DNA from: an uncultured Acidobacteriaceae bacterium
Lineage (GTDB): Bacteria > Acidobacteriota > Terriglobia > Terriglobales > Acidobacteriaceae
Length of the DNA stretch: 64,000 bases
Direction: 5' to 3'
Assembly: GCA_903904755.1 (NCBI GenBank)
Contig: CAIVDV010000009.1
Span: 124,001 to 188,000 of the forward strand
Positions 1 to 64,000 of this stretch are shown one piece after another. The notes beneath the pieces are model-generated. The model was not told the origin of the DNA. It worked only from the letters and a program-made list of their open reading frames with translations, and made no database searches. Position numbers and translations under genes: made by a program. How positions within the stretch are numbered: the stretch's first letter is position 1; the number at the start of each line of letters is the position of its first letter.

Positions 1-1
1 C

Positions 2-313
2 GGCAAACTGCTGGCCGGCTCGCTGGCCCAGGTCCACTTCAAGGTCACTCCGGTGGGCTCGGTCTTTGTGGTCCCCGTGACAGCCCTTATCTTCCGGCAG
101 GAGGGCCTGCGGCTGGGCACCGCTGCCAACGGAGTCGCCCACCTGGTCCCGGTAACCATCGGCGAAGACGACGGGCGCACGGTGCAGATTATCAGCGGAT
201 TGACCGCTGCGGACCGCGTGATCGTGGACCCGCCCGACTCCCTCGTGGATGGCGAAAAGGTGCATATCCTCTCCCCGGATGAGGTTCGCGCGGCGGCTGG
301 AGGCAAGCAGTGA
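2..313 (+). CDS. RND efflux periplasmic adaptor (HlyD/MFP family), C-terminal part
   Basis: Only the last 103 or so residues lie in the window; the reading frame is open from the left edge. The visible part has the beta-barrel and membrane-proximal character of membrane fusion proteins: a VPVTAL segment, a valine-rich stretch reading VPVTIGEDDGRTVQI, and a closing GLTAADRVIVDPPDSLVDGEKV, matching the usual 'GL..GD.VV..g...l.dG..V' ending of RND adaptors. In the family it links the inner-membrane RND pump to the outer-membrane channel. Its stop overlaps the GTG start of the outer-membrane factor gene that follows, so the two are translationally coupled. The pump gene itself should lie upstream, outside the window. 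Substrate unknown. Confidence 0.85.
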   Translation, partial: GKLLAGSLAQVHFKVTPVGSVFVVPVTALIFRQEGLRLGTAANGVAHLVPVTIGEDDGRTVQIISGLTAADRVIVDPPDSLVDGEKVHILSPDEVRAAAGGKQ

Positions 314-1800
314 CGCACACGGCCACAAACCGGATTGTTGCCGCCGCCGCAATCTGCGCGCTGACCGCCCTGCTGGCAGCAGGATGCAAGCCAGTCGGCC
401 CGAACTACCAGCGCCCCGGCTACACCGCGCCCCCAACCTACAAGGAGGCCGGCGCAACGGCAGTCCTGGCGCCGCCTCCGGCACCCGAAGGCGGCTCTTG
501 GACCCCGGCTTCGCCCTCCGACGGAATGCTGCGGGGCAAGTGGTGGGAGGTCTACGGCGACCCCAGGCTGAACGAACTCGAAGAGCGCATCGACACCTAC
601 AACCAGAGCGTCCGTCAGGCGATGGAAATCTGGATGGCTGCTAACGAACAGGTAACCCAGGCTCGCAGCGCACTGCTGCCCACCTTGAGCGCAGGGCCCA
701 CGTTTTCGCACGAAAAGCTCTCAGACCATCGGCCCTTCAACTACGGAACCGGTGGCACATCCCAGTACAACGACCTGAACTTGACCGGGCAGGCAAGCTG
801 GGAACCGGATCTTTGGGGACGGGTGCGGCGCAGCGTGGAAGCCTCGCAGGCCGGGGCGCAGGCCTCTGCCGCAGACCTTGCAAATGTGCGGCTGAGCCTT
901 CAGTCGCTGATGGCCGAAAGCTATCTGCAACTGCGCGGCCTGGATCTCCAGCGTCACTTGCTGGACACCGCGATTGCCGACCTCACCCACCAGCTCGACC
1001 TCACCCGGAAGCGGCTCGCCGGCGGCGTTGCTACCGAGGCCGATGTGGCCCAGGCCCGCACCCAGCTGGAGCAGGTCAAGGCCCAGGCAATCGAAGTCGG
1101 CGTGGCTCGCGCGCAGTACGAGCACGTTGTCGGCTCCATCGCGGATATCAAGCTGCCCGGCTTCAGCCTCGCGCCGAATCCCCTCGACCTCAAGCTGCCG
1201 CAGATTCCGCTCGGTATCCCCTCCCAGTTGCTGCAGCGCCGGCCGGATATTGCCGCCGCCGAACGCCGTGCCGCAGTCGCCAACGCTCAAATTGGCATCA
1301 CCCAGGCCGCCTTCTACCCTTCTCTTTCGCTTGGCTCCGCCGGAGGATTTGAAAGTACGCATGGCGGCACCTGGCTGCAAGGGCCCAGCGCACTCTGGTC
1401 GCTTGGCGCGCAGGCCAGCGAACTGCTCTTTGACGCGGGACGCCGAAAAGCAGCCAACCGGCAGGCGCAGGATCTCTTTGAAGCGGCGGCCAGCGGATAC
1501 AAGGGCGTCGTCTTCCTGGCCTTCAGCGAGGTGGAAGACAAACTCTCTACCCTGCGCATCCTGGAAGAGGAAGAAAAGACCCAGCACCAGGCCGTCCTGA
1601 GCGCAAAGCACTCGCTCGATATCGCGAATACGCGCTATACAGGCGGCGTCACCAGCTACCTGGAAGTGCTGACCGCCGAAAACACCTACATCCAGACGCA
1701 GGTGACCGAATCCACCTTGAAGACGCGCCAGTTTGCAGCCAGCGTCGAGCTGATTCGCGCCCTCGGCGGCGGCTGGGACGCCGGCCAACTGCCGAAGTAG
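310..1800 (+). CDS. Efflux outer-membrane factor lipoprotein (NodT/OprM family)
   Basis: 496 residues, normal for the TolC-like outer-membrane factor family. A lipoprotein signal ends in the lipobox LLAAGC with the lipidated cysteine at residue 26, followed by the family hallmark GPNYQRP. Two long coiled, Ala/Gln-rich OEP repeats follow; the pattern RRPDIAAAERR and the late NTRYTGGVTSYLEVL are classic for this family. The protein would form the trimeric exit duct of the RND pump whose adaptor gene ends just upstream. The GTG start at 310 overlaps the adaptor stop (GTGA), which fixes the start. The function class is certain; the exported substrate cannot be told. Confidence 0.95.
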   Translation: MTHTATNRIVAAAAICALTALLAAGCKPVGPNYQRPGYTAPPTYKEAGATAVLAPPPAPEGGSWTPASPSDGMLRGKWWEVYGDPRLNELEERIDTYNQSVRQAMEIWMAANEQVTQARSALLPTLSAGPTFSHEKLSDHRPFNYGTGGTSQYNDLNLTGQASWEPDLWGRVRRSVEASQAGAQASAADLANVRLSLQSLMAESYLQLRGLDLQRHLLDTAIADLTHQLDLTRKRLAGGVATEADVAQARTQLEQVKAQAIEVGVARAQYEHVVGSIADIKLPGFSLAPNPLDLKLPQIPLGIPSQLLQRRPDIAAAERRAAVANAQIGITQAAFYPSLSLGSAGGFESTHGGTWLQGPSALWSLGAQASELLFDAGRRKAANRQAQDLFEAAASGYKGVVFLAFSEVEDKLSTLRILEEEEKTQHQAVLSAKHSLDIANTRYTGGVTSYLEVLTAENTYIQTQVTESTLKTRQFAASVELIRALGGGWDAGQLPK

Positions 1801-1815
1801 ACAGGGAAAGCCGCC

Positions 1816-2541
1816 CTACCCCACCCAGGCCCCCACCGTCACCATCCGCACGTTCGCCACCCGCGCCGCCAAAATCCGCCCCACCGCGCCCACACTCGCC
1901 CCCCGCTCCGCCTCCGGCATCCTGTGGCTCCCGTCATGCAGCACCAGGTTCGTAGCCCGCCCCGCCCGCCGATTCTTTCCAATCTTCTTCAGCAGCGCTG
2001 CCGCCACCGGCTCCGCCTCGGTCGCGTCCCAGTCCGCCGTCATCGCATTCCACAGCACCACTTCCATCCCCAGCCCGCGCGCAATCGGCCCGGTCCACGG
2101 GCTGCGCCCCCCAAATGGCGGCCGGAACAGCCGCACCGGCGCGCCAGTAATCCCTTCTATCTCCCGCTTCGTTCGCGCTAGCTCCTCCCGCGTCCGCCCC
2201 GGCCCCGTACGCGCCAGGTTGGGATGCGTCCACGTGTGGTTGCCCAGCACATGACCCGCCGCCTGCATCTCCCGTACCAGTGCCTTGTTCTGCGCCGCAA
2301 ACTGCCCAATCAGGAAGAACGTCGCCTTCACCTCATACCGCGCCAGCACTTCCAGCAGCTTCGGCGTCCACTTCGGGTTCGGCCCGTCGTCAAAGGTCAG
2401 CGCCAGCTCGCTCGGCAACCCCGGAGCCGTCAGCGTACGCCCAAAAATCTGCGACCCAGGCCACATCCCGGCATACGCATATCCGCCCACGGCCAATCCT
2501 GCCGCTAAGCCCGATTCTGCAACCTTTGCCCACATTTCCAT
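1816..2541 (-). CDS. Polysaccharide deacetylase family protein (NodB homology domain)
   Basis: 241 residues from ATG at 2541. A hydrophobic N-terminal segment (residues 12-27) suggests a signal anchor. The NodB motifs are clear: TFDDGP at 49-54 (catalytic Asp plus metal Asp), the metal-binding His pair in NHTWTH, RPPFGG, and a terminal VLHDGS. The family removes N- or O-acetyl groups from peptidoglycan or other envelope polysaccharides. The reading frame stays open far upstream through the antisense of panB, but only the part from 2541 (or 2574) resembles the family; an in-frame ATG at 2574 would add 11 residues. Divergent from panB. Substrate not predictable. Confidence 0.9.
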   Translation of the reverse strand: MEMWAKVAESGLAAGLAVGGYAYAGMWPGSQIFGRTLTAPGLPSELALTFDDGPNPKWTPKLLEVLARYEVKATFFLIGQFAAQNKALVREMQAAGHVLGNHTWTHPNLARTGPGRTREELARTKREIEGITGAPVRLFRPPFGGRSPWTGPIARGLGMEVVLWNAMTADWDATEAEPVAAALLKKIGKNRRAGRATNLVLHDGSHRMPEAERGASVGAVGRILAARVANVRMVTVGAWVG

Positions 2542-2661
2542 CGTGCCCAACTCTCTTGTCCCATCCTCTGGCATCCTGCATTGCTTCCGCAACCCACCCG
2601 GCGTAGACTCAACTTGTTTCGGACCGCATCCTGAGTGAACGGAGCGGCACTGGAGAATAGC

Positions 2662-3585
2662 ATGAGTGTTACCAACCCTGACGGCGTCTTCCCCGGCGAC
2701 TCCCCTTCCCAAAGCCGCCCCGCTGCAGCCCCCACCCGCCGCCTCACCACCAAGGTCACCATGCCCGCGCTCCAGGAAATGAAGCGCCAGGGCAAGCCCA
2801 TCACCGCGCTCACCGCATACGACTACGCCACCAGCCGCCTCGTTGACGAGGCCGGCATCGACCTCCTTCTCGTCGGCGACTCCCTCGCCATGGTTGTCCT
2901 CGGCCTCGACAACACCCTCGCCGTCACCGTCGACGAAATGCTCCACCACACCCGCGCCGTCCGTCGCGCCGTCCGCCGTTCCCTCGTCGTCGCCGACATG
3001 CCCTTCGGCAGCTACCACGGCAGCATCCCCGCCGCCGTCGCAAACGCCGTCCGCTTCGTCAAGGAAGCCGGCGCTGAAGCCGTCAAAATCGAAGGCCCCC
3101 GCGCCGAGCTCGTCCGCGCCCTCGTCGATGCGGAAATACCCGTCGTCGGCCACCTCGGCCTCACCCCTCAAAGCGTCCATCGCATGGGCGGCTACCGCGT
3201 CCAGGCCCGCTCTGAGGAGGCTGCCCTTCAGCTCCGCGCAGACGCCGACGCTCTTGCTGAAGCCGGCGCCGGGCTCATTGTCCTTGAAGGCGTCCCCCGC
3301 GAAGTCGCCGCCGCCATCACCGCCGACCTGCCCATCCCCACCATCGGCATCGGCGCCGGCCCAGACTGCGACGGACAAATCCTCGTCCTCCACGACATGC
3401 TCAACCTCACCTTCGCGCCCCACGCCAAGTTCGTCCGCGAATACGCTGACCTGAGTACCATCATCCGCGGCGCGCTCGACCAGTATCGCGACGACGTTGA
3501 GCAGCACCGCTTCCCCTCCGACGCGGAAAGCTACCACCTGCCCAAAGCCCTCCGCGATCAGGAACCCGCACACAAGAAAGCCTGA
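2662..3585 (+). CDS. panB: 3-methyl-2-oxobutanoate hydroxymethyltransferase
   Basis: First committed enzyme of pantothenate synthesis: transfers a hydroxymethyl group from 5,10-methylene-THF to alpha-ketoisovalerate, giving ketopantoate. A TIM-barrel protein with recognisable blocks: ITALTAYDYATSRLVDEAG, LLVGDSLAMVVLG, VADMPFGSY, AVKIEGP, GHLGLTPQSVHRMGGYRVQ and TIGIGAGPDCDGQILVLHD. Metal-binding Asp residues lie in the VGDS and VADMPF motifs. I start at ATG 2662, preceded by GGAG six bases away, giving 307 residues; an in-frame GTG at 2635 lacks such a site. The N-terminal 25 residues are a low-complexity Pro/Ala extension. panC follows after 8 bases, so this is a panBC operon. Confidence 0.97.
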   Translation: MSVTNPDGVFPGDSPSQSRPAAAPTRRLTTKVTMPALQEMKRQGKPITALTAYDYATSRLVDEAGIDLLLVGDSLAMVVLGLDNTLAVTVDEMLHHTRAVRRAVRRSLVVADMPFGSYHGSIPAAVANAVRFVKEAGAEAVKIEGPRAELVRALVDAEIPVVGHLGLTPQSVHRMGGYRVQARSEEAALQLRADADALAEAGAGLIVLEGVPREVAAAITADLPIPTIGIGAGPDCDGQILVLHDMLNLTFAPHAKFVREYADLSTIIRGALDQYRDDVEQHRFPSDAESYHLPKALRDQEPAHKKA

Positions 3586-3593
3586 GACCCCGA

Positions 3594-4436
3594 ATGAGAC
3601 TCATTGAAACCATCGCGGAGCTGCGTGACTGGTCCCGCCTCTCCCGCGCCTGGGGCCGGTGTGTTGGCCTTGTCCCCACCATGGGCGCGCTCCACGCCGG
3701 GCACATCGCCCTCGTCCAGGCCGCCCGTGCCCGCTGCCAGGCCGTCGCCGTCAGCATCTTCGTCAACCCCACCCAGTTCGGCCCCAACGAGGACTTCTCC
3801 CGCTACCCCCGCACCTTCGCCGCAGACTGCGCCATGCTCGAAGCCGAGGGCGTCGATGTCGTCTTCGCACCCTCCGTCGAGGAAATGTACAACCCCGGCG
3901 CATCCACCTTCGTTGAGGTCGATGGCCTCTCCTCCCGCCTGGACGGCCTCTCCCGCCCCGGCCATTTCCGCGGCGTTGCCACCGTCGTCGCCAAGCTCTT
4001 CCTCGCCGCCGAGCCCGATCACGCCTTCTTCGGCCAAAAAGACGCAGCCCAGGTCGCCGTCCTCCGCCGCATGACCCGCGACCTCGCCCTCCCGCTCGAA
4101 CTCGTCGTCTGCCCCATCGTCCGCGAGCCCGACGGCCTGGCCCTCAGCTCCCGCAACCGCTATCTCTCCCCGCCAGAGCGCGCACAGGCCCTCGTCCTCC
4201 ACCGCGCCCTCACCGCCGTCGCGATTGAATTCCACGCCGGCAACACGCGAGCCGACAGCCTCAAATCCCTCGCCGCAGCCATCTTCGCCGTCGAGCCCGA
4301 TGTCAAAATCGACTACATCGAGGCCGTCGACTGGGAGACGCTCCTGCCCGTCCAAACCGCCATCCCCGGCACCCTCATCGCCGTCGCCGCCTGGGTCGGC
4401 ACCACCCGCCTCATCGACAACCTCATCCTCAGCTAG
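3594..4436 (+). CDS. panC: Pantothenate synthetase (pantoate--beta-alanine ligase)
   Basis: 280 residues, the usual length. Joins pantoate and beta-alanine with ATP to give pantothenate. Nucleotidyltransferase landmarks: VPTMGALHAGHIALV (HIGH-like motif), SIFVNPTQFGPNEDF, FHR-type segment PGHFRGVATVVAKLF, FFGQKDAAQ, PIVREPDGLALSSRNRYLS (KMSKS-like loop). Eight bases after panB and on the same strand, so probably one transcript; a strong terminator follows within 20 bases. panD is not in the window. CoA synthesis is represented again by coaE at 21.5 kb. Confidence 0.98.
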   Translation: MRLIETIAELRDWSRLSRAWGRCVGLVPTMGALHAGHIALVQAARARCQAVAVSIFVNPTQFGPNEDFSRYPRTFAADCAMLEAEGVDVVFAPSVEEMYNPGASTFVEVDGLSSRLDGLSRPGHFRGVATVVAKLFLAAEPDHAFFGQKDAAQVAVLRRMTRDLALPLELVVCPIVREPDGLALSSRNRYLSPPERAQALVLHRALTAVAIEFHAGNTRADSLKSLAAAIFAVEPDVKIDYIEAVDWETLLPVQTAIPGTLIAVAAWVGTTRLIDNLILS

Positions 4437-4453
4437 CCCTTCCGGGCAAGCAA

Positions 4454-4485
4454 AAAGGGCGTCCCCATCGGAACGCCCTTTCTCG
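4454..4485. terminator. Bidirectional rho-independent terminator between panC and cytochrome gene
   Basis: Nine-base inverted repeat AAAGGGCGT / ACGCCCTTT (4454-4462 and 4473-4481) with a 10-base loop. It is followed by a T-rich tract on the plus strand and, read backwards, by a T tract on the minus strand. It sits between two convergent genes. Confidence 0.85.
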
Positions 4486-4496
4486 TTTTCCAGCAC

Positions 4497-5042
4497 CTAC
4501 TTGCCCTTCGGCGCTGCCCCACCGGGTGGCGGCGGCGGCGGACCATCCTTGTCTGGTGCCGGCACAAACGGCTCCGGTCCCAGGTGTCCGCGGTGGCAGG
4601 TGCCGCACGTAACAGGCGCACCCGAGTTGTCGATCTTGGAGATATAGTTCACATTAATCTCCTCCACCATCTTCACCATCTCCCGCGCCGTCTGCTTCTC
4701 CGGCTTGGAGTCATCGGCAAAGTTCAGGATCGGCCGCCCGTCCGGACGCTTCCGCGTCGGGTCCACCGCGTGACAAGTCTTGCAACCCGAGCCCAATTCC
4801 CCTTCCCACTTCTCCATAATGTCGTGCACCTGCTCGCCAGTCAGATCCTTTGGCAGCACCTTCAGGTTGGTTGGCGCGTCAAAATGCCGGGGCGGGGGAG
4901 CTCCACCAGCAGCGCCCTGCGGCGGCGGCCCACCGGCAGGTGCCTGGCCAGCGGCATGGACATGGGTTTGACTCATGAGCAGTACCGTTCCGGCAGCCAG
5001 TACAACTGCGGCAAGGGTCACAGGGATTCGATTGATTTTCAT
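4497..5042 (-). CDS. Secreted di-haem c-type cytochrome, reaction-centre cytochrome-like
   Basis: 181 residues. An N-terminal hydrophobic segment (residues 6-24) is a signal peptide or anchor, then comes a Pro/Gly/Ala-rich linker to about residue 52. Two CXXCH haem sites are present: GCKTCH (Cys87, Cys90, His91) and TCGTCH (Cys146, Cys149, His150). The layout with LPKDLT..QV...M and a final TCHRGH is like the short 'photosynthetic reaction centre cytochrome c subunit' homologues common in non-phototrophic Acidobacteria. It acts in the periplasm as an electron carrier; partner unknown. The C-terminus is proline-rich. ATG 5042 is chosen because AAAGGAC precedes it and the signal peptide starts there. 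Confidence 0.85.
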   Translation of the reverse strand: MKINRIPVTLAAVVLAAGTVLLMSQTHVHAAGQAPAGGPPPQGAAGGAPPPRHFDAPTNLKVLPKDLTGEQVHDIMEKWEGELGSGCKTCHAVDPTRKRPDGRPILNFADDSKPEKQTAREMVKMVEEINVNYISKIDNSGAPVTCGTCHRGHLGPEPFVPAPDKDGPPPPPPGGAAPKGK

Positions 5043-5133
5043 AGGGCAAAAGTCCTTTTGGGAAGGTTTGTTTCCAATATAGACGACGCCACTTTCCAGA
5101 AAGTTGACGGCCATCTTCAGAATGAAGCATTCG

Positions 5134-5787
5134 TCATCCCCGGCTCACACAAGCGTTGCCCGCCAGCCAGAATCGCAGCGGCAGCTCCGCCGCATGCCGT
5201 ATCCCAATCCGCCGTCCCACCGCAATTTCGCCCGGCCTGAAACCATCCTCCACCAGCCGCAGCTCGCCATCCCCGGCCACCAGGTCCAGCCCGTTATGGC
5301 GCCCACGGTCAATCCCCAGCGCCCCGCACAGCTTTCCCGGCCCTGAGGCAAGCGCCGATGCCCTGGCTCCCGGCCCCAGCCCGCGATTCCGCGCCATCGC
5401 GTCCAACCCCGCCACCGGCTCCAGCGCCCGCACGAGCACGCACCCCGCCAGCCCTTCCGGCTCGCAGGTCACATTCGCGCAGTAGTGCATCCCGTAGATG
5501 AAGTACACATACGCGCACCCGGCCGGTCCAAACATCACCCGGTTTCGCTCCGTCACCCCGCGAAAGCTGTGCGCCGCCGCGTCGGGCGTTGCCGTAATAT
5601 GCGGCCCCAGGTAGGCCTCCACTTCCACAATCCGCCCTGCAAGCCACCCCTCGGCCGTCCGCCGCGCCAGCAGCTTGCCCAGCAACGCCGGCGACGCCAC
5701 TTCAGGCGGCTGCAGCAGCATCTCGCGCCCCACCGCCCGCCAATCCTCCGGCAGTTGCGGCAGGGCGGCCTCGCCTCGCTCCGTCAT
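5134..5787 (-). CDS. 3-methyladenine DNA glycosylase (AAG/MPG family)
   Basis: 217 residues, typical of the bacterial alkyladenine glycosylase family, which flips out and excises alkylated purines and hypoxanthine. Motifs seen: ALLGKLLARR, GRIVEVEAYLG with the catalytic Glu, DAAAHSFRGVTERN (intercalating region), FGPAGCAYVYFIYGMHYC, and GPGKLCGALGID. It starts four bases after the peroxiredoxin stop on the same strand, so the two probably form an operon coping with oxidative and alkylation damage. No unusual residues seen. Confidence 0.94.
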   Translation of the reverse strand: MTERGEAALPQLPEDWRAVGREMLLQPPEVASPALLGKLLARRTAEGWLAGRIVEVEAYLGPHITATPDAAAHSFRGVTERNRVMFGPAGCAYVYFIYGMHYCANVTCEPEGLAGCVLVRALEPVAGLDAMARNRGLGPGARASALASGPGKLCGALGIDRGRHNGLDLVAGDGELRLVEDGFRPGEIAVGRRIGIRHAAELPLRFWLAGNACVSRG

Positions 5788-5791
5788 CCGG

Positions 5792-6250
5792 CTACTTGGC
5801 GGTCAGCGCCGCCAGCACTTCCTCGGCATGCCCTTCCGGCTTCACATTCGGGAATATCTTCACCAGCGTCTGGTCCCCGCCAATCACGAATGTCGTCCGC
5901 GCAATCCCCCACACTTTCTTCCCATACATGTTCTTTTCCTTCATCACCCCAAACTGTTGGCAAACCTTTTCGTCTACATCTGCAAGCAGCGCATACGGCA
6001 GGCTGTACTTGTCCTTGAACTTCCGCTGCGCTTTTACCGTGTCGCGGCTGATGCCCAGCACTACAATCCCGGCAGCCTGCAGCTTCTCAAAGCTGTCCCG
6101 GAATCCGCAGGCTTCTATCGTGCAGCCCGGCGTATCCGCCTTGGGGTAAAAAAACAGCACCACCGGCTTGCCCGCAAAGTCCGTCAGGCTTACGGTCTGG
6201 TCAGTGTCATCCTGGAGAGTGAAGTTGGCTACTTTTTCGTTCAGTTCCAT
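5792..6250 (-). CDS. bcp: Thioredoxin-dependent peroxiredoxin, BCP/PrxQ type
   Basis: 152 residues, the standard BCP length. Reduces hydroperoxides in the cytoplasm. The active-site segment YPKADTPGCTIEACGF contains the peroxidatic Cys43 and a second Cys48 five residues on, the PrxQ disulphide pattern. The rest (GISRDTVKAQRKFKDKY, LADVDEKV, RTTFVI) is canonical. I start at ATG 6250 (AAGGA eight bases upstream); the frame continues 24 residues further upstream without a family match. Probably cotranscribed with the glycosylase gene that follows. Confidence 0.95.
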   Translation of the reverse strand: MELNEKVANFTLQDDTDQTVSLTDFAGKPVVLFFYPKADTPGCTIEACGFRDSFEKLQAAGIVVLGISRDTVKAQRKFKDKYSLPYALLADVDEKVCQQFGVMKEKNMYGKKVWGIARTTFVIGGDQTLVKIFPNVKPEGHAEEVLAALTAK

Positions 6251-6356
6251 TCGGGAATCCTTGTCTCGTTGCCGTAGGGTGATAGAGGAGAACTTTCGCG
6301 CGCAGGCCATTTGCCGGCGCACCGTTCTTCTGGATTATCCCCAAGGAGACCCAGCC

Positions 6357-7874
6357 ATGTCACCGCGCCGAGACCGATATGTTTTTGCCGCATGCACTGC
6401 GGCCATCGGCCTGCTCGCGCTCGCCTGCGCCGCCCCGCTGCTCGCCTCTCCCCTTCCGGCCCAATACCCTGGCCGCACCGACAAGGCCGCCGCCAAAGCT
6501 CCCGTCCTCCGCTCCATCGCCGTCCTGGAGTGGACCGGAGACCCCGGCAAGCCCTCCGCCAGCCGCCTCATCCCCGTTGCAGTCTTCGACGGCAACCAGC
6601 TCAACGACGGCAACATCTACCTCAACCGCCCCCAGCCCCTCGCCCTCGACTCCGGCACCGAGTACGAACTGCAGCAGAAGGGCACCCCCATCGGCCGCTT
6701 CGACCTCGTCCAGGCAGGCGAGCAGGATGGCACCTGGCGCGGTTACGGCGCCTGGAAACCCCTCAATGCCGCCGCCCAGGCCGCCGCAAAAGCCGCCGTC
6801 AACACCAGTTCCCTCTACGCCTCCGCGCCCGTAGCCGACGACGACCACCCCGTACTACACCGCAAGCACCCCAAGGGTACCGACAGCGACGAAACCCCTG
6901 CCGCACCAAAATCTGACCCCGCCGCCGACTCCTCCGCAGACCCCGACCGCCCCAGCCTGCACAAGAAAAATGCCGACCCCACCTCAGCCTCCGGCGATGG
7001 CTCCGGCTCAGTGGACCCCGAGCGGCCTACCCTGCACCGCAAGACCACCATCTCCGACCCTGCAGCCGACTCCGGCACCTCCACCGCTGCCCCGGATCCC
7101 GACCGCCCCACCCTCCATCGCACTCACAAGTCCACCGCAGACGAAGCCGGCATGGCAGAAACCTCCCTCGCCACACCCGACCCTGACCGTCCCCGCCTCA
7201 AGCGCGGGAAGCCCGCTGGCCTCGATTCCGCTGAGGCACCCAAGCTCGACGGCCTCCCGGCCACACTTCAGCAGGCCGTTGCCGTCAGTGACGCCGCCAC
7301 CCATCCCGACCACCCCTGGCGCTACAGTTGGGCCGACCCCGCCGACGAAGACAAAATGCGCTCGTCTCTCCTCGACATTGCCCGCCACGAACTCGGTCTC
7401 GACCCGCCGGCAGCCCCTGCCAAACCCGCCCGGCCGGCCCGCAACACTGCCGCGCACCGCAAGCCCGCACCCACTCCCCCCGCTCCCGATCCCGTTGAGC
7501 TGGCCGACGTTCGCTTTCAGGTCTTTGAGTTGGCCTTCGGTTCCCCGGCAACCATGGTGCTCGCCGCAGCCACCCCGGCCGACCGCGACGCTCCCGCTGA
7601 CCCAGCCGCTGCCCCCGCCCCGCGCAAGCACATCACCCTCATCGCACAGCCCGACCTCTACGGCGGCATCCTGGTTATCCACAAGAACCTCACCGACGAG
7701 CGCCACCTCGACCAGACCCCCCAGATGCGACTCGTCGATGCTGTCGATGCCATGGGCGACAACCGCGCCGAGCTCCTCTTCGAACTCCGCAGCGACGGCC
7801 AGCGCCAGTTCGCCCTCTACCGCGTAACCCGCGGCAAGGCCGAGCAAATCTTCACCACCGTCGCCATCCCCTGA
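6357..7874 (+). CDS. Secreted hypothetical protein with DPDRPxLHRK repeats
   Basis: 505 residues from ATG 6357, preceded by AAGGAGA seven bases away. A signal peptide with hydrophobic core (about residues 9-29) is followed by a domain (about 45-150) with the pattern LEWTGDPGKPSASRLIPVAV. Residues about 160-290 are a low-complexity acidic/Pro/Ala stretch containing about five degenerate units of the form D-P-D/E-R-P-x-L-H/K-R/K-K. The C-terminal third (about 315-505) is a second conserved-looking domain rich in Arg/Asp with VDAVDAMGDNRAELLFELRS near the end. I do not recognise a named family; similar proteins are, as I recall, found in Acidobacteria. Likely periplasmic or surface exposed. Convergent with hemL. 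Confidence 0.8.
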   Translation: MSPRRDRYVFAACTAAIGLLALACAAPLLASPLPAQYPGRTDKAAAKAPVLRSIAVLEWTGDPGKPSASRLIPVAVFDGNQLNDGNIYLNRPQPLALDSGTEYELQQKGTPIGRFDLVQAGEQDGTWRGYGAWKPLNAAAQAAAKAAVNTSSLYASAPVADDDHPVLHRKHPKGTDSDETPAAPKSDPAADSSADPDRPSLHKKNADPTSASGDGSGSVDPERPTLHRKTTISDPAADSGTSTAAPDPDRPTLHRTHKSTADEAGMAETSLATPDPDRPRLKRGKPAGLDSAEAPKLDGLPATLQQAVAVSDAATHPDHPWRYSWADPADEDKMRSSLLDIARHELGLDPPAAPAKPARPARNTAAHRKPAPTPPAPDPVELADVRFQVFELAFGSPATMVLAAATPADRDAPADPAAAPAPRKHITLIAQPDLYGGILVIHKNLTDERHLDQTPQMRLVDAVDAMGDNRAELLFELRSDGQRQFALYRVTRGKAEQIFTTVAIP

Positions 7875-7884
7875 CTCCGCACCG

Positions 7885-7933
7885 AAAAACCAGCAGCGCT
7901 GTGGGCGGCCATCTTCTGGCGCACCCACAGCGC
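7885..7933 (-). terminator. Rho-independent terminator of hemL
   Basis: Perfect 10-base stem GCGCTGTGGG / CCCACAGCGC (7896-7905 with 7924-7933) with an 18-base loop. On the minus strand it is followed by a run of five T (A run at 7885-7889), three bases beyond the hemL stop. It may also slow transcription arriving from the plus-strand gene. Confidence 0.75.
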
Positions 7934-7936
7934 GGC

Positions 7937-9226
7937 TCAGCTTGCAAACGCCTTCCCAGCGGCAGCAATCGTCGCTTCGATGTCCTCCGTCGTCAGCGCA
8001 GTGGAAACGAACAGTGCTTCAAACTGGCTGGGCGGCAGCCATATCCCGCTTTCCAGCATCGAGCGGTGGAACAGGCCGAACTGGGCCGTATCCGACAACG
8101 CAGCCTGGTCGTAGTTGGTTACGGGGCCGGGCGTGAAGAACCACGTGCCCATCGAGCCGACAAAGTTGGTCGTCAGCGCAACCCCGGCTTTGGCGGCCTG
8201 CGCCGCGACACCGCCGAAGAGGGCCTGGCCAGTGGCCGCGAGCTGGGCATAAATCTGCGCCTCGTTTTGACGCAGGTAGCTCACCGTAGCAAGACCCGCA
8301 GCCATCGCAAGGGGATTTCCCGAGAGCGTTCCAGCCTGGTAAACCGGGCCCAGGGGAGCCAGCAAATCCATGAACTGGCGCTTGCCGCCAAAGGCTCCGC
8401 ACGGCAGGCCCCCACCGATAATCTTGCCAAGGGTAATCAGGTCCGGGTCGATGCCGTAATACTGTGTTGCCCCGCCCAGCGAAACCCGGAAGCCGGTCAT
8501 CACCTCATCCATGATCAGCAGCGCACCGTGCTCGCTCGTCAGCTTGCGCAGGCCCTCCAGGTAGCCGGGCAAGGGCGCAATGCAGCCGGCGTTGCCAACA
8601 ACAGGCTCCAGGATAATCGCGGCAATCTCATTGGGGTGTGCGGCAAAGGCGGCTTCCACCGCGGCAAGGTCGTTGTAGGGCAGGGCCAGCGTCAGCGCGG
8701 CAATCTCCTCAGGGACGCCGGCCGAGCCGGGAATACCCAGGGTCGCGATGCCGGAGCCCGCCTTCACGAGCAGCCCGTCAGCATGACCGTGGTAGCAGCC
8801 TTCAAACTTCAGAATCAGCTTCCGATTGGTCGCGGCGCGGGCCACCCGGATGGCCGACATCGTGGCCTCTGTGCCGGAGCTGACAAAGCGCAGCTTGTCG
8901 ATTGCCGGGTAGCAGGCGATAACCTGCTCGGCAAGGTCGCCCTCAGCCGCCGTGGATGCGCCAAAGCTGGCAGAGTTCCGTGCGGCGCGCTCGATTGCTT
9001 CAACAACGGGCGGGAAGCAGTGCCCCAGAATCATCGGGCCCCACGAGCCGAAGTAATCGATGTACCGGTTGCCGTCAGCATCGGTCAGGTAGGCGCCGCT
9101 GGCGCTCGCGATGAAGGGTGGCTGGCCGCCAACCGAACGGAAGGCACGGACGGGCGAGTTGACACCCCCGGGGAAAAATTGTTCGGCGCGCTGCTGAAGA
9201 CGAAGGGATTCGGTGTGCCCGCTCAT
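7937..9226 (-). CDS. hemL: Glutamate-1-semialdehyde 2,1-aminomutase
   Basis: 429 residues from ATG 9226, the normal length. Converts glutamate-1-semialdehyde to 5-aminolevulinate in the C5 route to haem. Class-III aminotransferase hallmarks: [64 protein letters not shown], and the PLP-lysine motif [16 protein letters not shown]. The frame extends about 84 residues upstream without homology; GAGGAG 12 bases before ATG 9226 and the family start support this start. TATACT lies about 40 bases upstream as a possible -10 element. Confidence 0.98.
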
Positions 9227-9345
9227 GGTCTGATGATCTCCTCTGTCGAGTATATGAGGGCAGCAAGAGAGTTTTGTGCGTGCGGTCACTCCGGGTTGTG
9301 CATCGAGAGCCGGGGCTGGGGAATCCGATAGAGGCGAGAGGGACG

Positions 9346-9789
9346 ATGGATTTGCGAACAGAGGTCGGTGGGCGGCTGGTGGTGGTCTTTGACGGCCAAT
9401 GCGGGCTGTGCGACCAGGTGGTGCGCTGGCTGCTGAAGCGCGACCGCGCAGACCGTATGCGCTTTGCCCCGCGGACACACCCGGCTCTGCGGGAACTGCT
9501 CGCGCTGCAGGGCGTGGAATCCATGCCTGAGACTGTTCTGGTGATTGCGGGCGCAGGAACCGATGGGGAGCGCGTACTGCAGCGCAGCGATGCCGTGCTG
9601 CGCTGCCTCAAGGAACTGGGCGGCGTGTGGGGCGTCGCGGCAACGCTGGGGGCCGGCATTCCACGCGCATTGCGCGATGGAGCCTACCGCGTCATCGCCC
9701 GGAACCGCTACCGGGTATGGGGGCGGCTCGCAGAATGCCGGATTCCGGATGCCGCCCAGAGGGGACATTTCCTGCAAAACCTGCCCTGA
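9346..9789 (+). CDS. DCC1-like thiol-disulfide oxidoreductase (DUF393)
   Basis: 147 residues from ATG 9346, preceded by GAGAGGGA. The family motif D-x-x-C-x-x-C is seen as FDGQCGLC (Asp16, Cys19, Cys22), near the N-terminus as expected. Also visible are the later ETVLVI strand, [13 protein letters not shown], and [13 protein letters not shown], which correspond to the conserved 'ia.nR' block of DUF393. Thioredoxin-like fold with a redox CXXC; physiological substrate not known. Divergent from hemL, with about 120 bases between the starts. Confidence 0.88.
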
Positions 9790-9881
9790 AACCGGAGCAG
9801 CCGGGAGTTGCTGCCCTGTTAAAATCAAGTGTTCCAGCCTTACAACATTTGGGACAAATCTGGCACATTTGAAGGCACACC

Positions 9882-10997
9882 TTGGCGAAGACAGCAGCAA
9901 AGAGCGCACCGGCAGCATCCCCTGAGGCCCCACCGAAAAAGACAGCAAACCGCGTCGTGACCTACGCGGACAGCGGCGTGGACATCTCCGCCGGCGACCG
10001 CGCAAAGGACCGCATCAAGTACCTGGCCAAGCGGACCTTTACGCGGAGCGTGCTCGGTGGGATTGGCGGTTTTGGCGCGCTCTTCCAGTTGGACCTGAAG
10101 AAGTGGGCGGAGCCAATTCTCGTCAGCTCGGCCGATGGTGTCGGAACCAAGCTGAAGCTCGCCTTTGAGCTGGGCATCCACAACACCGTGGGTGCTGACC
10201 TCGTGAACCACTGCGTCAACGACATTGCCGTGCAGGGCGCCACACCCCTGTTTTTCCTCGATTACCTCGCCACCGGCAAGCTCGACCCCGCCGTCACCGA
10301 GCAGATTGTGGAAGGGCTGGCGGATGCCTGCCGCGCCAACGGCTGCGCGCTCATTGGCGGCGAAACAGCACAGATGCCCGGCTTCTACGGCGACGGCGAG
10401 TACGACCTGGCCGGATTCATTGTCGGCGCGGTCGACAAGAGCAAGCTGATTACAGGCGCAACAATTGAGCCCGGAGACATCCTGCTCGGGCTGCCCTCCA
10501 CCGGGCTGCACACAAACGGATACTCCCTGGCACGGAAGCTGTTCTTTGAGGTGGCCGGATACAAGGCATCCAGCTATGTTGGCGCCATTGGCGACAAGGC
10601 CGGAGCAGCCCTGATGCGCACCCACCGCAGCTACCTCAGCGTGATGCAAAAGCTCACCAATGCCGGCCTCGCAGCGGGCATGGCGCACATAACCGGAGGC
10701 GGAATCACCGAAAATCTCCCGCGCATCCTGCCCAAGGGCACAGCCGCGCAGGTCGAGCTGGGTTCCTGGCCGGTCCTGCCGATTTTTGAGCATATCCGGG
10801 AGCTGGGCCAGGTGCCGCAGGACGAAATGATGCGCACCTTCAACATGGGCGTGGGCCTCATCGTGGTCGTCAAGGCAGACAAGTTCCCCAAAGCCAAGGC
10901 CCTGCTGAACCGCGCCGAAGAGAAATTCCACGTTATCGGCCGAATCGTGAAGGCGGACAAAAACGACAAAACCGGCCCCCGAGTGCACTACGTATGA
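9882..10997 (+). CDS. purM: Phosphoribosylformylglycinamidine cyclo-ligase (AIR synthetase)
   Basis: 371 residues; closes the imidazole ring in step five of purine synthesis. Motifs: TYADSGVDISAGDRA, VSSADGVGTKLKLAF, VNHCVNDIAVQGATPLFFLDY, CALIGGETAQMPGFY, HITGGGITENLPR, and TFNMGVGLIVVV. The start is TTG at 9882 with GAAGG six bases before it; the 25 residues before the family core are Lys/Ala-rich. Its stop overlaps the ATG of purN (ATGA), so the two are translationally coupled. Confidence 0.97.
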   Translation: MAKTAAKSAPAASPEAPPKKTANRVVTYADSGVDISAGDRAKDRIKYLAKRTFTRSVLGGIGGFGALFQLDLKKWAEPILVSSADGVGTKLKLAFELGIHNTVGADLVNHCVNDIAVQGATPLFFLDYLATGKLDPAVTEQIVEGLADACRANGCALIGGETAQMPGFYGDGEYDLAGFIVGAVDKSKLITGATIEPGDILLGLPSTGLHTNGYSLARKLFFEVAGYKASSYVGAIGDKAGAALMRTHRSYLSVMQKLTNAGLAAGMAHITGGGITENLPRILPKGTAAQVELGSWPVLPIFEHIRELGQVPQDEMMRTFNMGVGLIVVVKADKFPKAKALLNRAEEKFHVIGRIVKADKNDKTGPRVHYV

Positions 10998-11608
10998 GCC
11001 GTCGAACGACACGGCTGGGGATACTACTGAGCGGCCGGGGATCGAACTTTGCCGCAATAGCGCGTGCGATTGCCGAGGGGCGACTCACCGGCTGCGAAAT
11101 TGCCGTAGTCATCAGCAATGTCGCGGACGCCGGCGGGCTCGACCTGGCCCGGCAACTGGGCCTGCCCACAGCGGTCTTCGTCTCCAAAGGCCGCAACCGC
11201 GCCGAGCACGACGCCGATGTGACCGCCTGCCTCAGGGCGCACGGCGTAGATCTCGTGTGTCTGGCTGGGTATATGCGGCTCCTGTCGCCGGAGTTTGTAG
11301 CGGCATTCCCTGAGCGAATCCTGAATATCCACCCTTCCCTGCTGCCCGCCTTTCCGGGCCTGGATGCGCAGGGCCAGGCATTGGAGTATGGCGCAAAGGT
11401 CGCCGGATGCACCGTCCACTTCGTCGATGAGCACCTCGACCATGGGGTAATCATTCTCCAGAAGGTCGTGCCCGTGCTGGATTCCGACAACGCCCACACG
11501 CTCGCCGAGCGAATCCTGGCCGAAGAGCACCAGGCCTACGCCGAGGCAATCGGGCGCGTGGTCAGCGGGCGCTACCGGGTTGTTGGCCGCCGATTCGTCG
11601 CGGCCTGA
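10994..11608 (+). CDS. purN: Phosphoribosylglycinamide formyltransferase (GART)
   Basis: 204 residues, slightly longer than E. coli PurN. Transfers formyl from 10-formyl-THF to GAR. Visible motifs: LLSGRGSNFAAI, a central FVSKGRNRAEHD, LAGYMRLLSPEFV, RILNIHPSLLPAFPG (catalytic Asn-His), and GCTVHFVDEHLDHGVIILQ with the active-site Asp. The 10-formyl-THF it needs ultimately comes from folate one-carbon units handled by FolD, encoded at 22 kb. Start overlaps the purM stop by four bases. Confidence 0.97.
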   Translation: MSRRTTRLGILLSGRGSNFAAIARAIAEGRLTGCEIAVVISNVADAGGLDLARQLGLPTAVFVSKGRNRAEHDADVTACLRAHGVDLVCLAGYMRLLSPEFVAAFPERILNIHPSLLPAFPGLDAQGQALEYGAKVAGCTVHFVDEHLDHGVIILQKVVPVLDSDNAHTLAERILAEEHQAYAEAIGRVVSGRYRVVGRRFVAA

Positions 11609-11616
11609 TCGGCAGT

Positions 11617-11645
11617 TTGCCCGCAGCGGTGTCTCCCGCTATAAA
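11617..11645 (+). promoter_or_regulatory. Sigma-70-like promoter before the flavin monooxygenase gene
   Basis: TTGCCC (11617-11622), a 17-base spacer, then TATAAA (11640-11645). The predicted transcript start falls about four bases before the ATG at 11657. No Shine-Dalgarno sequence is visible, so the message would be nearly leaderless. Confidence 0.6.
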
Positions 11646-11656
11646 ATCTGACTTCT

Positions 11657-12925
11657 ATGCACACAACCGGGAAAAAAGTGCTGATTTGCGGCGGGGGAAT
11701 TGGCGGGCTCACAACCGCCCTGAGCCTGGCGCGCTTGGGTGTCAACGTCGAGGTATTCGAGTCCGCCGAAGAGGTCCGCGCGCTCGGGGTGGGCATTAAC
11801 CTGCTGCCCCACGCAGTGCGTGTCCTGATGAACCTGGGCCTGGGCGACGCGCTGGAAGCTGCCGGGGTTCGCACAGCCGAGCTGGCCTATTACACCAGGC
11901 ACGGAAAACTCATCTGGAGCGAGCCGCGCGGTACAGACGCCGGCTACCGATGGCCGCAGTACTCCATCCACCGGGGCCAGTTGCTGGAACTGCTCTGGAA
12001 GGCTGCGCAAGAGACTCTGGGGGATGCGGTGCTACATACCGGCCACCACCTGGCGGAGTTTGCCGAAGCGGATGGTCGCGTACGCGCCCGCTTCGTGAAC
12101 CGCCGCACGGCTCAGACATCGGGCCAGTACGAAGGCGACCTGCTCGTAGGCTCTGACGGAATCCACTCCGTCGTGCGCAAGCACTATTACCCGGACGAGG
12201 GCGAACCAAAATGCAGCGGACGGCTGCTGTGGCGTGCAGTGTCGGTCGCCCCCGCATACTTGACCGGGCGCACAATGATCATGGCCGGCAACGCGGATGT
12301 GAAATTTGTGGCGTACCCGATTGGCAAGGTGCAGCCGGATGGCCGCTGCCTCGTCAACTGGATCGCCGAGCTGAACCTGGGCGCGCAGGCTGAGTTGCCG
12401 CGGCGCGACTGGAACCGTAAAGGCGACAAAGCGAGTTTTGCCCCGGCGTTTGCTGGCTGGAACTTTGATTTCCTCAATGTACCGAGACTCATTGCCGGGG
12501 CCTTTGAGGTCTTTGAGTTCCCTATGGTGGACCGAGACCCCGTGCCGCAGTGGTCCTTTGGCCGGGTAACCCTCCTCGGCGATGCGGCGCACCCCATGTA
12601 TCCAATTGGGTCGAATGGCGCGAGCCAGGCTATCTTGGACGCCGAAGCGCTGGCCGATGCTCTGGCGGCTGGCGGCGACGACCTGCAGGCACTCAGGAAC
12701 TATGAGACCGCGCGGCTCGCGGCGACAGCGGCAATTGTCGAAAGCAATCGCCGCCTGGGGCCGGAAGTCGTAATGCAAATCGTGGAAGAGCGCGCCCCAA
12801 ATGGCTTTGCCAGGCTGCAGGATGTCATCAGTTGGGAGGAGCTGGAGGTCATTGCGCTCACCTACAAACGAACCGCAGGCTTCGAGCGGGAAGCTCTCAA
12901 CGCGCGCACGGGGCAAAAAGCATGA
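11657..12925 (+). CDS. FAD-dependent monooxygenase, PhzS-like aromatic hydroxylase
   Basis: 422 residues. Group A flavin monooxygenase with the GxGxxG dinucleotide motif in CGGGIGGLTTAL, the DG motif in VGSDGIHSVVRKHYYPDE, and the GD motif in LLGDAAHPMYPIGSNGASQ. Blocks such as ALGVGINLLPHAV, WSEPRG, YSIHRGQL and FPMVDRDP closely follow the pattern I recall for Pseudomonas PhzS (5-methylphenazine-1-carboxylate 1-monooxygenase) and 3-hydroxybenzoate 6-hydroxylase-like enzymes. So it probably hydroxylates or decarboxylates an aromatic acid using NAD(P)H and O2. The true substrate is unknown; no phenazine genes are present. The last four bases overlap the DUF3237 gene. Confidence 0.88.
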   Translation: MHTTGKKVLICGGGIGGLTTALSLARLGVNVEVFESAEEVRALGVGINLLPHAVRVLMNLGLGDALEAAGVRTAELAYYTRHGKLIWSEPRGTDAGYRWPQYSIHRGQLLELLWKAAQETLGDAVLHTGHHLAEFAEADGRVRARFVNRRTAQTSGQYEGDLLVGSDGIHSVVRKHYYPDEGEPKCSGRLLWRAVSVAPAYLTGRTMIMAGNADVKFVAYPIGKVQPDGRCLVNWIAELNLGAQAELPRRDWNRKGDKASFAPAFAGWNFDFLNVPRLIAGAFEVFEFPMVDRDPVPQWSFGRVTLLGDAAHPMYPIGSNGASQAILDAEALADALAAGGDDLQALRNYETARLAATAAIVESNRRLGPEVVMQIVEERAPNGFARLQDVISWEELEVIALTYKRTAGFEREALNARTGQKA

Positions 12926-13377
12926 CCCCCGATCTGAAATTTGTTTGCCAAGCTCGGTTCGAAGTGACGGCTCCCGTGGAAATCGGGCGCACGGCCGACG
13001 GCATATACCGGATGATTCCGATTACCGGCGGTACCGTGACCGGGCCCGGAATTGCCGGCGTCGTACTGCCCGGCGGCGCAGACTGGCAGCGCGTCCGTCC
13101 CGACGGCACCGCGGAAATCGAGGCGCGGTACGTAATTCGCACCGAGGATGGGGCGACGATTTCCGCGCTCAACAAGGGATTGCGCGGCGGCCCCGCAGAG
13201 GTCATGCGTCGGCTCGCGGCCGGCGAGCCCGTCAACCCGGCAGAGTACTACTTCCGCACGGCGCCCCAGTTCCAGACCGGGGACGAGCGGTATGCCTGGC
13301 TCACCCAGCGGCTCTTTCTCGGCGTGGGCGAACGCGGGCCGGGGCACGTGCTCATCCGCTTCTGGGCCGTGGAGTAA
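12922..13377 (+). CDS. DUF3237 domain protein
   Basis: 151 residues. The pattern matches DUF3237: LKFVCQARFEV at the start, then GRTADGIYRMIPITGGTV, VVLPGGADWQRVRPDGTAEIEARYVIRTEDGATI, and at the end RLFLGVGERGPGHVLIRFW. Lipocalin/allene-oxide-cyclase-like beta barrels of this family have no firmly assigned function but are often encoded beside aromatic or polyketide oxygenases. The ATGA overlap with the PhzS-like gene implies coupled translation and a shared pathway. Ends shortly before a 358-base gap. Confidence 0.88.
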   Translation: MTPDLKFVCQARFEVTAPVEIGRTADGIYRMIPITGGTVTGPGIAGVVLPGGADWQRVRPDGTAEIEARYVIRTEDGATISALNKGLRGGPAEVMRRLAAGEPVNPAEYYFRTAPQFQTGDERYAWLTQRLFLGVGERGPGHVLIRFWAVE

Positions 13378-13735
13378 CTCCTTTTCCGGCACACAACGGC
13401 CTGGTGGCAGCAACCCGCCGCAACCTGTCAAGCGCGGCAACCTGCAATAGTTCCCGTAAATAACTGATTATGCACAACTAATCGCCTGCCTTTGCAGTTG
13501 CAGGGAATTATCCGGATGTGCGTACTCTTGGAAGTGGCCAGGAAGACCACGTCCCGGTCGCAACGGAACTCTCTTCAGCCCTCCCCCATGTTGGCGCAAG
13601 CCGGCGGAGTGTTGCGACCGGGGGTGTGTGCTGCGGCGGACACCGTGGTCTCCCTGGCCAGAATCTGAAAGCCGGGGCCGGGCAAGGGCTGAAAACTTGG
13701 GTGGCCCGGCGCTGGCAGAAAAGGCACAACGCGCG
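13378..13735. other. Intergenic stretch, no gene recognised
   Basis: 358 bases between the DUF3237 gene and the small orphan gene. It holds a near-direct repeat of GCAACCTG (13420 and 13437), a relatively A/T-rich patch at 13455-13485 that could hold the promoter of the orphan gene, and otherwise nothing I can support. Open frames here look random in composition. Confidence 0.5.
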
Positions 13736-14014
13736 ATGGCCAATATTCTCTTGAATCTGGAAAAGGGTGTGGTGGTGGCAGCCGAGGACCTGCTGAAACT
13801 CTTCGGCAAGGCCGATACAGTAATCAACGCAGCCCCCGGGGTTGTGGCAGGGCTGGCAACCCTGGCGACGGCGGTCGACCGCCCGCTGGTGGAGCTGAGC
13901 GGTGCAATTGCCAATCCGCTCAACATTGCACTGGATGTGCAGACGGCAATCGACCTCAAAGCGGTCTGGCCGGATGTGAAGACGTTCCTGGGAACCCTCG
14001 GCGTCAAGTTCTGA
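13736..14014 (+). CDS. Small conserved-looking hypothetical protein
   Basis: 92 residues from ATG 13736; the frame is open further upstream but with a composition unlike protein, and AAAGG lies 11 bases before this ATG. The sequence is Ala/Val/Leu-rich with alternating helices: NILLNLEKGVVVAAEDLLKL, then VINAAPGVVAGLATLATAVD, then LDVQTAIDLKAVWPDVKTFL. No cysteine, no clear membrane span and no signal peptide; it may be a helical cytoplasmic protein. I do not recognise a family. A perfect terminator follows 36 bases after the stop, supporting a real transcription unit. Confidence 0.7.
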   Translation: MANILLNLEKGVVVAAEDLLKLFGKADTVINAAPGVVAGLATLATAVDRPLVELSGAIANPLNIALDVQTAIDLKAVWPDVKTFLGTLGVKF

Positions 14015-14049
14015 ACGAACCACGCGCACGAGAACCCGGAGAAACAGAT

Positions 14050-14085
14050 GGGCCGACCCAAAACAGGGTCGGCCCGTTGCTTTTT
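14050..14085 (+). terminator. Rho-independent terminator after the small orphan gene
   Basis: Perfect 10-base stem GGGCCGACCC / GGGTCGGCCC (14050-14059 with 14066-14075), six-base A-rich loop, then GTTGCTTTTT. Confidence 0.92.
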
Positions 14086-14129
14086 GAGATTTGACAAGGG
14101 TGTGTGGTCTTCCTTTCCCTGCCCCTCCC

Positions 14130-15281
14130 CTACGTATTCACTTCCCGCCCTTCCGTCAGCGTCAGCCGCGCAGTCATTTTGCGCTGGCCCCGGTAGAAGG
14201 TCACCGTGATGCTCTCTCCCGGCTGGTGCTTTTCCATCACGGTTGAGATGTCGGATGTGTCCTCAATCTGCTGCCCGTCAATGGAAACAATCAGGTCGCC
14301 CCCCATCACAATCGGCATATTTCCCAGATACGCCTGCTGATTGCCGCCGTGCAGCCCGCCGCGCTCCGCGGCTCCCCCGGGCAAAACCTTCTGCACCAGC
14401 ACGCCCGACACCGCAGGCAGTCCCATCTGCTCCGCCACATCCGGCCCAATTGCGAGCGAAACAATCCCCAGCGATGGCCGACGCACCCGCCCATAGCGCG
14501 TCAGGTCGCCCAGCACCGCCTTCGCCGTGTTGATGGGAATGGCGAAGCCGATGCCGGAGCTCTGCTCCACGCCGCCCGTGGCAATCATCGTGTTGATACC
14601 AATCACTTCGCCTCGCGAGTTCAGCAGCGGCCCGCCGGAGTTGCCCGGATTGATGGCAGCATCGGTCTGGATGGCGTCCTCAATCGGCGCTCCCTCCGAT
14701 CCGCGAATCGAGCGGATGGAGCTGATAATTCCGCGCGTCATCGTCCCGTTGAAACCAAAGGGGTTGCCAATCGCGTAGACCTTTTGGCCCACAACCAGAT
14801 CGCTGGAATCCGCCAGCGTCACCGGCTCCAGATTCGGCGCCTTGATCTGCAGCAAAGCCAGGTCATGCACCCGATCAGAACCCACAATCGTCGCCGTATA
14901 GTCGTGCTTGTCGCTCAGTTTCACCACGATGCGGTTGGCGTCCGCAATGACGTGGAAGTTCGTCAGCACATGTCCGGCCTTGTCCAGGATGAAGCCCGAG
15001 CCCTGCCCCTCTTCCGGCACCTGCCCATAGAAAAAGTTGAACTTCATCGCCTTGGATGTGATGTTCACCACCGAGGGCGCAACGCGCTTGTAGACAGCGA
15101 TGTTGTTCTGCTCTTCGGCGTCATAGTTGGGTGCGGCGTGCGCTTCCGTCAAGGCGAGGGGCGAGCCGTCGCCACGGGCACTGAACAGCCCGGATTTGCC
15201 GAGGCCCACGGGAAGATGCGAAACCAGAAACCAGAAACCACCAACCAGAAGAAGTACCAGAACAAGACGACGCAGGGTCAT
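14130..15281 (-). CDS. HtrA/DegP-type S1C serine protease with PDZ domain
   Basis: 383 residues. An N-terminal hydrophobic segment (residues 6-20) anchors it in the inner membrane or exports it to the periplasm. The trypsin-like domain has the triad His110 (LTNFHVIA), Asp140 (VHDLALL) and Ser215 (NPGNSGGP), with oxyanion-loop features typical of DegS/HtrA. A single PDZ domain follows from about residue 280 (VSGVLVQKVLPGGAAERGGL ... GGDLIVSIDGQ). One PDZ plus a membrane anchor recalls DegS or HhoB-like proteases of envelope quality control. I prefer ATG 15281 because the anchor begins there; ATG 15329 would add 16 residues. Confidence 0.95.
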   Translation of the reverse strand: MTLRRLVLVLLLVGGFWFLVSHLPVGLGKSGLFSARGDGSPLALTEAHAAPNYDAEEQNNIAVYKRVAPSVVNITSKAMKFNFFYGQVPEEGQGSGFILDKAGHVLTNFHVIADANRIVVKLSDKHDYTATIVGSDRVHDLALLQIKAPNLEPVTLADSSDLVVGQKVYAIGNPFGFNGTMTRGIISSIRSIRGSEGAPIEDAIQTDAAINPGNSGGPLLNSRGEVIGINTMIATGGVEQSSGIGFAIPINTAKAVLGDLTRYGRVRRPSLGIVSLAIGPDVAEQMGLPAVSGVLVQKVLPGGAAERGGLHGGNQQAYLGNMPIVMGGDLIVSIDGQQIEDTSDISTVMEKHQPGESITVTFYRGQRKMTARLTLTEGREVNT

Positions 15282-15432
15282 GGGATTTTCAGCGACCTCT
15301 ATCGAGTTTTGGGGCAGCAAAACGCCCATGAATGAAGAGTACGCATGGGCGTGGGAAGCGGTTCAGACGCCTGCGGCTCTGTCTTCTATCTTACTGACTC
15401 TTGCTGGGCGCGGAAGTTGCGCGAGATTGCGC

Positions 15433-17742
15433 TCACGCAGGGGTATATCGGATTTCAATGCGCTCCAGTGGGTTGCCGTCGTGCGTGGTTTCGGGCGTAA
15501 TGCGCAGCCAGCCATTGGCCGGCGCTGCAGTCGCGTGGGCAACCGCGCCGCCAAAGTAGTGGCTGGTCAGTTGGGCCTGGGCTTTGCGGCTGGTACGGAT
15601 GCCGACCGGCGCCGGCCCGTAGGCGACCACGGTCAGCGATTCGCTGGACGAGATGCCCTGCGCAGTACGGGAGGCAACAATCACCGGGAGCTCGCACTCC
15701 ACCACGGTGTACAGAGCGGCTTCATCCGAGGTCATCAGGGGTGGCAGGTCGCTCCAGGAATCAAGCGGGCGCCGGGCCAGCAGCACCAGCTCCCCGCCCT
15801 CAAGCCGGGCCCAGGTGTGCGCATGTGCGCCCAGTGCCGGAGCGGGCTCGGGGCCGCCGATGGCGACAACTCGGCTGAAGCGCGTACGGCGCAGCAGGCG
15901 GGCAATGCCGTTGTACAGGGCAAGCGTGCGCGGCGTCGGCTTCTCTCCGGCATCGTCCAGGGTGAAGTCATTGAGCGACCCGATGGTGCCCGCAGCGGCC
16001 GAATCAAACCAGATTTCCGGGTCGCTGCGCCAGTCGTAGCCAGTCGATCCGTACGTGGGCACGCCGAGCTCGCCCATCAGGCTCGAGAAAAATATGCGCC
16101 GGTTGGCCTCGTAGCCAAACTCGCGGTACGCCTGGAACATGTCGTCCAGCCCGTGCAGGTCAAAAAAGTTCAGGTAGAGCGGCGACAGGTTGTAGTACAT
16201 CACCACAACATCCGGATTCACCGAGCGCATGGCGGCAATGACGATTTCAAGGCCGCGGGAAAGAAGCCGCTCGCCCATGTAGGCCTTGTCGGCCGGTGCC
16301 GCCTGGCGAACAGTCGGCAGCTCGTACCCAAAGTCGAATTTCACCAGGTCCGGCTTGTAGCGCTGCATGAAGCGGACCACCAGCTCCGAAAGAACCTGGG
16401 CCACTCGCGCCTGCGTGAAGTCGAGAATGTAGTAGCCGCCCGATTCCAGAAGCGGTCTTCCGGCCGGGTCGCCCAGCATGTGGTCGACGGTGAGGCCCAT
16501 GGATGAGGGGTCTTCGCAGCGCATCAGCGCAGTCCAGATGCCGATTTTGCGGCCGTCCGCGCGAACACGGTCGAGGAACGCCTCGAAATGTGGCAGCCGC
16601 TTGGCATCGTGCGTCAGGCCGCCGTAGCTCCCCTCCCACTTGTCGTCGATTGACACCAGCTCCGCCTTCATCCCGGAAGCCGAGAGCTCGGAGTAGATCG
16701 TGTCAAGGAACTCCTGGTCGAGGAGCTTGCCGTATTTGCCCCGGGTCGACTGCGCGCCCCAGGTGCAGAACTGCGTCGCCACCATCGTGGCAAGCTTCCG
16801 CTCGGATGCCGCCGGGATGGAAATAACCTTCTCATCAAGCAGGGCCAGATAGTAGCGGCGTATCGACTCGCGGTAGGTGTCGGCAAAAGTGAACCACAGC
16901 GATGGGCCGAGAGTGAGCGTGCCGGGGCCCCGCAGGTGGTGCCATATCTCGCTGCGGTAGTCGATCTGCAGGCTGGATTTACCGTCCCGGAGCACCAGGA
17001 AGAAGTCCCCGTTCGGCAGGTCAGAGATGCCGCACGTAAAAGCTGCGCTCTGTCCGGTCGTCCAGGATTGGCGGCTGGCGTCGCCCGTGTTGTGGCGGGT
17101 AAAGCCGGAAAAGTAGTGGACCGGGAGCCCCCATTGCTGATTGAGACCCTGCGGGCCGCTGCCCCGGCCTAGCCAAAGGGTTTCGTGCATGCCGACTTCG
17201 TAGCTCTGGATGGGGCTCACCGAGGATCCTTCGCTGATACCCGGAATCACGAGGAAGCCGGCGGCAAGTCCCGGAGCGGGATCAGCAGCCGCATCCGTGG
17301 GCTGGCTGGAAAAGTAGTGCAGGCTCACAATCTCGGCAGACTGGCTGGCCTGGAATTGGACTGGCTCGAAGCGAAATCCGGATTCCGTCAGCCGTAGGGT
17401 CAACCGGATTTCGCCGGCGGCGAGGGTATAGCGAAATTCGATGCTGTCGCCATCGACCTGCTGGGTCGCCTTGGAAGCAGCGCCGGAGGGCAAGCGGTGG
17501 CCCGATACAGCGTCAGCCACGACGACGCGAGGCTGCAAAGGCACCGAGAAGATGACGCGCCCGGCGGCGTCTGAGATTTCGAGAATATCTGTGGACCGCG
17601 TATAGCGAAGCTGGTAGTCACGGCCGTGGGCTGTAATGCTGTCACCGGAGGAGGCAGGGGTGACGGCGGCCCAAAGTGGGGCCGAGGTGGAAGCGGCAGC
17701 AGCGAAATGAAGGAATTGGCGGCGCGTGGGCTTGAAGAACAT
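15433..17742 (-). CDS. Tat-exported glycoside hydrolase, GH36/alpha-galactosidase-like
   Basis: 769 residues. The N-terminus KPTRRQFLHFAAAAS is a twin-arginine signal. An N-terminal beta-sandwich region (about 35-290) precedes a TIM barrel (about 310-600) with ELVSIDDKWEG, KIGIWTALMRCEDPSS, DLVKFDFGYELP (the K-x-D nucleophile motif of clan GH-D), VVVMYYNLSPLYLN and STGYDWRSDPEIW. A C-terminal beta domain follows. This layout fits clan GH-D (GH27/GH36/GH31-like) enzymes that cleave alpha-galactosides or related sugars, but several active-site blocks are divergent, so the sugar is uncertain. Folded before export, acting in periplasm or outside. Downstream of the BNR/TIG gene on the same strand. 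Confidence 0.78.
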   Translation of the reverse strand: MFFKPTRRQFLHFAAAASTSAPLWAAVTPASSGDSITAHGRDYQLRYTRSTDILEISDAAGRVIFSVPLQPRVVVADAVSGHRLPSGAASKATQQVDGDSIEFRYTLAAGEIRLTLRLTESGFRFEPVQFQASQSAEIVSLHYFSSQPTDAAADPAPGLAAGFLVIPGISEGSSVSPIQSYEVGMHETLWLGRGSGPQGLNQQWGLPVHYFSGFTRHNTGDASRQSWTTGQSAAFTCGISDLPNGDFFLVLRDGKSSLQIDYRSEIWHHLRGPGTLTLGPSLWFTFADTYRESIRRYYLALLDEKVISIPAASERKLATMVATQFCTWGAQSTRGKYGKLLDQEFLDTIYSELSASGMKAELVSIDDKWEGSYGGLTHDAKRLPHFEAFLDRVRADGRKIGIWTALMRCEDPSSMGLTVDHMLGDPAGRPLLESGGYYILDFTQARVAQVLSELVVRFMQRYKPDLVKFDFGYELPTVRQAAPADKAYMGERLLSRGLEIVIAAMRSVNPDVVVMYYNLSPLYLNFFDLHGLDDMFQAYREFGYEANRRIFFSSLMGELGVPTYGSTGYDWRSDPEIWFDSAAAGTIGSLNDFTLDDAGEKPTPRTLALYNGIARLLRRTRFSRVVAIGGPEPAPALGAHAHTWARLEGGELVLLARRPLDSWSDLPPLMTSDEAALYTVVECELPVIVASRTAQGISSSESLTVVAYGPAPVGIRTSRKAQAQLTSHYFGGAVAHATAAPANGWLRITPETTHDGNPLERIEIRYTPA

Positions 17743-17795
17743 GGTGCAAGAAGGGATATCAGGCCAGGGGCGGGGAACGCCAGTGGAGGAATGCC

Positions 17796-17823
17796 CCGGG
17801 GTTGCTCACGCGAGCAACCCCGG
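17796..17823 (-). terminator. Strong hairpin after the BNR/TIG gene
   Basis: Perfect 11-base inverted repeat CCGGGGTTGCT / AGCAACCCCGG (17796-17806, 17813-17823), 12 bases past the stop of the 1158-residue gene. There is no T tract, so it may be a 3' stabilising hairpin rather than a full intrinsic terminator. Confidence 0.55.
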
Positions 17824-17834
17824 AGCAGGTGGAG

Positions 17835-20800
17835 CTAGTTCACCGTGAACGTCAACCCCGCAGATACGCCAACCGTTGGAGCCGGGTTCGTCACCGTAAC
17901 CAGGAGCGAAGACGCAGTTGCAACATCAGCAGCCGGAACCGCTGCCGTCAGTTGGGTCGCTGAGACAAAAGTGGTGGGCAGCGCAGTGCCTTTCCACAGG
18001 ATAGTGGCACCCGTCACAAAGCCGCTGCCGTTCACGGTCAGCGTAAAGGCTGCTGCACCATGGGTCGCGCTGCTTGGCGAAAGGCTTGTCAGAGTTGGTT
18101 TGGGTGTAGTCACCGAGAAGCTCACCGCAGCTGAGGTACCACCGCCAGGGGCGGGATTGACGACAGTCACGGGAACCACTGCGGCAACCGCTCGATCCGC
18201 TGCCGGTACCGCAGCAGTGAGCTTGATTGCTGAATAGAACGTGGTTGTGAGTGGCACTCCATTCCAGCGGACAGAGGACGCCTTGTCAAAACCCGAACCA
18301 TTCACGGTCAGCGTGAACGCCGCACCGCCAACAGATGCCGTAGCCGGTGACAACGTCGTAATCGCCGGGAGAGGATTGGTCACCGTTACGTTGATTGGCG
18401 CCGGAGATCCAGTTACCCCTGGCGTCAACACCGAGACCGCGAAAGTGCCTGGCGTCGTCAGGCTTGCGGCCGGGACAGCAGCCGTGAGCTGCGTCGCGGA
18501 GACGAACGTGGTTACCAGGGAGGCGCCCTTCCAGGTGATTTTGGTGTCGGTATAGAAATTGGTGCCGGTGGCGCTGATGGGGGTGATTGCGTCGGTCGCC
18601 TGGAGCGTGATCGGCGAAACCATAGTGAGAGTGGCCAGCAGACCGGTAATCTTGAACGTGGCCGTATTCGACAACCGGCCACCGGCCCCGTTGATCACGC
18701 CGATGGCATAACTGCCAGGCCCGGTAAGCAGCGAAGCAGGAACGCTGGCGGTAATCTGGTTGATGGAAACGAACGTGGTGGTCAGCGGCGTCCCCGCCCA
18801 CTCCACAATGGAGTTCGTCGTGAACTGGTAACCATTCACCGTCAACGTGAATGCTGCAGCGTTGGCCGCCGCCGTCGTGGGCGAAATGGTAGTAACCGTA
18901 GGCACGCTGAGCAACGTGGCCACGTTCAAATCCCATACACTCCGGCCGTGCGTCGAGGCACGCAGCGTGCGGCTAGCCTCGTGGATACCAAGGCCGGTAA
19001 CCACGGTATTGGGTAGGCCGGTGCCAAGGGTAGCCCAGCTTCCGCCAGTGTTGGTCGTGTAGAAGGCACCGATATCCGTGCCAACAAAGATGGTCGACGG
19101 CACATCGGGATCCACCAGAATGGCGTTCACCGGCACGTTGGGGAGGTTGGAGGAGATGTCGGCCCACGAAGCGCCGGCGGTGGTGGTCCGGAAGATGTGG
19201 CCGAGGGAGTCGCCGTATCCGGTAAATCCGCTGAAGCCGACATAAGCCGTCGTCGCAGAGTTGGGATCGACGGCAATCCAGGTCACAGCACGGTTCGGCA
19301 GCCCGGTCATCGATTGGGTCCAGGTGGAGGAAGTTCCGCTCAGCGCGTTGCGCGAGACAAAGAGGCCGCCGTCCCCCGAGCCCGCGTAGATGGTGTTGGA
19401 GTCGGTCTTCGCGACTGCGAGGGTGGAAAGGGTGCCGTAGCCGGAGGTGTCGGAGGGATTGACGATCGTCGTGGAGATGGGTGTCCACGTCGTAGCGGAA
19501 TCTTTCGACTGATACACGCGGTTGGTTCCGAAGTAGAGAATCGTGTGCGTCTTGGAGTCACTGGCTAGCGGTGGAACCCAGGCAGTTTGGTCAGAATAAA
19601 GCCCGTTGCCGGCCCAGTTCCAGGTAATGCCATTGTCAGTCGACTTGTAGATGCTCTCCTCGATGCAGTTGGTATACAGCGTTGAGGTGGAGACCTGGTC
19701 GATAAGCGTGGAACCGCCGTCGCCGCAGGCTACGTTCGGCCAGGCAAGCGCTCCCTTGTAGAGCTCGGTGCCATTGTCCTGGGAACCGACCAGAGCGTGC
19801 CTGACGTTGTTCTGGTCCATCGACAGGCCAGGGTAGTACTCCGCAATGGCGAAGGTGGCATTCAGGTTGGTCCACGGAACGGTCGTCGAGGTTGCCGAAG
19901 TCGTGCTCCACACGCCGCCGTCGTTGCCCACATACAGCGTGCTCCCGTCCGGGGTAAAGGCCAGCGCGTGCGTATCCGGGTGCAGGCCGGCAGACTGGTC
20001 CCTCCAGGTGGTGCCCCCATCCTGGGAGATGGTCACGGCCGAGCCGCCCGGGTGATATGGATAAACGCCGCCGGCAGCCACCACATTCGGGTTCGTCGGG
20101 CTCACCGCCAGCACAATGTCGTACCAGCACTGGGTAGCGCAGAAGTTGGAAATGCCGGTCAACGGATGCCAGCTCACCCCCGCGTCGGTAGTTTTGTAAA
20201 GACCTATGAGGTCGTTGCCACCGGCCACTGCGGCATACAGGGTTGAGGGCTGCGAAGGGCTGATGGCGAGCGCAATGCGGCCAACCGTGTTCGCGGCAGG
20301 CAGAGCCGTAGAGCCCGAGCCCGCAATCGGTGCCCAGGTTAAGCCGCCGTTCGTGGATTTCAGGACCGTATCCTCGTAAAGCGCGGCGTACGCGATGGTG
20401 GGGGTAACAGGATCAAAGAAGATGTTGGTGCCGGGGTTATAGCCTCCACCGGTATAAGCCGCAGTCCAGGTTTGGCCACCATCCGTGGAGCGGTAAATCC
20501 CGGCAGCGTTGTAAAAAGGGAAATTCACTGCGGCGAGCAGAATCTGGTTGTTCGCTGGATCCACCGCCAGGGCGCCAATCTGCTCTCCGCCCGCGTAGTT
20601 CCCCGTGAAGACTGAGGTATAGTGAGTCCACGTTGCGCCGCCGTTGGTCGATTTCAGGATGCCTGTGCCGAAGTAGCTGTCACCGGAGAAGTTATCTTCT
20701 CCCGTTCCTGCGTAGATGATGTTGTGATTGGTGGGGTCTATGGTAATTGCCCCGATGGCGAGGCTGGCCTGCGTGTCGGTCAGTGGCAGCCAGTGTGCTC

Positions 20801-21311
20801 CCGAGTCAACCGACTTCCACACGCCGCCCTCCGCCGCGCCGGCATAGATGGTCGTGGGAGTCACCGGGTCGATGGCCAGCGAGGTGATGCGACCGCCATC
20901 ATTTTGCCCTGCTGCGATGGGCTGCGGGCCAATCAGGTGCCACGTCGGCTGCACAACAGTGGTGTTGGGTGCAATCCGGGCCTGCAACTCAGCCTCAAAG
21001 CGCAGATGCTCCTGTACCTGTCGAATCGCCTGCGCGCGTATGCCCTGAGGGATGGTCTTGAACGGGTACTGGCGCTGGTGATAGAACCACTCCCGGCGCT
21101 TGTTCACGTAGTCGGCTTCCTTGGATTCGTCCTCGTCGCGCTGCTGCTCCTCCACCGTCAGGGTGCGATCTGCGTCCCGTTTCGCAGCCTCTGGTCCTGA
21201 AGGTGTCGTAGGCACTTTGTCTGGATCAACCTGCTGGGCGCGAAGGTGAGAAGGGGCGACGAGGGAAACGGCGACGACGAGGGCAAAGAGCAGGGTGGAG
21301 CGGAACTTCAT
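17835..21311 (-). CDS. Large secreted sortilin-like BNR-repeat protein with four TIG domains
   Basis: 1158 residues with a signal peptide (hydrophobic core residues 6-19, cut near HLRAQQ). Residues about 120-770 are a beta-propeller-like array of Asp-box (S-x-D-x-G-x-x-W) repeats: SVDSGAHW, STNGGATW, STDGGQTW, TTDAGVSW, SQDGGTTW, STDNGITW, SKDSATTW and others, often with IAIDP/IYAG strands. The C-terminal 380 residues hold four TIG/IPT immunoglobulin-like domains of the pattern ITxxSPxxAxxxxAAFTLTVNGxxF, joined as direct repeats. Such proteins are abundant in Acidobacteria and often called VPS10/sortilin or exo-alpha-sialidase-like; binding of polysaccharide or protein at the surface is likely, catalysis is unproven. 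Confidence 0.85.
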   Translation of the reverse strand: MKFRSTLLFALVVAVSLVAPSHLRAQQVDPDKVPTTPSGPEAAKRDADRTLTVEEQQRDEDESKEADYVNKRREWFYHQRQYPFKTIPQGIRAQAIRQVQEHLRFEAELQARIAPNTTVVQPTWHLIGPQPIAAGQNDGGRITSLAIDPVTPTTIYAGAAEGGVWKSVDSGAHWLPLTDTQASLAIGAITIDPTNHNIIYAGTGEDNFSGDSYFGTGILKSTNGGATWTHYTSVFTGNYAGGEQIGALAVDPANNQILLAAVNFPFYNAAGIYRSTDGGQTWTAAYTGGGYNPGTNIFFDPVTPTIAYAALYEDTVLKSTNGGLTWAPIAGSGSTALPAANTVGRIALAISPSQPSTLYAAVAGGNDLIGLYKTTDAGVSWHPLTGISNFCATQCWYDIVLAVSPTNPNVVAAGGVYPYHPGGSAVTISQDGGTTWRDQSAGLHPDTHALAFTPDGSTLYVGNDGGVWSTTSATSTTVPWTNLNATFAIAEYYPGLSMDQNNVRHALVGSQDNGTELYKGALAWPNVACGDGGSTLIDQVSTSTLYTNCIEESIYKSTDNGITWNWAGNGLYSDQTAWVPPLASDSKTHTILYFGTNRVYQSKDSATTWTPISTTIVNPSDTSGYGTLSTLAVAKTDSNTIYAGSGDGGLFVSRNALSGTSSTWTQSMTGLPNRAVTWIAVDPNSATTAYVGFSGFTGYGDSLGHIFRTTTAGASWADISSNLPNVPVNAILVDPDVPSTIFVGTDIGAFYTTNTGGSWATLGTGLPNTVVTGLGIHEASRTLRASTHGRSVWDLNVATLLSVPTVTTISPTTAAANAAAFTLTVNGYQFTTNSIVEWAGTPLTTTFVSINQITASVPASLLTGPGSYAIGVINGAGGRLSNTATFKITGLLATLTMVSPITLQATDAITPISATGTNFYTDTKITWKGASLVTTFVSATQLTAAVPAASLTTPGTFAVSVLTPGVTGSPAPINVTVTNPLPAITTLSPATASVGGAAFTLTVNGSGFDKASSVRWNGVPLTTTFYSAIKLTAAVPAADRAVAAVVPVTVVNPAPGGGTSAAVSFSVTTPKPTLTSLSPSSATHGAAAFTLTVNGSGFVTGATILWKGTALPTTFVSATQLTAAVPAADVATASSLLVTVTNPAPTVGVSAGLTFTVN

Positions 21312-21485
21312 AGGGGGTGCGTCTCCTGATCCAGCGCCGGGAAGTCAGCGCAGTATCTCGTGCGGAGGCCTGGCGGCTCAGGGCACAGGGGTATTAGAAC
21401 GCGAAACTGCATGCGAGGAGAATAAAAATCGGAAAGAAATTGTGACGATTGGCGATTACCCCCGCGCGAAGTATGAGACAAGCGC

Positions 21486-22184
21486 TCAGCTTGCGTTGAG
21501 TTCACGCCAGATCTGCTCCGTCGCATGGGTCAAATCTTCCAGGGAGCCAGTGTTGGCCAGGACATAGTCAGCGCGCAGAACCTTGTCGCGGTCAGACATC
21601 TGAAGCGCAAGCCGGCGCCGCGCGTCTTCCGCAATGCCACCGTCCGTGTCCAGGATGCCGCGTTCCCGGCAAACCCGGGCGACGTAACGGGCAATCTTCA
21701 GCTCGTCAGGAGCGGTCAGGACGATAACCTTGTCGAAACGGTTGCGCCAGTCCGAGAGCACGCCTTCCGTCTCGCCGCGACGGCGCGCGTCTCGCTCCAC
21801 CTCAAAAATGAGGGCAGACTCCACAATGGCCACCGCGTGGGGGTTGGCGGCAAAGACCTGGTCCATCCAGGCGCGCTGCGCTGTGATAACCGCGGGGTGG
21901 ATGATGGCGTTCAACTCGTCAAGCCGGCCACCGGCAAACGCCAGTTGCGCCAGCCTGGGACGATTCAATCGGCCATCCGCCAGCACAACCTCCGGGCCAA
22001 AAGTGCGAACAATGTCCGCGTAGACCTGCTGGTCCGGCTCCATCAGCGCACGCCCAAGCTCGTCCGCCTCAATCACCTGCGCCCCCAGGTTGCGGAAGAT
22101 CGCTGCAACAGTGCTTTTGCCGCTGCCCAGGCTGCCGGTAAGTCCGACGCGAAGGCCGCGCCGGCCGGTTCGGCGGGCGGGCAC
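21486..22184 (-). CDS. coaE: Dephospho-CoA kinase
   Basis: 232 residues; phosphorylates the 3' hydroxyl of dephospho-CoA in the last step of CoA synthesis. P-loop GSLGSGKST at residues 17-25, then VIEADELGRALMEP (substrate-binding Asp), FAGGRLDELNAIIHPAV, IVESALIFE, and RVCRERGI near the lid. GTG start at 22184; the start lies four bases after the folD stop on the same strand, so coaE is translated from the folD message. A C-terminal helix (LEDLTHATEQIWREL) is typical. Confidence 0.96.
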   Translation of the reverse strand: MPARRTGRRGLRVGLTGSLGSGKSTVAAIFRNLGAQVIEADELGRALMEPDQQVYADIVRTFGPEVVLADGRLNRPRLAQLAFAGGRLDELNAIIHPAVITAQRAWMDQVFAANPHAVAIVESALIFEVERDARRRGETEGVLSDWRNRFDKVIVLTAPDELKIARYVARVCRERGILDTDGGIAEDARRRLALQMSDRDKVLRADYVLANTGSLEDLTHATEQIWRELNAS

Positions 22185-22188
22185 CGGG

Positions 22189-23103
22189 CTAGAGTCCCCG
22201 GCGCATTTTGGCTGCGCGCACAGTGTTGGACATCAGCATGGCGATGGTAAGCGGGCCCACACCGCCCGGAACCGGTGTGTAGGCAGAGGCCAACTCGAAT
22301 GCGGCCGGATGAACATCCCCCACAATCGTGGAGCCTCGACGCGTGAAGATCTCCTCCCGCTTGGCATCCCCGGCGAAGAACTTGTCGAATTCGGCACGGT
22401 CAGTGATGCGATTGATGCCCACATCGATGATGGTTGCGCCGGGCTTCACCATCTCCGGCGTAATAAATCCAGGCCGGCCAATTGCGGCAACCAGAATGTC
22501 GGCCTGTCGCGTGATGCTGGGCAAATCCGCAGTCTTGGAATGGCAGATCGTGACAGTCGCGTTCTCGTGCAGCAGCAGCATCGCGGCGGGCTTGCCAACA
22601 ATGTCACTGCGGCCAACCACCACCGCATGTTTGCCGCTGAGGGCAATGCCCGAGCGCTTCAGGATTTCAATCACGCCCGCTGGCGTGCACGGAGCCAGCG
22701 CAGGGCGGCCCGACTGAAGACGGCCGGCATTCACAGGATGGAAACCGTCCACGTCCTTGGCCGGAGAGATGGCATCCAGCAGGCGCTTGGCATCCACATG
22801 CTTCGGCAGGGGAAGCTGGATCAGGATGCCGTCAATGTCGTCGCGGGCATTCAAATCCGCTACAAGGCCCAGCATCTCCTCGGTCGTCACCGTCTCCGGC
22901 GGAGTGATGAGATCGGAAAAAATACCAAGCTCTTCGCAGCTCTTCACCTTGCTGCTCACGTAGATGTGCGAGGCGGCGACGTTACCGACAAGTACCGCGG
23001 CAAGGCCCGGACGTATGCCTCGCGCAGTCAGGGATTTTACCTCCGCCGCTACTTCTTGCCGGATGGCGGCGGCGACAGCCGTGCCGTTGAGTAAAGTGGG
23101 CAT
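22189..23103 (-). CDS. folD: Bifunctional methylene-THF dehydrogenase / methenyl-THF cyclohydrolase
   Basis: 304 residues from ATG 23103 with AAAGGA upstream; an extra 24 residues upstream in frame lack homology. Signature blocks: VGNVAASHIYVSSKVKSCEELGI (catalytic Lys in YVxxK), GILIQLPLPKHVD, SPAKDVDGFHPVNAGRL, PCTPAGVIEIL, VVVGRSDIVGKPAAMLLL, DVGIN and PVPGGVGPLTIAMLM. Supplies 10-formyl-THF for PurN and, by way of methylene-THF, one-carbon units also used by PanB. Forms an operon with coaE. Confidence 0.98.
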   Translation of the reverse strand: MPTLLNGTAVAAAIRQEVAAEVKSLTARGIRPGLAAVLVGNVAASHIYVSSKVKSCEELGIFSDLITPPETVTTEEMLGLVADLNARDDIDGILIQLPLPKHVDAKRLLDAISPAKDVDGFHPVNAGRLQSGRPALAPCTPAGVIEILKRSGIALSGKHAVVVGRSDIVGKPAAMLLLHENATVTICHSKTADLPSITRQADILVAAIGRPGFITPEMVKPGATIIDVGINRITDRAEFDKFFAGDAKREEIFTRRGSTIVGDVHPAAFELASAYTPVPGGVGPLTIAMLMSNTVRAAKMRRGL

Positions 23104-23271
23104 ACCAAGTCCTTTCCCATTGACCATGGTACTGCTTTCAGGCGGGTTTGGAGGGCTCCGTTCGTGCCGGAGCAAACAGGACCGGCAATTGCGGCGCAGG
23201 TGCCGATTTTTCCTCGCATATCGGTCATTTTCCGCTGTCGAAACACTGTGCTGTCAGCGTATGCTCCCGAT

Positions 23272-25329
23272 ATGCAGAAGGCTTCCCCTTGGATTGTCTG
23301 CGGTAGATTGCTCTTGTGTTTTTGCCTGGTTCTCTCCTGTGCCGCAACCGCGGCGCACGCGGTCGCTCCTGTCCCTCTGGTCCTGGATGCGGTAGGCAAG
23401 GGAACCGCGCGGCTCGACGGACCGTGGCAGTTCCATACCGGCGATGACCCGGCCTGGGCCCAGCCCGGCTATGACGACAGCGGATGGGAGCAACTCACCG
23501 CCGACGTTCCATGGGGCGCGCAAGGGCACTACGCATACACCGGATATGCGTGGTACCGGAAGCGGATTACGGTCAATCTGGCACCAGGCGCCGACCCGAA
23601 TGTGGCCCTGCTGTTGCCCTTCGTGGATGACGCGTATGAGCTCTATTGGAACGGCCACAAGGTGGGCGCGCTCGGAAAATTGGACCCCCCGTACACGATT
23701 TATGAGGGGATGGCACCACAGTCCTATGGCCTGGGGCCTATCCACAGCGGAGTGCTCGCGGTGCGGGTCTTCAAGCTGCCGCTGGCATCCAACGACCCCG
23801 GAGAACTCGGCGGGTTTGAGGGAACCCCGGTACTGGGCAGCCCAACGGGGATAGAAACTCTACTCGGCAACCGCAGCTTCCGCTGGCTCCGGGGCAGGCA
23901 GTTCACCTTCGCACTCACTTCGTTGTATGTCTTGACCTCAGTCTTGAGCTTCCTGGCGTGGCTGCGACTGCGGGACCAGCGCTTGCTCCTGTGGTTGGCG
24001 GTCTATACGCTGATGCCGCTGGCGGAATTGGTCAACCAGATGGGGTACATGATTCCGATTACCTGGTTGACTCTCCAGACCCAGACAACAATCCAGGTGC
24101 GGGAGATCTCCCAGTGGTTCCTGTTGGTCTACCTCCTGCAACTCAATAACCGTCCCGGGCTGATGAAACTGATGCGATGGGGCGCGTGGTTCACCGTACT
24201 GGTGGGAACGGTGGACGGCTCTTTGGGATTCTTCTTCCCTGCCCTTTCCGCGACGGCTTTTCAGCTTGTCGATGCCGTCCTGACCGTGCTGATTCTCCCG
24301 CAGGAGGTCGTACCGGTGCTCCTGGTGGTGCTCGCGGTGACGACGCGGCACAAGCTGGACAGCGCTCGATGGGCCGTTGCAACCCTGGCTGTACTCAACG
24401 CGGCGTTATACGCGGTCAGCAACATTGCGGGACAGGGCCTCCGGTATACTCACTGGACGTTGGCCGACAAGTTGTCTGGGTTCAACGTCAGCCTGTTTGG
24501 GAGCAACCTGGGACTGCAGCTGATAACCCGGAGCGCGCTCTTCCTGGCAATTGTGTACGCGGTCGGCCGATACGCTGTGGAAAGCCTCCGGCGGCAGACA
24601 ACCCTGGAGCAGGAGTTCCAGAATGCCAGGGAACTTCAGCAGGTGCTGATTCCCGTGCATCTGCCTGAGCTCGCCGGATTTGCCGTCACCAGCGCATACC
24701 GGCCCGCAGCAGAGGTCGGCGGAGACTTCTTCCAAATCCTTCCGCTCGATGGTGGCTCTGCGCTTGTCGTAGTCGGCGACGTCAGCGGCAAGGGCCTCAA
24801 GGCCGCGATGACCGTCTCCCTCATTGTTGGCGCGCTGCACACCCTCACCGATACCACCGTCCGCCCCGGCGAGATACTCGCCGGCCTCAACCGCCGCCTC
24901 GCAGGCCGCATTGAAGACGGCTTCGCCACCTGCCTGATATTGCTGGTGACTCCGGGGGGAGTCGTGGTAGTGGCCTCCGCCGGGCATCCTTCCCCGTTAA
25001 TCAATGGGCGCGAAGTCGAGATGCCCGGAAACCTCCCCCTGGGCATTATCCCCGGCATGACCTATGCCGAAGAGACCCTCCGCCTCGAAGTGGGCGACCA
25101 CCTGGCCCTGTATACCGACGGCCTTCTCGAAGCCCGTGGCGCAAACGGCGAGCTCTTCGGATTCCACCGCGTGGAAAAGCACTTTGCTGCCCGGCCAAAT
25201 GCGGAAGAGACAGCTGACGCCGCCGTCGCCTTCGGCCAGGATGACGACATCACCGTGCTCACCCTTACCCGGCTGGCAGCGGGCATCGGCGCAACGGTAG
25301 AGTTTTCAATTCCATCCCTGGCACGGTAA
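23272..25329 (+). CDS. Seven-TM SpoIIE-type PP2C phosphatase with GH2-like sensor domain (copy 1)
   Basis: 685 residues from ATG 23272. Signal segment (about 9-28), then an extracellular jelly-roll resembling the sugar-binding domain of GH2 enzymes (about 35-180): LDGPWQFHTGDD, DDSGWEQLTADVPWG, TGYAWYRKRI, DDAYELYWNGHKVG. Seven hydrophobic segments follow (about 215-440), then a coiled helix ending QNARELQQVLIP and a SpoIIE/RsbU phosphatase domain (about 470-670) with metal Asp motifs EVGGDFFQI, VVGDVSGKGLKAAM, SAGHPSPL, LYTDGLLEAR and DDDITVLTL. Probably reads a periplasmic ligand and dephosphorylates an anti-anti-sigma-type partner. All catalytic Asp are present. Tandem with a paralogue 33 bases on. 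Divergent from folD. Confidence 0.92.
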   Translation: MQKASPWIVCGRLLLCFCLVLSCAATAAHAVAPVPLVLDAVGKGTARLDGPWQFHTGDDPAWAQPGYDDSGWEQLTADVPWGAQGHYAYTGYAWYRKRITVNLAPGADPNVALLLPFVDDAYELYWNGHKVGALGKLDPPYTIYEGMAPQSYGLGPIHSGVLAVRVFKLPLASNDPGELGGFEGTPVLGSPTGIETLLGNRSFRWLRGRQFTFALTSLYVLTSVLSFLAWLRLRDQRLLLWLAVYTLMPLAELVNQMGYMIPITWLTLQTQTTIQVREISQWFLLVYLLQLNNRPGLMKLMRWGAWFTVLVGTVDGSLGFFFPALSATAFQLVDAVLTVLILPQEVVPVLLVVLAVTTRHKLDSARWAVATLAVLNAALYAVSNIAGQGLRYTHWTLADKLSGFNVSLFGSNLGLQLITRSALFLAIVYAVGRYAVESLRRQTTLEQEFQNARELQQVLIPVHLPELAGFAVTSAYRPAAEVGGDFFQILPLDGGSALVVVGDVSGKGLKAAMTVSLIVGALHTLTDTTVRPGEILAGLNRRLAGRIEDGFATCLILLVTPGGVVVVASAGHPSPLINGREVEMPGNLPLGIIPGMTYAEETLRLEVGDHLALYTDGLLEARGANGELFGFHRVEKHFAARPNAEETADAAVAFGQDDDITVLTLTRLAAGIGATVEFSIPSLAR

Positions 25330-25362
25330 TCGGTGAGAAGACCAACGAGGAGCAATATCGGA

Positions 25363-27441
25363 ATGAAAGTTCGCCCCCGCATTGCCACCCAGCTTGCCAC
25401 TCTGCTCGCCTCACTGCTGATCTTCTCCGGAATGGTACGGACGGCCATTGCCGCAGCACCGGAGGCCGGCACCGCGCCGGTACTGGAACTGAAGGGGCTG
25501 GGCAAAGGCCTCGCTCCCCTCGATGGCCCCTGGCAGTTTCACGTAGGCGACGACCTCCTCTGGACCGCCCCATGGGTAAACGACACCGCCGGCCAGGACG
25601 GCTGGGAGCAGATTTCCGCCGACAAGACATGGGGCGTACAGGGGCATCCGGCCATGACCGGATATGCCTGGTACCGCAAGCACATCCACATTGAAACCGC
25701 TCCGGGCGCGGCAGCCGATATCGCAATGCTCATCCGCCACGCCGACGACGCCTACGAAATCTACTGGAACGGCGAACTCGTAGGCAAAAACGGGAAGCTG
25801 CCCCCCAAGCCGCTCTACTACTTTGCCACCTCGCAGCCCGCGCAGACCTTCGGCCTGGGGCCAATCCGCGATGGCGTGCTGGCCATCCGCATGTGGAAGG
25901 CACCTCTCAATTCCTTCAATCCAGACACCATGGGCGGCTTCTATTTCGCGCCTCTCCTCGGCAGCCCCGAGGCGATTGCCAGCCGCAAGGCCGAGCTGGA
26001 TTACAACTGGATACGAAGCCGCCAGTTCGCCTTTGGCCTCAACGCACTCTACGCACTGCTGATGCTGCTCAGCCTGCTCACCTGGGCACGGAATCGGCAG
26101 ATGAAGATTGCCTGCTGGCTCGGCGTCTTCTGCATGGGGCCAGTATGGGGAACCCTGCTCGTTGGGTTGCGACTTCCCTTCTCCTCCGATTTCGCTTTGG
26201 GCTGGCTGCAGCCGTCGTTTGCCATATCCGATGTGGGTCTGTGGTTTTTGCTGCTGTACCTGCTCAAGCTCGACAACCGGCCTCGGCTGGTCGAACTGGT
26301 TCGGCTCATGGCGGTCATCCAGATGGTCGCGACCTGCCTCGATGGGTTGATCACCATGCTCGACTGGTCGAAGCCATGGCTCGCGCCCTGGGTTCAGGGC
26401 GCCGATGCCGTGCTCACAGCAATCTTCACCGTGCAGGAAGCATTCCCCCTGCTGCTCGTGGCCTTGGCAATCCGGAAGAAGCTCGACCTCTCGCGATGGC
26501 TGGTCGCTGCCGCCGCGTTTTTGAGCGAAATGTTCCAGGTCGTCCGCATCGCCAGCCAGCAGGGCGAACGGTACACCCACTGGACAATTGGCGAGAAAAT
26601 CGGCCAGCCCCTCTTCTTCATCAATGGCAACGCATTTACCGCCCAGGTGTTGGCAAACTCGCTCCTGCTCGTATCGGTCATGTACGCGGTCTACGAGTTT
26701 CTGCAGGATACCGGCAAGCAGCAGGCGGCCCTTCAGCAGGAGTTCCAGAACGCACGCGAACTCCAGCAGGTCCTCATCCCTGAGGAGCAGCCCGAAACGC
26801 CCGGCTACCTCATGTCCAGCGCCTACCAGCCGGCCAGCGAGGTCGGTGGAGACTTCTACCAGGTCGTCGAGCTCGAGGCCGGCGCAACCCTCGTCGTCCT
26901 CGGCGATGTCAGCGGCAAGGGCCTGCGCGCGGCAATGGCGGTCTCGCTCATCATTGGCACCGTCCGCACTCTGGCGGAGACGACGGGCTCGCCCGCACAA
27001 ATCCTGGCAGGCCTCAACCGCAGGCTCGTCGGCCGCCTTCAGGGCGGCTTTACCACCGCAATTGCCGTCCGCCTCGATGCCGACGGAAAATGCACCATGG
27101 CCAGCGCCGGCCATCCCGGACCATACCGCAACGGCGTCGAGGTCCCCGTCGTCGGCGACCTGCCCCTCGGTCTCGCCCCCAACCAGCACTTCGCCGAAAA
27201 GACCCTCCAGCTCGAACCCGGCGACCACCTCGCCCTCTATACCGATGGGCTCCTCGAAGCACGCAACCCCACCGGTGAACTCTTCGGCTTCAACCGCCTC
27301 ACTACCCTCTTCGCAGGGCAGGCCAGCGCCGAGGAAGCAGTCCAGGCCGCCATCCAGTTTGGCCAGGACGACGACGTCACCGTGCTCACCCTCACCCGCC
27401 TCGCCCAAACCCGCCCCATGCCCGAACTCACCGCCGTCTAG
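25363..27441 (+). CDS. Seven-TM SpoIIE-type PP2C phosphatase with GH2-like sensor domain (copy 2)
   Basis: 692 residues, same architecture as the previous gene: signal peptide, jelly-roll sensor (LDGPWQFHVGDD, AGQDGWEQISADKTWG, TGYAWYRKHI, DDAYEIYWNGELVG), seven TM segments, coiled coil (EFQNARELQQVLIP identical to copy 1), and phosphatase with EVGGDFYQV, GDVSGKGLRAAM, SAGHPGPY, LYTDGLLEAR and DDDVTVLTL. The cytoplasmic half is better conserved between copies than the sensor, as expected after duplication with ligand divergence. I chose ATG 25363 (GAGGAG ten bases before); GTG 25333, right after the copy-1 stop, is an alternative. No anti-sigma or STAS gene is adjacent; the XRE-membrane trio follows. 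Confidence 0.92.
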   Translation: MKVRPRIATQLATLLASLLIFSGMVRTAIAAAPEAGTAPVLELKGLGKGLAPLDGPWQFHVGDDLLWTAPWVNDTAGQDGWEQISADKTWGVQGHPAMTGYAWYRKHIHIETAPGAAADIAMLIRHADDAYEIYWNGELVGKNGKLPPKPLYYFATSQPAQTFGLGPIRDGVLAIRMWKAPLNSFNPDTMGGFYFAPLLGSPEAIASRKAELDYNWIRSRQFAFGLNALYALLMLLSLLTWARNRQMKIACWLGVFCMGPVWGTLLVGLRLPFSSDFALGWLQPSFAISDVGLWFLLLYLLKLDNRPRLVELVRLMAVIQMVATCLDGLITMLDWSKPWLAPWVQGADAVLTAIFTVQEAFPLLLVALAIRKKLDLSRWLVAAAAFLSEMFQVVRIASQQGERYTHWTIGEKIGQPLFFINGNAFTAQVLANSLLLVSVMYAVYEFLQDTGKQQAALQQEFQNARELQQVLIPEEQPETPGYLMSSAYQPASEVGGDFYQVVELEAGATLVVLGDVSGKGLRAAMAVSLIIGTVRTLAETTGSPAQILAGLNRRLVGRLQGGFTTAIAVRLDADGKCTMASAGHPGPYRNGVEVPVVGDLPLGLAPNQHFAEKTLQLEPGDHLALYTDGLLEARNPTGELFGFNRLTTLFAGQASAEEAVQAAIQFGQDDDVTVLTLTRLAQTRPMPELTAV

Positions 27442-27478
27442 CCCAATCGAAACCCATCCCGCCCTGAATATTTCTGAT

Positions 27479-27507
27479 TTGACAATTTTGTTGCGTTAAC
27501 GCAATAT
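27479..27507 (+). promoter_or_regulatory. Promoter with palindromic operator before the XRE regulator
   Basis: Consensus -35 TTGACA (27479-27484), 17-base spacer, weak -10 CAATAT (27502-27507). A perfect 14-base palindrome TTGCGTTAACGCAA lies at 27491-27504, spanning the spacer and entering the -10. ATG follows at 27514, so the transcript would be leaderless or nearly so. The position suggests autorepression by the XRE protein encoded next; this is inference. Confidence 0.65.
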
Positions 27508-27513
27508 ATCGCT

Positions 27514-27813
27514 ATGGCTGATAACACCAAAGGCGCCCCCGGCGAAAGCGGCTTGTACAACCGCATCGCCGTCCTGCGCGCCGAACGAGGCGTCAGCCGC
27601 CAGGATCTCGCCGACGCGCTCGGCGTAAACTACCAGACCATCGGCTTCCTCGAGCGCGGCGACTACTCCCCCAGCCTCAAGCTGGCATTCGGCCTCAGCG
27701 AATACTTCGGCCTCCCCGTGGAGGCAATCTTCTCCACCCGTCCGCTCGGGCCCCTCAGCGCCCAGGTCTATGGGGTCCGGACGGAAAATCTCGGCGGAAA
27801 GGGTCATGCATGA
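27514..27813 (+). CDS. XRE-family helix-turn-helix regulator
   Basis: 99 residues. HTH_3 domain at about 15-72: NRIAVLRAERGVSRQDLADA, then recognition helix LGVNYQTIGFLERGDYSPS, and SLKLAFGLSEYFGLPVEAIF. This is the pattern of short YozG-like regulators that usually sit in front of small membrane-protein genes. A C-terminal tail of about 27 residues has no known domain. No Shine-Dalgarno is visible; the perfect palindrome 10 bases before the ATG is the likely own operator. Its stop overlaps the next ATG (ATGA), so the regulator and membrane protein are coupled. Confidence 0.93.
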   Translation: MADNTKGAPGESGLYNRIAVLRAERGVSRQDLADALGVNYQTIGFLERGDYSPSLKLAFGLSEYFGLPVEAIFSTRPLGPLSAQVYGVRTENLGGKGHA

Positions 27814-28355
27814 TTCCGACAAGCAGAGCCATGGCAGGCCCGTTCGTGGCCAAAAGACGAAATCGCCGCTGGATGGTTGGAATTTACTGGGGCATGATGG
27901 TCCCGCTTACCGCCTTTGTGGTTGGCAGGGTCTTTGCTCGTCAGCCATCGGAGTGGTTCATGCTGATTGCCGCAGCGGTGATGGTGCTCAATCTCTTCAC
28001 GCTGTCTCGCCTCGGTACCAAGCCTTTCTTCCCCGCCCCGATGCTCATTGATCGAGAAATGGTAGCTTTCTGGAACGGCAAGGAGGATTTGGCACGCCTC
28101 GACGCCGACCTCCGACTCGACGAGCGCGAGACCCAGTTGCGGGACAGGGCCCACTTCCGTGCATACGGCATTCTTGTGTGGTTTGCGCTGGGGTGGTTTG
28201 GGATGCTTTGCGTATCTCGAATGTTGGAGCCAGCATGGTCCGCCTGGACCGGGCCGGTTTTCTTGAGCGTGCTGATTGCGGTCCTGCTGGGGCTGCCCCA
28301 AACCCTGCTGGCGTGGAACGAGCCGGATGTCAACCCGACCGGCGAAGAGGAGTAA
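27810..28355 (+). CDS. Four-TM membrane protein, paralogue A, in XRE operon
   Basis: 181 residues. Hydrophobic segments at about 22-42, 48-66, 114-131 and 145-165 predict four spans. Between spans two and three is a charged cytoplasmic loop with DERETQLRDRAHFRAY; the end reads LPQTLLAWNEPDVNPTGEEE. Both blocks recur in the next protein, so the two are paralogues. The start overlaps the regulator stop by four bases. I know no function; XRE-plus-small-membrane-protein operons are common in many phyla, and the membrane protein may control the regulator or respond to envelope state. Confidence 0.85.
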   Translation: MIPTSRAMAGPFVAKRRNRRWMVGIYWGMMVPLTAFVVGRVFARQPSEWFMLIAAAVMVLNLFTLSRLGTKPFFPAPMLIDREMVAFWNGKEDLARLDADLRLDERETQLRDRAHFRAYGILVWFALGWFGMLCVSRMLEPAWSAWTGPVFLSVLIAVLLGLPQTLLAWNEPDVNPTGEEE

Positions 28356-28358
28356 CCC

Positions 28359-28928
28359 ATGAAAGCCGAACTCATACTGATGGGCAAGCGGTGGGACATG
28401 GCCACCCAATCAGCCCGCCGATGGCTGGTCGCCACCATCTATCTGCTCCTTGCCGCCATCCTCGTCGAGCTCTATCTGCTCGACCACTGGCGCACCAGCG
28501 GCTACTACCTCATCTTTGCCACCTTCCTCATCAACCGCTTCCTCCTCGGCGGCTACCAGTTCGGCGGCCTCATCAAGCCCTTCAACGAGCGCACCCCGGT
28601 CCGGAAAATCACCCCCGCGCCCTTCGTACTCCTCTTCGGCCTCCGCGTCTGGGAGCCCGAGCCGCGCGACACCGAGTGGCAAAACGACGAACGCGAACAG
28701 GGCCAGCGCGACCGTGCGCACTACCTGGCATACCAGATGCTCATTTTTGTACTCATGCCCCTCTGGCTCGCCGCCTCCTGGGCCTCCCATGAGTCACGCC
28801 TGCTCGCATGGCTGCCCATGCCCTCTGCTGTCTTGGTCTATGGTCTGGTCCTTGCCATGATCGCGCTCGCCATCACCCTCCCCCAGGCAATACTCCTCTG
28901 GACCGAACCAGACATGGATTCGGAGTAA
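28359..28928 (+). CDS. Four-TM membrane protein, paralogue B, in XRE operon
   Basis: 189 residues starting three bases after paralogue A. Spans at about 22-40, 47-62, 128-145 and 154-178. Shares with A the loop DEREQGQRDRAHYLAYQ and the C-terminal LPQAILLWTEPDMDSE. Its first loop is longer (GGYQFGGLIKPFNERTP). The conserved DERE..xRDRAHxxAY motif in the cytoplasmic loop is the obvious candidate for a functional site or for A-B pairing. No family recognised. Translationally coupled to A by spacing. Confidence 0.85.
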   Translation: MKAELILMGKRWDMATQSARRWLVATIYLLLAAILVELYLLDHWRTSGYYLIFATFLINRFLLGGYQFGGLIKPFNERTPVRKITPAPFVLLFGLRVWEPEPRDTEWQNDEREQGQRDRAHYLAYQMLIFVLMPLWLAASWASHESRLLAWLPMPSAVLVYGLVLAMIALAITLPQAILLWTEPDMDSE

Positions 28929-28992
28929 CCTCAGCGCAGGAATAGGAGACCGGGAGTCGCCATTTACCCAAATTGGAAAGAGAACTCGCGGA

Positions 28993-29265
28993 TTAGCTGA
29001 AAACGCCGTGTTCGATGCGACCCAGAACGTCGGCAACTCCCCTTGTTCCGTCACGGGTAGCGAGAAGGTCAGCCGGTCTGGCACCGCCCAGGGCTCGATT
29101 GGCCGTCTGCATCCAGGCAAGACAGCTCCGCTGCCCAAACAGAGCCACCGCCGCTTCAGCGACTGACGTTCCTATCGGGAAAGACTCTTCGAATTCTGTG
29201 TCCGGCAACGCCATCAATGCTCCAATACTGGCTTTATCCGCAAATTCCGGCCCTGCGTGAACCAT
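28993..29265 (-). CDS. ParS/MbcA-type toxin-binding domain protein without HTH or toxin partner
   Basis: 90 residues from ATG 29265 (TTG 29277 also possible). The second half is the C-terminal domain of Xre/MbcA/ParS antitoxins: ALFGQRSCLAWMQTANRALG, then GARPADLLATRDGTRGVADV, ending LGRIEHGVF, which fits the family consensus 'A...WL...n.aLgG.rPldLl.t..G...v...LgriehGv'. Complete antitoxins carry an N-terminal helix-turn-helix and are followed by a RES-domain toxin; here neither exists. It begins at the tyrS stop (tyrS ends 29270), so it probably rides on the tyrS transcript. It may be a decayed toxin-antitoxin remnant or a recruited stand-alone binding module. Confidence 0.78.
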   Translation of the reverse strand: MVHAGPEFADKASIGALMALPDTEFEESFPIGTSVAEAAVALFGQRSCLAWMQTANRALGGARPADLLATRDGTRGVADVLGRIEHGVFS

Positions 29266-29269
29266 CGAC

Positions 29270-30523
29270 TCACCCAATCACCGCCACCTTCGCCCGCTTC
29301 CCCAGCCGCACTGTCAGCCGCGTCGGCAACTTCTCCAGCTGCAGCGTCGCGTTGGTATAGGCCTCCCCATCCAGCTTCACCGCCTTTTCCGCCAGCTTCC
29401 GGCTGGCTTCCGAGCCGCTCGCAGCCAGCCCCAGATGCACCAGCAGCTTCGGGATTCGAATCGCCAGTTGCCCCGGCAACCCCGCCGGCCCCACCAGATC
29501 CGCGTACGCGACAGCCAATTCTTCCAAATCTTCGCTCACGGCCTTCTGCTGGAACATCAGCGCCCAGTTCTCATCCGCGCGGGCAGCATCTTCCTGCGAG
29601 TGGAAGTCCGCCACAATCGTCCGCGCCAACCGCTTTTTGGCCTCCATCGGGTGCAGCGTGCCCTCGGCCACCTGCGTCTGCAGCGCCTCCACCTCTGAGG
29701 TGCGCAGGTCGGTCAGCAGCGTCCAGTAGCGCCACATCAGCTCGTCTGAAATGCTCATCAACTTCCCGTACATCTCCCCCGGTGCCTCGTGGATGCCAAT
29801 CGCGTTGTTCAGCGACTTCGACATCTTCTGCACCCCGTCCAGCCCCTCCAGAATCGGGTTCATCAGCACAATCTGCGGCTTCTGCCCGTACACACGCTGC
29901 AGCTCGCGGCCGCACAGCAGGTTGAACTTCTGGTCGGTCCCGCCCAGCTCCACGTCGCACTCCAGCGCCACCGAGTCATACCCCTGCATCACCGGGTACA
30001 GGAACTCGTGCAGGCTGATCGGCTGTTCCGCCTGGTAGCGCTTGTGGAAGTCGTCCCGCTCCAGCATCTGCGACACCGTAAAGTTCGCCGCCAGCCGAAT
30101 CGTTCCTTCAAAACCCAGCTTGTCCAACCACTCGGAGTTGAACCGCACCTCAGTTTTCTCGCGGTCCAATATCTGGAAGACCTGCTCCTGGTAGGTCACG
30201 GCATTCGCGTTGATCTGCTCCCGCGTCAGCGGCTTGCGCGTAACGTTGCGCCCCGTGGGGTCGCCGATGAGGGAGGTAAAATCGCCCACCAGGAAGATGA
30301 CCTGATGCCCCAGTTGCTGAAAGTGCCGCAGCTTGCGCATCAGCACCGTGTGGCCCAGATGCAGGTCGGGCGCAGTCGGGTCAAAGCCCGCTTTCACACG
30401 CAGCGGGCGTCCGGTTTTGCGGCTCTCTTCCAGGCGCTCGCGAAGGTCACTCACGCGGATGATTTCGGCTGCGCCTTTTTGGAGCAGGTCAAGCTGTTCG
30501 TCGACGGGGAGAAATTCTGCCAT
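29270..30523 (-). CDS. tyrS: Tyrosyl-tRNA synthetase
   Basis: 417 residues, class I aminoacyl-tRNA synthetase. HIGH motif as HLGH (55-58) within [24 protein letters not shown] motif at 233-237, tyrosine-site residues in [26 protein letters not shown], and a C-terminal S4 RNA-binding domain (about 350-415). The [10 protein letters not shown] form belongs to the TyrZ-like subgroup. TATACT nine bases before the ATG is a plausible -10, and GGAAG is a short Shine-Dalgarno. The ParS-like gene overlaps or abuts its 3' end. Confidence 0.98.
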
Positions 30524-30745
30524 GGCACTTCCAGTATAGATTTGCGGAGCGAATGGGTGCCTCAGGCAATGGTCAATCCGGGTCAGCGGAGACTGGGGCG
30601 GGAGTGCGAGGCTTTGCTTATCTGCGAATCACCGGCAACCGTTCCGGCGCAGGTGAGATTCAGGAGCGGCTTGGCAATCTCCCGATAAGGGAGTGCTCCC
30701 GCCAACCTGTCAGGGTCAGCGTTACCAGCAAATTGGAGAAACACG

Positions 30746-32164
30746 ATGAAGTTCTATTGGAAGGCAGCAACGCTGCCGGTTGTTTTGCTCGCTCTCGGGT
30801 TGGCAGCTACAGGCTGTAAGCCCAACGCGGATGCGCAAACGGCAGGGACGGACGGCACCGTGCAGGCTGCTCAGCAGGATCCAACCGATCCGGCCAATGC
30901 AAACCTCGCACCTGTGAGTGCGGCGCCACAGCAGCAGCAGGCCCCGCAGCAGAATCTCCAGACTCCGCCGAGCCGCCAGAGCCCGCAATACGCGCAGAAC
31001 TCTCAGAATCAGCAGTATCAGCAGGACAGGTCGCCGCAGGGGTATCGCCCGCAGAACCCGCAGAACACGGCACCCCAGTACTCCAACGAAAACGGCAACT
31101 ATGGCGACGGCGACGCGGATGATACGCCCGTGGTCTACGCCCAGGAAGCGCCGCCCATGCTGCCCGTCTATGAGCAGCCGCCCATCCCCGGCCCCGGATA
31201 CATGTGGACCCCCGGCTATTGGGACTACGCTGACTCGGACTATTACTGGGTGCCGGGTGCTTGGATCTCTCCGCCATACGTAGGCGCGCTTTGGACCCCC
31301 GGATATTGGGGCTTCTACACCGGGCGCTACGGATTTCACCGCGGCTACTGGGGTCGCTACATCGGCTTTTACGGCGGTGTCGATTACGGATTTGGCTATG
31401 CCGGCCGAGGCTACCAGGGCGGATACTGGCGCGGCAACGACTTCAGCTACAACATCACCGTCAACAATGTACGAAACCTGCGCAGCGAATACGTCTACAA
31501 CCACAGGGTTGAGCTGAGTCTGTCCATCGGCGACCGCGGCCGCGTCAGCTATAACGGCGGCCCAAGGGGAATTCAGGCTCGGCCAATGCCCCAGGAAGTT
31601 GCCGCTTTCCGCGCACCCCACAACTCTCCAATGCGGGCTCAGGTCGAACTCGCCCGGACTGCTTCCAGCAATCGCGCGCAGTTTGCCCATATCAACCAGG
31701 GCAAGCCCACCATGACGGTATCCGAACGGCCGATGCAGGCCGATCGCGGCATTCGTCCCGCACCCGTGATGCACCAGATGCCCGCTGTCACCGGACACCC
31801 CGCGCCGGGAACCTACCCGCGGCCAATGGAGACAAATCGGCCGGGAATGAACGGCAGCCAGGGCATGAGAAGCAACCAGCCGGCGGCCCGTCCACAAGCT
31901 CCGCAGCAGCAAACTCGGCAGCAACCTCAGCAACAGGCCAGGCCCCAACAGCCGCAACCTCGGCCTCAGCAGCAAGCTCGGCCCCAGCAGCAGGCTAAGC
32001 CGCAGCCTGAGCAGCAGGCACGTCCACAGCAGCAAGCCCGGCCTCAACAGCAGGCAAGGCCCCAGCCGCAACAACAACCACGGCCTCAGCAACAGCAGGC
32101 CCGGCCCCAGCAGCAAGCCAGGCCAACTGCCCCGGAAAAACCAAACGAAAAGCCCCGGCCGTAA
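30746..32164 (+). CDS. Lipoprotein with WXXGXW repeats and Gln/Pro/Arg-rich tail
   Basis: 472 residues. Lipobox LAATGC gives a lipidated Cys near residue 24. A Gln/Pro-rich linker (about 50-135) leads to the repeats PGYMWTPGYWDY, YWVPGAWISPP, LWTPGYWGFYTG and HRGYWGRYIGFYGG, which match the WXXGXW (YXWGXW) repeat family. These short aromatic repeats occur in surface-exposed or envelope proteins of unknown role. After a middle domain (about 225-370) comes a tail of about 95 residues made almost only of Gln, Arg, Pro, Ala (units like QQQARPQ), encoded by CAG/GCC-rich repeats. GGAG upstream of ATG 30746. A bidirectional terminator follows. Confidence 0.85.
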   Translation: MKFYWKAATLPVVLLALGLAATGCKPNADAQTAGTDGTVQAAQQDPTDPANANLAPVSAAPQQQQAPQQNLQTPPSRQSPQYAQNSQNQQYQQDRSPQGYRPQNPQNTAPQYSNENGNYGDGDADDTPVVYAQEAPPMLPVYEQPPIPGPGYMWTPGYWDYADSDYYWVPGAWISPPYVGALWTPGYWGFYTGRYGFHRGYWGRYIGFYGGVDYGFGYAGRGYQGGYWRGNDFSYNITVNNVRNLRSEYVYNHRVELSLSIGDRGRVSYNGGPRGIQARPMPQEVAAFRAPHNSPMRAQVELARTASSNRAQFAHINQGKPTMTVSERPMQADRGIRPAPVMHQMPAVTGHPAPGTYPRPMETNRPGMNGSQGMRSNQPAARPQAPQQQTRQQPQQQARPQQPQPRPQQQARPQQQAKPQPEQQARPQQQARPQQQARPQPQQQPRPQQQQARPQQQARPTAPEKPNEKPRP

Positions 32165-32191
32165 CCCGATTGGGCCCAGTCCCGGCTAAAC

Positions 32192-32224
32192 AAAACGCGG
32201 AGACCGCAATGGTCGCCGCGTTTT
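32192..32224. terminator. Bidirectional terminator between lipoprotein and MFS genes
   Basis: Stem AAAACGCGG / CCGCGTTTT (32192-32200, 32216-32224), extended inside by GACC/GGTC. T run on the plus strand and T run on the minus strand, between convergent genes. Confidence 0.85.
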
Positions 32225-32235
32225 CCTTTGCAATC

Positions 32236-33525
32236 TCAGTCGGCAGCGTTGCTCCGCAGCGCCTCTGGCGTTAGCTCGTCCACGTGGCGCAGCTTCGGGA
32301 ACAGCCAGGACCACACGCCTGTGACGACGAGGGCCCCAATGCCGCCCGCTACCGTCGCCCGCACCGCGCCCAGCCAGTGGGCGGTCAGCCCGCTCTCAAA
32401 TTCCCCCAGTTCGTTCGATGCGCCGATAAACAGCGAGTTCACCGCCGAAACCCGCCCCCGCATCTCAATCGGCGTAGCCAGTTGCAGAACCGAGCTCCGG
32501 ATGACCACCGAAACCATGTCCGCCGCTCCGGCAACAAACAGCGCCGCAAGCGACAGCGGCAGCGATCGCGAAATCCCAAAAACAATCGTAGCCAGTCCAA
32601 ACAGCCCAACGCAGGTAAACAGCCGCGCTCCGGCATGGCGCTGCAGCGGGAAGCGCGTCAGCATGAAGCTGACAACCAGCGCTCCCGCAGCCGGTGCCGC
32701 CCGCAGCAGCCCCAGCCCTCTTGGCCCGGTATGCAGAATTTCGCTCGCAAAAATAGGCATCAGCGCCACCGCCCCGCCCAGCAGCACCACAAACAGGTCC
32801 AGCGAAAAAGACCCCAGCAGAATCGGCGCCCGCCGAACATATTCAAACCCCGCAAAAATCACCTTCAACGTCGTCGCACGATGCTCCAGCCGCCCTAGCC
32901 GAACCGAAAGGCTCCCCACCAGCACCAGAAAAATCACCAGCGTCGCCAGCGTAAAGCAGTAGACAATCCCCGGGCCGGCGAGCAGTCCGCCTGCCAAACA
33001 GCCCAGCGGCAGGGTAAACAGCAAGCCACCAATCGCCGGCCCCGCAATGTTGGCCACCTGAAAAATCGCCGCCCCCCAAGTCACCGCATTGACAAAATGC
33101 TCTTTCGGCACCAGATGAGGAATCAGCGCAGAGGCCGCTGGGCCTGAGAACGCGCGCCCCATCCCGATGAGGAACAGCACAGCATAAATTAGCCAGATAT
33201 TTTGCGAGCCGTTCAGCGCCAGCGTTAGCAGCGCCCCAGTGGCAATGATCTGCAGCCCGTAGCACAGCAGGATAATGCGCCGCCGGTCGAATCGGTCGGC
33301 AACGTGCCCGGCGGGAATCAGAAACAACAGCGCCGGCAGAAACAGCGCCAGCCCGGTGTTCCCTAGGTCCAGCGCCCGGTGCGTAATCGAGTAAACCTGC
33401 CACGCGACGGCTACGGTTTGCGCCTCAGCCCCCATAATGACGGCAAGACGCGCCGCCTGGTAGCGGCGGAAGTCGCTGGATTCGAACGCTGAGGCTGTGC
33501 CGGAAGGAACTTGAGGGGAAGACAT
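32236..33525 (-). CDS. MFS transporter (EntS/MFS_3 type)
   Basis: 429 residues with about 12 hydrophobic segments. Family blocks: FRRYQAARLAVIMGAEAQTVAVAWQVY at the start (given here in part as AQTVAVAWQVY), AGHVADRFDRRRI in the cytoplasmic loop 2-3 (the MFS D-R-x-x-R-R motif), GRAFSGPAASALIPHLV, and ATPIEMRGRVSAVNSLFIGASNELGEFESG late. This is the pattern of the enterobactin-exporter-like MFS_3 group. Substrate unknown. Convergent with the WXXGXW lipoprotein gene; start ATG 33525 with GAGGGGAAG upstream. Confidence 0.92.
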   Translation of the reverse strand: MSSPQVPSGTASAFESSDFRRYQAARLAVIMGAEAQTVAVAWQVYSITHRALDLGNTGLALFLPALLFLIPAGHVADRFDRRRIILLCYGLQIIATGALLTLALNGSQNIWLIYAVLFLIGMGRAFSGPAASALIPHLVPKEHFVNAVTWGAAIFQVANIAGPAIGGLLFTLPLGCLAGGLLAGPGIVYCFTLATLVIFLVLVGSLSVRLGRLEHRATTLKVIFAGFEYVRRAPILLGSFSLDLFVVLLGGAVALMPIFASEILHTGPRGLGLLRAAPAAGALVVSFMLTRFPLQRHAGARLFTCVGLFGLATIVFGISRSLPLSLAALFVAGAADMVSVVIRSSVLQLATPIEMRGRVSAVNSLFIGASNELGEFESGLTAHWLGAVRATVAGGIGALVVTGVWSWLFPKLRHVDELTPEALRSNAAD

Positions 33526-33581
33526 GTTCTGTCTTTGGTTATACGCCGGAGCCCCGGAAAAGGCGATCCGGCGCAGGCGGG

Positions 33582-34586
33582 CTACTGCCGCGGAGAGAAG
33601 TACCCCTTCTTGGTGCGAACCTGGTAACGCGGATTGAAGGCGTACAGGTAAATCGGTCGGAAGCTGCCGTCACGCTTGAAATCCGCCGGGGTATACGTCA
33701 GCAGATACTGGCTGCGCAGCGCCTCGCCGATGGAGTCGAAGCTGACGCCAATCTCGTCAATCGAGGGCGGGAAGAACGCTTGCCCACCGGTATCGGCCGC
33801 CAGCTTTTCCAGAATCTGGTCGCCCTTGCCGCGGCTCGGCGTCCAGTTGGTCGAAATGGCATACACAATGGTTTCGGCGCGCTGGCACATCTTGATGGCA
33901 TCGTCCAGGTACGCCCGGCTCTGGTTATCGTTGCCGTCGGTCACCAGCACGATGGCGCGCCGCACCGGGTCCTGTCCACGCGAAACATCCAGCAGCTTGT
34001 CGCGGCAGGCCGTATACACGGCGTCATACAGCGCCGTGCCGCCGCCGGGCCGCAGCTTGTTGATGCCAGTACCGAGCAGGTCAAAGTTGTTCGTCCAATC
34101 GGCAGTGATGGTCGGCGTGGAATCAAATCCCATCACAAAGGCGCGATCGCCGCGGGCCTTCAGCACCTGAAGCAGAAACTCGTTGGCCGCCTGCTGTTCA
34201 AACTGGAAGCGCGAACGAATCGATGTGGAAGCATCCACCAGGATGCCGACACGCAGCGGAAGATTGGTCTGCTGCGCAAAGTAGCGAACATGCGAGGGAG
34301 CCTTCTGGTCGTCCAGCAGCGCAAAGTCACTCTGCTTCAAATTGGGAATGAACGCCCCCTTTTTGTCGGTCACGGTGAAGATGAGGTTGACTTCATCCAC
34401 CTGGATAACCAGCGTGGGCGTCGTGTCCTCAGCCTGTGCCGGTGGCTGCTGGGCCGCACCGGGCGTAGCCGCAGGCTGCTGGGCGGCCGGCGCGGGGGCC
34501 GTGGAGGGAGCGGGCTGCTGTGCGAAAGCAGAGGGGATGCCGAGAGCGCAGGCCACAAAGGCCGCTAAACGAAAGTTTCTTGTCAT
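33582..34586 (-). CDS. VWFA-related secreted protein, Acidobacteria type
   Basis: 334 residues. Signal peptide (about 1-22, ending SAFAQQ) then a Pro/Ala/Gln linker (23-55). The VWA domain has the MIDAS motif DASTS in RVGILVDASTSIRSRF, the later GGTALYDAVYTACRD and IVLVTDGNDNQSR. The opening block LVIQVDEVNLIFTVTDKKGAF and the end YLLTYTP..FKRDGSFRPI..... belong to the VWFA-related domain family named for Acidobacteria, which is a strong taxonomic hint. Likely periplasmic or surface metal-dependent adhesion module; ligand unknown. GAGAAGG precedes the ATG. Confidence 0.93.
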   Translation of the reverse strand: MTRNFRLAAFVACALGIPSAFAQQPAPSTAPAPAAQQPAATPGAAQQPPAQAEDTTPTLVIQVDEVNLIFTVTDKKGAFIPNLKQSDFALLDDQKAPSHVRYFAQQTNLPLRVGILVDASTSIRSRFQFEQQAANEFLLQVLKARGDRAFVMGFDSTPTITADWTNNFDLLGTGINKLRPGGGTALYDAVYTACRDKLLDVSRGQDPVRRAIVLVTDGNDNQSRAYLDDAIKMCQRAETIVYAISTNWTPSRGKGDQILEKLAADTGGQAFFPPSIDEIGVSFDSIGEALRSQYLLTYTPADFKRDGSFRPIYLYAFNPRYQVRTKKGYFSPRQ

Positions 34587-34645
34587 TGCCTTCTCATTTT
34601 ATCAAGTGAGACGCGCGTAGAGGGGAAGGGTGAGTCCCCAGCGCG

Positions 34646-35638
34646 TTAAGAACGCAGCCGGGCTAGAAATTCGTTCAGCTCGGCAGGCAGCGGAGAGGTC
34701 AGTTGTAGGACCGCGCCCGTGGTCGGATGGGTAAACTCAAGCTCCGCCGCGTGGAGAAAGTTGCGTCCCAGCGCAATAGTCTCCCGGGCCGATTTCCGAT
34801 TCGGGTCGGGATGCTGGGCGGTTTGCTGCGCAGCCGCGCCGTAGAGCGTGTCCCCAACGACCGGGTGATGGACGTGCGCCATGTGTACGCGAATCTGGTG
34901 CGTACGGCCAGTTTCAATGCGAACCCGGGCCAGCGTGAACCGGCCAAAGCGGGTGGTCAGCCGCTCCACCACGCGATAGTGGCTCACCGCAGCGCGCGCC
35001 CCCTCAAGCTTGCGTGTCGTCATGCGCGTGCGGCGCACCGCATCGCGGCCAATCGGCGCCTGAATCGTCGCACCGTCTTCCGGCAGGTGCCCTTCCACCA
35101 GTGTGACGTAAGTCTTGGTTACCTTCCGATCCCCGAAGGCAGCAGCCAGCTTCTCGTGGGCCTCGTCGTTGCGGGCAATCAGGATTAGGCCGCTGGTCTC
35201 CTTGTCCAGCCGATGCACAATCCCCGGCCGCAGCTCCCCGCCCACCGACGACAGCGTCGGAAAACGATGCAGCAGCGCGTTCACCAGCGTTCCGCCGGAG
35301 CGCGCTTCGTCCGTAGCGCCGGAGCCGGCATGCACCATCATCCCCGCCGGTTTGTTGATCACCGCCAGGTCCTCGTCCTCGTAAACCACGTCGAGGGGTA
35401 TGTCCTCCGCGCGGGCCTCCAGGGGGGAGACTTCCGTCTCACCGGTCACCGTCACCGATTCGCCGCCGCGCAGCTTGAGCGAGGCCTTTTCAAGCTTGCC
35501 ATCGACCATCACCGCGCCATCTGCAACCAGTTGCTGAATGCGGGAGCGGCTCACCGTGACGAGCTCGCCCACCAGGAACTGGTCGAGACGCCAGCCTGCG
35601 GCCTCAACAGGGACAGAAAAAAGCTGCGTATCAGCCAT
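34646..35638 (-). CDS. rluD: Ribosomal large-subunit pseudouridine synthase, RluD family
   Basis: 330 residues from ATG 35638 with AGGAG six bases before. N-terminal S4 domain (about 15-75: RLDQFLVGELVTVSRSRIQQLV), then the RluA/RluD catalytic domain: INKPAGMMVHAG, GIVHRLDKETSGLILIA with catalytic Asp145, and GRTHQIRVHMAHVHHPVVGDTLYG. Modifies uridines of 23S rRNA helix 69 in E. coli RluD; the exact sites here are inferred. The start lies inside the last codons of lgt (overlap of eight bases), so the genes are coupled. Confidence 0.94.
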   Translation of the reverse strand: MADTQLFSVPVEAAGWRLDQFLVGELVTVSRSRIQQLVADGAVMVDGKLEKASLKLRGGESVTVTGETEVSPLEARAEDIPLDVVYEDEDLAVINKPAGMMVHAGSGATDEARSGGTLVNALLHRFPTLSSVGGELRPGIVHRLDKETSGLILIARNDEAHEKLAAAFGDRKVTKTYVTLVEGHLPEDGATIQAPIGRDAVRRTRMTTRKLEGARAAVSHYRVVERLTTRFGRFTLARVRIETGRTHQIRVHMAHVHHPVVGDTLYGAAAQQTAQHPDPNRKSARETIALGRNFLHAAELEFTHPTTGAVLQLTSPLPAELNEFLARLRS

Positions 35639-36458
35639 GGGAAGCTCCTGACGGTGCATTCGGCGGGTTGTCGCCTTGGGGAAGTTTCAGGTCAGCGAGT
35701 AGGATGCCGCCGAGAAGGACAAGCAGGACAGCACCAACCTGGGGCGCATCAGCTCGGCCATGGAACACCACGCCCCGGCCCTCCCAGTCGCGAAAGTTTT
35801 CCGTAAGAAACACAACAATGCCCGCACCAATCAGCGCCAGGCCGGCAATGTCTCCGGGGCGACGGCGGCTCAGCAGACGCGGACAAAGCAGCGCAACGCC
35901 CGCAATCAGCAAGGAGCCAAGCGCGGCATAGGCCTGGGCAGGATGCAGCGCAACGCCTAGCGGAGTGCCAGACCAGCGCGCGGCGTAGGTACTGGAATAA
36001 GTGACAGCCCACGGGATGGATGCGTCAATGCCGTAACCGCTGCCGGCCAGCAGTGCGCCGACTTGTTCAAAGACGATGCCCACAGCCAGCGGTGCGGCAA
36101 GCGCATCAGCCACCGCCAGCATGGGCAGCTGAGCCCACGCCAGATAGATAGCCACGGCCAGCGCTGCGCCGCCCATGCCGATCGCCGCCAGCAGCGGATG
36201 ATGCACCAGCGCCAGCGCCAGCAGCCACCTCGGATGAGCGCGCAGATTGCTCAGGTTGATGACAATCAGCGTCAGCCGGGAGATCACAAGCGCCGCAAAC
36301 ACGCCCAGCACCAGAATGTTCCACAAGTGGCGCGGGTCCAGCGCAGAAACGCGCGCCGTGCGATGCGAAAGCCCAAGCGCAGCCAGCACTCCAATCGCGG
36401 CAAGAACGCCGTAGCTGGGAATTGCAATGGCGCCGAACTGGAAAAGGACGGGATGCAC
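35631..36458 (-). CDS. lgt: Divergent prolipoprotein diacylglyceryl transferase (Lgt family)
   Basis: 275 residues, GTG start at 36458, with seven or so hydrophobic segments. The start MHPVLFQFGAIAIPSYGVL and the position of all helices match Lgt, which attaches diacylglycerol to the lipobox cysteine. The signature usually reading G-R-x-G-N/C-F.. is here EQVGALLAGSGYG, and the C-terminal R-F-x-x-E block is replaced by VVFLTENFRD, so two arginines regarded as important in E. coli Lgt (R143, R239) appear missing. Either a lineage variant or a paralogue; another lgt may exist elsewhere. Coupled to rluD. Confidence 0.8.
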   Translation of the reverse strand: MHPVLFQFGAIAIPSYGVLAAIGVLAALGLSHRTARVSALDPRHLWNILVLGVFAALVISRLTLIVINLSNLRAHPRWLLALALVHHPLLAAIGMGGAALAVAIYLAWAQLPMLAVADALAAPLAVGIVFEQVGALLAGSGYGIDASIPWAVTYSSTYAARWSGTPLGVALHPAQAYAALGSLLIAGVALLCPRLLSRRRPGDIAGLALIGAGIVVFLTENFRDWEGRGVVFHGRADAPQVGAVLLVLLGGILLADLKLPQGDNPPNAPSGASHG

Positions 36459-36775
36459 GGAGTGGCCTGTCTGCAGGGTGAAGGTGCGGCCGATAGCAGC
36501 CTCCCCTTTGGGATGGAAACCTGCTGGGCAGCAGAAAACCGACCCGCTGGGCCGTGGACCAATGTGCTGGTGAACCCGTCCTAAGACGGTGGAGCTCTCC
36601 GCGGTACATTAGGCATCCCGGACTGGCGGGCACTGCACACAATACCGATTATTCGAGTCGAGCCCCTGTTCAATGAATGTTGGTTCAACCAGCGTTGACT
36701 AGTCCACCTGCTTTGCAGGCCGGTCTCTAGGCTGGATACTAGGGCACCGGGCGCGTCAGGTCAAGTTTTCGGTCG
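36459..36775. other. Intergenic stretch, no gene recognised
   Basis: 317 bases between the lgt start and the end of the DUF4870 gene. It must contain the lgt promoter, but I see no clear hexamers. A short hairpin CCTGCTTTGCAGG lies at 36709-36721 and a small TTGGTTCAACCAG inverted repeat near 36679-36691. A tRNA was considered and rejected. Confidence 0.5.
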
Positions 36776-37345
36776 CTACTGGCCTGCAATCGAGCGGGCA
36801 ATCCCGGATACGATGGGGATTTCAATCGTCTTGCCCTGGTAGGCGGTAACCATCAGGCCAATCCATGCCACAAGGGTGATGATGCTCAAAACACTCGAAA
36901 TAGCCCCGTGCACCATCCAGGTCCCCACAAAATGAGAGGAGAACCAGAATGCCGTGAGCACAATGCGGACGATGTGCAGCGCTCCAAAGACAACAATCGA
37001 CTGCGCAGCGTGGAAGCGAACAGCCGGGCGCTTGTCGATAAGGATGAAGATAATGCCCGTCAGCCAACCCATGACGTAGCACAGGAACGAAGCGACGTTC
37101 TCCTGCATCCCGACCGCAGCAGGAGGCATGGCGTAGGGCTGCTGCGGCGGTGCGTATTGGCCCTGCGGCGGAGTGTAAGGCGGCTGGGCTGCCGAATACG
37201 GCGGAGGCGGGGGCGCTGCCGCCTGCGCAGGCGGGGGCGGCGGAGCAGCAGGATTGGAAGAAGCGGAGTTGATGGGCGCGCCACACTTGGCGCAGAAGGC
37301 TGTGCCATCAAAGGCAGGGGAACCGCAGTTACCGCAGGAAGTCAT
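36776..37345 (-). CDS. Zinc-ribbon membrane protein with DUF4870 domain
   Basis: 189 residues from ATG 37345. N-terminal zinc ribbon with two CxxC pairs: CGNCGSPAFDGTAFCAKCG (residues 4-22). A Pro/Ala/Tyr/Gln-rich linker (about 30-85) leads to a membrane domain with NVASFLCYVMGWLTGIIFIL, DKRPAVRFHAAQSIVVFGAL and IGLMVTAYQGKTIEIPIVSG, the DUF4870 pattern (TIC20-like small membrane proteins). About four spans. Function unknown. The frame is open 22 residues upstream, but the zinc ribbon normally starts the protein. Confidence 0.88.
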   Translation of the reverse strand: MTSCGNCGSPAFDGTAFCAKCGAPINSASSNPAAPPPPPAQAAAPPPPPYSAAQPPYTPPQGQYAPPQQPYAMPPAAVGMQENVASFLCYVMGWLTGIIFILIDKRPAVRFHAAQSIVVFGALHIVRIVLTAFWFSSHFVGTWMVHGAISSVLSIITLVAWIGLMVTAYQGKTIEIPIVSGIARSIAGQ

Positions 37346-37502
37346 GGGGCGCTTTCCAGCCGGAATCGGCGAACCTCCGGCTTGCAGATGGATTTGAGGG
37401 ACCAGCACAGGAACACGAGAAAGCTACCGCAGCGCGCAGGGAGCGTCAACGGGAAAAGTTGAGCCCTTGATTACGACTGGGAATGCCGATTGGAACGTCG
37501 GC

Positions 37503-37530
37503 AAAAAAAGGGCGCCTGTTGGACGCGCCC
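37503..37530 (-). terminator. Rho-independent terminator of the S10 peptidase gene
   Basis: Stem GGGCGC / GCGCCC (37510-37515, 37525-37530) with a nine-base loop, followed on the minus strand by a seven-T run (A at 37503-37509), 23 bases past the stop. Confidence 0.88.
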
Positions 37531-37552
37531 CCGGGGTTTCCCAGACCGGCCA

Positions 37553-39076
37553 TCAATGCGCACGGTACATTTCCTCAACGTCCTTCACCAGCGCGTCGCG
37601 GCTGGACTCGCGCGTGTAGAACATGTGACCGCCCGGGTACTCGCGCACCGAGACGCGGCTCGGGTCGCCCATCAGCGGCATCTGGTCCACAGTCAAAACC
37701 GAGCCCATGAACGGGCAGGAAAGGTCGTTCCAGCCGTGTACGATAAGCACCCGAAGCTTGGGGTCAGCCGCGACAGCCGCCCGAAGCTGATCCACAGCGC
37801 CTTCCCGCAGGTCGTCCCCGCGGTCCCAGGCGTTGTTCACCTCGTAGCTCAGGGCGTTGTACCGCGCCTCAACCTTCCAGCCGACCGTGCGGGTCACAAA
37901 GTCAACCATCGCGGTCGTCGTGGGCGCAATGATGGCCGCCAGAATCGGGTCGTTGGCCCGCTGGCTCGGCGCAAAAGGAAACGGGTCGAAGGAAGTTACG
38001 TTGGAGTCGTAGACGCTGGAAAGCTTCCCCTGCTCGCGCCACGCTTCGCGAAGATAGGCGCCAATCTCAAGCCGGCCACCCGCGAATTTCACGAACGCTG
38101 GGTCAAGGCCGGTCAGCTCGGTAACCCGCTTCACAATGCGGGGGGTGGCTTCCGGGTCGCTGCGGCCCTTCAGCAGGTCCGTCGCGTACTCTCCGCGGGC
38201 GTACGCGATAACATCCCCCATAGCCTGCGGGGTCAGTTGGTGCTGCCGCTCCAGATGCGCTGCGGCTATCGAGGGCAGGGTCACCATCCACGGAATCGGC
38301 GAAAGGTCACCGCCCTCCTCAATGCTGGGATTCAGGTACGGAGACACAAGGACGACCCCGTTCATCGCCACGCCCAGTTGGGACTGCAGGTAGTGCGTAA
38401 TCCGCGGACCGCGAAAGCCACCGTAGCTTTCGCCCACCAGGTACTTGCGCGAGCCGAGACGGCCGTTCTTCACAAGCCAGTCGTAAATAACTCGAGACAG
38501 GTACTGGATATCTGGCGTGGTGGAGTAGAACTGCTTCCGTGATTCCGCCGAAGAGACCAGCGAACGGCTGAACCCGGTACCGATAGGGTCAAGAAACACC
38601 AGGTCGGTGAACCCGAGCCAGGTTCCCGGATTGTCCGAAAGAGTCGCGGGGTCCGACGGGCTGTCGCCCTCGTTGCCCACGTGCAGGACGCGCGGGCCAA
38701 TCGCACCGAAGTTGAGATACACACTGGAAGCGCCGGGCCCGCCATTCAGCGCGAAGGTGATAGGGCGGTTCGGCGCGTCCACCGTGTAGGAGGTGAAGAC
38801 AACCTGGCCGGAGAGCTTGCCCTCGGAATCGCGAACCGGCAGGGTGCCGACCGTGGCAATGTACTTCAGCGCCTTGCCGGCAAGCTGAATCGTCTGGTCA
38901 ACGTGGGCGTCGGCGGGCAAAGGCGGCAGCGCGTCCGATTTGTCAGCGGGCTTGGCGTCCGCTTTCGCGTCGGGCTTGGTTTCAAACTTGTCTGTCTGGG
39001 CGAATGCGGACAGGCTGACTGCGGCACTGGCAGCGAGAATCAGGGGAAAGATGGGCTTCAGAAACCGGTTGGACAT
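37553..39076 (-). CDS. Secreted S10 family serine carboxypeptidase
   Basis: 507 residues from ATG 39076 (ATG 39091 also in frame). Signal peptide of about 25 residues ending SAFAQ, then a Lys/Asp/Ala-rich linker (27-50). Alpha/beta-hydrolase core of family S10: ITFALNGGPGASSVYLNFGAIGP (in part LNGGPGASS, the oxyanion region), LVFLDPIGTGFSRSL, catalytic Ser in LVGESYGGFRGP, Asp in VLIVHGWNDLSCP and His in YPGGHMFYT. Removes C-terminal residues from peptides, probably in the periplasm or outside. Bacterial S10 enzymes are enriched in Acidobacteria. Followed by a strong terminator. Confidence 0.95.
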   Translation of the reverse strand: MSNRFLKPIFPLILAASAAVSLSAFAQTDKFETKPDAKADAKPADKSDALPPLPADAHVDQTIQLAGKALKYIATVGTLPVRDSEGKLSGQVVFTSYTVDAPNRPITFALNGGPGASSVYLNFGAIGPRVLHVGNEGDSPSDPATLSDNPGTWLGFTDLVFLDPIGTGFSRSLVSSAESRKQFYSTTPDIQYLSRVIYDWLVKNGRLGSRKYLVGESYGGFRGPRITHYLQSQLGVAMNGVVLVSPYLNPSIEEGGDLSPIPWMVTLPSIAAAHLERQHQLTPQAMGDVIAYARGEYATDLLKGRSDPEATPRIVKRVTELTGLDPAFVKFAGGRLEIGAYLREAWREQGKLSSVYDSNVTSFDPFPFAPSQRANDPILAAIIAPTTTAMVDFVTRTVGWKVEARYNALSYEVNNAWDRGDDLREGAVDQLRAAVAADPKLRVLIVHGWNDLSCPFMGSVLTVDQMPLMGDPSRVSVREYPGGHMFYTRESSRDALVKDVEEMYRAH

Positions 39077-39137
39077 GAAAGTACGATACAAGCCCCGAGG
39101 AAGGCTTGCACGCGAAAATCTGAAGCCGCTCTCCGCG

Positions 39138-39557
39138 CTAGGCCGGCGGAAGGTGCGTGGAATGGGAGTCCGCAGCGGCTTCTGCGTCGAGCAGAAGTGT
39201 ATCCAGCAGACGGTTCAGGCTGGCCGCTCGGGCCTGGATCCGCTCCAGTTCGTGAGAATCCGTCTGTGGCTGTGCCGGCACCGGAAAAGGAACCGTGCGC
39301 CCCGGCTGGGCCGGCGCGCTGTCCAGCGCTTCCAGCTCGTCTTCCGCGCGCGTAAGCTCGTCGGCCAGGTTCAGCGCGGCCAGCACCGCAACACGCAGCG
39401 AATCCGCCGTCCGGCCCGCTGCGGCAACCGCGCGCATGCGCTCATCCACGCGGGCGGCCAGCCGCCGCGTGCGGTCAAGATCGCGGCCAGAGAGATGGTA
39501 CGTCTGGTCGTAGATTTCTACGGTCACAAAGCCGGATTGGGGCGGTTGCGGGGCCAT
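39138..39557 (-). CDS. zapA: Cell division protein ZapA
   Basis: 139 residues from ATG 39557 with GAGG five bases before. The ZapA N-terminal domain is clear: VTVEIYDQTYHLSG, then LDRTRRLAARVDERMRAVAA, RTADSLRVAVLAALNLADEL. A C-terminal helix follows a proline-rich break (about 90-105). ZapA bundles FtsZ protofilaments at the division site. A coiled-coil gene lies 37 bases upstream on the same strand, in the role that ZapB plays in other bacteria. Confidence 0.93.
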   Translation of the reverse strand: MAPQPPQSGFVTVEIYDQTYHLSGRDLDRTRRLAARVDERMRAVAAAGRTADSLRVAVLAALNLADELTRAEDELEALDSAPAQPGRTVPFPVPAQPQTDSHELERIQARAASLNRLLDTLLLDAEAAADSHSTHLPPA

Positions 39558-39594
39558 GGTTCCTCGGGCTGCGGCTGGCAATAGGGCCGCATGG

Positions 39595-40275
39595 TTACAG
39601 TTCCAGCGAATCAAGCTGGGTCAGCAGGCGGTCAACGCGCTGCTTGATTTGCTCCCGCTCGGCGCGGAGAAGGTCCACTTCCTGCTGCAGGCGGTCCACC
39701 AGCGGGAGTTGCTCAAGTACATCCGCCTCGTACGCGGCAAGCTTCTCCTCCGCAGCAATGCGCGCCTGGCGCTCCCGGCGAACCAGCTCAACAGCCTGCA
39801 GAATACGCTGCTCCAGCGACGAAAAGTCGTCGCCAGCCTTCGCGGCAACCCCGGCAACGGGCGCAACCGCCGCAATCGGCGTTGGCTCAGCAACCAGCAC
39901 CGGCCGCGGAGCCGGCTCAGCAACAGCAACAGCCGGCACGGCAACCGGCACAGGCGGCGCAATGGCAATGGGCGTCGGCGCTGCCGGTGCTGGCACAGGC
40001 GCAGGCACAGCGGCGAGCACTGCCTCCTCCGCAGCCTCAGGCAGCGGCGGCGCAACATACGGCGTAATCGGGCCCGACTCAATGTGCAACGCAAAGGAGT
40101 CCGGCTGCCACACGCGAACCGGCGGCGCAGCGTGAATCACAGCGGCCGCAGGCTCCGGCTCCGCCTGGTTGAATTCGTCACCAAAATCGAAGCCGGTATC
40201 AATCTCAACCGGCTCCTGAGCCTTCAGCGCAAACTCCTCGTGGGTTTCGGGGGACTGGGACGGGGAAAATTCCAT
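39595..40275 (-). CDS. Coiled-coil protein upstream of zapA (ZapB-like)
   Basis: 226 residues from ATG 40275. Residues about 1-75 are acidic; 75-160 are a low-complexity Ala/Pro/Val tract; the last 62 residues form a strong heptad coiled coil (SSLEQRILQAVELVRRERQA, then EADVLEQLPLVDRLQQEVDL, then REQIKQRVDRLLTQLDSLEL). Position directly before zapA and a C-terminal coiled coil make a ZapB-like or FtsZ-ring linker role plausible, but the sequence alone does not prove it. The frame runs 40 residues further upstream without support. Confidence 0.75.
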   Translation of the reverse strand: MEFSPSQSPETHEEFALKAQEPVEIDTGFDFGDEFNQAEPEPAAAVIHAAPPVRVWQPDSFALHIESGPITPYVAPPLPEAAEEAVLAAVPAPVPAPAAPTPIAIAPPVPVAVPAVAVAEPAPRPVLVAEPTPIAAVAPVAGVAAKAGDDFSSLEQRILQAVELVRRERQARIAAEEKLAAYEADVLEQLPLVDRLQQEVDLLRAEREQIKQRVDRLLTQLDSLEL

Positions 40276-40419
40276 GACTGACTCCGTAAATGAAAGGCCG
40301 CAGAACGCTGGCATAGCCGGGCCCAGCGCCTTGTGGGGAGTATATGCCGGATTCCTCTGGAAAAGCGCGCCGAATCCCGCATTCCGACTCAGCACTGCCT
40401 CAGCCGTAGCAGTTCCCGA

Positions 40420-42534
40420 CTACGCCCGCAGCCTTCCGCCAACCTGCGAAACCGCCTGCAGCACCGCCGCGGAGTACGCCTGCAGCTCCTCGTCGCGCAG
40501 TGTCCTGTCCGTCGCCTGGAAGGTTGCGCCCAGCAGCAGCGAATACTCGCCCGCAGCCAGCCCGGCAACCGCCTTCCCCTCCCGTGCCACTTCCCTCACC
40601 CGCCAGTCAATCAGCTCGGGAATCCCCGTCTGCCCCAGCACCTCATCCAGTTGCGCCCAGTGCGCCGCCGGCGGCAGCACCAGCGAGAAATCCCGCCGCA
40701 CCGGCTGGAAGCGCGAAAGCTCCCGCACCGCCGGCCGCGCCAGCGCCTGCCGGTACAGCCGCTCCGCATACAGCTCCGCCATATACACCGGCGCCTTCAT
40801 CTTCCGCTCCGCAGCCAGCCGCGGATGCAGTTGCCCCAGCCAGCCCACCGTCGAGCCATCCACCACCACCCGCGCCGACCGGTACGGATGCAGCCACTGC
40901 GGCGTAATCCCCGCCTCTGCTGGGAACGTATCAAAATACACGCTCTTCGCCTGGAACCGTGCGACAATCTGCTCCACCACGCCCTTCAAGTCGTAGAAGT
41001 CCAGCACCCGCGGCGCCTGGTGCGGCCCCACCTGCCCCACACTCCCCGTCAACCCAATCGCCAGCGCCGGCCGCTCTTCCACCTTCTCCGTCGAGCCGGA
41101 AAACACCGCCCCCAGCTCAAATAGCCGCACATCCGCCACATCGCGGTTCAGGTTCCCCGCCACCATCGTCACCATCCCCGGCACCAGAGACGCCCGCATC
41201 ACCCCCGCTTCCTCGCTCAGCGGATTCCCCAGCGGAACCACCAGCCCCGGCTGCGGCGCGCACAACCCCGCATCCGCCGCCGAGCAGAAGGTGCTTGAAA
41301 TCGCCTCATGGAACCCCGCCGCCCGCAACGTCGCCCGCAGCACCCCATCCGCCTCCGCATGGGGCAAATGCCTTACCGCCCCCGCAAATGCCGGCAGTGT
41401 ATTCGCAAATCGGTTATACCCGTAAACCCGCGCCACTTCCTCAATCAGGTCAATCTCGCGGTCCAGGTCCAGCCGCCAGCTCGGCAGCGTTACCTGCCAC
41501 TGCCCTTCCCCGTCGGCGCTCAACCCGCAACCCAGCGAGCTCAGAATCCCCTCAACCGCCGCCGCCGTAATCCCTTCGGCCTCCAGCGTAGTCCCCAGTA
41601 TCCGCTGCACCTGCTTCAGCGCCAGCAACACCGGCTGCCGCGCAGCCGTCCGCGCCTGCTGCGCCGCCACCTGCACATCCACCAGCTCGCCCTCAATCTC
41701 CCCGCCACTCTCCAAAATGATGCTCACCACCAGCGCCGAAGCCAGCGGCCCTGCGTTGAAATCCGCTCCCCGTTCAAACCTGTGGCTCGCATCCGTATGC
41801 AGCCCATGCCGCCGCGCCGTCCGCCGCACCGCAACCGGGTCAAACCACGCCGCCTCCACCAGCACATTCCTGGTCTCCTGCGTAATCATCGACTCCCAAC
41901 CACCCATCACCCCGGCCAGCGCCAGCGGCTTCACATGGTCCGCCACAATCAGGTCCTCCGGGTCCAGCACCCGCTCCACCCCATCCAGCGTCTTCAGCGT
42001 CTCGCCCTTCCGCGCCCGCCGCACCACAATCCCGCCCACCAGCTTGTCCAGGTCAAACGTGTGCGTCGGCTGCCCCATCGCCAGCCAGGCATAATTCGAG
42101 GCATCCACCGCATTCGAAATCTGCTTCTGCTCCAGCAGCCGGAACAGCCCAGCCATCTGCGAGCTCAGCATCCCGGCCCCCGCCGGCCCAATCGTCACCC
42201 CCCGCAGCACCCGCGCCGTAAACCGCCCGCACGCATCCGTCGCCTCAATCTCCACCGGGAACCCCGCCCCGTCCTTCGCCTCCGGCAGCGGAAACCCCAG
42301 CGGCGCCAGCGGAAGCCCATAAATCGTCGCCGCCTCCCGCGCCACTCCATAGTGGTTCATCGCATCCACACGGTTCGTCGTAATGTCCATCTCAAAGAGC
42401 GACCCATTCCCCGCCCCAAGGTCAAACACGCCTTCCACAGCAATGCCGCGCAGCGTCAGGTCTTCTGCCAGCGTCGCATCATCCACAGTCAGCGTTGGCA
42501 AATATTGCCGCAGCCATTTCGTAAGAATCTTCAT
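40420..42534 (-). CDS. pheT: Phenylalanyl-tRNA synthetase beta subunit lacking the N-terminal OB domain
   Basis: 704 residues, against about 790-800 in most bacteria. The N-terminal MKILTKWLRQYLP..LTVDDATLAEDLTLRGIAVEGV runs directly, after about 40 residues, into LFEMDITTNRVDAMNHYGVAREAA (quoted in part), the start of the B3/B4 part. The usual tRNA-binding OB domain (about 100 residues, normally near 40-150) is absent, without any frame break. B3/B4, B5 (WRLDLDREIDLIEEVARVYGY) and the C-terminal FDX-ACB domain (RFQPVRRDFSLVLP to the end) are complete. With PheS it charges tRNA-Phe; B3/B4 edits mischarged Tyr. Separated from pheS by an inverted-repeat element. Confidence 0.95.
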   Translation of the reverse strand: MKILTKWLRQYLPTLTVDDATLAEDLTLRGIAVEGVFDLGAGNGSLFEMDITTNRVDAMNHYGVAREAATIYGLPLAPLGFPLPEAKDGAGFPVEIEATDACGRFTARVLRGVTIGPAGAGMLSSQMAGLFRLLEQKQISNAVDASNYAWLAMGQPTHTFDLDKLVGGIVVRRARKGETLKTLDGVERVLDPEDLIVADHVKPLALAGVMGGWESMITQETRNVLVEAAWFDPVAVRRTARRHGLHTDASHRFERGADFNAGPLASALVVSIILESGGEIEGELVDVQVAAQQARTAARQPVLLALKQVQRILGTTLEAEGITAAAVEGILSSLGCGLSADGEGQWQVTLPSWRLDLDREIDLIEEVARVYGYNRFANTLPAFAGAVRHLPHAEADGVLRATLRAAGFHEAISSTFCSAADAGLCAPQPGLVVPLGNPLSEEAGVMRASLVPGMVTMVAGNLNRDVADVRLFELGAVFSGSTEKVEERPALAIGLTGSVGQVGPHQAPRVLDFYDLKGVVEQIVARFQAKSVYFDTFPAEAGITPQWLHPYRSARVVVDGSTVGWLGQLHPRLAAERKMKAPVYMAELYAERLYRQALARPAVRELSRFQPVRRDFSLVLPPAAHWAQLDEVLGQTGIPELIDWRVREVAREGKAVAGLAAGEYSLLLGATFQATDRTLRDEELQAYSAAVLQAVSQVGGRLRA

Positions 42535-42550
42535 CAGGTTGCCTTTAGCG

Positions 42551-42589
42551 GGTTAGCGCGCTTCGCGCGTAGCAAGTTAGCAGGTTTGC
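42551..42589 (+). repeat. Left 39-bp arm of inverted repeat
   Basis: Begins GGTTAGCGCGCTTCGCGCGT and continues AGCAAGTTAGCAGGTTTGC. It is an inverted copy of 42996-43034 with 35 of 39 positions identical. Contains its own palindrome GCGCGCTTCGCGCG. Confidence 0.9.
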
Positions 42590-42604
42590 TGGATTTGTGG
42601 TGAA

Positions 42605-42970
42605 TCAGGCGCTGCTCAAAACGCCCAGCAGGCCGCTCGTAAGCTTTGCGACTTCCGTGGCCAAATCAATGAGAACCTGGCTGGATTCCGCGCTGATAAA
42701 CTGCAGGCTCGCTGCCAGTTCGGTTTGGGTTTGCAGTTCGTTCAGCGCGCCCCTGGCTGCGCTGAGTGATTTCCGAAAATCGACATCGGTCAGGCGTCCA
42801 TGGCCGTCGGCAATGTGGCTTGGAACCGCAGTAGAGGACCGGCGCATCTGCATTCTCAAGCCAAATGTCTCCGAATTGGGAAAATCCTCAGTCCGCAGGT
42901 ACACTTCACGCGCAAGTTCCATGGCCTTCTGCCAGGCAACCAAATCGCGATAATGTCTCGTCCTCGCCAC
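42605..42970 (-). CDS. Four helix bundle protein (23S rRNA intervening-sequence type)
   Basis: 121 residues. Matches the family once described from 23S rRNA intervening sequences: YRDLVAWQKAMELAREVYLR at the start, FPNSETFGLRMQMRRSSTAV, PSHIADGHGRLTDVDFRKSL, ARGALNELQTQTELAASLQF and a final amphipathic helix. Members form pentameric four-helix bundles of unknown function and are often scattered in many genome copies. Here the gene sits inside a 39-bp inverted-repeat unit between pheS and pheT and on their strand, so it could be cotranscribed with them. Confidence 0.93.
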   Translation of the reverse strand: MARTRHYRDLVAWQKAMELAREVYLRTEDFPNSETFGLRMQMRRSSTAVPSHIADGHGRLTDVDFRKSLSAARGALNELQTQTELAASLQFISAESSQVLIDLATEVAKLTSGLLGVLSSA

Positions 42971-42995
42971 AGCTGCCCATCCTTTCGCAAATGCC

Positions 42996-43034
42996 GCTAA
43001 CTTGCTGACTTGCTACGCGCGCAGCGCGCTAACC
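42996..43034 (-). repeat. Right 39-bp arm of inverted repeat
   Basis: Reads GCTAACTTGCTGACTTGCTA then CGCGCGCAGCGCGCTAACC on the plus strand. Its reverse complement differs from the left arm at four positions. The internal GCTGACTTGCT recurs at 45928-45938. Confidence 0.9.
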
Positions 43035-43075
43035 TGCGAAACGCTAACCCCACACAAAACCCTATCGACCCGCCT

Positions 43076-44158
43076 TCACGCAAATTGGTCTAAGAATCTC
43101 ACATCCCCCTGGTAAAACTGCCCAATATCACTCACCCCGTACTTCATCATCGCTATCCGCTCCACGCCCATCCCAAACGCAAACCCGGAAATCTCCTTCG
43201 GGTCATACGCCGGCTGCTTCTCCGCCGCAAACGCAAACACCGCCGGGTCCACCATCCCGCAGCCCAGCAGCTCAATCCACCCGCTCTGCTTGCACTTCCG
43301 GCAACCCTTCCCCGCACAGAAAATGCAGCTAATCTGCACATCCGCGCTCGGCTCCGTAAACGGGAAAAAGCTCGGGAAAAACCGCGTCTTCACCGCCGAG
43401 CCAAACAGCGCCTTCATCGCATGGTCCAGCGTCCCCTTCAGGTCGCTGAAGGTAATGTTCCGGTCCACGCACAGCCCCTCCACCTGGTGAAACACCGGCG
43501 AGTGCGTCGCATCCGCCGCATCGTTCCGGTGCACCTTGCCCGGAATCACAATCCGTATCGGCGGAGCCATCTGCTCCATCGTCCGCATCTGCACCGGGCT
43601 GGTATGCGTCCGCAGCAGCAACCGGTCCCGCAGCGGCCGCCGCTCCTGCCCGGCAATCACCAGCGTGTCCTGCGTATCCCGCGCCGGGTGCCCTGGCGGA
43701 AAATTCATGCTCTCGAAGTTGTAAAAGTCGGTCTCCACCTCCGGCCCCACACCCACTGAGTAGCCCAGCCCCGCAAAAATCCCAATCAGCTCGTTCATCG
43801 TCCGCGTAATCGGGTGCTCCGCCCCCGTCAGCCGTCGCGTCCCCGGCAGCGTAATGTCCAGCGCCTCGGCTGCCAAAGCCTCATTGGAAGGCCCCGCCCC
43901 GGCCGCATCCTCCAGCAAACCCTCCACCAGCGTCTTCAGCGCGTTGAATCGCTGCCCCAGCGTCTTCTTCGCCTCCAACGGAGCCGTCTTCAGCCACGCG
44001 TCTCCCAGTTGCTTCAGCCGGCCCTGCTTGCGGCCCAGCCACTCCAGGCGAAAATTCTCCACCGCCTCCGGACTGGCAAGCCAGGCCGCAGCACGCCGCG
44101 CCTCATCCTCAAGCGCCGCAAAAGAAGCATCCAATGTCTGTTCGTCAAAGTTCATCAT
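43076..44158 (-). CDS. pheS: Phenylalanyl-tRNA synthetase alpha subunit
   Basis: 360 residues from ATG 44158 (a second ATG at 44155). N-terminal coiled coil (about 1-85), then the class II catalytic core: GTRRLTGAEHPITRTMNELI, GYSVGVGPEVETDFYNFESM, PPGHPARDTQDT, LLRTHTSPVQMRTME (motif 2 region VHRNDAADATHSPVFHQVEG) and GFAFGMGVERIAMMKYG (motif 3). A Cys cluster CIFCAGKGCRKCKQSGW occupies the usual spot between motifs 2 and 3 as in other PheS. The frame is open upstream for 44 residues without homology. No clear Shine-Dalgarno. Divergent from the DpnI-like gene. Confidence 0.97.
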   Translation of the reverse strand: MMNFDEQTLDASFAALEDEARRAAAWLASPEAVENFRLEWLGRKQGRLKQLGDAWLKTAPLEAKKTLGQRFNALKTLVEGLLEDAAGAGPSNEALAAEALDITLPGTRRLTGAEHPITRTMNELIGIFAGLGYSVGVGPEVETDFYNFESMNFPPGHPARDTQDTLVIAGQERRPLRDRLLLRTHTSPVQMRTMEQMAPPIRIVIPGKVHRNDAADATHSPVFHQVEGLCVDRNITFSDLKGTLDHAMKALFGSAVKTRFFPSFFPFTEPSADVQISCIFCAGKGCRKCKQSGWIELLGCGMVDPAVFAFAAEKQPAYDPKEISGFAFGMGVERIAMMKYGVSDIGQFYQGDVRFLDQFA

Positions 44159-44270
44159 GCGCAATAAAAAGGATAAATCACGAGAGGGAATGGAAGTCGT
44201 CTTCCGCCCTGCCGGTTTGTGCACCCAGCGGAGTAAGCTACGATTGGCTGCAACGTCACTGGAGCCCATC

Positions 44271-45035
44271 ATGGACCTCGCATTCAACACCTCGCTGCTG
44301 GCCGGCTACAAGAGCGCAAGCCAGATGGCACGCAGATTGACCGAAGACTGGATGGCGCGAGAAGGCTTCTGCCTGGCCTGTGATGCCGACGAACTGACGC
44401 CAACTCGCGCCAATACACCGGCCAACGACTTCGTCTGTCCAAGGTGCGCCCATCGCTACGAACTGAAGAGCTTTCGCACCCGCCCGCGCAAGATTAACGA
44501 TGGCGCATACCGCACGATGCTGGAGAAAATCGAAGCCGGAAGTGCATCATCTTTCCTGCTTCTCCAATACACGCCCGAGTGGCAGGCCAATACACTCTCG
44601 GCGATTCACTCCAGCTTTCTCCTGCCAAGGGCAATTGAGCAGCGCAATCCGCTCTCGCCAGAGGCAGAGCGAGCCGGTTGGGTAGGCTGCAACATTCTCT
44701 TGGACAAAATTCCCAGCGATGGAGAAATTGCGGTCCTGCGCCAGGGTGATGCGGTCCCAGTCCCCCTTGTCCGACAGCGATTCCAGCGCTTTCTCCCTCT
44801 TGCCAAAAAATCGTCAGAATCGCGCGGATGGACCCTCCTGACATTGACGTTGCTCCGGAGCCTTGGGCTGAAAGACTTCGAGCTGGCCGACGCTTACCGT
44901 CTTCAACCCGAGTTCGCGGCCGTCTACCCCGAGAACAGACACATCCGCGACAAAATCCGCCAGCAGTTGCAGGTCCTGCGCGACATGGGCGTGGTGGAAT
45001 TTCTCGGCCAGGGCAGCTATCGGTTTCTCGACTAG
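44271..45035 (+). CDS. DpnI-family restriction endonuclease for methylated GATC
   Basis: 254 residues, the exact length of DpnI, and colinear with the DpnI sequence as I remember it. Zinc-binding cysteines at 34, 37, 56 and 59 (GFCLACD, VCPRCAH), PD-(D/E)XK catalytic Asp53, Glu64 and Lys66 (ANDFVCPRCAHRYELKSF), INDGAYRTMLEKI, LSPEAERAGWVGCNILLDKI and a C-terminal winged helix (NRHIRDKIRQQLQVLRDMGV) that reads methylated DNA. DpnI cuts GATC only when adenine is methylated, so it destroys DNA from Dam-positive sources; the host must lack Dam methylation. GGAG seven bases before the ATG. No methylase gene is adjacent, as expected for a methyl-directed enzyme. Confidence 0.95.
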   Translation: MDLAFNTSLLAGYKSASQMARRLTEDWMAREGFCLACDADELTPTRANTPANDFVCPRCAHRYELKSFRTRPRKINDGAYRTMLEKIEAGSASSFLLLQYTPEWQANTLSAIHSSFLLPRAIEQRNPLSPEAERAGWVGCNILLDKIPSDGEIAVLRQGDAVPVPLVRQRFQRFLPLAKKSSESRGWTLLTLTLLRSLGLKDFELADAYRLQPEFAAVYPENRHIRDKIRQQLQVLRDMGVVEFLGQGSYRFLD

Positions 45036-45042
45036 CCCCTCC

Positions 45043-45222
45043 TCAGCGCTCTTCCGGCATCCGCAACGGCAGCGGTACCTGAATCAGGCACTCCACCCAC
45101 GCGCAATCGTCCTCATGCTCCACCCGTGCGTTCAGCGGGATATGCAACATCACATCACGCTCCACCCACCCGGCCAGCAGGTCGGCGTTCTCGCGTATCT
45201 CCTCGTCACCAAGCTTGCTCAT
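45043..45222 (-). CDS. Small acidic orphan protein
   Basis: 59 residues from ATG 45222, which is preceded by AGGAG at five bases, a strong ribosome site. The sequence is acidic: MSKLGDEEIRENADLLAGWV, then ERDVMLHIPLNARVEHEDDC, then AWVECLIQVPLPLRMPEER. No membrane span and no known motif. It ends seven bases from the end of the DpnI-like gene, in convergent orientation. The frame continues upstream past the ATG but overlaps another small gene antisense, so I take the short form. Unknown function; could be a partner or control protein of the neighbouring island. Confidence 0.6.
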   Translation of the reverse strand: MSKLGDEEIRENADLLAGWVERDVMLHIPLNARVEHEDDCAWVECLIQVPLPLRMPEER

Positions 45223-45345
45223 CAAATCTCCTGCACTTGCGATCGGATCGTACCACGGCCCGAAGTTGATCGATTCCGCAAAGTGTGGTGAGATCGGATC
45301 GCGAGTCGCGGTTTCCGCCCTGAAATCCTTCGGGCAAGGAGCGAA

Positions 45346-45615
45346 ATGGTCAGCAATGAGAAAAGGGAGTCCCTCAGAATCTCCTCGGTGGAAGACCTCC
45401 ACCTCGCGATTCAATACTTCAACGACTACTGCGGCATTAAGGATTCCCCCCTGCTTTTTCCGGACCTCTTGCCGCTGGTGAGCCTGACGCTGGTGCAGAC
45501 CAAGTTCGACGATGGGAGCCAAATCACCTCGCTCATCTTTTCTGACGAGTGGCCAAATGGTGCAATCGAGTCGGAGGGGTACCAATGCTTCAAAACCGGG
45601 AAAGATTGGCCATGA
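45346..45615 (+). CDS. Small orphan protein, first of an overlapping pair
   Basis: 89 residues. AAGGAG lies four bases before ATG 45346. The chain looks like a compact alpha/beta protein: SSVEDLHLAIQYFNDYCGIK, LLFPDLLPLVSLTLVQTKFD, SLIFSDEWPNGAIESEGYQC. No family recognised; size and acidic, aromatic-rich composition resemble immunity or anti-toxin-type proteins, but that is a guess. Its last 31 bases overlap the next gene in another frame, indicating cotranslation. Confidence 0.65.
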   Translation: MVSNEKRESLRISSVEDLHLAIQYFNDYCGIKDSPLLFPDLLPLVSLTLVQTKFDDGSQITSLIFSDEWPNGAIESEGYQCFKTGKDWP

Positions 45616-45863
45616 TTCGCGGACCGGAAACCTTCTACTGCGGCTGGGGAGCGGACGACTTCGGGTTGTTTCCAGCCACAGATTTGGAATTTTTCCCCAA
45701 CTGGCCCATGGAGCAGGCTGCAGAGTTTCTGCTCGGCTACCCCGTCCTCCGCGTAACCCTCGAAGCAGGATACGGCGCGTTCCTGGAAGGGGAAGACATC
45801 TGGCTCTTCGGGGAAACCGTTGCCCATCTGATGAGCGTCATCGAGGAATGGGCCGACAACTGA
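45585..45863 (+). CDS. Small orphan protein, second of an overlapping pair
   Basis: 92 residues from ATG 45585, preceded by GGAGGGG at about five bases, a very strong ribosome site located inside the upstream gene. Sequence: acidic and aromatic (FYCGWGADDFGLFPATDLEF, FLLGYPVLRVTLEAGYGAFL, EDIWLFGETVAHLMSVIEEW). No known family. With the preceding 89-residue gene it forms a two-gene unit beside the DpnI-like nuclease and just before REP-like hairpins. Confidence 0.7.
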   Translation: MLQNRERLAMIRGPETFYCGWGADDFGLFPATDLEFFPNWPMEQAAEFLLGYPVLRVTLEAGYGAFLEGEDIWLFGETVAHLMSVIEEWADN

Positions 45864-45870
45864 CCCCAAC

Positions 45871-45938
45871 TCCGCTAACTCCGCTCGCGGCAAAGCCGCC
45901 GCTGACTCGCTATCGCGGCGCAGCCGCAGCTGACTTGC
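45871..45938. repeat. REP-like twin hairpins with GCTNACT spacer motifs
   Basis: Two GC hairpins, GCGGC-AAA-GCCGC (45887-45899) and GCGGC-GCA-GCCGC (45915-45927), are separated and flanked by CGCTAACTCCGCT, GCTGACTCGCT and GCTGACTTGCT. The last string also occurs in the right arm of the 42.5-43.0 kb element, suggesting one repeat family. Confidence 0.7.
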
Positions 45939-46284
45939 TGCCTCTGTCGAGCCCCCAAAAAACTCCCACCACCCTTGCATGGAATTAGCCCCAAAAAGCG
46001 CACAATCGGATTAGCACTCCAAAAGGACCAAATCCATGACCCCATTCCCGCGAATCTGCCCCGGCCCCTCATTCCCCCAAAACATGCAAAAAGCGCACCA
46101 AAACGCATCAAAACGCACCAGGTAACCACCCCGTAAGACATGCACCATCAACAACTTATGGAGTAATTTCCCGCAAAAAACACCCCCCCCCACCCCTTTT
46201 CGGTGGTTCCGCAACAAAAATCGCCGTTGCAACCTGGCTCCGCAACGGCAGAACAAGGCCGGAAATGAAACACACCGCAAACGC
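45939..46284. other. Intergenic stretch, no gene recognised
   Basis: About 345 bases between the REP-like hairpins and the rplT terminator. It is C- and A-rich on the plus strand, contains a 10-base C run near 46184 and several short CAAAA/GCACC repeats. No start-plus-ribosome-site combination with coding character was found. Confidence 0.5.
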
Positions 46285-46316
46285 CAAACGACCCGAAGCA
46301 ATCGCTCCGGGCCGTT
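46285..46316 (-). terminator. Rho-independent terminator of rplT
   Basis: Eleven-base stem with two wobble pairs (46288-46298 with 46305-46315) and a six-base loop, followed on the minus strand by a T/G-rich tract, 25 bases past the rplT stop. Confidence 0.75.
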
Positions 46317-46340
46317 CGAGGGTAACTCCTGCAAATCCGC

Positions 46341-46703
46341 TTACGCGGTTGCCAGCGCTGCCTTGGCCTGTTCCACCAGCCGCGTGAAGCCTGCTTCGTC
46401 GCGCACTGCGATGTCGGCCAGCATCTTGCGGTCCAGCTCAATGCCGGCCTTCTTCAGGCCGTTGATGAGCTGCGAGTAGCTGAAGTTGTTGATTTTCGCG
46501 GCGGCGTTGATACGCACAATCCACAGCGAGCGGTACTGCCGCTTCTTCTGGCGGCGGCCCGTGTAGGCAAACTTCAGGCCGCGCTCAACGGCTTCCTGCG
46601 CTGCCTGGTAAAGCTTCGATTTTGTAAGGAAGTAACCACTGGCGCGCTTCAGAATCTTCTTGCGCCGGTCACTCCGCTTTGTGCCACGTTTTACGCGGGG
46701 CAT
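46341..46703 (-). CDS. rplT: 50S ribosomal protein L20
   Basis: 120 residues, standard length. Sequence is canonical: [60 protein letters not shown], and [20 protein letters not shown]. Binds 23S rRNA early in assembly and in other bacteria represses its own operon. It follows rpmI with an unusually long 235-base gap that may hold an L20-responsive leader. A terminator follows closely. Confidence 0.99.
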
Positions 46704-46938
46704 GGGATTGTCTCCTTTTTGCGTTTGGGTTATGGCGGCTGTAGGCAGGAGGCGCGGTCACTTGGCTTGCCCATCTCTGGGCCCACCGGACGGCGCTGGA
46801 AACCTCTTCACACGCGGTATCGAACCTGAAAGCTCATCCCCTGTTTTCGGGCCCCTCTTCAGGATGCCCAGGAATGGGGGCCGCGCAACGCATTCGCGCA
46901 GGCCCGGTCAACTGGCCCCATCGGGAGCCGAAGACCTC

Positions 46939-47136
46939 TCAGGCGTAAGGAATCATGCGGGCTACCTTGTCATGATCCGCGTCGGAAACAATCGCGCTCT
47001 TGCCAAGCTTCCGCTTGGTTTTGGGCAGCTTCGACGTCAGGATATGGCGCGTCTTCGTGTGGTGCCGCTTGATCTTGCCGGTACCAGTCATCTTGAAGCG
47101 CTTTTTGGCTCCCGTGTGGGTCTTCAGTTTGGGCAT
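46939..47136 (-). CDS. rpmI: 50S ribosomal protein L35
   Basis: 65 residues from ATG 47136: [60 protein letters not shown]. The frame has 20 further codons upstream without L35 character; AGGAAGAG lies before the ATG. infC, which normally precedes rpmI directly, lies 5.7 kb away here, so rpmI must have its own promoter in the 170 bases upstream. Confidence 0.99.
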
Positions 47137-47307
47137 TTTTGTCTCTTCCTGCCAACTCCGCGCTCTCGCACATTGCCGGACAGTCGTTTGAGCCACTTTG
47201 GGAACAGGGAATCCCGCGCCGCAGAGCAGCCCAAATCAGTATACCGCACGATGGATTTCTGTGCCATTGGGTTGCCCCGCGCGTCCGGCCAGCGGTACCG
47301 TTTCCGT

Positions 47308-48072
47308 ATGAGCGTACTCAGTGTGGATTTGGCGTGCAAGAGCTGGTCGGATTTGGGCGTGGTGGTGCTGGAACAGCATGAGGGGCAGATACGTGCCGAG
47401 GTCCAGCGCTGGGCGGGCGCGGAGGCCCCGCCGGTCGTCGAGCTCGCCCTCCGCCTCAACGCCCTCGCCGAGGAGCGCGGCGCAACCGTCCTCATGCTCG
47501 ACGGGCCCCAGGCCTGGAAGAGCGACGACAACGGCTACCAGCACCAGCGCGTCAGCGAGCGGGAGCTGAACACCAGCGCCAAGATGGGCCTCCCCTGCAC
47601 CGTCCTGCCCGGCACCTATGAGCGCTTCGTCGGCTACTGCCTGGCGCTCTATGACGCCCTGGCCCGCCTCGGCTGGAAGCGCCTCACCACCCGCGAGCGT
47701 CCCCACGGCGCCCCCGGCAAGGTCCTGGTAGAGAGCTACCCCCACGCCGCCTGGAAGTCCCTCGGCATCAAACCCCTCCCCGCCAAGCGCAAGTGCCGTG
47801 TCAGCCACCTCGCCGAGGCCTGGGCCGCCCTCACCGAACTCCTGCCCATCACCGCAAGCCAGCCCCCCAACCACGACCAGATGCAAGCCATCGTCGGCGG
47901 CCTCCCCGGCCTGGCCCTCGAGCCCCCCCGCTCCCGCAGCCCCCAGGTCGAGTACGCCACCGGCTCCCGAATCGTAGGCCGCCCCCCACCCTGGAAGGCG
48001 GTTTCTGGCGCGAAGGCTTCATCGCCGTACCCCTCCCCCCCCCAGCGCCGCACCACCACCTGCTCCGAATAG
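47308..48072 (+). CDS. DUF429 family protein, probable frameshift near the C-terminus
   Basis: 254 residues as read. The start LSVDLACKSWSDLGVVVLEQ, the LMLDGPQAWKS block, the central LVESYPHAAWKSLGI and the late NHDQMQAIVGGLPGLALE follow DUF429, an RNase-H-fold family of unknown function. The last 35 residues in this frame look non-coding (WKAVSGAKASSPYPSPPQ), whereas the frame shifted by one after the six-C run at 47982-47987 reads PTLEGGFWREGFIAVP, the normal DUF429 ending. One missing C would restore it. Either a real mutation, a slippery site, or a sequence error. Confidence 0.8.
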   Translation: MSVLSVDLACKSWSDLGVVVLEQHEGQIRAEVQRWAGAEAPPVVELALRLNALAEERGATVLMLDGPQAWKSDDNGYQHQRVSERELNTSAKMGLPCTVLPGTYERFVGYCLALYDALARLGWKRLTTRERPHGAPGKVLVESYPHAAWKSLGIKPLPAKRKCRVSHLAEAWAALTELLPITASQPPNHDQMQAIVGGLPGLALEPPRSRSPQVEYATGSRIVGRPPPWKAVSGAKASSPYPSPPQRRTTTCSE

Positions 48073-48174
48073 ACCGCAGAAAACTGAAGGGCATGTCCAT
48101 TGGTAACGGATTCTCGTACCTGATTTTCATGGTGTGCGTTGTATGCTGGATGCAACCGATTGACAAACTTAGTT

Positions 48175-48193
48175 ATTGACCTCCGCAGTCAAT
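48175..48193. promoter_or_regulatory. Inverted repeat upstream of the DUF5916 gene
   Basis: ATTGAC-7 bases-GTCAAT perfect 6-base arms, about 33 bases before the proposed start. TTGACA occurs at 48160 and TTGACC at 48176. A possible operator or promoter part; the -10 is not clear. Confidence 0.35.
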
Positions 48194-48226
48194 CACCGCC
48201 ATATCAGTTTTTCAGGGGAATCTCAG

Positions 48227-50533
48227 TTGAAGCCAGCAGCACGGAAAAGCTGCTCCGGCATGGGCCGGAGTGCAGGACAACGACGTTGGTTCCGGGCGTC
48301 TGCCGGGACAGCGGCGATGATGGTGCTGATGATGCTGGGCGTGCCATCTGCGCATGCCGCAGGAAAAGCTGCCGGCGGGCAGGCTGCGGTGGTGTTGCCG
48401 GTTCTCCATGTGCACAAGGCGAGCGGACCAATCCCAATCGACGGCCGGCTCACGGATCCAGTGTGGCAGCAGGCTGAGCCGGTGGTGCTGACGCAGCAGT
48501 CCCCGCATCCGGGCGCGGAAAATCCCTACAAGACGGAAGTGCGCGTGCTGGAGTACAAGGATGCGCTGTATTTTGGATTCCGGTGCATGGACCCGAATCC
48601 CAGGGCGATTGCCACCCATACGCTGGCGCGGGATGGTTCGATGATTGGCGACGACACCGTGTCGATTGTGCTGGACAGCTTTGGCGACAAGCGGACAGGG
48701 TATTTCTTCCAGATAAACGCGGCAGCCGCGCGCGCGGATGGACTGGTGAGTGGGCCGCTGGATACGTCGTTTGAGTGGGACGGAATTTGGGACGGCAAAA
48801 CCGCACGGACGGCAGATGGGTGGACGGCCGAGATTGTGATTCCGGCACAGACCCTGACCTTTGGCGCGGCGGGGGCGCGATGGGGCTTGGAGTTGGACAG
48901 GTTTATCGCGCGCGACCAGACGGAGCTTCGGTGGGCGTCGCCGCTGCTGGATGCCGACTTTTTTGACATGAGCCGGACCGGGGACTTGGTGCTGGATGAG
49001 CCGCTGAAGCAGGGTCACGGGCTGGAGATTGCGCCGTATCTGCGCGGGACGAAGGTCAGGGACTTCAGCAGAGATGCCTCAAGCTGGCTGACGGCTACCG
49101 GTGGCGAGCTGACCTGGCGGATAACGCCGCAACTGGCCGGGGTACTGACTGTGAATACCGATTTTGCAGAGACCGAAGTGGATGCGCGGCAAGTCAACTC
49201 GACGCCGTTTCCGCTGTACTACCCGGAAAAGCGTGCGTTCTTCCTGGAGGGGGCGAACCAGTACACGTTTGGGCTGGACATGGGACAGACCTTTGTGCCG
49301 TATTACAGCCGGAACGTAGGCCTGCTGGATGGGTATGACATTCCACTGTATGGGGGCCTGAAGCTGAACGGGCACGTGGGGCGGATGAGCATTGGTCTGA
49401 CCGATGTGCAGACGCGGACAACGTGGGTTCCGACGATTGTGCAGCACGCGCTGGGATTGCCGAGCGCGAAGGTTGAGGGGACCAATCTGCTGGCGAGCCG
49501 GGTGGCCTTTGACGTGGATAAGCACCTGCGGTTGGGGACGATTGTGACGCATGGCGACCCGGAGGTGCTGACCAGTAATACGCTGGCGGGTGCAGATGCG
49601 GTATGGCACACGGCGAAGTTCCTGGGCAAGTACACGCTGGAGCTGGGCGGCTGGGGCGCGACGACGCAGGGGGATATGCCGCCGGGCGAGCGCGAAGGCT
49701 GGGGATACCGGTTGGATTATCCGAACGACCTGGTGGCGTGCGCGGCGGGCGAAAACCACTACGGCAATGGATTCATGCCGCTGCTGGGGTTTATTCCGCG
49801 GCCTCAGACCAACCAGTACACGGCCAATTGCAGCTACAAGCCCAGGCCCTCGCAGACGGGGCGGTTCCGGGCCTTCCGGCAGACGGGCTATGACGTGGCG
49901 CTTACGCGGGTGACCGACAACCAGGGAAACCTGGAGAGTGAAGAGATGGACGTGAACCCAATCCACTGGATATTCAACAGCGGCGACACGATTACGGCCG
50001 GAGCGATTCTGCGCCATGAGCGGCTGACGACGCCGTTTGCGATTGTTCCGTCGGTGGCGTATCCAGATGGGGAGTATAATTTTGGACGCCTGAGCATGAA
50101 CTACAACACCAGCCTGAACCGGCAGTTCTGGGTGGCGGGGCAAACCTATGCGGGGCGGTACTATGGCGGAAATATGATGCACCAGAACCTGGGGTTTGGG
50201 TGGAGTCCTCTGCATGGGAGAGCTCAGCTGAATGTGTCCACAGACAACTACTTCGGGCATACCCCGCATGGGAATTTTGTTGAGAAGCTGTGGCAGTTGA
50301 ACGGAGCGTTGTACTGGAGCCCCAACCTGTCAGCCTCGACATTTGTGCAGTACGACAATATTTCCTTTGACCTGAGCAGCAATACTCGGCTGCGCTGGAC
50401 GATGAAGCCCGGGAACGACTTTTTTGTGATCTGGGACCGGACATGGCAGCGGAATGCGGTGGCGCCGGGGTTGAACCTGGCGCCGGCTGCGGAATCGCTC
50501 ACGATGAAGCTGCAGTGGACATTCCGCCTTTAA
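48227..50533 (+). CDS. DUF5916 protein with N-terminal CBM9-like domain, outer-membrane type
   Basis: 768 residues from TTG 48227, which has AGGGGAA eight bases before; ATG 48260 is the alternative. Signal peptide with core AAMMVLMMLGVPSAHA. Residues about 60-215 are a CBM9-like domain: IPIDGRLTDPVWQQAEPVVL, YKDALYFGFRCMDPNP, DDTVSIVLDSFGDKRTGYFF. The rest is DUF5916, a beta-barrel-like region with FAETEVDARQVNSTPFPLYY, PEKRAFFLEGANQYTFGLDM, a Gly/aromatic-rich barrel and a terminal Phe-Arg-Leu. Such proteins are typical of Acidobacteria and Bacteroidetes and probably bind polymer sugars at the outer membrane. Function unproven. Confidence 0.88.
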   Translation: MKPAARKSCSGMGRSAGQRRWFRASAGTAAMMVLMMLGVPSAHAAGKAAGGQAAVVLPVLHVHKASGPIPIDGRLTDPVWQQAEPVVLTQQSPHPGAENPYKTEVRVLEYKDALYFGFRCMDPNPRAIATHTLARDGSMIGDDTVSIVLDSFGDKRTGYFFQINAAAARADGLVSGPLDTSFEWDGIWDGKTARTADGWTAEIVIPAQTLTFGAAGARWGLELDRFIARDQTELRWASPLLDADFFDMSRTGDLVLDEPLKQGHGLEIAPYLRGTKVRDFSRDASSWLTATGGELTWRITPQLAGVLTVNTDFAETEVDARQVNSTPFPLYYPEKRAFFLEGANQYTFGLDMGQTFVPYYSRNVGLLDGYDIPLYGGLKLNGHVGRMSIGLTDVQTRTTWVPTIVQHALGLPSAKVEGTNLLASRVAFDVDKHLRLGTIVTHGDPEVLTSNTLAGADAVWHTAKFLGKYTLELGGWGATTQGDMPPGEREGWGYRLDYPNDLVACAAGENHYGNGFMPLLGFIPRPQTNQYTANCSYKPRPSQTGRFRAFRQTGYDVALTRVTDNQGNLESEEMDVNPIHWIFNSGDTITAGAILRHERLTTPFAIVPSVAYPDGEYNFGRLSMNYNTSLNRQFWVAGQTYAGRYYGGNMMHQNLGFGWSPLHGRAQLNVSTDNYFGHTPHGNFVEKLWQLNGALYWSPNLSASTFVQYDNISFDLSSNTRLRWTMKPGNDFFVIWDRTWQRNAVAPGLNLAPAAESLTMKLQWTFRL

Positions 50534-50547
50534 GATTGGGGTTGTCA

Positions 50548-50567
50548 GCCCGGGTACAAACCCGGGC
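50548..50567. terminator. Hairpin between DUF5916 and S9 peptidase genes
   Basis: Perfect stem GCCCGGGT / ACCCGGGC with loop ACAA, 14 bases after the DUF5916 stop and between convergent genes. No T tract on either side, so it may be a dispersed repeat rather than an intrinsic terminator. Confidence 0.45.
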
Positions 50568-50594
50568 CTAACTCCAAAGCGGATTGCGCCGCGG

Positions 50595-52721
50595 CTACTT
50601 CGCCGCTGGGGTAAAGGCTTTCTCCAGAAAATCCAGAATGTGCTGGCGGGCGTCAAAGCCGTGCCATGGCTCCGGAACAGGCTCGCCGAAGATGCCACGC
50701 GCCAGCGGGCCGTGATCTTCGCGCGGATACGAGACGAGTTCCACGGGCACGCCGTCTTGACGGAGGGCACGATACATTTCGAGCGACTGGCCCAGCGGAT
50801 CTGTGGCATCAGACTCGCCCTGCAGAAGAAGAAAGGGCGTCTTGGCCTGGGATGCGGTGGCCAGCGGGCTTTGACGCCATGCGTCGGCAAAGCTGCGCCA
50901 GGGCTTGCCGAAGTACCAGCGGTCATACCAACTGCCGCCTTCGGTGCCGTACTCGCTGAACTGGTCGATAACGGGAGCGCCGGAAATGATGGCACGGAAC
51001 CGGTTCGTCTTGCCCTCGGCAAAGCCAGCCATTTCGCCGCCGTAGCTGTAGCCCATAAGGGCGAGGCGGTTGCTGTCGATGGGGAAGTTCTGGATGGCGG
51101 CATCGACGCCGGCCATTACATCGCGGAAGTCTCCGCCACCGAGATCATTCTTGTTGGCGGCGGCGAAATGGACACCGTAGGCGGAAGAGCCACGCGGATT
51201 CGGGCGGAGAATTGCGTATCCGCGACCAACCAGCAGCGCAGCCCAGGCATCGTAGCGGTCCTCCCATGCGCCGAGTGGGCCGCCGTGGACATCGACGATG
51301 AGAGGAACCTTGCCTTTGGCTGAGCCAGTCGGAAGGTAGAGGAGCCCCTCGATGGTGAGGTTGTCGGATTTCCAGCTGATGACCTGGGACTTAACGGCAG
51401 AGAGGCCAGCGGGGGCGAGCGGCGGAATGGCTACGGGCTGGCATTGGGCGGTAATCTGCGTGGCAAAACATAGGGTTTCCGGCTGATCGCTGGCCTGGGT
51501 TAGCCACAGGAAACCGGTCTGCTTCGCATTGGTGGCGATGCCGGTGAGGATTGGGGCGGGGGAGGAGAGCTCCGTAACTATTGCCTTGGCGGGGTCAATC
51601 GTGGCCAACCCGAGTCGGGTACCGTGGGCGATGGGGGCGAGGACCAAGCCGTCGGGGCGGTAGAGGAAGTCCCCGTAGCCGAGACCGCCGAGGAAGCCGC
51701 CAGTGAGACGTCGGGGGATGGCGGTGGTGAGGTCTGGCGAGAGGTCGAGAGCAAATAGGTCTTCGACACCAGGGGGCGCGTCTTCTGGAGTTTGTGCGGT
51801 GAAGACGACTTGGAGGCCGTCGGCGCGCCAGTTGAAGCTGCGAATGGTGCCGGGGAGCTTGGCGAGTTGGATTGGCTTATCGAGCGCGACCGGGGAGAGG
51901 TGCCAGGCCTGGGCAGCGGGGCCGAGGTCGCTGAGTTCGTTGGGCGGGTCGGTGACGACGAGGATGCCGTCACCAATGGGAGACCAGGTGGCCGCAACGA
52001 CGTTGGGTGCGATGGAGGCGAGACGGAGGTCGCCGTCGATTGCGCCGCTGGGCTTGAGTACAGCGAGATAAAGGCGGGTGCCGTGATGCTCATGGTTCAC
52101 CCAGTTGGCGTCGGCCTTGGCTTCGTGTGCTTTCTTTTCGCCGGGCGTTTCGGGGTCGGCGGCCCAGATTGCGAGGGTGCGGCCGTCCGGTGAAATGGCA
52201 TATCCACTGACGGAGATGGGCAGGGGCTCGGGCTTGCTGTCGGGCTTGCCAGCGGCTTTCGGGTCGGCCGGGGGAATGGCGTTGGGCAGGCGGGAGTCGT
52301 CTACCTGGGGCAGCACCTTGAGGTCCAGGGGCATGGCTTCGCCGCCGGTCATGGGAAGGCGGAAAAGCTGAGTCTGCTCACCCCGGTGGGCAAGGAAGAA
52401 GATGGCGGAGCCGTCAGGAGCCCATTTCGCACCGCGTTCGCCGCGCTTGTCGCTCTCAGGGGAGCGGGTGAGTTGGCGGGGCTCGCCACCGGATACAGCA
52501 GAAAGCCAGAGGTGGGTCGCGCCGCCATCGGCGGTTGATTCGGTGATTGTGTATAGAACCTGGATGCCGTCAGGGGAGAGCTGAGGGTTGGAAATCGCGC
52601 CGAGATGGCGGAGATCTTCACTGGTGGGAAAATGGGCCTGAGCCGAAAGGGGGAGCGTGGCGAGAATCGGGAGGATGGCTTTAAAAACCAGGGCGGAGGC
52701 GCGGCGGCGAGCACGTGTCAT
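50595..52721 (-). CDS. Secreted S9 family prolyl oligopeptidase / acylaminoacyl-peptidase
   Basis: 708 residues from ATG 52721; the frame extends 28 residues further, without homology. Signal peptide of about 25 residues ending LSAQA. A seven-bladed beta-propeller (about 35-450) has WD-like strands such as SPDGIQVLYTI, WAPDGSAIFFLA and SPDGRTLAIWA. The alpha/beta-hydrolase domain (about 460-700) has VDVHGGPLGAW (oxyanion), catalytic Ser in LMGYSYGGEMAGF, Asp in LLQGESDATDPLGQ and His in REDHGPL. Cleaves short peptides, probably in the periplasm. Placed between infC and rpmI with the DUF5916 gene. Confidence 0.94.
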   Translation of the reverse strand: MTRARRRASALVFKAILPILATLPLSAQAHFPTSEDLRHLGAISNPQLSPDGIQVLYTITESTADGGATHLWLSAVSGGEPRQLTRSPESDKRGERGAKWAPDGSAIFFLAHRGEQTQLFRLPMTGGEAMPLDLKVLPQVDDSRLPNAIPPADPKAAGKPDSKPEPLPISVSGYAISPDGRTLAIWAADPETPGEKKAHEAKADANWVNHEHHGTRLYLAVLKPSGAIDGDLRLASIAPNVVAATWSPIGDGILVVTDPPNELSDLGPAAQAWHLSPVALDKPIQLAKLPGTIRSFNWRADGLQVVFTAQTPEDAPPGVEDLFALDLSPDLTTAIPRRLTGGFLGGLGYGDFLYRPDGLVLAPIAHGTRLGLATIDPAKAIVTELSSPAPILTGIATNAKQTGFLWLTQASDQPETLCFATQITAQCQPVAIPPLAPAGLSAVKSQVISWKSDNLTIEGLLYLPTGSAKGKVPLIVDVHGGPLGAWEDRYDAWAALLVGRGYAILRPNPRGSSAYGVHFAAANKNDLGGGDFRDVMAGVDAAIQNFPIDSNRLALMGYSYGGEMAGFAEGKTNRFRAIISGAPVIDQFSEYGTEGGSWYDRWYFGKPWRSFADAWRQSPLATASQAKTPFLLLQGESDATDPLGQSLEMYRALRQDGVPVELVSYPREDHGPLARGIFGEPVPEPWHGFDARQHILDFLEKAFTPAAK

Positions 52722-52763
52722 TTGGGAAATATATAACGCCGTGCCTGAAAATGCGCATAACAG

Positions 52764-52796
52764 AAAACAGCCGCCCTGCCCAAAGGCGGAGCGGCT
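52764..52796 (-). terminator. Rho-independent terminator of infC
   Basis: Stem AGCCGC / GCGGCT (52769-52774, 52791-52796) with inner G/C pairs, then a T-rich tract on the minus strand (A run 52764-52767). It lies 20 bases past the infC stop and explains why infC is not read into rpmI. Confidence 0.75.
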
Positions 52797-52817
52797 GCAG
52801 GACATTGAAGAGTTGTG

Positions 52818-53435
52818 CTACTGCTGGACGGGCGCGGCAGGAGCCGGTGCAGCCGGACGCGGCGGCTGCGGGGCCGCTGGCTGGGCCTGCTGCTTCGGCT
52901 CGGCCTTTTTGCTGGGCGCGATGATGGCGTGAAGGATGGTGCCTTCCATGCGGGGCATGAATTCGACCACACCGGCCTCGCCAATGTCTTGAATCAGACG
53001 GTTGATGATGGCATAGCCGAGTTCGCGGTGGGCCATCTGACGGCCACGGAAGCGCAGACTCGCCTTGACCTTGTCGCCATCATTGAGAAAGCGGACAGAT
53101 TGGTTCTTCTTGGTCTGGTAGTCATGCTCGTCGACGGTCACCGAGAACTTGACTTCCTTCACGACGATGACCTTCTGCTTCTTGCGGGCAGCGCTTTCGC
53201 TCTTGTCTTTCTCGTAGAGGAAGCGACCGTAGTCCTGGATGCGGCAGACCGGGGGGACAGCGTTGGGCGAAACCTCAACCAGGTCGAGTCCCCGCTCCTT
53301 GGCAATACGGAGTGCCTCAAAAGGTGGGAGAATGCCGAGCTGCTCACCGTTTTCGTCGATGACGCGGATCTCGCGCGCGCGGATTCTTTCGTTGATACGG
53401 ATAAATTGACGGGCCGAACGCTTATCGAATGCTAT
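52818..53435 (-). CDS. infC: Translation initiation factor IF-3, apparent AUA start
   Basis: 205 residues. IF3 N-domain FIRINERIRAREIRVIDENG, LPPFEALRIAKERGLDLVEV and the C-domain KFSVTVDEHDYQTKKNQSVR, FRGRQMAHRELGYAIINRLI are complete; the last 30 residues are a Pro/Ala/Gln tail. Between the upstream in-frame TGA and residue 91 there is no ATG, GTG or TTG (first is GTG at 53162, inside the protein). GGAGG at 53442-53446 lies six bases before an ATA codon at 53433-53435, giving MAFDKRSARQF. IF3 genes are known to use AUU and related weak starts for autoregulation, so AUA is a credible start here. Terminator follows. Confidence 0.95.
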   Translation of the reverse strand: MAFDKRSARQFIRINERIRAREIRVIDENGEQLGILPPFEALRIAKERGLDLVEVSPNAVPPVCRIQDYGRFLYEKDKSESAARKKQKVIVVKEVKFSVTVDEHDYQTKKNQSVRFLNDGDKVKASLRFRGRQMAHRELGYAIINRLIQDIGEAGVVEFMPRMEGTILHAIIAPSKKAEPKQQAQPAAPQPPRPAAPAPAAPVQQ

Positions 53436-53563
53436 GGGTCCCCTCCGGGTGCGTATTGCCCTTCAGATGGACACACGCCTGCGCTTCCAGTATAGCATCG
53501 GTTGGATTTCGGGTCCCGGCCGCGTTCCGGGAAGAAAGCAGGTTTTGCGGAACGGGGAAGCTG

Positions 53564-53995
53564 TCAGGCGGCAGCGGTTGGGCTTTGGGAAAGGATTTGG
53601 AAGAGCAGTGCCGCGATAGTGAGAGGCTGCAGTTCGCGGTCAATCGCCCGGTCGGCGAGCAGGTAGATGCCGGTCAGGGCTTGGCGGACTGCGCAGCCTA
53701 CCGCACAGTCAGGATGGGGGTGGTTGCGGTGCATGCGGGGACCGTCTGGCTGGGCGACAGCTTGGCGGACTGCGGCGAGTGTGAGGTGAATCGCTGGCAT
53801 CGCGAGCTGCCAGCCACCCCCGCCGGCGCGGCGCGCGGTTACCAGGTTGGAGCGGCGGAGCGCGGCAAGCAGGCGGCGGACAACGACTGGATTGGTGCCC
53901 GTGGCCGTAGCCAGGTACTCCGAGGTGAGGCGATTGCCGGGCTGCTGTGCCATAAGGCACAGGAGGTGAACGGCGAGAGAGAAGCGGGAGTTCAT
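53564..53995 (-). CDS. Rrf2 family transcription regulator
   Basis: 143 residues. Rrf2 winged helix: NSRFSLAVHLLCLMAQQPGN, LTSEYLATATGTNPVVVRRLL and LVTARRAGGGGWQLAMPAIH. It carries a CAVGC pair (CAVGCAVRQAL) rather than the three-cysteine cluster of IscR/NsrR, so it is more like YwnA-type members. Divergent from the NAD(P)-binding reductase at 54127 with 131 bases between the starts, which suggests direct control of that gene. TGTACA occurs close to its own start. Confidence 0.9.
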   Translation of the reverse strand: MNSRFSLAVHLLCLMAQQPGNRLTSEYLATATGTNPVVVRRLLAALRRSNLVTARRAGGGGWQLAMPAIHLTLAAVRQAVAQPDGPRMHRNHPHPDCAVGCAVRQALTGIYLLADRAIDRELQPLTIAALLFQILSQSPTAAA

Positions 53996-54126
53996 GATTG
54001 TTGTACAGAATACGGGATGCGAGTGGGTAGGTGGCGGGATTGAATTAATTGTAACTTTTCTTGCGACGAATTGAATGCGGCCGGTATCTATGGAGATGAG
54101 GCAACAGATGCCGAGGAGATTTCACC

Positions 54127-54756
54127 ATGAAGATTGCCATGTATGGCGCGACCGGCAATGCCGGAAGCAGGATTTTGACGGAGTTGTTGCAGCGTAGACA
54201 CGAAGTGACGGCAGTTGTGCGCGACCCGGCGAAGGTGCCCGCGCAGGATGGACTGAAGGTAGTGGCGGGTGATGTGCACTCCGCCGCCGGAGTTGCGGAA
54301 AAGATCGCCGGAGCGGACGTCGTGGTGAGCGCGTACGGGCCACCGCATACGGATACAGACCAGTTGCTGGGCGTGACGGAGAACTTTCTGGCGGCAGTGA
54401 AGGCTGCCGGGGTTAGACGCTTTGTCTTCGTGGGAGGCGCGGGAAGCCTGGAAGTTGCTCCGGGGGTGACTCTGCTGGCCAGCGGACACCTGCCGGAAGC
54501 CTGGATTGCGATTGCAACCTCGCACGCAAAGGCGCAAGACCTTGCGAAGGCTTCAGATGTGAACTGGACAGTCTTCAGCCCCGCGGCGTTTTTTGAGCCG
54601 GGCGAGCGGACGGGCAAGTTCCGCCTAGGCGGAGACCAGCTGATTGTGGATTCTGCGGGCAAGAGCTGGATTTCCATGGAAGACTACGCGATTGCGCTGG
54701 TGGATGAGCTGGAGACACCGAAGTACGAGCGGGCAAGGTTCACGGCCGGTTACTAA
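54127..54756 (+). CDS. NAD(P)-binding reductase of the NmrA/SDR-like type
   Basis: 209 residues. Rossmann motif MYGATGNAGSRIL at the N-terminus (YGATGxxG), VTAVVRDP, LKVVAGDVHSA, VVVSAYGPPH, RFVFVGGAGSLEV, and NWTVFSPAAFFEPGERTGKF. Similar to YwnB/NmrA-like NAD(P)H-binding proteins that are widely paired with Rrf2 or YwnA regulators. Probably responds to electrophile or redox stress. GAGGAG before the ATG; a good terminator follows. Divergent from the Rrf2 gene. Confidence 0.9.
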   Translation: MKIAMYGATGNAGSRILTELLQRRHEVTAVVRDPAKVPAQDGLKVVAGDVHSAAGVAEKIAGADVVVSAYGPPHTDTDQLLGVTENFLAAVKAAGVRRFVFVGGAGSLEVAPGVTLLASGHLPEAWIAIATSHAKAQDLAKASDVNWTVFSPAAFFEPGERTGKFRLGGDQLIVDSAGKSWISMEDYAIALVDELETPKYERARFTAGY

Positions 54757-54772
54757 GGCAACGAGACAGAGG

Positions 54773-54807
54773 AGGCCGCAGTGGAGGATATCCGCCGCGG
54801 CCTTTTT
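54773..54807 (+). terminator. Rho-independent terminator after the NAD(P)-binding reductase
   Basis: Stem AGGCCGC / GCGGCCT (54773-54779, 54797-54803) with an inner GGAT/ATCC pairing, followed by a T5 run. Confidence 0.88.
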
Positions 54808-54828
54808 GCGTTTGTAAGGCCGGTTGGC

Positions 54829-55638
54829 TCAGAGGCCCTTCAGCAGACCGACCAGGCGGGCGAATGCCACACGGCGGGCCTCGGCGTTTTCCTTGCTGGC
54901 ATCCGGTGCCTCGCCGGCACGCATAAATCCGTGACCCGCACCAGGGTAGATGACGGGCTCAAACCGCTTTCCCGCCGACTTCATTGCCTGCACGGTGTCT
55001 GGCACCGTTGCGGTGATGCGTGCGTCGTTGCCGGCGTAAAAGGCGTAGATGGGGGCCTGAATTTTGGGCAGGAGTGAGGCATCGGGTGCCGGGCCGTAGA
55101 ACACGAAGGCAGCGTTTAGGTCGGTACGGTGCGCGGCGTACTCGAAGGTGTGGCCACCGCCCCAGCAGAATCCGATGACGGCGAGCTTGCCGTTACCGGC
55201 AGGCAAATGCTTGCCGTAGTCGGCCGCAGCGTCAAGATCGGCAGTGACCTGCGCAGGAGGGAGGGCAAAGACTGCTTTCACGACCGCGTCCGCATCCGGG
55301 AATTCGCTGGTGCCGCCACCCTTCGGGCCGGACCCGGACAGCAAATCGGGCGCAACAACGATGTAGCCGGCGGCAGCAAGCTCATCGGCCATCTCGCGGG
55401 CCCAGTCACTCAGGCCAAAAATCTCGTGAATCAGCACCAGCACGGGCGCCTTGTTGGGCACCTCCGGATAGACGACCCAGGTATTCACGGTCTGCGTGCC
55501 TACCTTGAGGGAAACCCACTCGCGGTGGCGTGGAGATTTGTCGAGAGCCTGGCGTTCCCAGTCCTGAGTGTGTGCGGGAAGCATGACGAGGAGGGCGGCG
55601 GCGAGCAGAAAGAAGGGGGCGAGGCGGGAAGTTCTCAT
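54829..55638 (-). CDS. Secreted dienelactone hydrolase family protein
   Basis: 269 residues from ATG 55638. Signal peptide about 1-24 (LAPFFLLAAALLVMLPAHTQ). Alpha/beta hydrolase of the DLH family: VLVLIHEIFGLSDWAREMAD, YIVVAPDLLSGSGP, the nucleophile Cys in VIGFCWGGGHTFEYA, Asp in YAGNDARI, and His in GAGHGFMRAGE. Family enzymes open dienelactones or hydrolyse related small esters; many periplasmic members are of unknown substrate. Convergent with the reductase gene. Confidence 0.93.
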   Translation of the reverse strand: MRTSRLAPFFLLAAALLVMLPAHTQDWERQALDKSPRHREWVSLKVGTQTVNTWVVYPEVPNKAPVLVLIHEIFGLSDWAREMADELAAAGYIVVAPDLLSGSGPKGGGTSEFPDADAVVKAVFALPPAQVTADLDAAADYGKHLPAGNGKLAVIGFCWGGGHTFEYAAHRTDLNAAFVFYGPAPDASLLPKIQAPIYAFYAGNDARITATVPDTVQAMKSAGKRFEPVIYPGAGHGFMRAGEAPDASKENAEARRVAFARLVGLLKGL

Positions 55639-55686
55639 TCCGGGGATTTTAGGCTGATGGGCGCGGCGGAGCAAGTATTGGATTGG

Positions 55687-57084
55687 TCAAGCGGTCTGGG
55701 CGGGGATGAAATAGCCGTTAAGAGTGTTGTCCCGGTTCAGCGCGTCGACTGTGACGGTGCCAAGCTGGTTGGCGGGCGCGGGATGGCAGAGAGTGACAGG
55801 CAGGAAGTTGTCGGTGAGTGCTGAGCCGTGGCCGAGTGCAGCTTCCGTCGGGCTGGCATTGAGGGTGACAGCGGGGAGCGATTGACCCACAAATGTAGCG
55901 CGGAAGGCACGGGCCTTGTCGCGTGCTAGGGCTTCGAGCGCGGCCATCCGCTGTCGGACGGCAAGGTGGGGAACGGGCGAGTCCTGATGAAGTTGCCAGC
56001 CCGGGGTGCCGGGGCGGGGAGAAAAGGGGAACAGATGGAGGTAGGCAATGGGAAGTGCTGCGAGCAAGTCGTGGGTCTCCCGGAATTCGGCATCCGACTC
56101 GCCGGGGAAGCCGACCATAACGTCGGCCCCCAGGCACAGTGCAGGGCCGGCGGCGGCGCGCAGTTGGGTGGCCTTTTCGGCATAGTGCCAGGGGCGGTAA
56201 CGGCGGTGCATGCGACGAAGAACCGAGTCAGATCCAGATTGGAGCGGGAGATGTGCATGCCGGGCGAGTCTTGCCGTAGGACCGAATTCGGCAAGGAGCT
56301 GAATGAGGTCGGGCGTCCAGTCCATCGGCTCAATGGAGCTAACGCGGAGCCGAGGAAGCGCAGTGGTGGTCAAAATATTGCGGACAAGATCTGCGAGATT
56401 CGCCGGCTGGTCAGGTTCGGCGGCCAAATCACGCCCCCACCGGCCAAGATTGATGCCCGAAAAGACCAGTTCCCTCCCCCCAGCGGCGACAAAACCCTGC
56501 ACCTGAGCGAAGATTTTTTCGGCCCCGAGGCTGCGGGAGTTGCCGCGCGTGGCCGGAATGACACAGAAAGTACAACGGTTGCTGCAGCCCTCCTGGATCT
56601 TGAGATTGGGGCGTGTCTGGTGGCCCGGCAGGATCTGGGCCTCTTCCAGGGCAGAGTGAGCGAAGGCATCGTCGGCCCAAATGGATGTGGCGGCAAGCTG
56701 GGCGGTCGGGATAACCGGCGCTGCGGCGGTCGTAGCCGTTGGCCCGGGCAGGAATTGCTGAAGAATCGAAGGCAGCAGGCCCTTGTGGCTGTTCCCCACC
56801 ACGGCCGAAACCCCCGGCAGCGCAGCCACCTCCTCCGGCGCACGCTGGGCATAGCAGCCCGTCACCACAACCCGCGCCTGCAAGTTCATCCGGCGTGCCT
56901 TCCGCAAAAAAGCACGTGCGTCCCGGTCCGCCTCTGAGGTCACCGAGCACGTATTCACAACCACCAAATCTGCTTCCGCCAAAGGCGCTTCCGCCAGGCC
57001 CAACTCACGAAGACGCGCGCTCACGGACTCGCCATCAGCCCGGGCGGCGCGACATCCGAAATTTTCGACGTGAAAGCCGGTCAC
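55687..57084 (-). CDS. mtaB: Radical-SAM tRNA methylthiotransferase, MtaB-like
   Basis: 465 residues, GTG start at 57084. N-terminal UPF0004 domain with cluster cysteines 11, 46 and 77 (ENFGCRAA, VVNTCSVTS, VVTGCYAQ), radical-SAM motif CSNRCTFC (Cys167, 171, 174), then LVFSGINLGRWG, LRVSSIEPMDWT, HLPLQSGSDSVLRRMHRRY and GADVMVGFPGESDAEF. The EP in SSIEP and the NLGRWG block favour MtaB (t6A37 to ms2t6A37) over MiaB, with moderate certainty. C-terminal TRAM-like part is short. Uses two 4Fe-4S clusters and SAM. Confidence 0.92.
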   Translation of the reverse strand: MTGFHVENFGCRAARADGESVSARLRELGLAEAPLAEADLVVVNTCSVTSEADRDARAFLRKARRMNLQARVVVTGCYAQRAPEEVAALPGVSAVVGNSHKGLLPSILQQFLPGPTATTAAAPVIPTAQLAATSIWADDAFAHSALEEAQILPGHQTRPNLKIQEGCSNRCTFCVIPATRGNSRSLGAEKIFAQVQGFVAAGGRELVFSGINLGRWGRDLAAEPDQPANLADLVRNILTTTALPRLRVSSIEPMDWTPDLIQLLAEFGPTARLARHAHLPLQSGSDSVLRRMHRRYRPWHYAEKATQLRAAAGPALCLGADVMVGFPGESDAEFRETHDLLAALPIAYLHLFPFSPRPGTPGWQLHQDSPVPHLAVRQRMAALEALARDKARAFRATFVGQSLPAVTLNASPTEAALGHGSALTDNFLPVTLCHPAPANQLGTVTVDALNRDNTLNGYFIPAQTA

Positions 57085-57221
57085 GATTCAAGGATAGCAA
57101 CCGGGTGGATTCCGTGGCCGACTTGAAAGACAACCCTGGGTGTGAGACGGGCGGGATTTGGGTACCCATACAATAGAAGCACTGCCACGCGAGCGGCCTC
57201 TCCCTCCCAAGGACCCTGCGA

Positions 57222-58412
57222 ATGAGCCTGACACAACATGATTCCTCGTGGCGAGGCGTGAGCGCAAGGGTCATCCCCTATGTCTTCTTCTCCTTCCTCT
57301 GCTACCTCACCATCGGGGTTCAGCTCGCCATCCTGCCCAGCTTCGTGCATCTCCGTCTGGGATACAGCACCGTCCTTGCCGGCCTCGTCATCAGCGCGGA
57401 GTACGTGGCGACAGTGCTGAGCCGTCCATGGTCCGGCTGGGTCGTGGACCGGCTTGGCGCGAAAAAAGGCGTGGTCTACGGCCTCGCGATGACGGGGGCA
57501 AGCGGCGTGCTCACCCTGGCAGCGGCCTTTCTGGTGCATACACCGTGGCTGGGGCTGGCGGTGCTGTTGGCCGGTCGGCTGATGCTTGGCGGGGCAGAGA
57601 GCCTGGTAACGACGGGCGCCACGATTTGGGGAATTGTGACCGTGGGCGCGGAAAATACGGCCACCGTAATCAGTTGGAACGGAATAAGCACCTATGGCGG
57701 GCTGGCAGTGGGTGCTCCCCTCGGGGTAGCGCTGGAAAGCGGGCTGGGCTTTTGGGCTATTGGCGTGTTTGTGATTGCGCTGGGCTTTGGCGCGCTGGCA
57801 ATGGCGTTGCGGCGATCCCCGGTGCCCGTGGTTCACGGGGAAAAGCAGCCCTTCCATCACGTGCTGGGGCGGGTGGCTCCGTTCGGGGTTGGGCTGGCAC
57901 TGGGCAGCGTGGGCTTTGGCGTGCTGGCCACGTTTATCACGCTGGACTTTGCCAGCCGGCATTGGACAGGCGCGGCCTTTGCCTTGTCCGCCTTTGGTGG
58001 CAGCTTTGTGTGCGCCCGGCTGGTATTTTCCAGGCTCATTAACCGTGTCGGCGGCTTCCGCGTGGGCATGGCCTGCTTTGCCGTCGAGAGCCTTGGGCTG
58101 GCAACACTGTGGCTCGCACACGCGCGGCCAGTGGCCTTTCTGGGGGCAGCGCTCACAGGCTTCGGCTTCTCGTTGGTCTTTCCCTCGCTCGGGGTAGAGG
58201 CGGTGAGGCCGGTGGCCCCGCAGGACCGCGGCACAGCCCTCGGCGCCTATGGCGTGTTTATGGATTTCTCGCTGATGGCCGTCGGGCCGGGCGCCGGGGC
58301 GGTAATCGCCGGGTATGGGTATCCGGCTATCTATCTGTGCGCCCTGGTGAGCGTGCTGGCAGCGCTGGGATTGACCGGGATACTGGCAGCGCGTGCGGGC
58401 CGTTCAGGGTAG
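57222..58412 (+). CDS. MFS transporter (YfcJ/YhhS-like)
   Basis: 396 residues, 12 predicted spans. SPYVFF-like opening, then RPWSGWVVDRLGAKKGVVYG (MFS motif D-R-x-G-x-x-x in loop 2-3), GRLMLGGAESLVTTGATIWG, WNGISTYGGLAVGAPLGVAL and RGTALGAYGVFMDFSLMAVG. This matches the small sugar/drug efflux group that includes E. coli YhhS and YfcJ. Substrate unknown. ATG 57222 starts 137 bases from mtaB in divergent orientation, and a bidirectional terminator follows. Confidence 0.93.
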   Translation: MSLTQHDSSWRGVSARVIPYVFFSFLCYLTIGVQLAILPSFVHLRLGYSTVLAGLVISAEYVATVLSRPWSGWVVDRLGAKKGVVYGLAMTGASGVLTLAAAFLVHTPWLGLAVLLAGRLMLGGAESLVTTGATIWGIVTVGAENTATVISWNGISTYGGLAVGAPLGVALESGLGFWAIGVFVIALGFGALAMALRRSPVPVVHGEKQPFHHVLGRVAPFGVGLALGSVGFGVLATFITLDFASRHWTGAAFALSAFGGSFVCARLVFSRLINRVGGFRVGMACFAVESLGLATLWLAHARPVAFLGAALTGFGFSLVFPSLGVEAVRPVAPQDRGTALGAYGVFMDFSLMAVGPGAGAVIAGYGYPAIYLCALVSVLAALGLTGILAARAGRSG

Positions 58413-58466
58413 GAATGAGCAGCAAACCTGATAGTGTTTGGGAGACATCTATGCAGTCCGAGCAGC

Positions 58467-58494
58467 AAAAGGCCACCCTCACAGGTGGCCTTTT
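58467..58494. terminator. Bidirectional terminator between MFS and rpsA genes
   Basis: Perfect 11-base stem AAAAGGCCACC / GGTGGCCTTTT with loop CTCACA. T tract on the plus strand for the MFS gene and on the minus strand for rpsA. Confidence 0.92.
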
Positions 58495-58526
58495 GGGTTT
58501 GTTGCGGCTGCTAGAGAGCAAGCGGG

Positions 58527-60575
58527 TTAGCGCTTGAACTTGTCCCAGTTGACCAGGTCGCCAAGCGTCGTGGTGGAGGAGGACGAAGAGGAGGAGCTGG
58601 GAGCCTTGTAGCTCTCGACCTCGGAACGGCTGGCTTCCTCGCCTACGGCGCGGATGCTGAGACCGACCTTCTTTTCTTCCACGTTCATCTTGATGATCTT
58701 GAAGTCGTGCTCCTGGCCTTGCTCAAGGGTCAGCGTCTGGCCGTGTGCATCGACCGCTTCGGAGACATGGCAGAGGCCTTCGACGCCCTCAGCCACTTCA
58801 ACGAATGCGCCGAACTGGGCAGTACGCAGAACCTTGCCGTGAACCACATCGCCCACGCGGTGCTGGGTGAAGAAGGTCTCCCACACATCAGGCTGAAGCT
58901 GCTTGACGCCGAGCGAGAGGCGGCGGTTTTCCGGCTCCACGCCCAGAACAACAGCCTTCACCTTTTCGCCCTTCTTCAGCACTTCAGAAGGATGCTTGAC
59001 GCGCTTGGTCCAGCTCAGGTTGGAAACGTGAACCAGGCCGTCGATACCGTCTTCGATCTCGATGAAAGCACCGAAGTCGGTCAGGTTGCGAACGCGACCC
59101 TCGACGATGGCACCGGTCGGGTAACGATCCGACAGGTTCTCCCAGGGGTTTTCCTGGAGCTGCTTCATACCGAGCGAAATGCGCCGGTCGCTGGGATTGA
59201 CGCTGATGACCACGGTCTCGACTTCGTCGCCGGGCTTGACCAGCTTCGAGGGATGCTTCATCCGCTTGGACCAGGTCATTTCGCTCACGTGGACCAGGCC
59301 TTCAATGCCCTGCTCGAGCTCGACGAACGCGCCATAGTCGGTAACGGAGAGGATGCGGCCCTGGACGTGCGCACCGATAGGGTAGCGCTCCACGGCATCA
59401 AGCCACGGATCCGGGGTGAGCTGCTTGAAGCCGAGGGATACACGCTGCTTATCCTTGTCGAACTTGAGCACCTTAACCTGGATTTCGTCAGCGACGTTGA
59501 CCAGATCGCGGGGGTGCGTCAGACGGCCCCAGCTCATGTCGGTGATATGCAGCAGGCCATCGATGCCGCCCAGGTCAACGAACGCACCGTAATCGGTCAG
59601 GTTCTTGACGGTGCCGGTAAGGATGGCGCCCTCTTCAAGGTGCTCCAGCGTGAGCGAACGCTTGGCGTTCTGCTCTTCTTCGAGGATTTCCTTGCGGCTG
59701 ACAACAACGTTGCCACGCTTCTTGTTGAGCTTGATAACGCGAACTTCAATCTGGGTTCCGAGATAGCCGTCCAGGTTGCGAACGGGGCGGACCTCCAGTT
59801 GGGAGCCGGGCAGGAATGCCTTGAGGCCGATGTCAACCGTCAGACCACCCTTGACGCGGCTGATCACGGTCCCGATCACCGGGGTCTTCTCGTTGGCAGC
59901 CTTCTCGATGACATCCCACACGCGCAAGCGCTGGGCCTTCTCGTAGCTCACCAGGTAGCCACCCTCGGGCTCTTCACGCTCGATGACAACATCAATGCTG
60001 TCGCCGGCGTTGAACTTGGAGACGCCCGTGTGGTCAGTAATCTGCTCAATAGGCAGAAGACCTTCCGACTTGAGACCCACGTCGATGACCGCGTGCTTTT
60101 CGGTCAACTTCAGAACCGTGCCGGTGACAATGGAGTCACCATAAGCCTCGACGGCGGCGGCTTCAGCGGCCTGCTCGCGCTCAAAGGCTTCCAGTTGCGC
60201 CGAGAAGTCCTCGAAGAGATCAGCATCGTGATCAACTTCATGTGCTTCTTCGGCGGCCGGGGCAGCGGCTTCGATGACCGGTGCTGGGGCTTCCACAACG
60301 GTTTCGGCGACGGGCGCCGGAGCCGGGGTCTCTTCCACAACGGGGGCAACGGTTTCGGTGGTTTCCGCGACTTCGGCGACTGCTGTGGGTTCAGCAACTT
60401 CGACGACAGCGACGGGTTCCGCGACTTCAACCTCAGTTGCAACTTCAGCAACTTCGGGGGTAGCGGCGGATTCGAGCGACGGCGTAGGATTCTCCGTCAC
60501 TGATTCAAGTTCAGTGGTTTCAAGTTCAGTGTTCAGGGGTGTGCTCTCGGTTTCAAGATTGAGGACGTCTGCCAT
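58527..60575 (-). CDS. rpsA: 30S ribosomal protein S1 with long acidic N-terminal extension
   Basis: 682 residues from ATG 60575; typical S1 is about 560. Six S1 domains begin near residues 150 (SIVTGTVLKLTEKHAVIDVG), 235 (VIGTVISRVKGGLTVDIGLK), 325 (ILTGTVKNLTDYGAFVDLGG), 410, 500 and 585 (VVHGKVLRTAQFGAFVEVAE). Before them lie about 140 residues almost wholly Glu, Val, Ala, Pro, Thr, an acidic disordered arm. The C-terminus has a Ser run. S1 brings mRNA to the ribosome and can repress its own message. A consensus promoter about 280 bases upstream gives a long leader. Confidence 0.97.
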   Translation of the reverse strand: MADVLNLETESTPLNTELETTELESVTENPTPSLESAATPEVAEVATEVEVAEPVAVVEVAEPTAVAEVAETTETVAPVVEETPAPAPVAETVVEAPAPVIEAAAPAAEEAHEVDHDADLFEDFSAQLEAFEREQAAEAAAVEAYGDSIVTGTVLKLTEKHAVIDVGLKSEGLLPIEQITDHTGVSKFNAGDSIDVVIEREEPEGGYLVSYEKAQRLRVWDVIEKAANEKTPVIGTVISRVKGGLTVDIGLKAFLPGSQLEVRPVRNLDGYLGTQIEVRVIKLNKKRGNVVVSRKEILEEEQNAKRSLTLEHLEEGAILTGTVKNLTDYGAFVDLGGIDGLLHITDMSWGRLTHPRDLVNVADEIQVKVLKFDKDKQRVSLGFKQLTPDPWLDAVERYPIGAHVQGRILSVTDYGAFVELEQGIEGLVHVSEMTWSKRMKHPSKLVKPGDEVETVVISVNPSDRRISLGMKQLQENPWENLSDRYPTGAIVEGRVRNLTDFGAFIEIEDGIDGLVHVSNLSWTKRVKHPSEVLKKGEKVKAVVLGVEPENRRLSLGVKQLQPDVWETFFTQHRVGDVVHGKVLRTAQFGAFVEVAEGVEGLCHVSEAVDAHGQTLTLEQGQEHDFKIIKMNVEEKKVGLSIRAVGEEASRSEVESYKAPSSSSSSSSTTTLGDLVNWDKFKR

Positions 60576-60854
60576 GACTGCCAGCTCCGGGATTCCAAAG
60601 TCGCCACAGGGTGCGTGAATTTCCTGCCGCGTTCGATGCCTCACGCGTGAGCTTTTCAGTCACAGAGGCACAGCAACCGTCGCCCGTAATTTCCCATCAC
60701 AATTGTCACGAAATGATCGGGGATGTGTCGCGCATCCAGCGGGACTTACGTCGCGGAGTGCATCACAAACCCTTGAAATCTCTGGACAAGAAGCAAAGGG
60801 CCTTTGGGTCGGCCGTACCCGAATGCCGGAATCTAGGCACAAGGATATGCCTAG

Positions 60855-60884
60855 AGTATAGCTGCGCTGGAAAAGGAGAGTCAA
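60855..60884 (-). promoter_or_regulatory. Consensus sigma-70 promoter of rpsA
   Basis: On the minus strand TTGACT (60884-60879), an 18-base spacer, then TATACT (60860-60855). Transcription should start near 60848, leaving a leader of about 270 bases before the rpsA ATG. Confidence 0.8.
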
Positions 60885-61025
60885 TGAAACTGGCGGGTCC
60901 GGCCTGATTTCACGCGGATATTCACACAGGTATGCTGCGATATTGGTGCAGTGCCGGTTGGATTCGGGAGCGAGTACCAGAATGTGGTTTTTCGGGCAAA
61001 GGTGAGCCGAGCAAGGCAGGCCCCG

Positions 61026-61031
61026 TATACT
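61026..61031 (+). promoter_or_regulatory. -10 element immediately before the HIT gene
   Basis: TATACT ends seven bases before the ATG at 61039, so transcription would begin at or next to the start codon (leaderless). The -35 is weak (GTGAGC with an 18-base spacer). Confidence 0.45.
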
Positions 61032-61038
61032 CGCTGGG

Positions 61039-61611
61039 ATGGATCACCTGTGGACTCCCTGGCGATATAAGTACGTGACCACGGCCGATACGGCACTGCG
61101 GGCCGGAGTGCCGACAAAGCTCAATGCCTGGCCCGGCGAGACCGGCTGCGTCTTCTGCAACCTGATTGCCGCCGTGGACCACGCAATTGCCGGCGGCATG
61201 GATCCGGCCGAGGCCGAAAGCGCAGCCTACGTGGTACACCGCGGCAAGAGCTGCTTTGTCTGCCTCAACGCCTATCCCTATACATCAGGGCACGTCATGG
61301 TTATTCCCTACGCGCATGAGGCGAGCCTGGCCGCGCTCCCGCAGGAAACCGCCCATGAACTGATGGACCTCGGGCAACAGACCGAGCGGGTGATCATCGC
61401 GCTCTACCGGCCGCACGGGGTGAACCTCGGCATGAATCTGGGCCAGGCCGCCGGAGCCGGCGTAGCCGGTCACCTGCACCTCCACGTGCTGCCGCGATGG
61501 GTCGGGGATACCAACTTCATGACTACAATTGCCGAAACCCGCGTCCTGCCGGAAGACCTGGATACCACCTGCCGCCGCTTTCGGGAAGGGTTTCCGAAGC
61601 TGCGGGGCTAG
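61039..61611 (+). CDS. HIT domain nucleotide hydrolase/transferase
   Basis: 190 residues. The HIT motif HLHLHVLPRW (H-x-H-x-H) follows NLGMNLGQAAGAGVAGHLHL; the N-terminal part has WTPWRYKYV, CVFCN (a zinc-type CxxC), and ESAAYVVHRGKSCFVCLNAY. The WxPWR opening and CxxC identify the Ap4A-phosphorylase-like HIT subgroup common in actinobacteria and acidobacteria, which act on dinucleoside polyphosphates or adenylylated substrates. Its last four bases overlap the end of rmuC in the opposite direction. Confidence 0.93.
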   Translation: MDHLWTPWRYKYVTTADTALRAGVPTKLNAWPGETGCVFCNLIAAVDHAIAGGMDPAEAESAAYVVHRGKSCFVCLNAYPYTSGHVMVIPYAHEASLAALPQETAHELMDLGQQTERVIIALYRPHGVNLGMNLGQAAGAGVAGHLHLHVLPRWVGDTNFMTTIAETRVLPEDLDTTCRRFREGFPKLRG

Positions 61612-63131
61612 TCAGGCCGGCTGTCCTCGGCTTCGGCCGCCAAAGCCAGCAGCGGTTGGTCCACGCCCGCAGTTTCCAGCAGCTTGGGCGATACCTGCTT
61701 GCTGGTCCGAATTCCCAGCTGCTTGAGCATCTCGGTCTGCCGCACCAGGTTGCCTGGCCCTTCTGACAGCTTGCCCATGGCGTTCTGGTAGCTCTGATCG
61801 GCGCTGCGCAGGTTCTTTCCCACCGCCTGCAGATCATCCACGAATCCGACAAACTTCTCATACAGCTTGGTGCCGCGGTCGACGATGTCGGCGACGCTTT
61901 TGGCCTGCTGCTCCTGCTGCCACAGGTTGTCAACGATGCGGATGACGAACAGAAGCGTGGTGGGCCCGACAAGCAGGATGTTCTGCTGGTAGGCATCGCG
62001 CCACAGTTCGCCGCCCTCCTGGATGGCGAGCAGGAAGGCCGGCTCGACGGGGATGAACATCACAACGAAATCGGGCGACTCAATCCCGGAGAGCTTGTGG
62101 TACTTGCGGCGCGAGAGGCCGTCGAGATGAGCGCGAACGCTGGCCAGGTGCTGCTTGAGGGCGGCTTTGCGCTGCTCGTCGGTTTCGGCATTGGCGTAAT
62201 CGGTATAGGCGACCAGCGAGACCTTGGAGTCAATGACGAGATGCCGGCCGCCAGGCAGTGCGACGATGACGTCAGTGCGGGCTGCCTTGCCTCGGGTGCC
62301 ATCTTCAATCGTCTCGGCGGTAAAGGTCTCCTGGAAGCTGAACTGCTGGCCCTCGCGGAGACCGGCTTTTTCGAGCAGGTCGCGGAGGATGAACTCGCCC
62401 CAGTCTCCCTGCGCTTTGGACGATCCGCGAAGGGCGGTGGAAAGATTGCGTGCCTCGGTCGCCAGTTGCTGGTTCAGGTTGCTCAGGGTGCCGACCAGTG
62501 TTTCCAGCCGGGTGACGCCGGTTTGGGAGTCCACATGGGTCTTCTCAACCCTCTCCCGGAAGTCCTTCAGCTGCGTCTTGAGCGGATCCAGCAGATTGCC
62601 CAGCTCTTTCTGGTTCGCTTCCGAAAAGGACTTTGCTTTGTCATCGAGAATCTTCCCGGCGAGAGCCTCGAACTGGTTGGCCAGCGTTTGCTTGGCCGCT
62701 TCCAGCAGGGCGAGCTTTTCGGCCAGGTTCTTGCGCTCGTTGGCGAGTGCCTCTTCAAGCTGGGTGATGCGCGATGCCTGGCGACTTTGGAGTTCGGCTG
62801 CAACCAGCAGTTGCTGGCGGGCCGTGTCGCGCTCCTGAGTGAATTCCGCTATGGCGATGCCGCGCTGCTCGGCGAGTGTGGTCGCGGCAGCGAGATGCCC
62901 GGGAAGCGCAGCGCTGGCCTCAAGACTCGCACGAAGGCGGCCAGCCTCTGCCTGCGCACCGCCGAGCTGGGCGTTGAGATTGGCCTCTGCCTGCTCACGA
63001 AGAAGCCGGGCGCTTTCCAGGGCGGCGGCAGACTCGCGGCGAGCCTGGGCGGCCGAGATCCGCATGCCGATGACGAGACCGGCAATCAGAGCGATGACGA
63101 CACCAGTGAGCAAGATAAGCGAGCTTTCCAC
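61608..63131 (-). CDS. rmuC: DNA recombination protein RmuC homologue
   Basis: 507 residues from GTG 63131, with GGAGG eight bases before; TTG 63134 is the alternative. N-terminal TM anchor (about 5-23), a long coiled coil (about 25-200: Ala/Glu/Gln/Leu-rich), then the RmuC nuclease-like domain: SSKAQGDWGEFILRDLLEKA, TDVIVALPGGRHLVIDSKVS (PD-(D/E)XK-like D..K), KYHKLSGIESPDFVVMFIPV and QNILLVGPTTLLFVIRIVDN. In E. coli it limits inversion at short inverted repeats. Convergent with the HIT gene, overlapping by four bases. Confidence 0.95.
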   Translation of the reverse strand: MESSLILLTGVVIALIAGLVIGMRISAAQARRESAAALESARLLREQAEANLNAQLGGAQAEAGRLRASLEASAALPGHLAAATTLAEQRGIAIAEFTQERDTARQQLLVAAELQSRQASRITQLEEALANERKNLAEKLALLEAAKQTLANQFEALAGKILDDKAKSFSEANQKELGNLLDPLKTQLKDFRERVEKTHVDSQTGVTRLETLVGTLSNLNQQLATEARNLSTALRGSSKAQGDWGEFILRDLLEKAGLREGQQFSFQETFTAETIEDGTRGKAARTDVIVALPGGRHLVIDSKVSLVAYTDYANAETDEQRKAALKQHLASVRAHLDGLSRRKYHKLSGIESPDFVVMFIPVEPAFLLAIQEGGELWRDAYQQNILLVGPTTLLFVIRIVDNLWQQEQQAKSVADIVDRGTKLYEKFVGFVDDLQAVGKNLRSADQSYQNAMGKLSEGPGNLVRQTEMLKQLGIRTSKQVSPKLLETAGVDQPLLALAAEAEDSRPD

Positions 63132-63134
63132 CAA

Positions 63135-63434
63135 CGACGCCTCCGCGCATTTTCGCCAATTCTACGCCTTGGGCCTGTCGAAAACCCGAACGCACGGGAA
63201 TTTTCGGGACGAATCCGAGCCGGAAGCTCGATGGTGGTCCAGCGGGTTCCAGATGGTAGGAAGTCGCTTTACAGAGGCCAGTGTGGGCCAATAGACTTGG
63301 AGATTCAGGGGCGCACGGAAAAGTGTGTCCGCATGGGGCTGTTCGCGAAGACCGGCAAATGTGGTAGCCTGCGAAGCGAAGTTGTCCCATGAATTGAATT
63401 TCAGGAATCTAGAGAAAGTTTTGAGGAGAATCCA
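63135..63434. other. Intergenic stretch before acpP, no gene recognised
   Basis: 300 bases between rmuC and acpP, containing the acpP ribosome site GAGGAG (63422-63427) and presumably its promoter. TTGTCC near 63383 is a possible -35 but its -10 partner is poor. No open frame with coding character. Confidence 0.5.
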
Positions 63435-63677
63435 ATGGCCGTCGAAGAGAAAGTGAAGCAAATTATCGTCGAGCAGCTGCAGGTGGATGAGGCCGAAGTG
63501 ACCCCCAGCGCAAGCTTCCAGGAAGACCTGGGCGCCGACTCGCTGGACGTGGTTGAGTTGGTGATGCAGTTTGAAGAGGCTTTTGACCTGGAAATTCCCG
63601 ACGAAGACGCCGAGAAGATCAAGACGGTCAAGGACGCTGTCGAGTACATCGAAAAGAACGCCAAGGCGGGCAAGTAA
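63435..63677 (+). CDS. acpP: Acyl carrier protein
   Basis: 80 residues, acidic. The phosphopantetheine site is Ser36 in [20 protein letters not shown], preceded by VTPSASFQE and followed by [20 protein letters not shown]. Carries growing acyl chains in type II fatty acid synthesis. GAGGAG seven bases before the ATG. The fabF start comes three bases after its stop, the common acpP-fabF arrangement. Confidence 0.99.
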
Positions 63678-63680
63678 GCC

Positions 63681-64000
63681 GTGCGCCGTCGCGTAGTCAT
63701 TACCGGCCTGGGGCTTATCTGTGGCGTGGGCAACACGACGCAGGAGGTCTGGGACCAGTTGTGTGCCGGAGTGAGTGGTGTTGGGTCCATTACGGGCTTT
63801 GACACCACGGACTACCCGGTGACCTTTGCCGCCGAGGTGAAAAACTTCGACGTGCTGCAGTTTATCGACAAGAAAGAGTCGCGTAAGATGGGGCGGTTTA
63901 TCCACCTCGCCATCGCGGCGACTCAGGAAGCGATGCAGCAGTCGGGTTTGGTCATCACACCAGAGATTGAGGAGCGCGTCGGCGTCTTCATCGGCTCCGG
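63681..64000 (+). CDS. fabF: Beta-ketoacyl-ACP synthase II, N-terminal part
   Basis: About 106 residues are visible from GTG 63681; the gene runs off the right edge. The N-terminus RRRVVITGLGLICGVGNTTQ, VWDQLCAGVSGVGSITGFDT, then FIDKKESRKMGRFIHLAIAA and ERVGVFIGS is canonical for KAS II, which elongates acyl-ACP with malonyl-ACP. The catalytic Cys and His lie outside the window. Three bases separate it from acpP, so the two are cotranscribed. Confidence 0.95.
   Translation, partial: MRRRVVITGLGLICGVGNTTQEVWDQLCAGVSGVGSITGFDTTDYPVTFAAEVKNFDVLQFIDKKESRKMGRFIHLAIAATQEAMQQSGLVITPEIEERVGVFIGS

Follow-up and report, generated by a model that had tools for sequence, protein, structure and literature searches.

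Background

On contig C9 of the genome of an uncultured Acidobacteriaceae bacterium (4.22 Mb, 83 contigs), the genes pheS and pheT are separated by a 484-bp unit whose sole gene codes for a four-helix-bundle protein of the family PF05635 (23S_rRNA_IVP), designated IVP below. The coordinates given are those of the window, the whole 64,000-nucleotide stretch of this contig that was analyzed. The locus raises the question of whether so small a unit is a mobile element and, if so, what role the gene and the repeats that enclose it might play in its spread. We know of no explanation for the role of PF05635 proteins outside rRNA or for the way in which they spread.

The initial annotation had proposed a mobile cassette delimited by 39-bp terminal repeats. 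The reading favored here, with a probability of roughly 0.55, is that the unit is one of a widespread group of fold-back elements in which an IVP gene lies between inverted arrays of mostly 7-8-bp tandem repeats, and that the IVP protein recognizes these repeats and aids their spread.

The cassette at the pheS-pheT junction

The IVP gene (42605-42970, 121 aa) is on the minus strand and both host genes, pheS upstream (43076-44155) and pheT downstream (40420-42534), are open and co-directional with it. The pheS start at 44155 was chosen at MNFDEQ, while the listed open reading frame extends to 44290. The arm downstream of the IVP gene (42541-42597, plus strand) is an array of GTTAGC-type octamers with a small GC-rich hairpin core, and the arm upstream of the gene (42988-43044, minus strand) is an inverted copy of it. 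Direct comparison of their best-matching parts, 42551-42589 and the reverse complement of 42996-43034, gave 35 identities in 39 positions, and a repeat search lengthened the arms to 57 nt at 84%. A gapped test for inverted repeats gave the cassette a score of 34.5, while the highest scores were 14.5 for dinucleotide-shuffled flank pairs (n=1460, from the 73-locus family set described below) and 13 for mock sites (n=130), so the 39-bp repeats of the initial annotation are real.

The description of the enclosed reading frame as a lone gene of the 23S intervening sequence (IVS) type was likewise borne out. The match to PF05635 had an E value of 1.8e-30 and 105.7 bits, compared to a cut-off of 33.8, and TIGR02436, "four helix bundle protein", was matched with an E value of 1.2e-26. 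A Pfam scan (E<=0.001) returned only PF05635 and a weak bAvd match, and no reverse transcriptase was found among the open reading frames of the cassette. The closest solved relative, PDB 2gsc (XCC0516 of Xanthomonas campestris), has five chains in the entry and is a pentamer. The related Avd proteins bind nucleic acid. No catalytic site is known to us in IVP, and no transposition event, circular intermediate or catalytic residue was seen in the loci examined.

The usual adjacency of pheS and pheT, assumed in the initial annotation, could be verified within the genus, where 15 genomes were searched and the junction was readable in 13. Six junctions had the clean 4-bp ATGA overlap of the two genes and thus provided the empty site that had been sought in close relatives; five carried an IVP gene, one (G157) had 33 bp, and one (G159) had 46 bp with a hairpin. 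A target-site duplication had also been sought, and no clear one was found at the junctions compared; the edges of the cassette, GTGA and ATGA, are sequences that the stop and start codons also require.

Genome G159 is the sister of the cassette-bearing G102 (support 100/99), and its hairpin (L086) joins the outer parts of G102-type arms, which fits the expected outcome of a deletion of the gene and the inner arms. On the favored reading the unit could decay in this way to gene-less hairpins or single arrays. The five IVP proteins at this junction had values of 0.54-0.72 among themselves as compared to 0.35-0.50 with seven other IVP proteins of the genus, fragments L320-L322 being left out of the comparison, and this mutual resemblance is compatible both with long residence at the site and with repeated arrivals. 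On a PheS+PheT tree the insert label needs four changes, at least three of them forced by well-supported branches, which excludes a single gain with no loss. To judge from these sequences, one gene lineage may have reached pheS-pheT early and been lost two or more times, or may have arrived repeatedly.

Two of the five copies were without clear paired arms (L316, score 10.0; L317, 7.5). At the junction in genome G152 (L094 and L317), the upstream arm is missing and the start codon of the IVP gene shares ATGA with the stop of pheS, which gives the impression that the operon has absorbed the gene. The copy in the genome under study may itself be old, and its mobility may have been lost.

Three IVP genes with three different arms

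A profile search found three PF05635 genes in this genome. Inverted repeats surround every one of them, built in each case from a different short tandem unit: the GTTAGC-type octamers with the small hairpin core at pheS-pheT, TCAGAGA heptamers at a second gene, whose neighbors we take from their sequence to be ilvB and ilvN, and AGTCCCT(T/C) octamers at a third, situated between what appear from sequence to be lysS and a YmdB-like gene. In the lysS-side cassette one arm (L009:1870-2155) has expanded, its AGTCCCT(T/C) octamers covering about 285 bp, and the other has about four units.

The expectation that every sister gene would carry the same 39-bp arms consequently failed, since the two other IVP genes had very different ones. 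A single 39-bp arm shared by IVP cassettes was rejected, and the 39-bp arm is therefore not a terminal repeat of the family; nor do the copies have in common the one terminal inverted repeat by which IS elements and MITEs are recognized. What stood of the mobile-cassette proposal is a compact gene with inverted arms that is missing at the same junction in relatives and leaves the host genes intact. The idea survives in another form because most of the IVP genes examined lie between inverted arms, although the arm sequences are unrelated to one another, and because the repeats scattered in a genome tend to match its own cassettes.

Occurrence of the layout

PF05635 was present in 111 of 150 sampled genomes of the family. 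The 73 family loci comprised the three genes described above, the 30 best search matches and 40 picked from the matches listed; the search matches were the best-scoring ones, one per genome, so that the percentages describe strong family members. Inverted arms exceeding the shuffle maximum were found at 62 of these 73 loci. They were also present at 22 of 24 loci taken elsewhere in the phylum, outside the family, and at 60 of 80 in a set of named genomes that spans many phyla, among them Planctomycetota, Bacteroidota, Chloroflexota, Clostridia and Proteobacteria. When the three sets were pooled and identical domains removed, 142 of 175 loci had inverted arms and 14 had direct ones, 13 of these 14 coming from the named-genome set; 33 IVP loci were at or below the inverted-arm threshold. 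Granulicella mallensis (L295) was among the loci with arms.

A control gene family, PhdYeFM, had arms at only 1 of 28 loci (two placements each; two loci of an initial 30 were truncated and left out). Another control, in which the arm of one locus was compared with that of a second, left only 4 of 33 loci above the 99th percentile because unrelated cassettes have unit types in common, and shuffles, mock sites and the control gene family were therefore used instead.

The best period of the arm pairs was 7 bp in 75 of 91 cases and 8 bp in 10. Three loci (L017, L032 and L064) have a longer compound arm unit, CGGTCAGC and AAGAAG-like pieces, in place of heptads, and the flanks of L017 are not homologous to those of L032 or L064. 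IVP relatives were found in 30 plasmid records, mostly from Nostocales; of the 12 cyanobacterial copies read, six had arms, one of them barely, and the other six were without clear paired arms.

The layout of an IVP gene between inverted arms is well supported.

The gene and its arms as one unit, probably of DNA

Arm similarity tracked protein similarity over 91 loci (Mantel rho 0.19, 0 of 2000 permutations). Between pairs of loci without flank homology, over the flank lengths compared, arms were shared by 7 of 10 pairs with a protein ratio above 0.7, by 45 of 212 at 0.6-0.7, by 27 of 977 at 0.5-0.6 and by 9 of 2808 below 0.5; these pairs have members in common and are not independent. The sharing of arms by related proteins in unrelated flanks indicates that gene and arms reached different sites together. 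At one site (L021/L023) two cassettes with the same arms and a protein ratio of 0.94 are reversed relative to each other. Gene and arms would then constitute one unit that has reached unrelated sites and may lie flipped at a single one.

By a crude longest-ORF rule 107 of 129 cassettes were on the strand of the upstream gene, an orientation that would also be expected if the arms paired in the transcript, RNase III cut the cassette from the operon mRNA and so left the host genes undisturbed, and any spread went through RNA. The Coxiella 23S IVS, with complementary termini, RNase III cutting and heptamers just upstream of the S23p ORF (PMC4990558), is a precedent for such processing. This RNA interpretation is nevertheless quite improbable. 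When arm mismatches were scored for G-U on the sense strand, the counts were 87/81 at 71 loci and 163/187 (p 0.22) at the 142 arm-bearing loci, so that there was no G-U enrichment, and the idea that the arms are kept as an RNA stem was rejected on the negative wobble test in both sets. A cassette on a Nostoc plasmid lies antisense between nrdB and nrdA, the pheS-pheT cassette has no reverse transcriptase ORF, and the flipped pair at L021/L023 is equally difficult to reconcile with an RNA route. The lack of G-U bias together with the reversed cassette favors a DNA unit.

The location in operons, and the polarity of the arms, in which G exceeded C on the sense strand of the upstream arm in 108 cassettes as compared to 29 with the opposite bias, might suggest instead that the arms are ordinary mRNA or terminator-like control sequences, selected because they serve to express the IVP gene or the operon. 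This is very unlikely, given that distant cassettes do not share a conserved arm sequence, that stray copies of the arms occur at other loci, and that 6 of the 13 pheS-pheT junctions have no insert.

Scattered repeats without the gene

In the genome under study the three arm types matched 29 sites away from the cassettes (E<=1e-4), distributed as 4, 11 and 14. The 14 belong to the pheS-pheT type and lack an IVP gene. The initial annotation had held that arms occurring widely apart from the gene would count against a cassette, and for the 39-bp arm type this is what was found. The same three queries gave 11 matches in 14 other genomes of the genus: seven in G151, two in G150 and one each in G102 and G160. 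The match in G160 is its own pheS-pheT cassette. All seven in G151 are of the ilvBN type, and one is an arm of its lone IVP gene, which occupies the same site as the ilvBN copy described above and has arms of that type. G150 has no IVP match, yet contains two weak arm matches.

The association was assessed more broadly by comparing one arm from each of 13 cassettes (that of L024 being only 21 nt) with the 13 genomes that carry them. Among the 150 of 209 matches listed, 20 were at the cassette, 90 were elsewhere in the genome of the arm itself, compared to a permutation mean of 10, and 40 were to the other twelve arms. Among these listed matches, at least one own-arm match away from the cassette was present in 8 of 13 genomes, in contrast to 13 of 156 other cells, and 5 of 13 arms had no match elsewhere in their own genome. 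The 13 genomes hold further IVP genes, so that arms of other cassettes may account for some of the matches, both on and off the diagonal. The copies that were read took the form of one-way arrays and of inverted pairs with short spacers and no intervening gene (L363, L364, L365, L367, L369 and L372). The link between IVP cassettes and scattered repeats is supported in most of the cases tested.

Arrays were also counted in approximately 100 kb from each of 16 genomes, at known contig coordinates away from listed IVP places. Eight genomes with 0-1 IVP gene had one 7/8-bp array in about 792 kb, compared to 26 in 800 kb for eight genomes with 7-11 IVP genes, while the whole sample of 16 contained a single control array of 10/11 bp. 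The number of arrays rose with IVP number (Spearman 0.67, p 0.004; Mann-Whitney p 0.0025), although the genomes are related and the points are not independent. The IVP-rich genomes were uneven, with no array in the 100 kb from G075 and one each in G135 and G028. Double counting of 7- and 8-bp arrays and arms of unlisted cassettes were considered as sources of artefact and dismissed: after merging of overlapping arrays and scanning for IVP-like ORFs the counts were still 1 and 26 (p 0.0017), and none of the 26 arrays was within 400 bp of an IVP-like ORF.

The gene-less copies bear on the view that the IVP gene is a passenger, merely carried between inverted copies of repeats that spread by slippage, host recombination or a transposase acting in trans. 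The 14 gene-less sites of the pheS-pheT arm type agree with this view, as do the five of 13 cassettes without matching stray copies among the matches listed. The right arm of the pheS-pheT cassette is 98% identical over 41 bp to a gene-less copy on contig C26 and is thus closer to this stray copy than to its partner (35/39), which indicates no special homogenization inside the cassette. A transposase that might act in trans is also at hand, since Y1-type transposases (PF01797) occur in 36 of 41 family genomes, including the one studied here. However, the PF01797 genes of the family have inverted flanks of their own, REP-like hairpins of a different grammar, at 21 of 25 loci above a chosen score of 16, five of the 30 loci (L189-L218) being too short. 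The RAYT transposase was accordingly rejected as the owner of the IVP arms. The hairpins that flank PF01797 genes are often of several kinds in series. A passenger gene would also leave several observations unaccounted for: the arms are inverted rather than direct at most loci, they follow the protein lineage, and 7/8-bp arrays are almost missing from the regions sampled in genomes that have at most one IVP gene. The passenger interpretation is therefore judged unlikely, and the fold-back element in which IVP takes part in the spread of its repeats is preferred.

A parallel family and CRISPR neighbors

The PDDEXK_3 / GxxExxY family (PF13366) was found in 41 of 80 family genomes, with no match in the genome under study. 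GxxExxY genes had inverted 8-10-bp repeats, mostly of the ACC-RCNGAG type, at 27 of 30 loci (L102-L131), and 6 of the 30 also scored as direct repeats. These cassettes parallel the IVP layout with an unrelated protein and a different class of motif.

On two plasmids an armed IVP gene with heptads lies between cas6 and cas4: Anabaena sp. 90 pANA02 (L374:1483-1851) and Pseudanabaena galeata pPg_01 (L384:1489-1848). Associations of IVP with CRISPR-cas may consequently be insertions, and this suggests that some operon IVP genes, those at CRISPR-cas loci included, are inserted sequences and not working parts.

Proposed mechanism and implications

Movement of the unit as DNA, binding of the arms by the protein and a part for the protein in their spread are all inferred. 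The arms would likely function at the level of DNA by folding into a hairpin or cruciform. The IVP protein would recognize its own repeats and, together with host replication or repair enzymes, could help them to spread or persist, a partnership modeled on that of RAYT transposases and REP sequences.

A broader proposal, which is possible and put forward tentatively, is that IVP and heptad repeats form a pan-bacterial selfish class comparable to RAYT/REP but lacking a known transposase, in which a pentameric four-helix bundle would recognize short tandem repeats and drive their copying. The rRNA intervening sequences, the cyanobacterial STRR, and the GGGAATC repeats of Xanthomonas and TAACTGA repeats of Beggiatoaceae would then be traces of the class, and PDDEXK_3 would be a second protein that had independently taken up this way of life.

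The recurrent layout of a gene plus arms, with private and often scattered repeats, gives PF05635 a definable element and connects rRNA intervening sequences to a genome-wide phenomenon. It also offers an origin for the heptamer repeats of cyanobacteria, Xanthomonas and Beggiatoaceae, and predicts that such a repeat family will be accompanied, in its own genome or one recently related to it, by an IVP gene flanked by inverted copies of the repeat. Taken together, the observations suggest that a family of tiny elements, mobile now or in the past, has been overlooked.

Comparison with known systems

Long inverted termini built of short tandem repeats are characteristic of the eukaryotic fold-back (FB) transposons, which differ from the cassette in their hosts and proteins. 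The cyanobacterial STRR are 7-bp tandem arrays and are mostly intergenic. The study of Rehm et al. (2015, PMC4692102) describes heptamer arrays of Xanthomonas and Nostoc that are mostly intergenic and show no general association with mobile elements. In the same study, 70 and 75 close pairs of Xanthomonas heptamers are reported in convergent orientation, in agreement with the usual polarity of IVP arms. The TAACTGA repeats of Beggiatoaceae are likewise described in PMC4679880 as mostly intergenic 7-bp tandem arrays. A mention of an IVP gene was not found in the accessible text of either paper, and titles and abstracts of the open-access literature searched contained no description of IVP genes in repeat arms outside rRNA.

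PF05635 resembles Avd, the accessory protein of diversity-generating retroelements (DGRs), according to PMC10053308. The DGR Avd profiles both scored below their cut-offs against the IVP gene (PF22296, 22.8 bits, cut-off 40; NF033474, 23.8 bits, cut-off 80), and no DGR parts were recognized within the 484-bp unit.

The RAYT/REP system is similar in design. REPINs, RAYTs and TIR-flanked tyrosine transposases, some of them in Acidobacteria, are described in PMC3116915 and PMC3733652. As in the cassettes, the gene lies between inverted repeats, copies of the repeats are scattered in the genome, often as inverted pairs, and repeats and protein diverge together. However, RAYT is a Y1 tyrosine transposase, whereas the cassette protein is a four-helix bundle with no Y1 match in the Pfam scan, and REP repeats are GTAG-tagged hairpins, whereas the IVP arms are mostly tandem heptad arrays.

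The 23S IVS of Coxiella and Leptospira shares with the cassette both the PF05635 / S23p protein and the placement of the ORF within complementary ends. The ends and heptamers of the Coxiella IVS are already known: PMC4990558 gives 28-bp complementary termini, RNase III cutting and tandem GACAGAT heptamers just upstream of the S23p ORF, and notes that mobility, or an origin as leftovers of transposition, has long been suspected for rRNA IVSs. The 23S IVS sits inside a helix of 23S rRNA, whereas the cassette described here lies between pheS and pheT, as one of several IVP units in its genome that stand between protein genes, have differing arms and are matched by repeats elsewhere in the genome. 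The 23S-rRNA IVS is likely to be one instance of the same gene-plus-arms layout.
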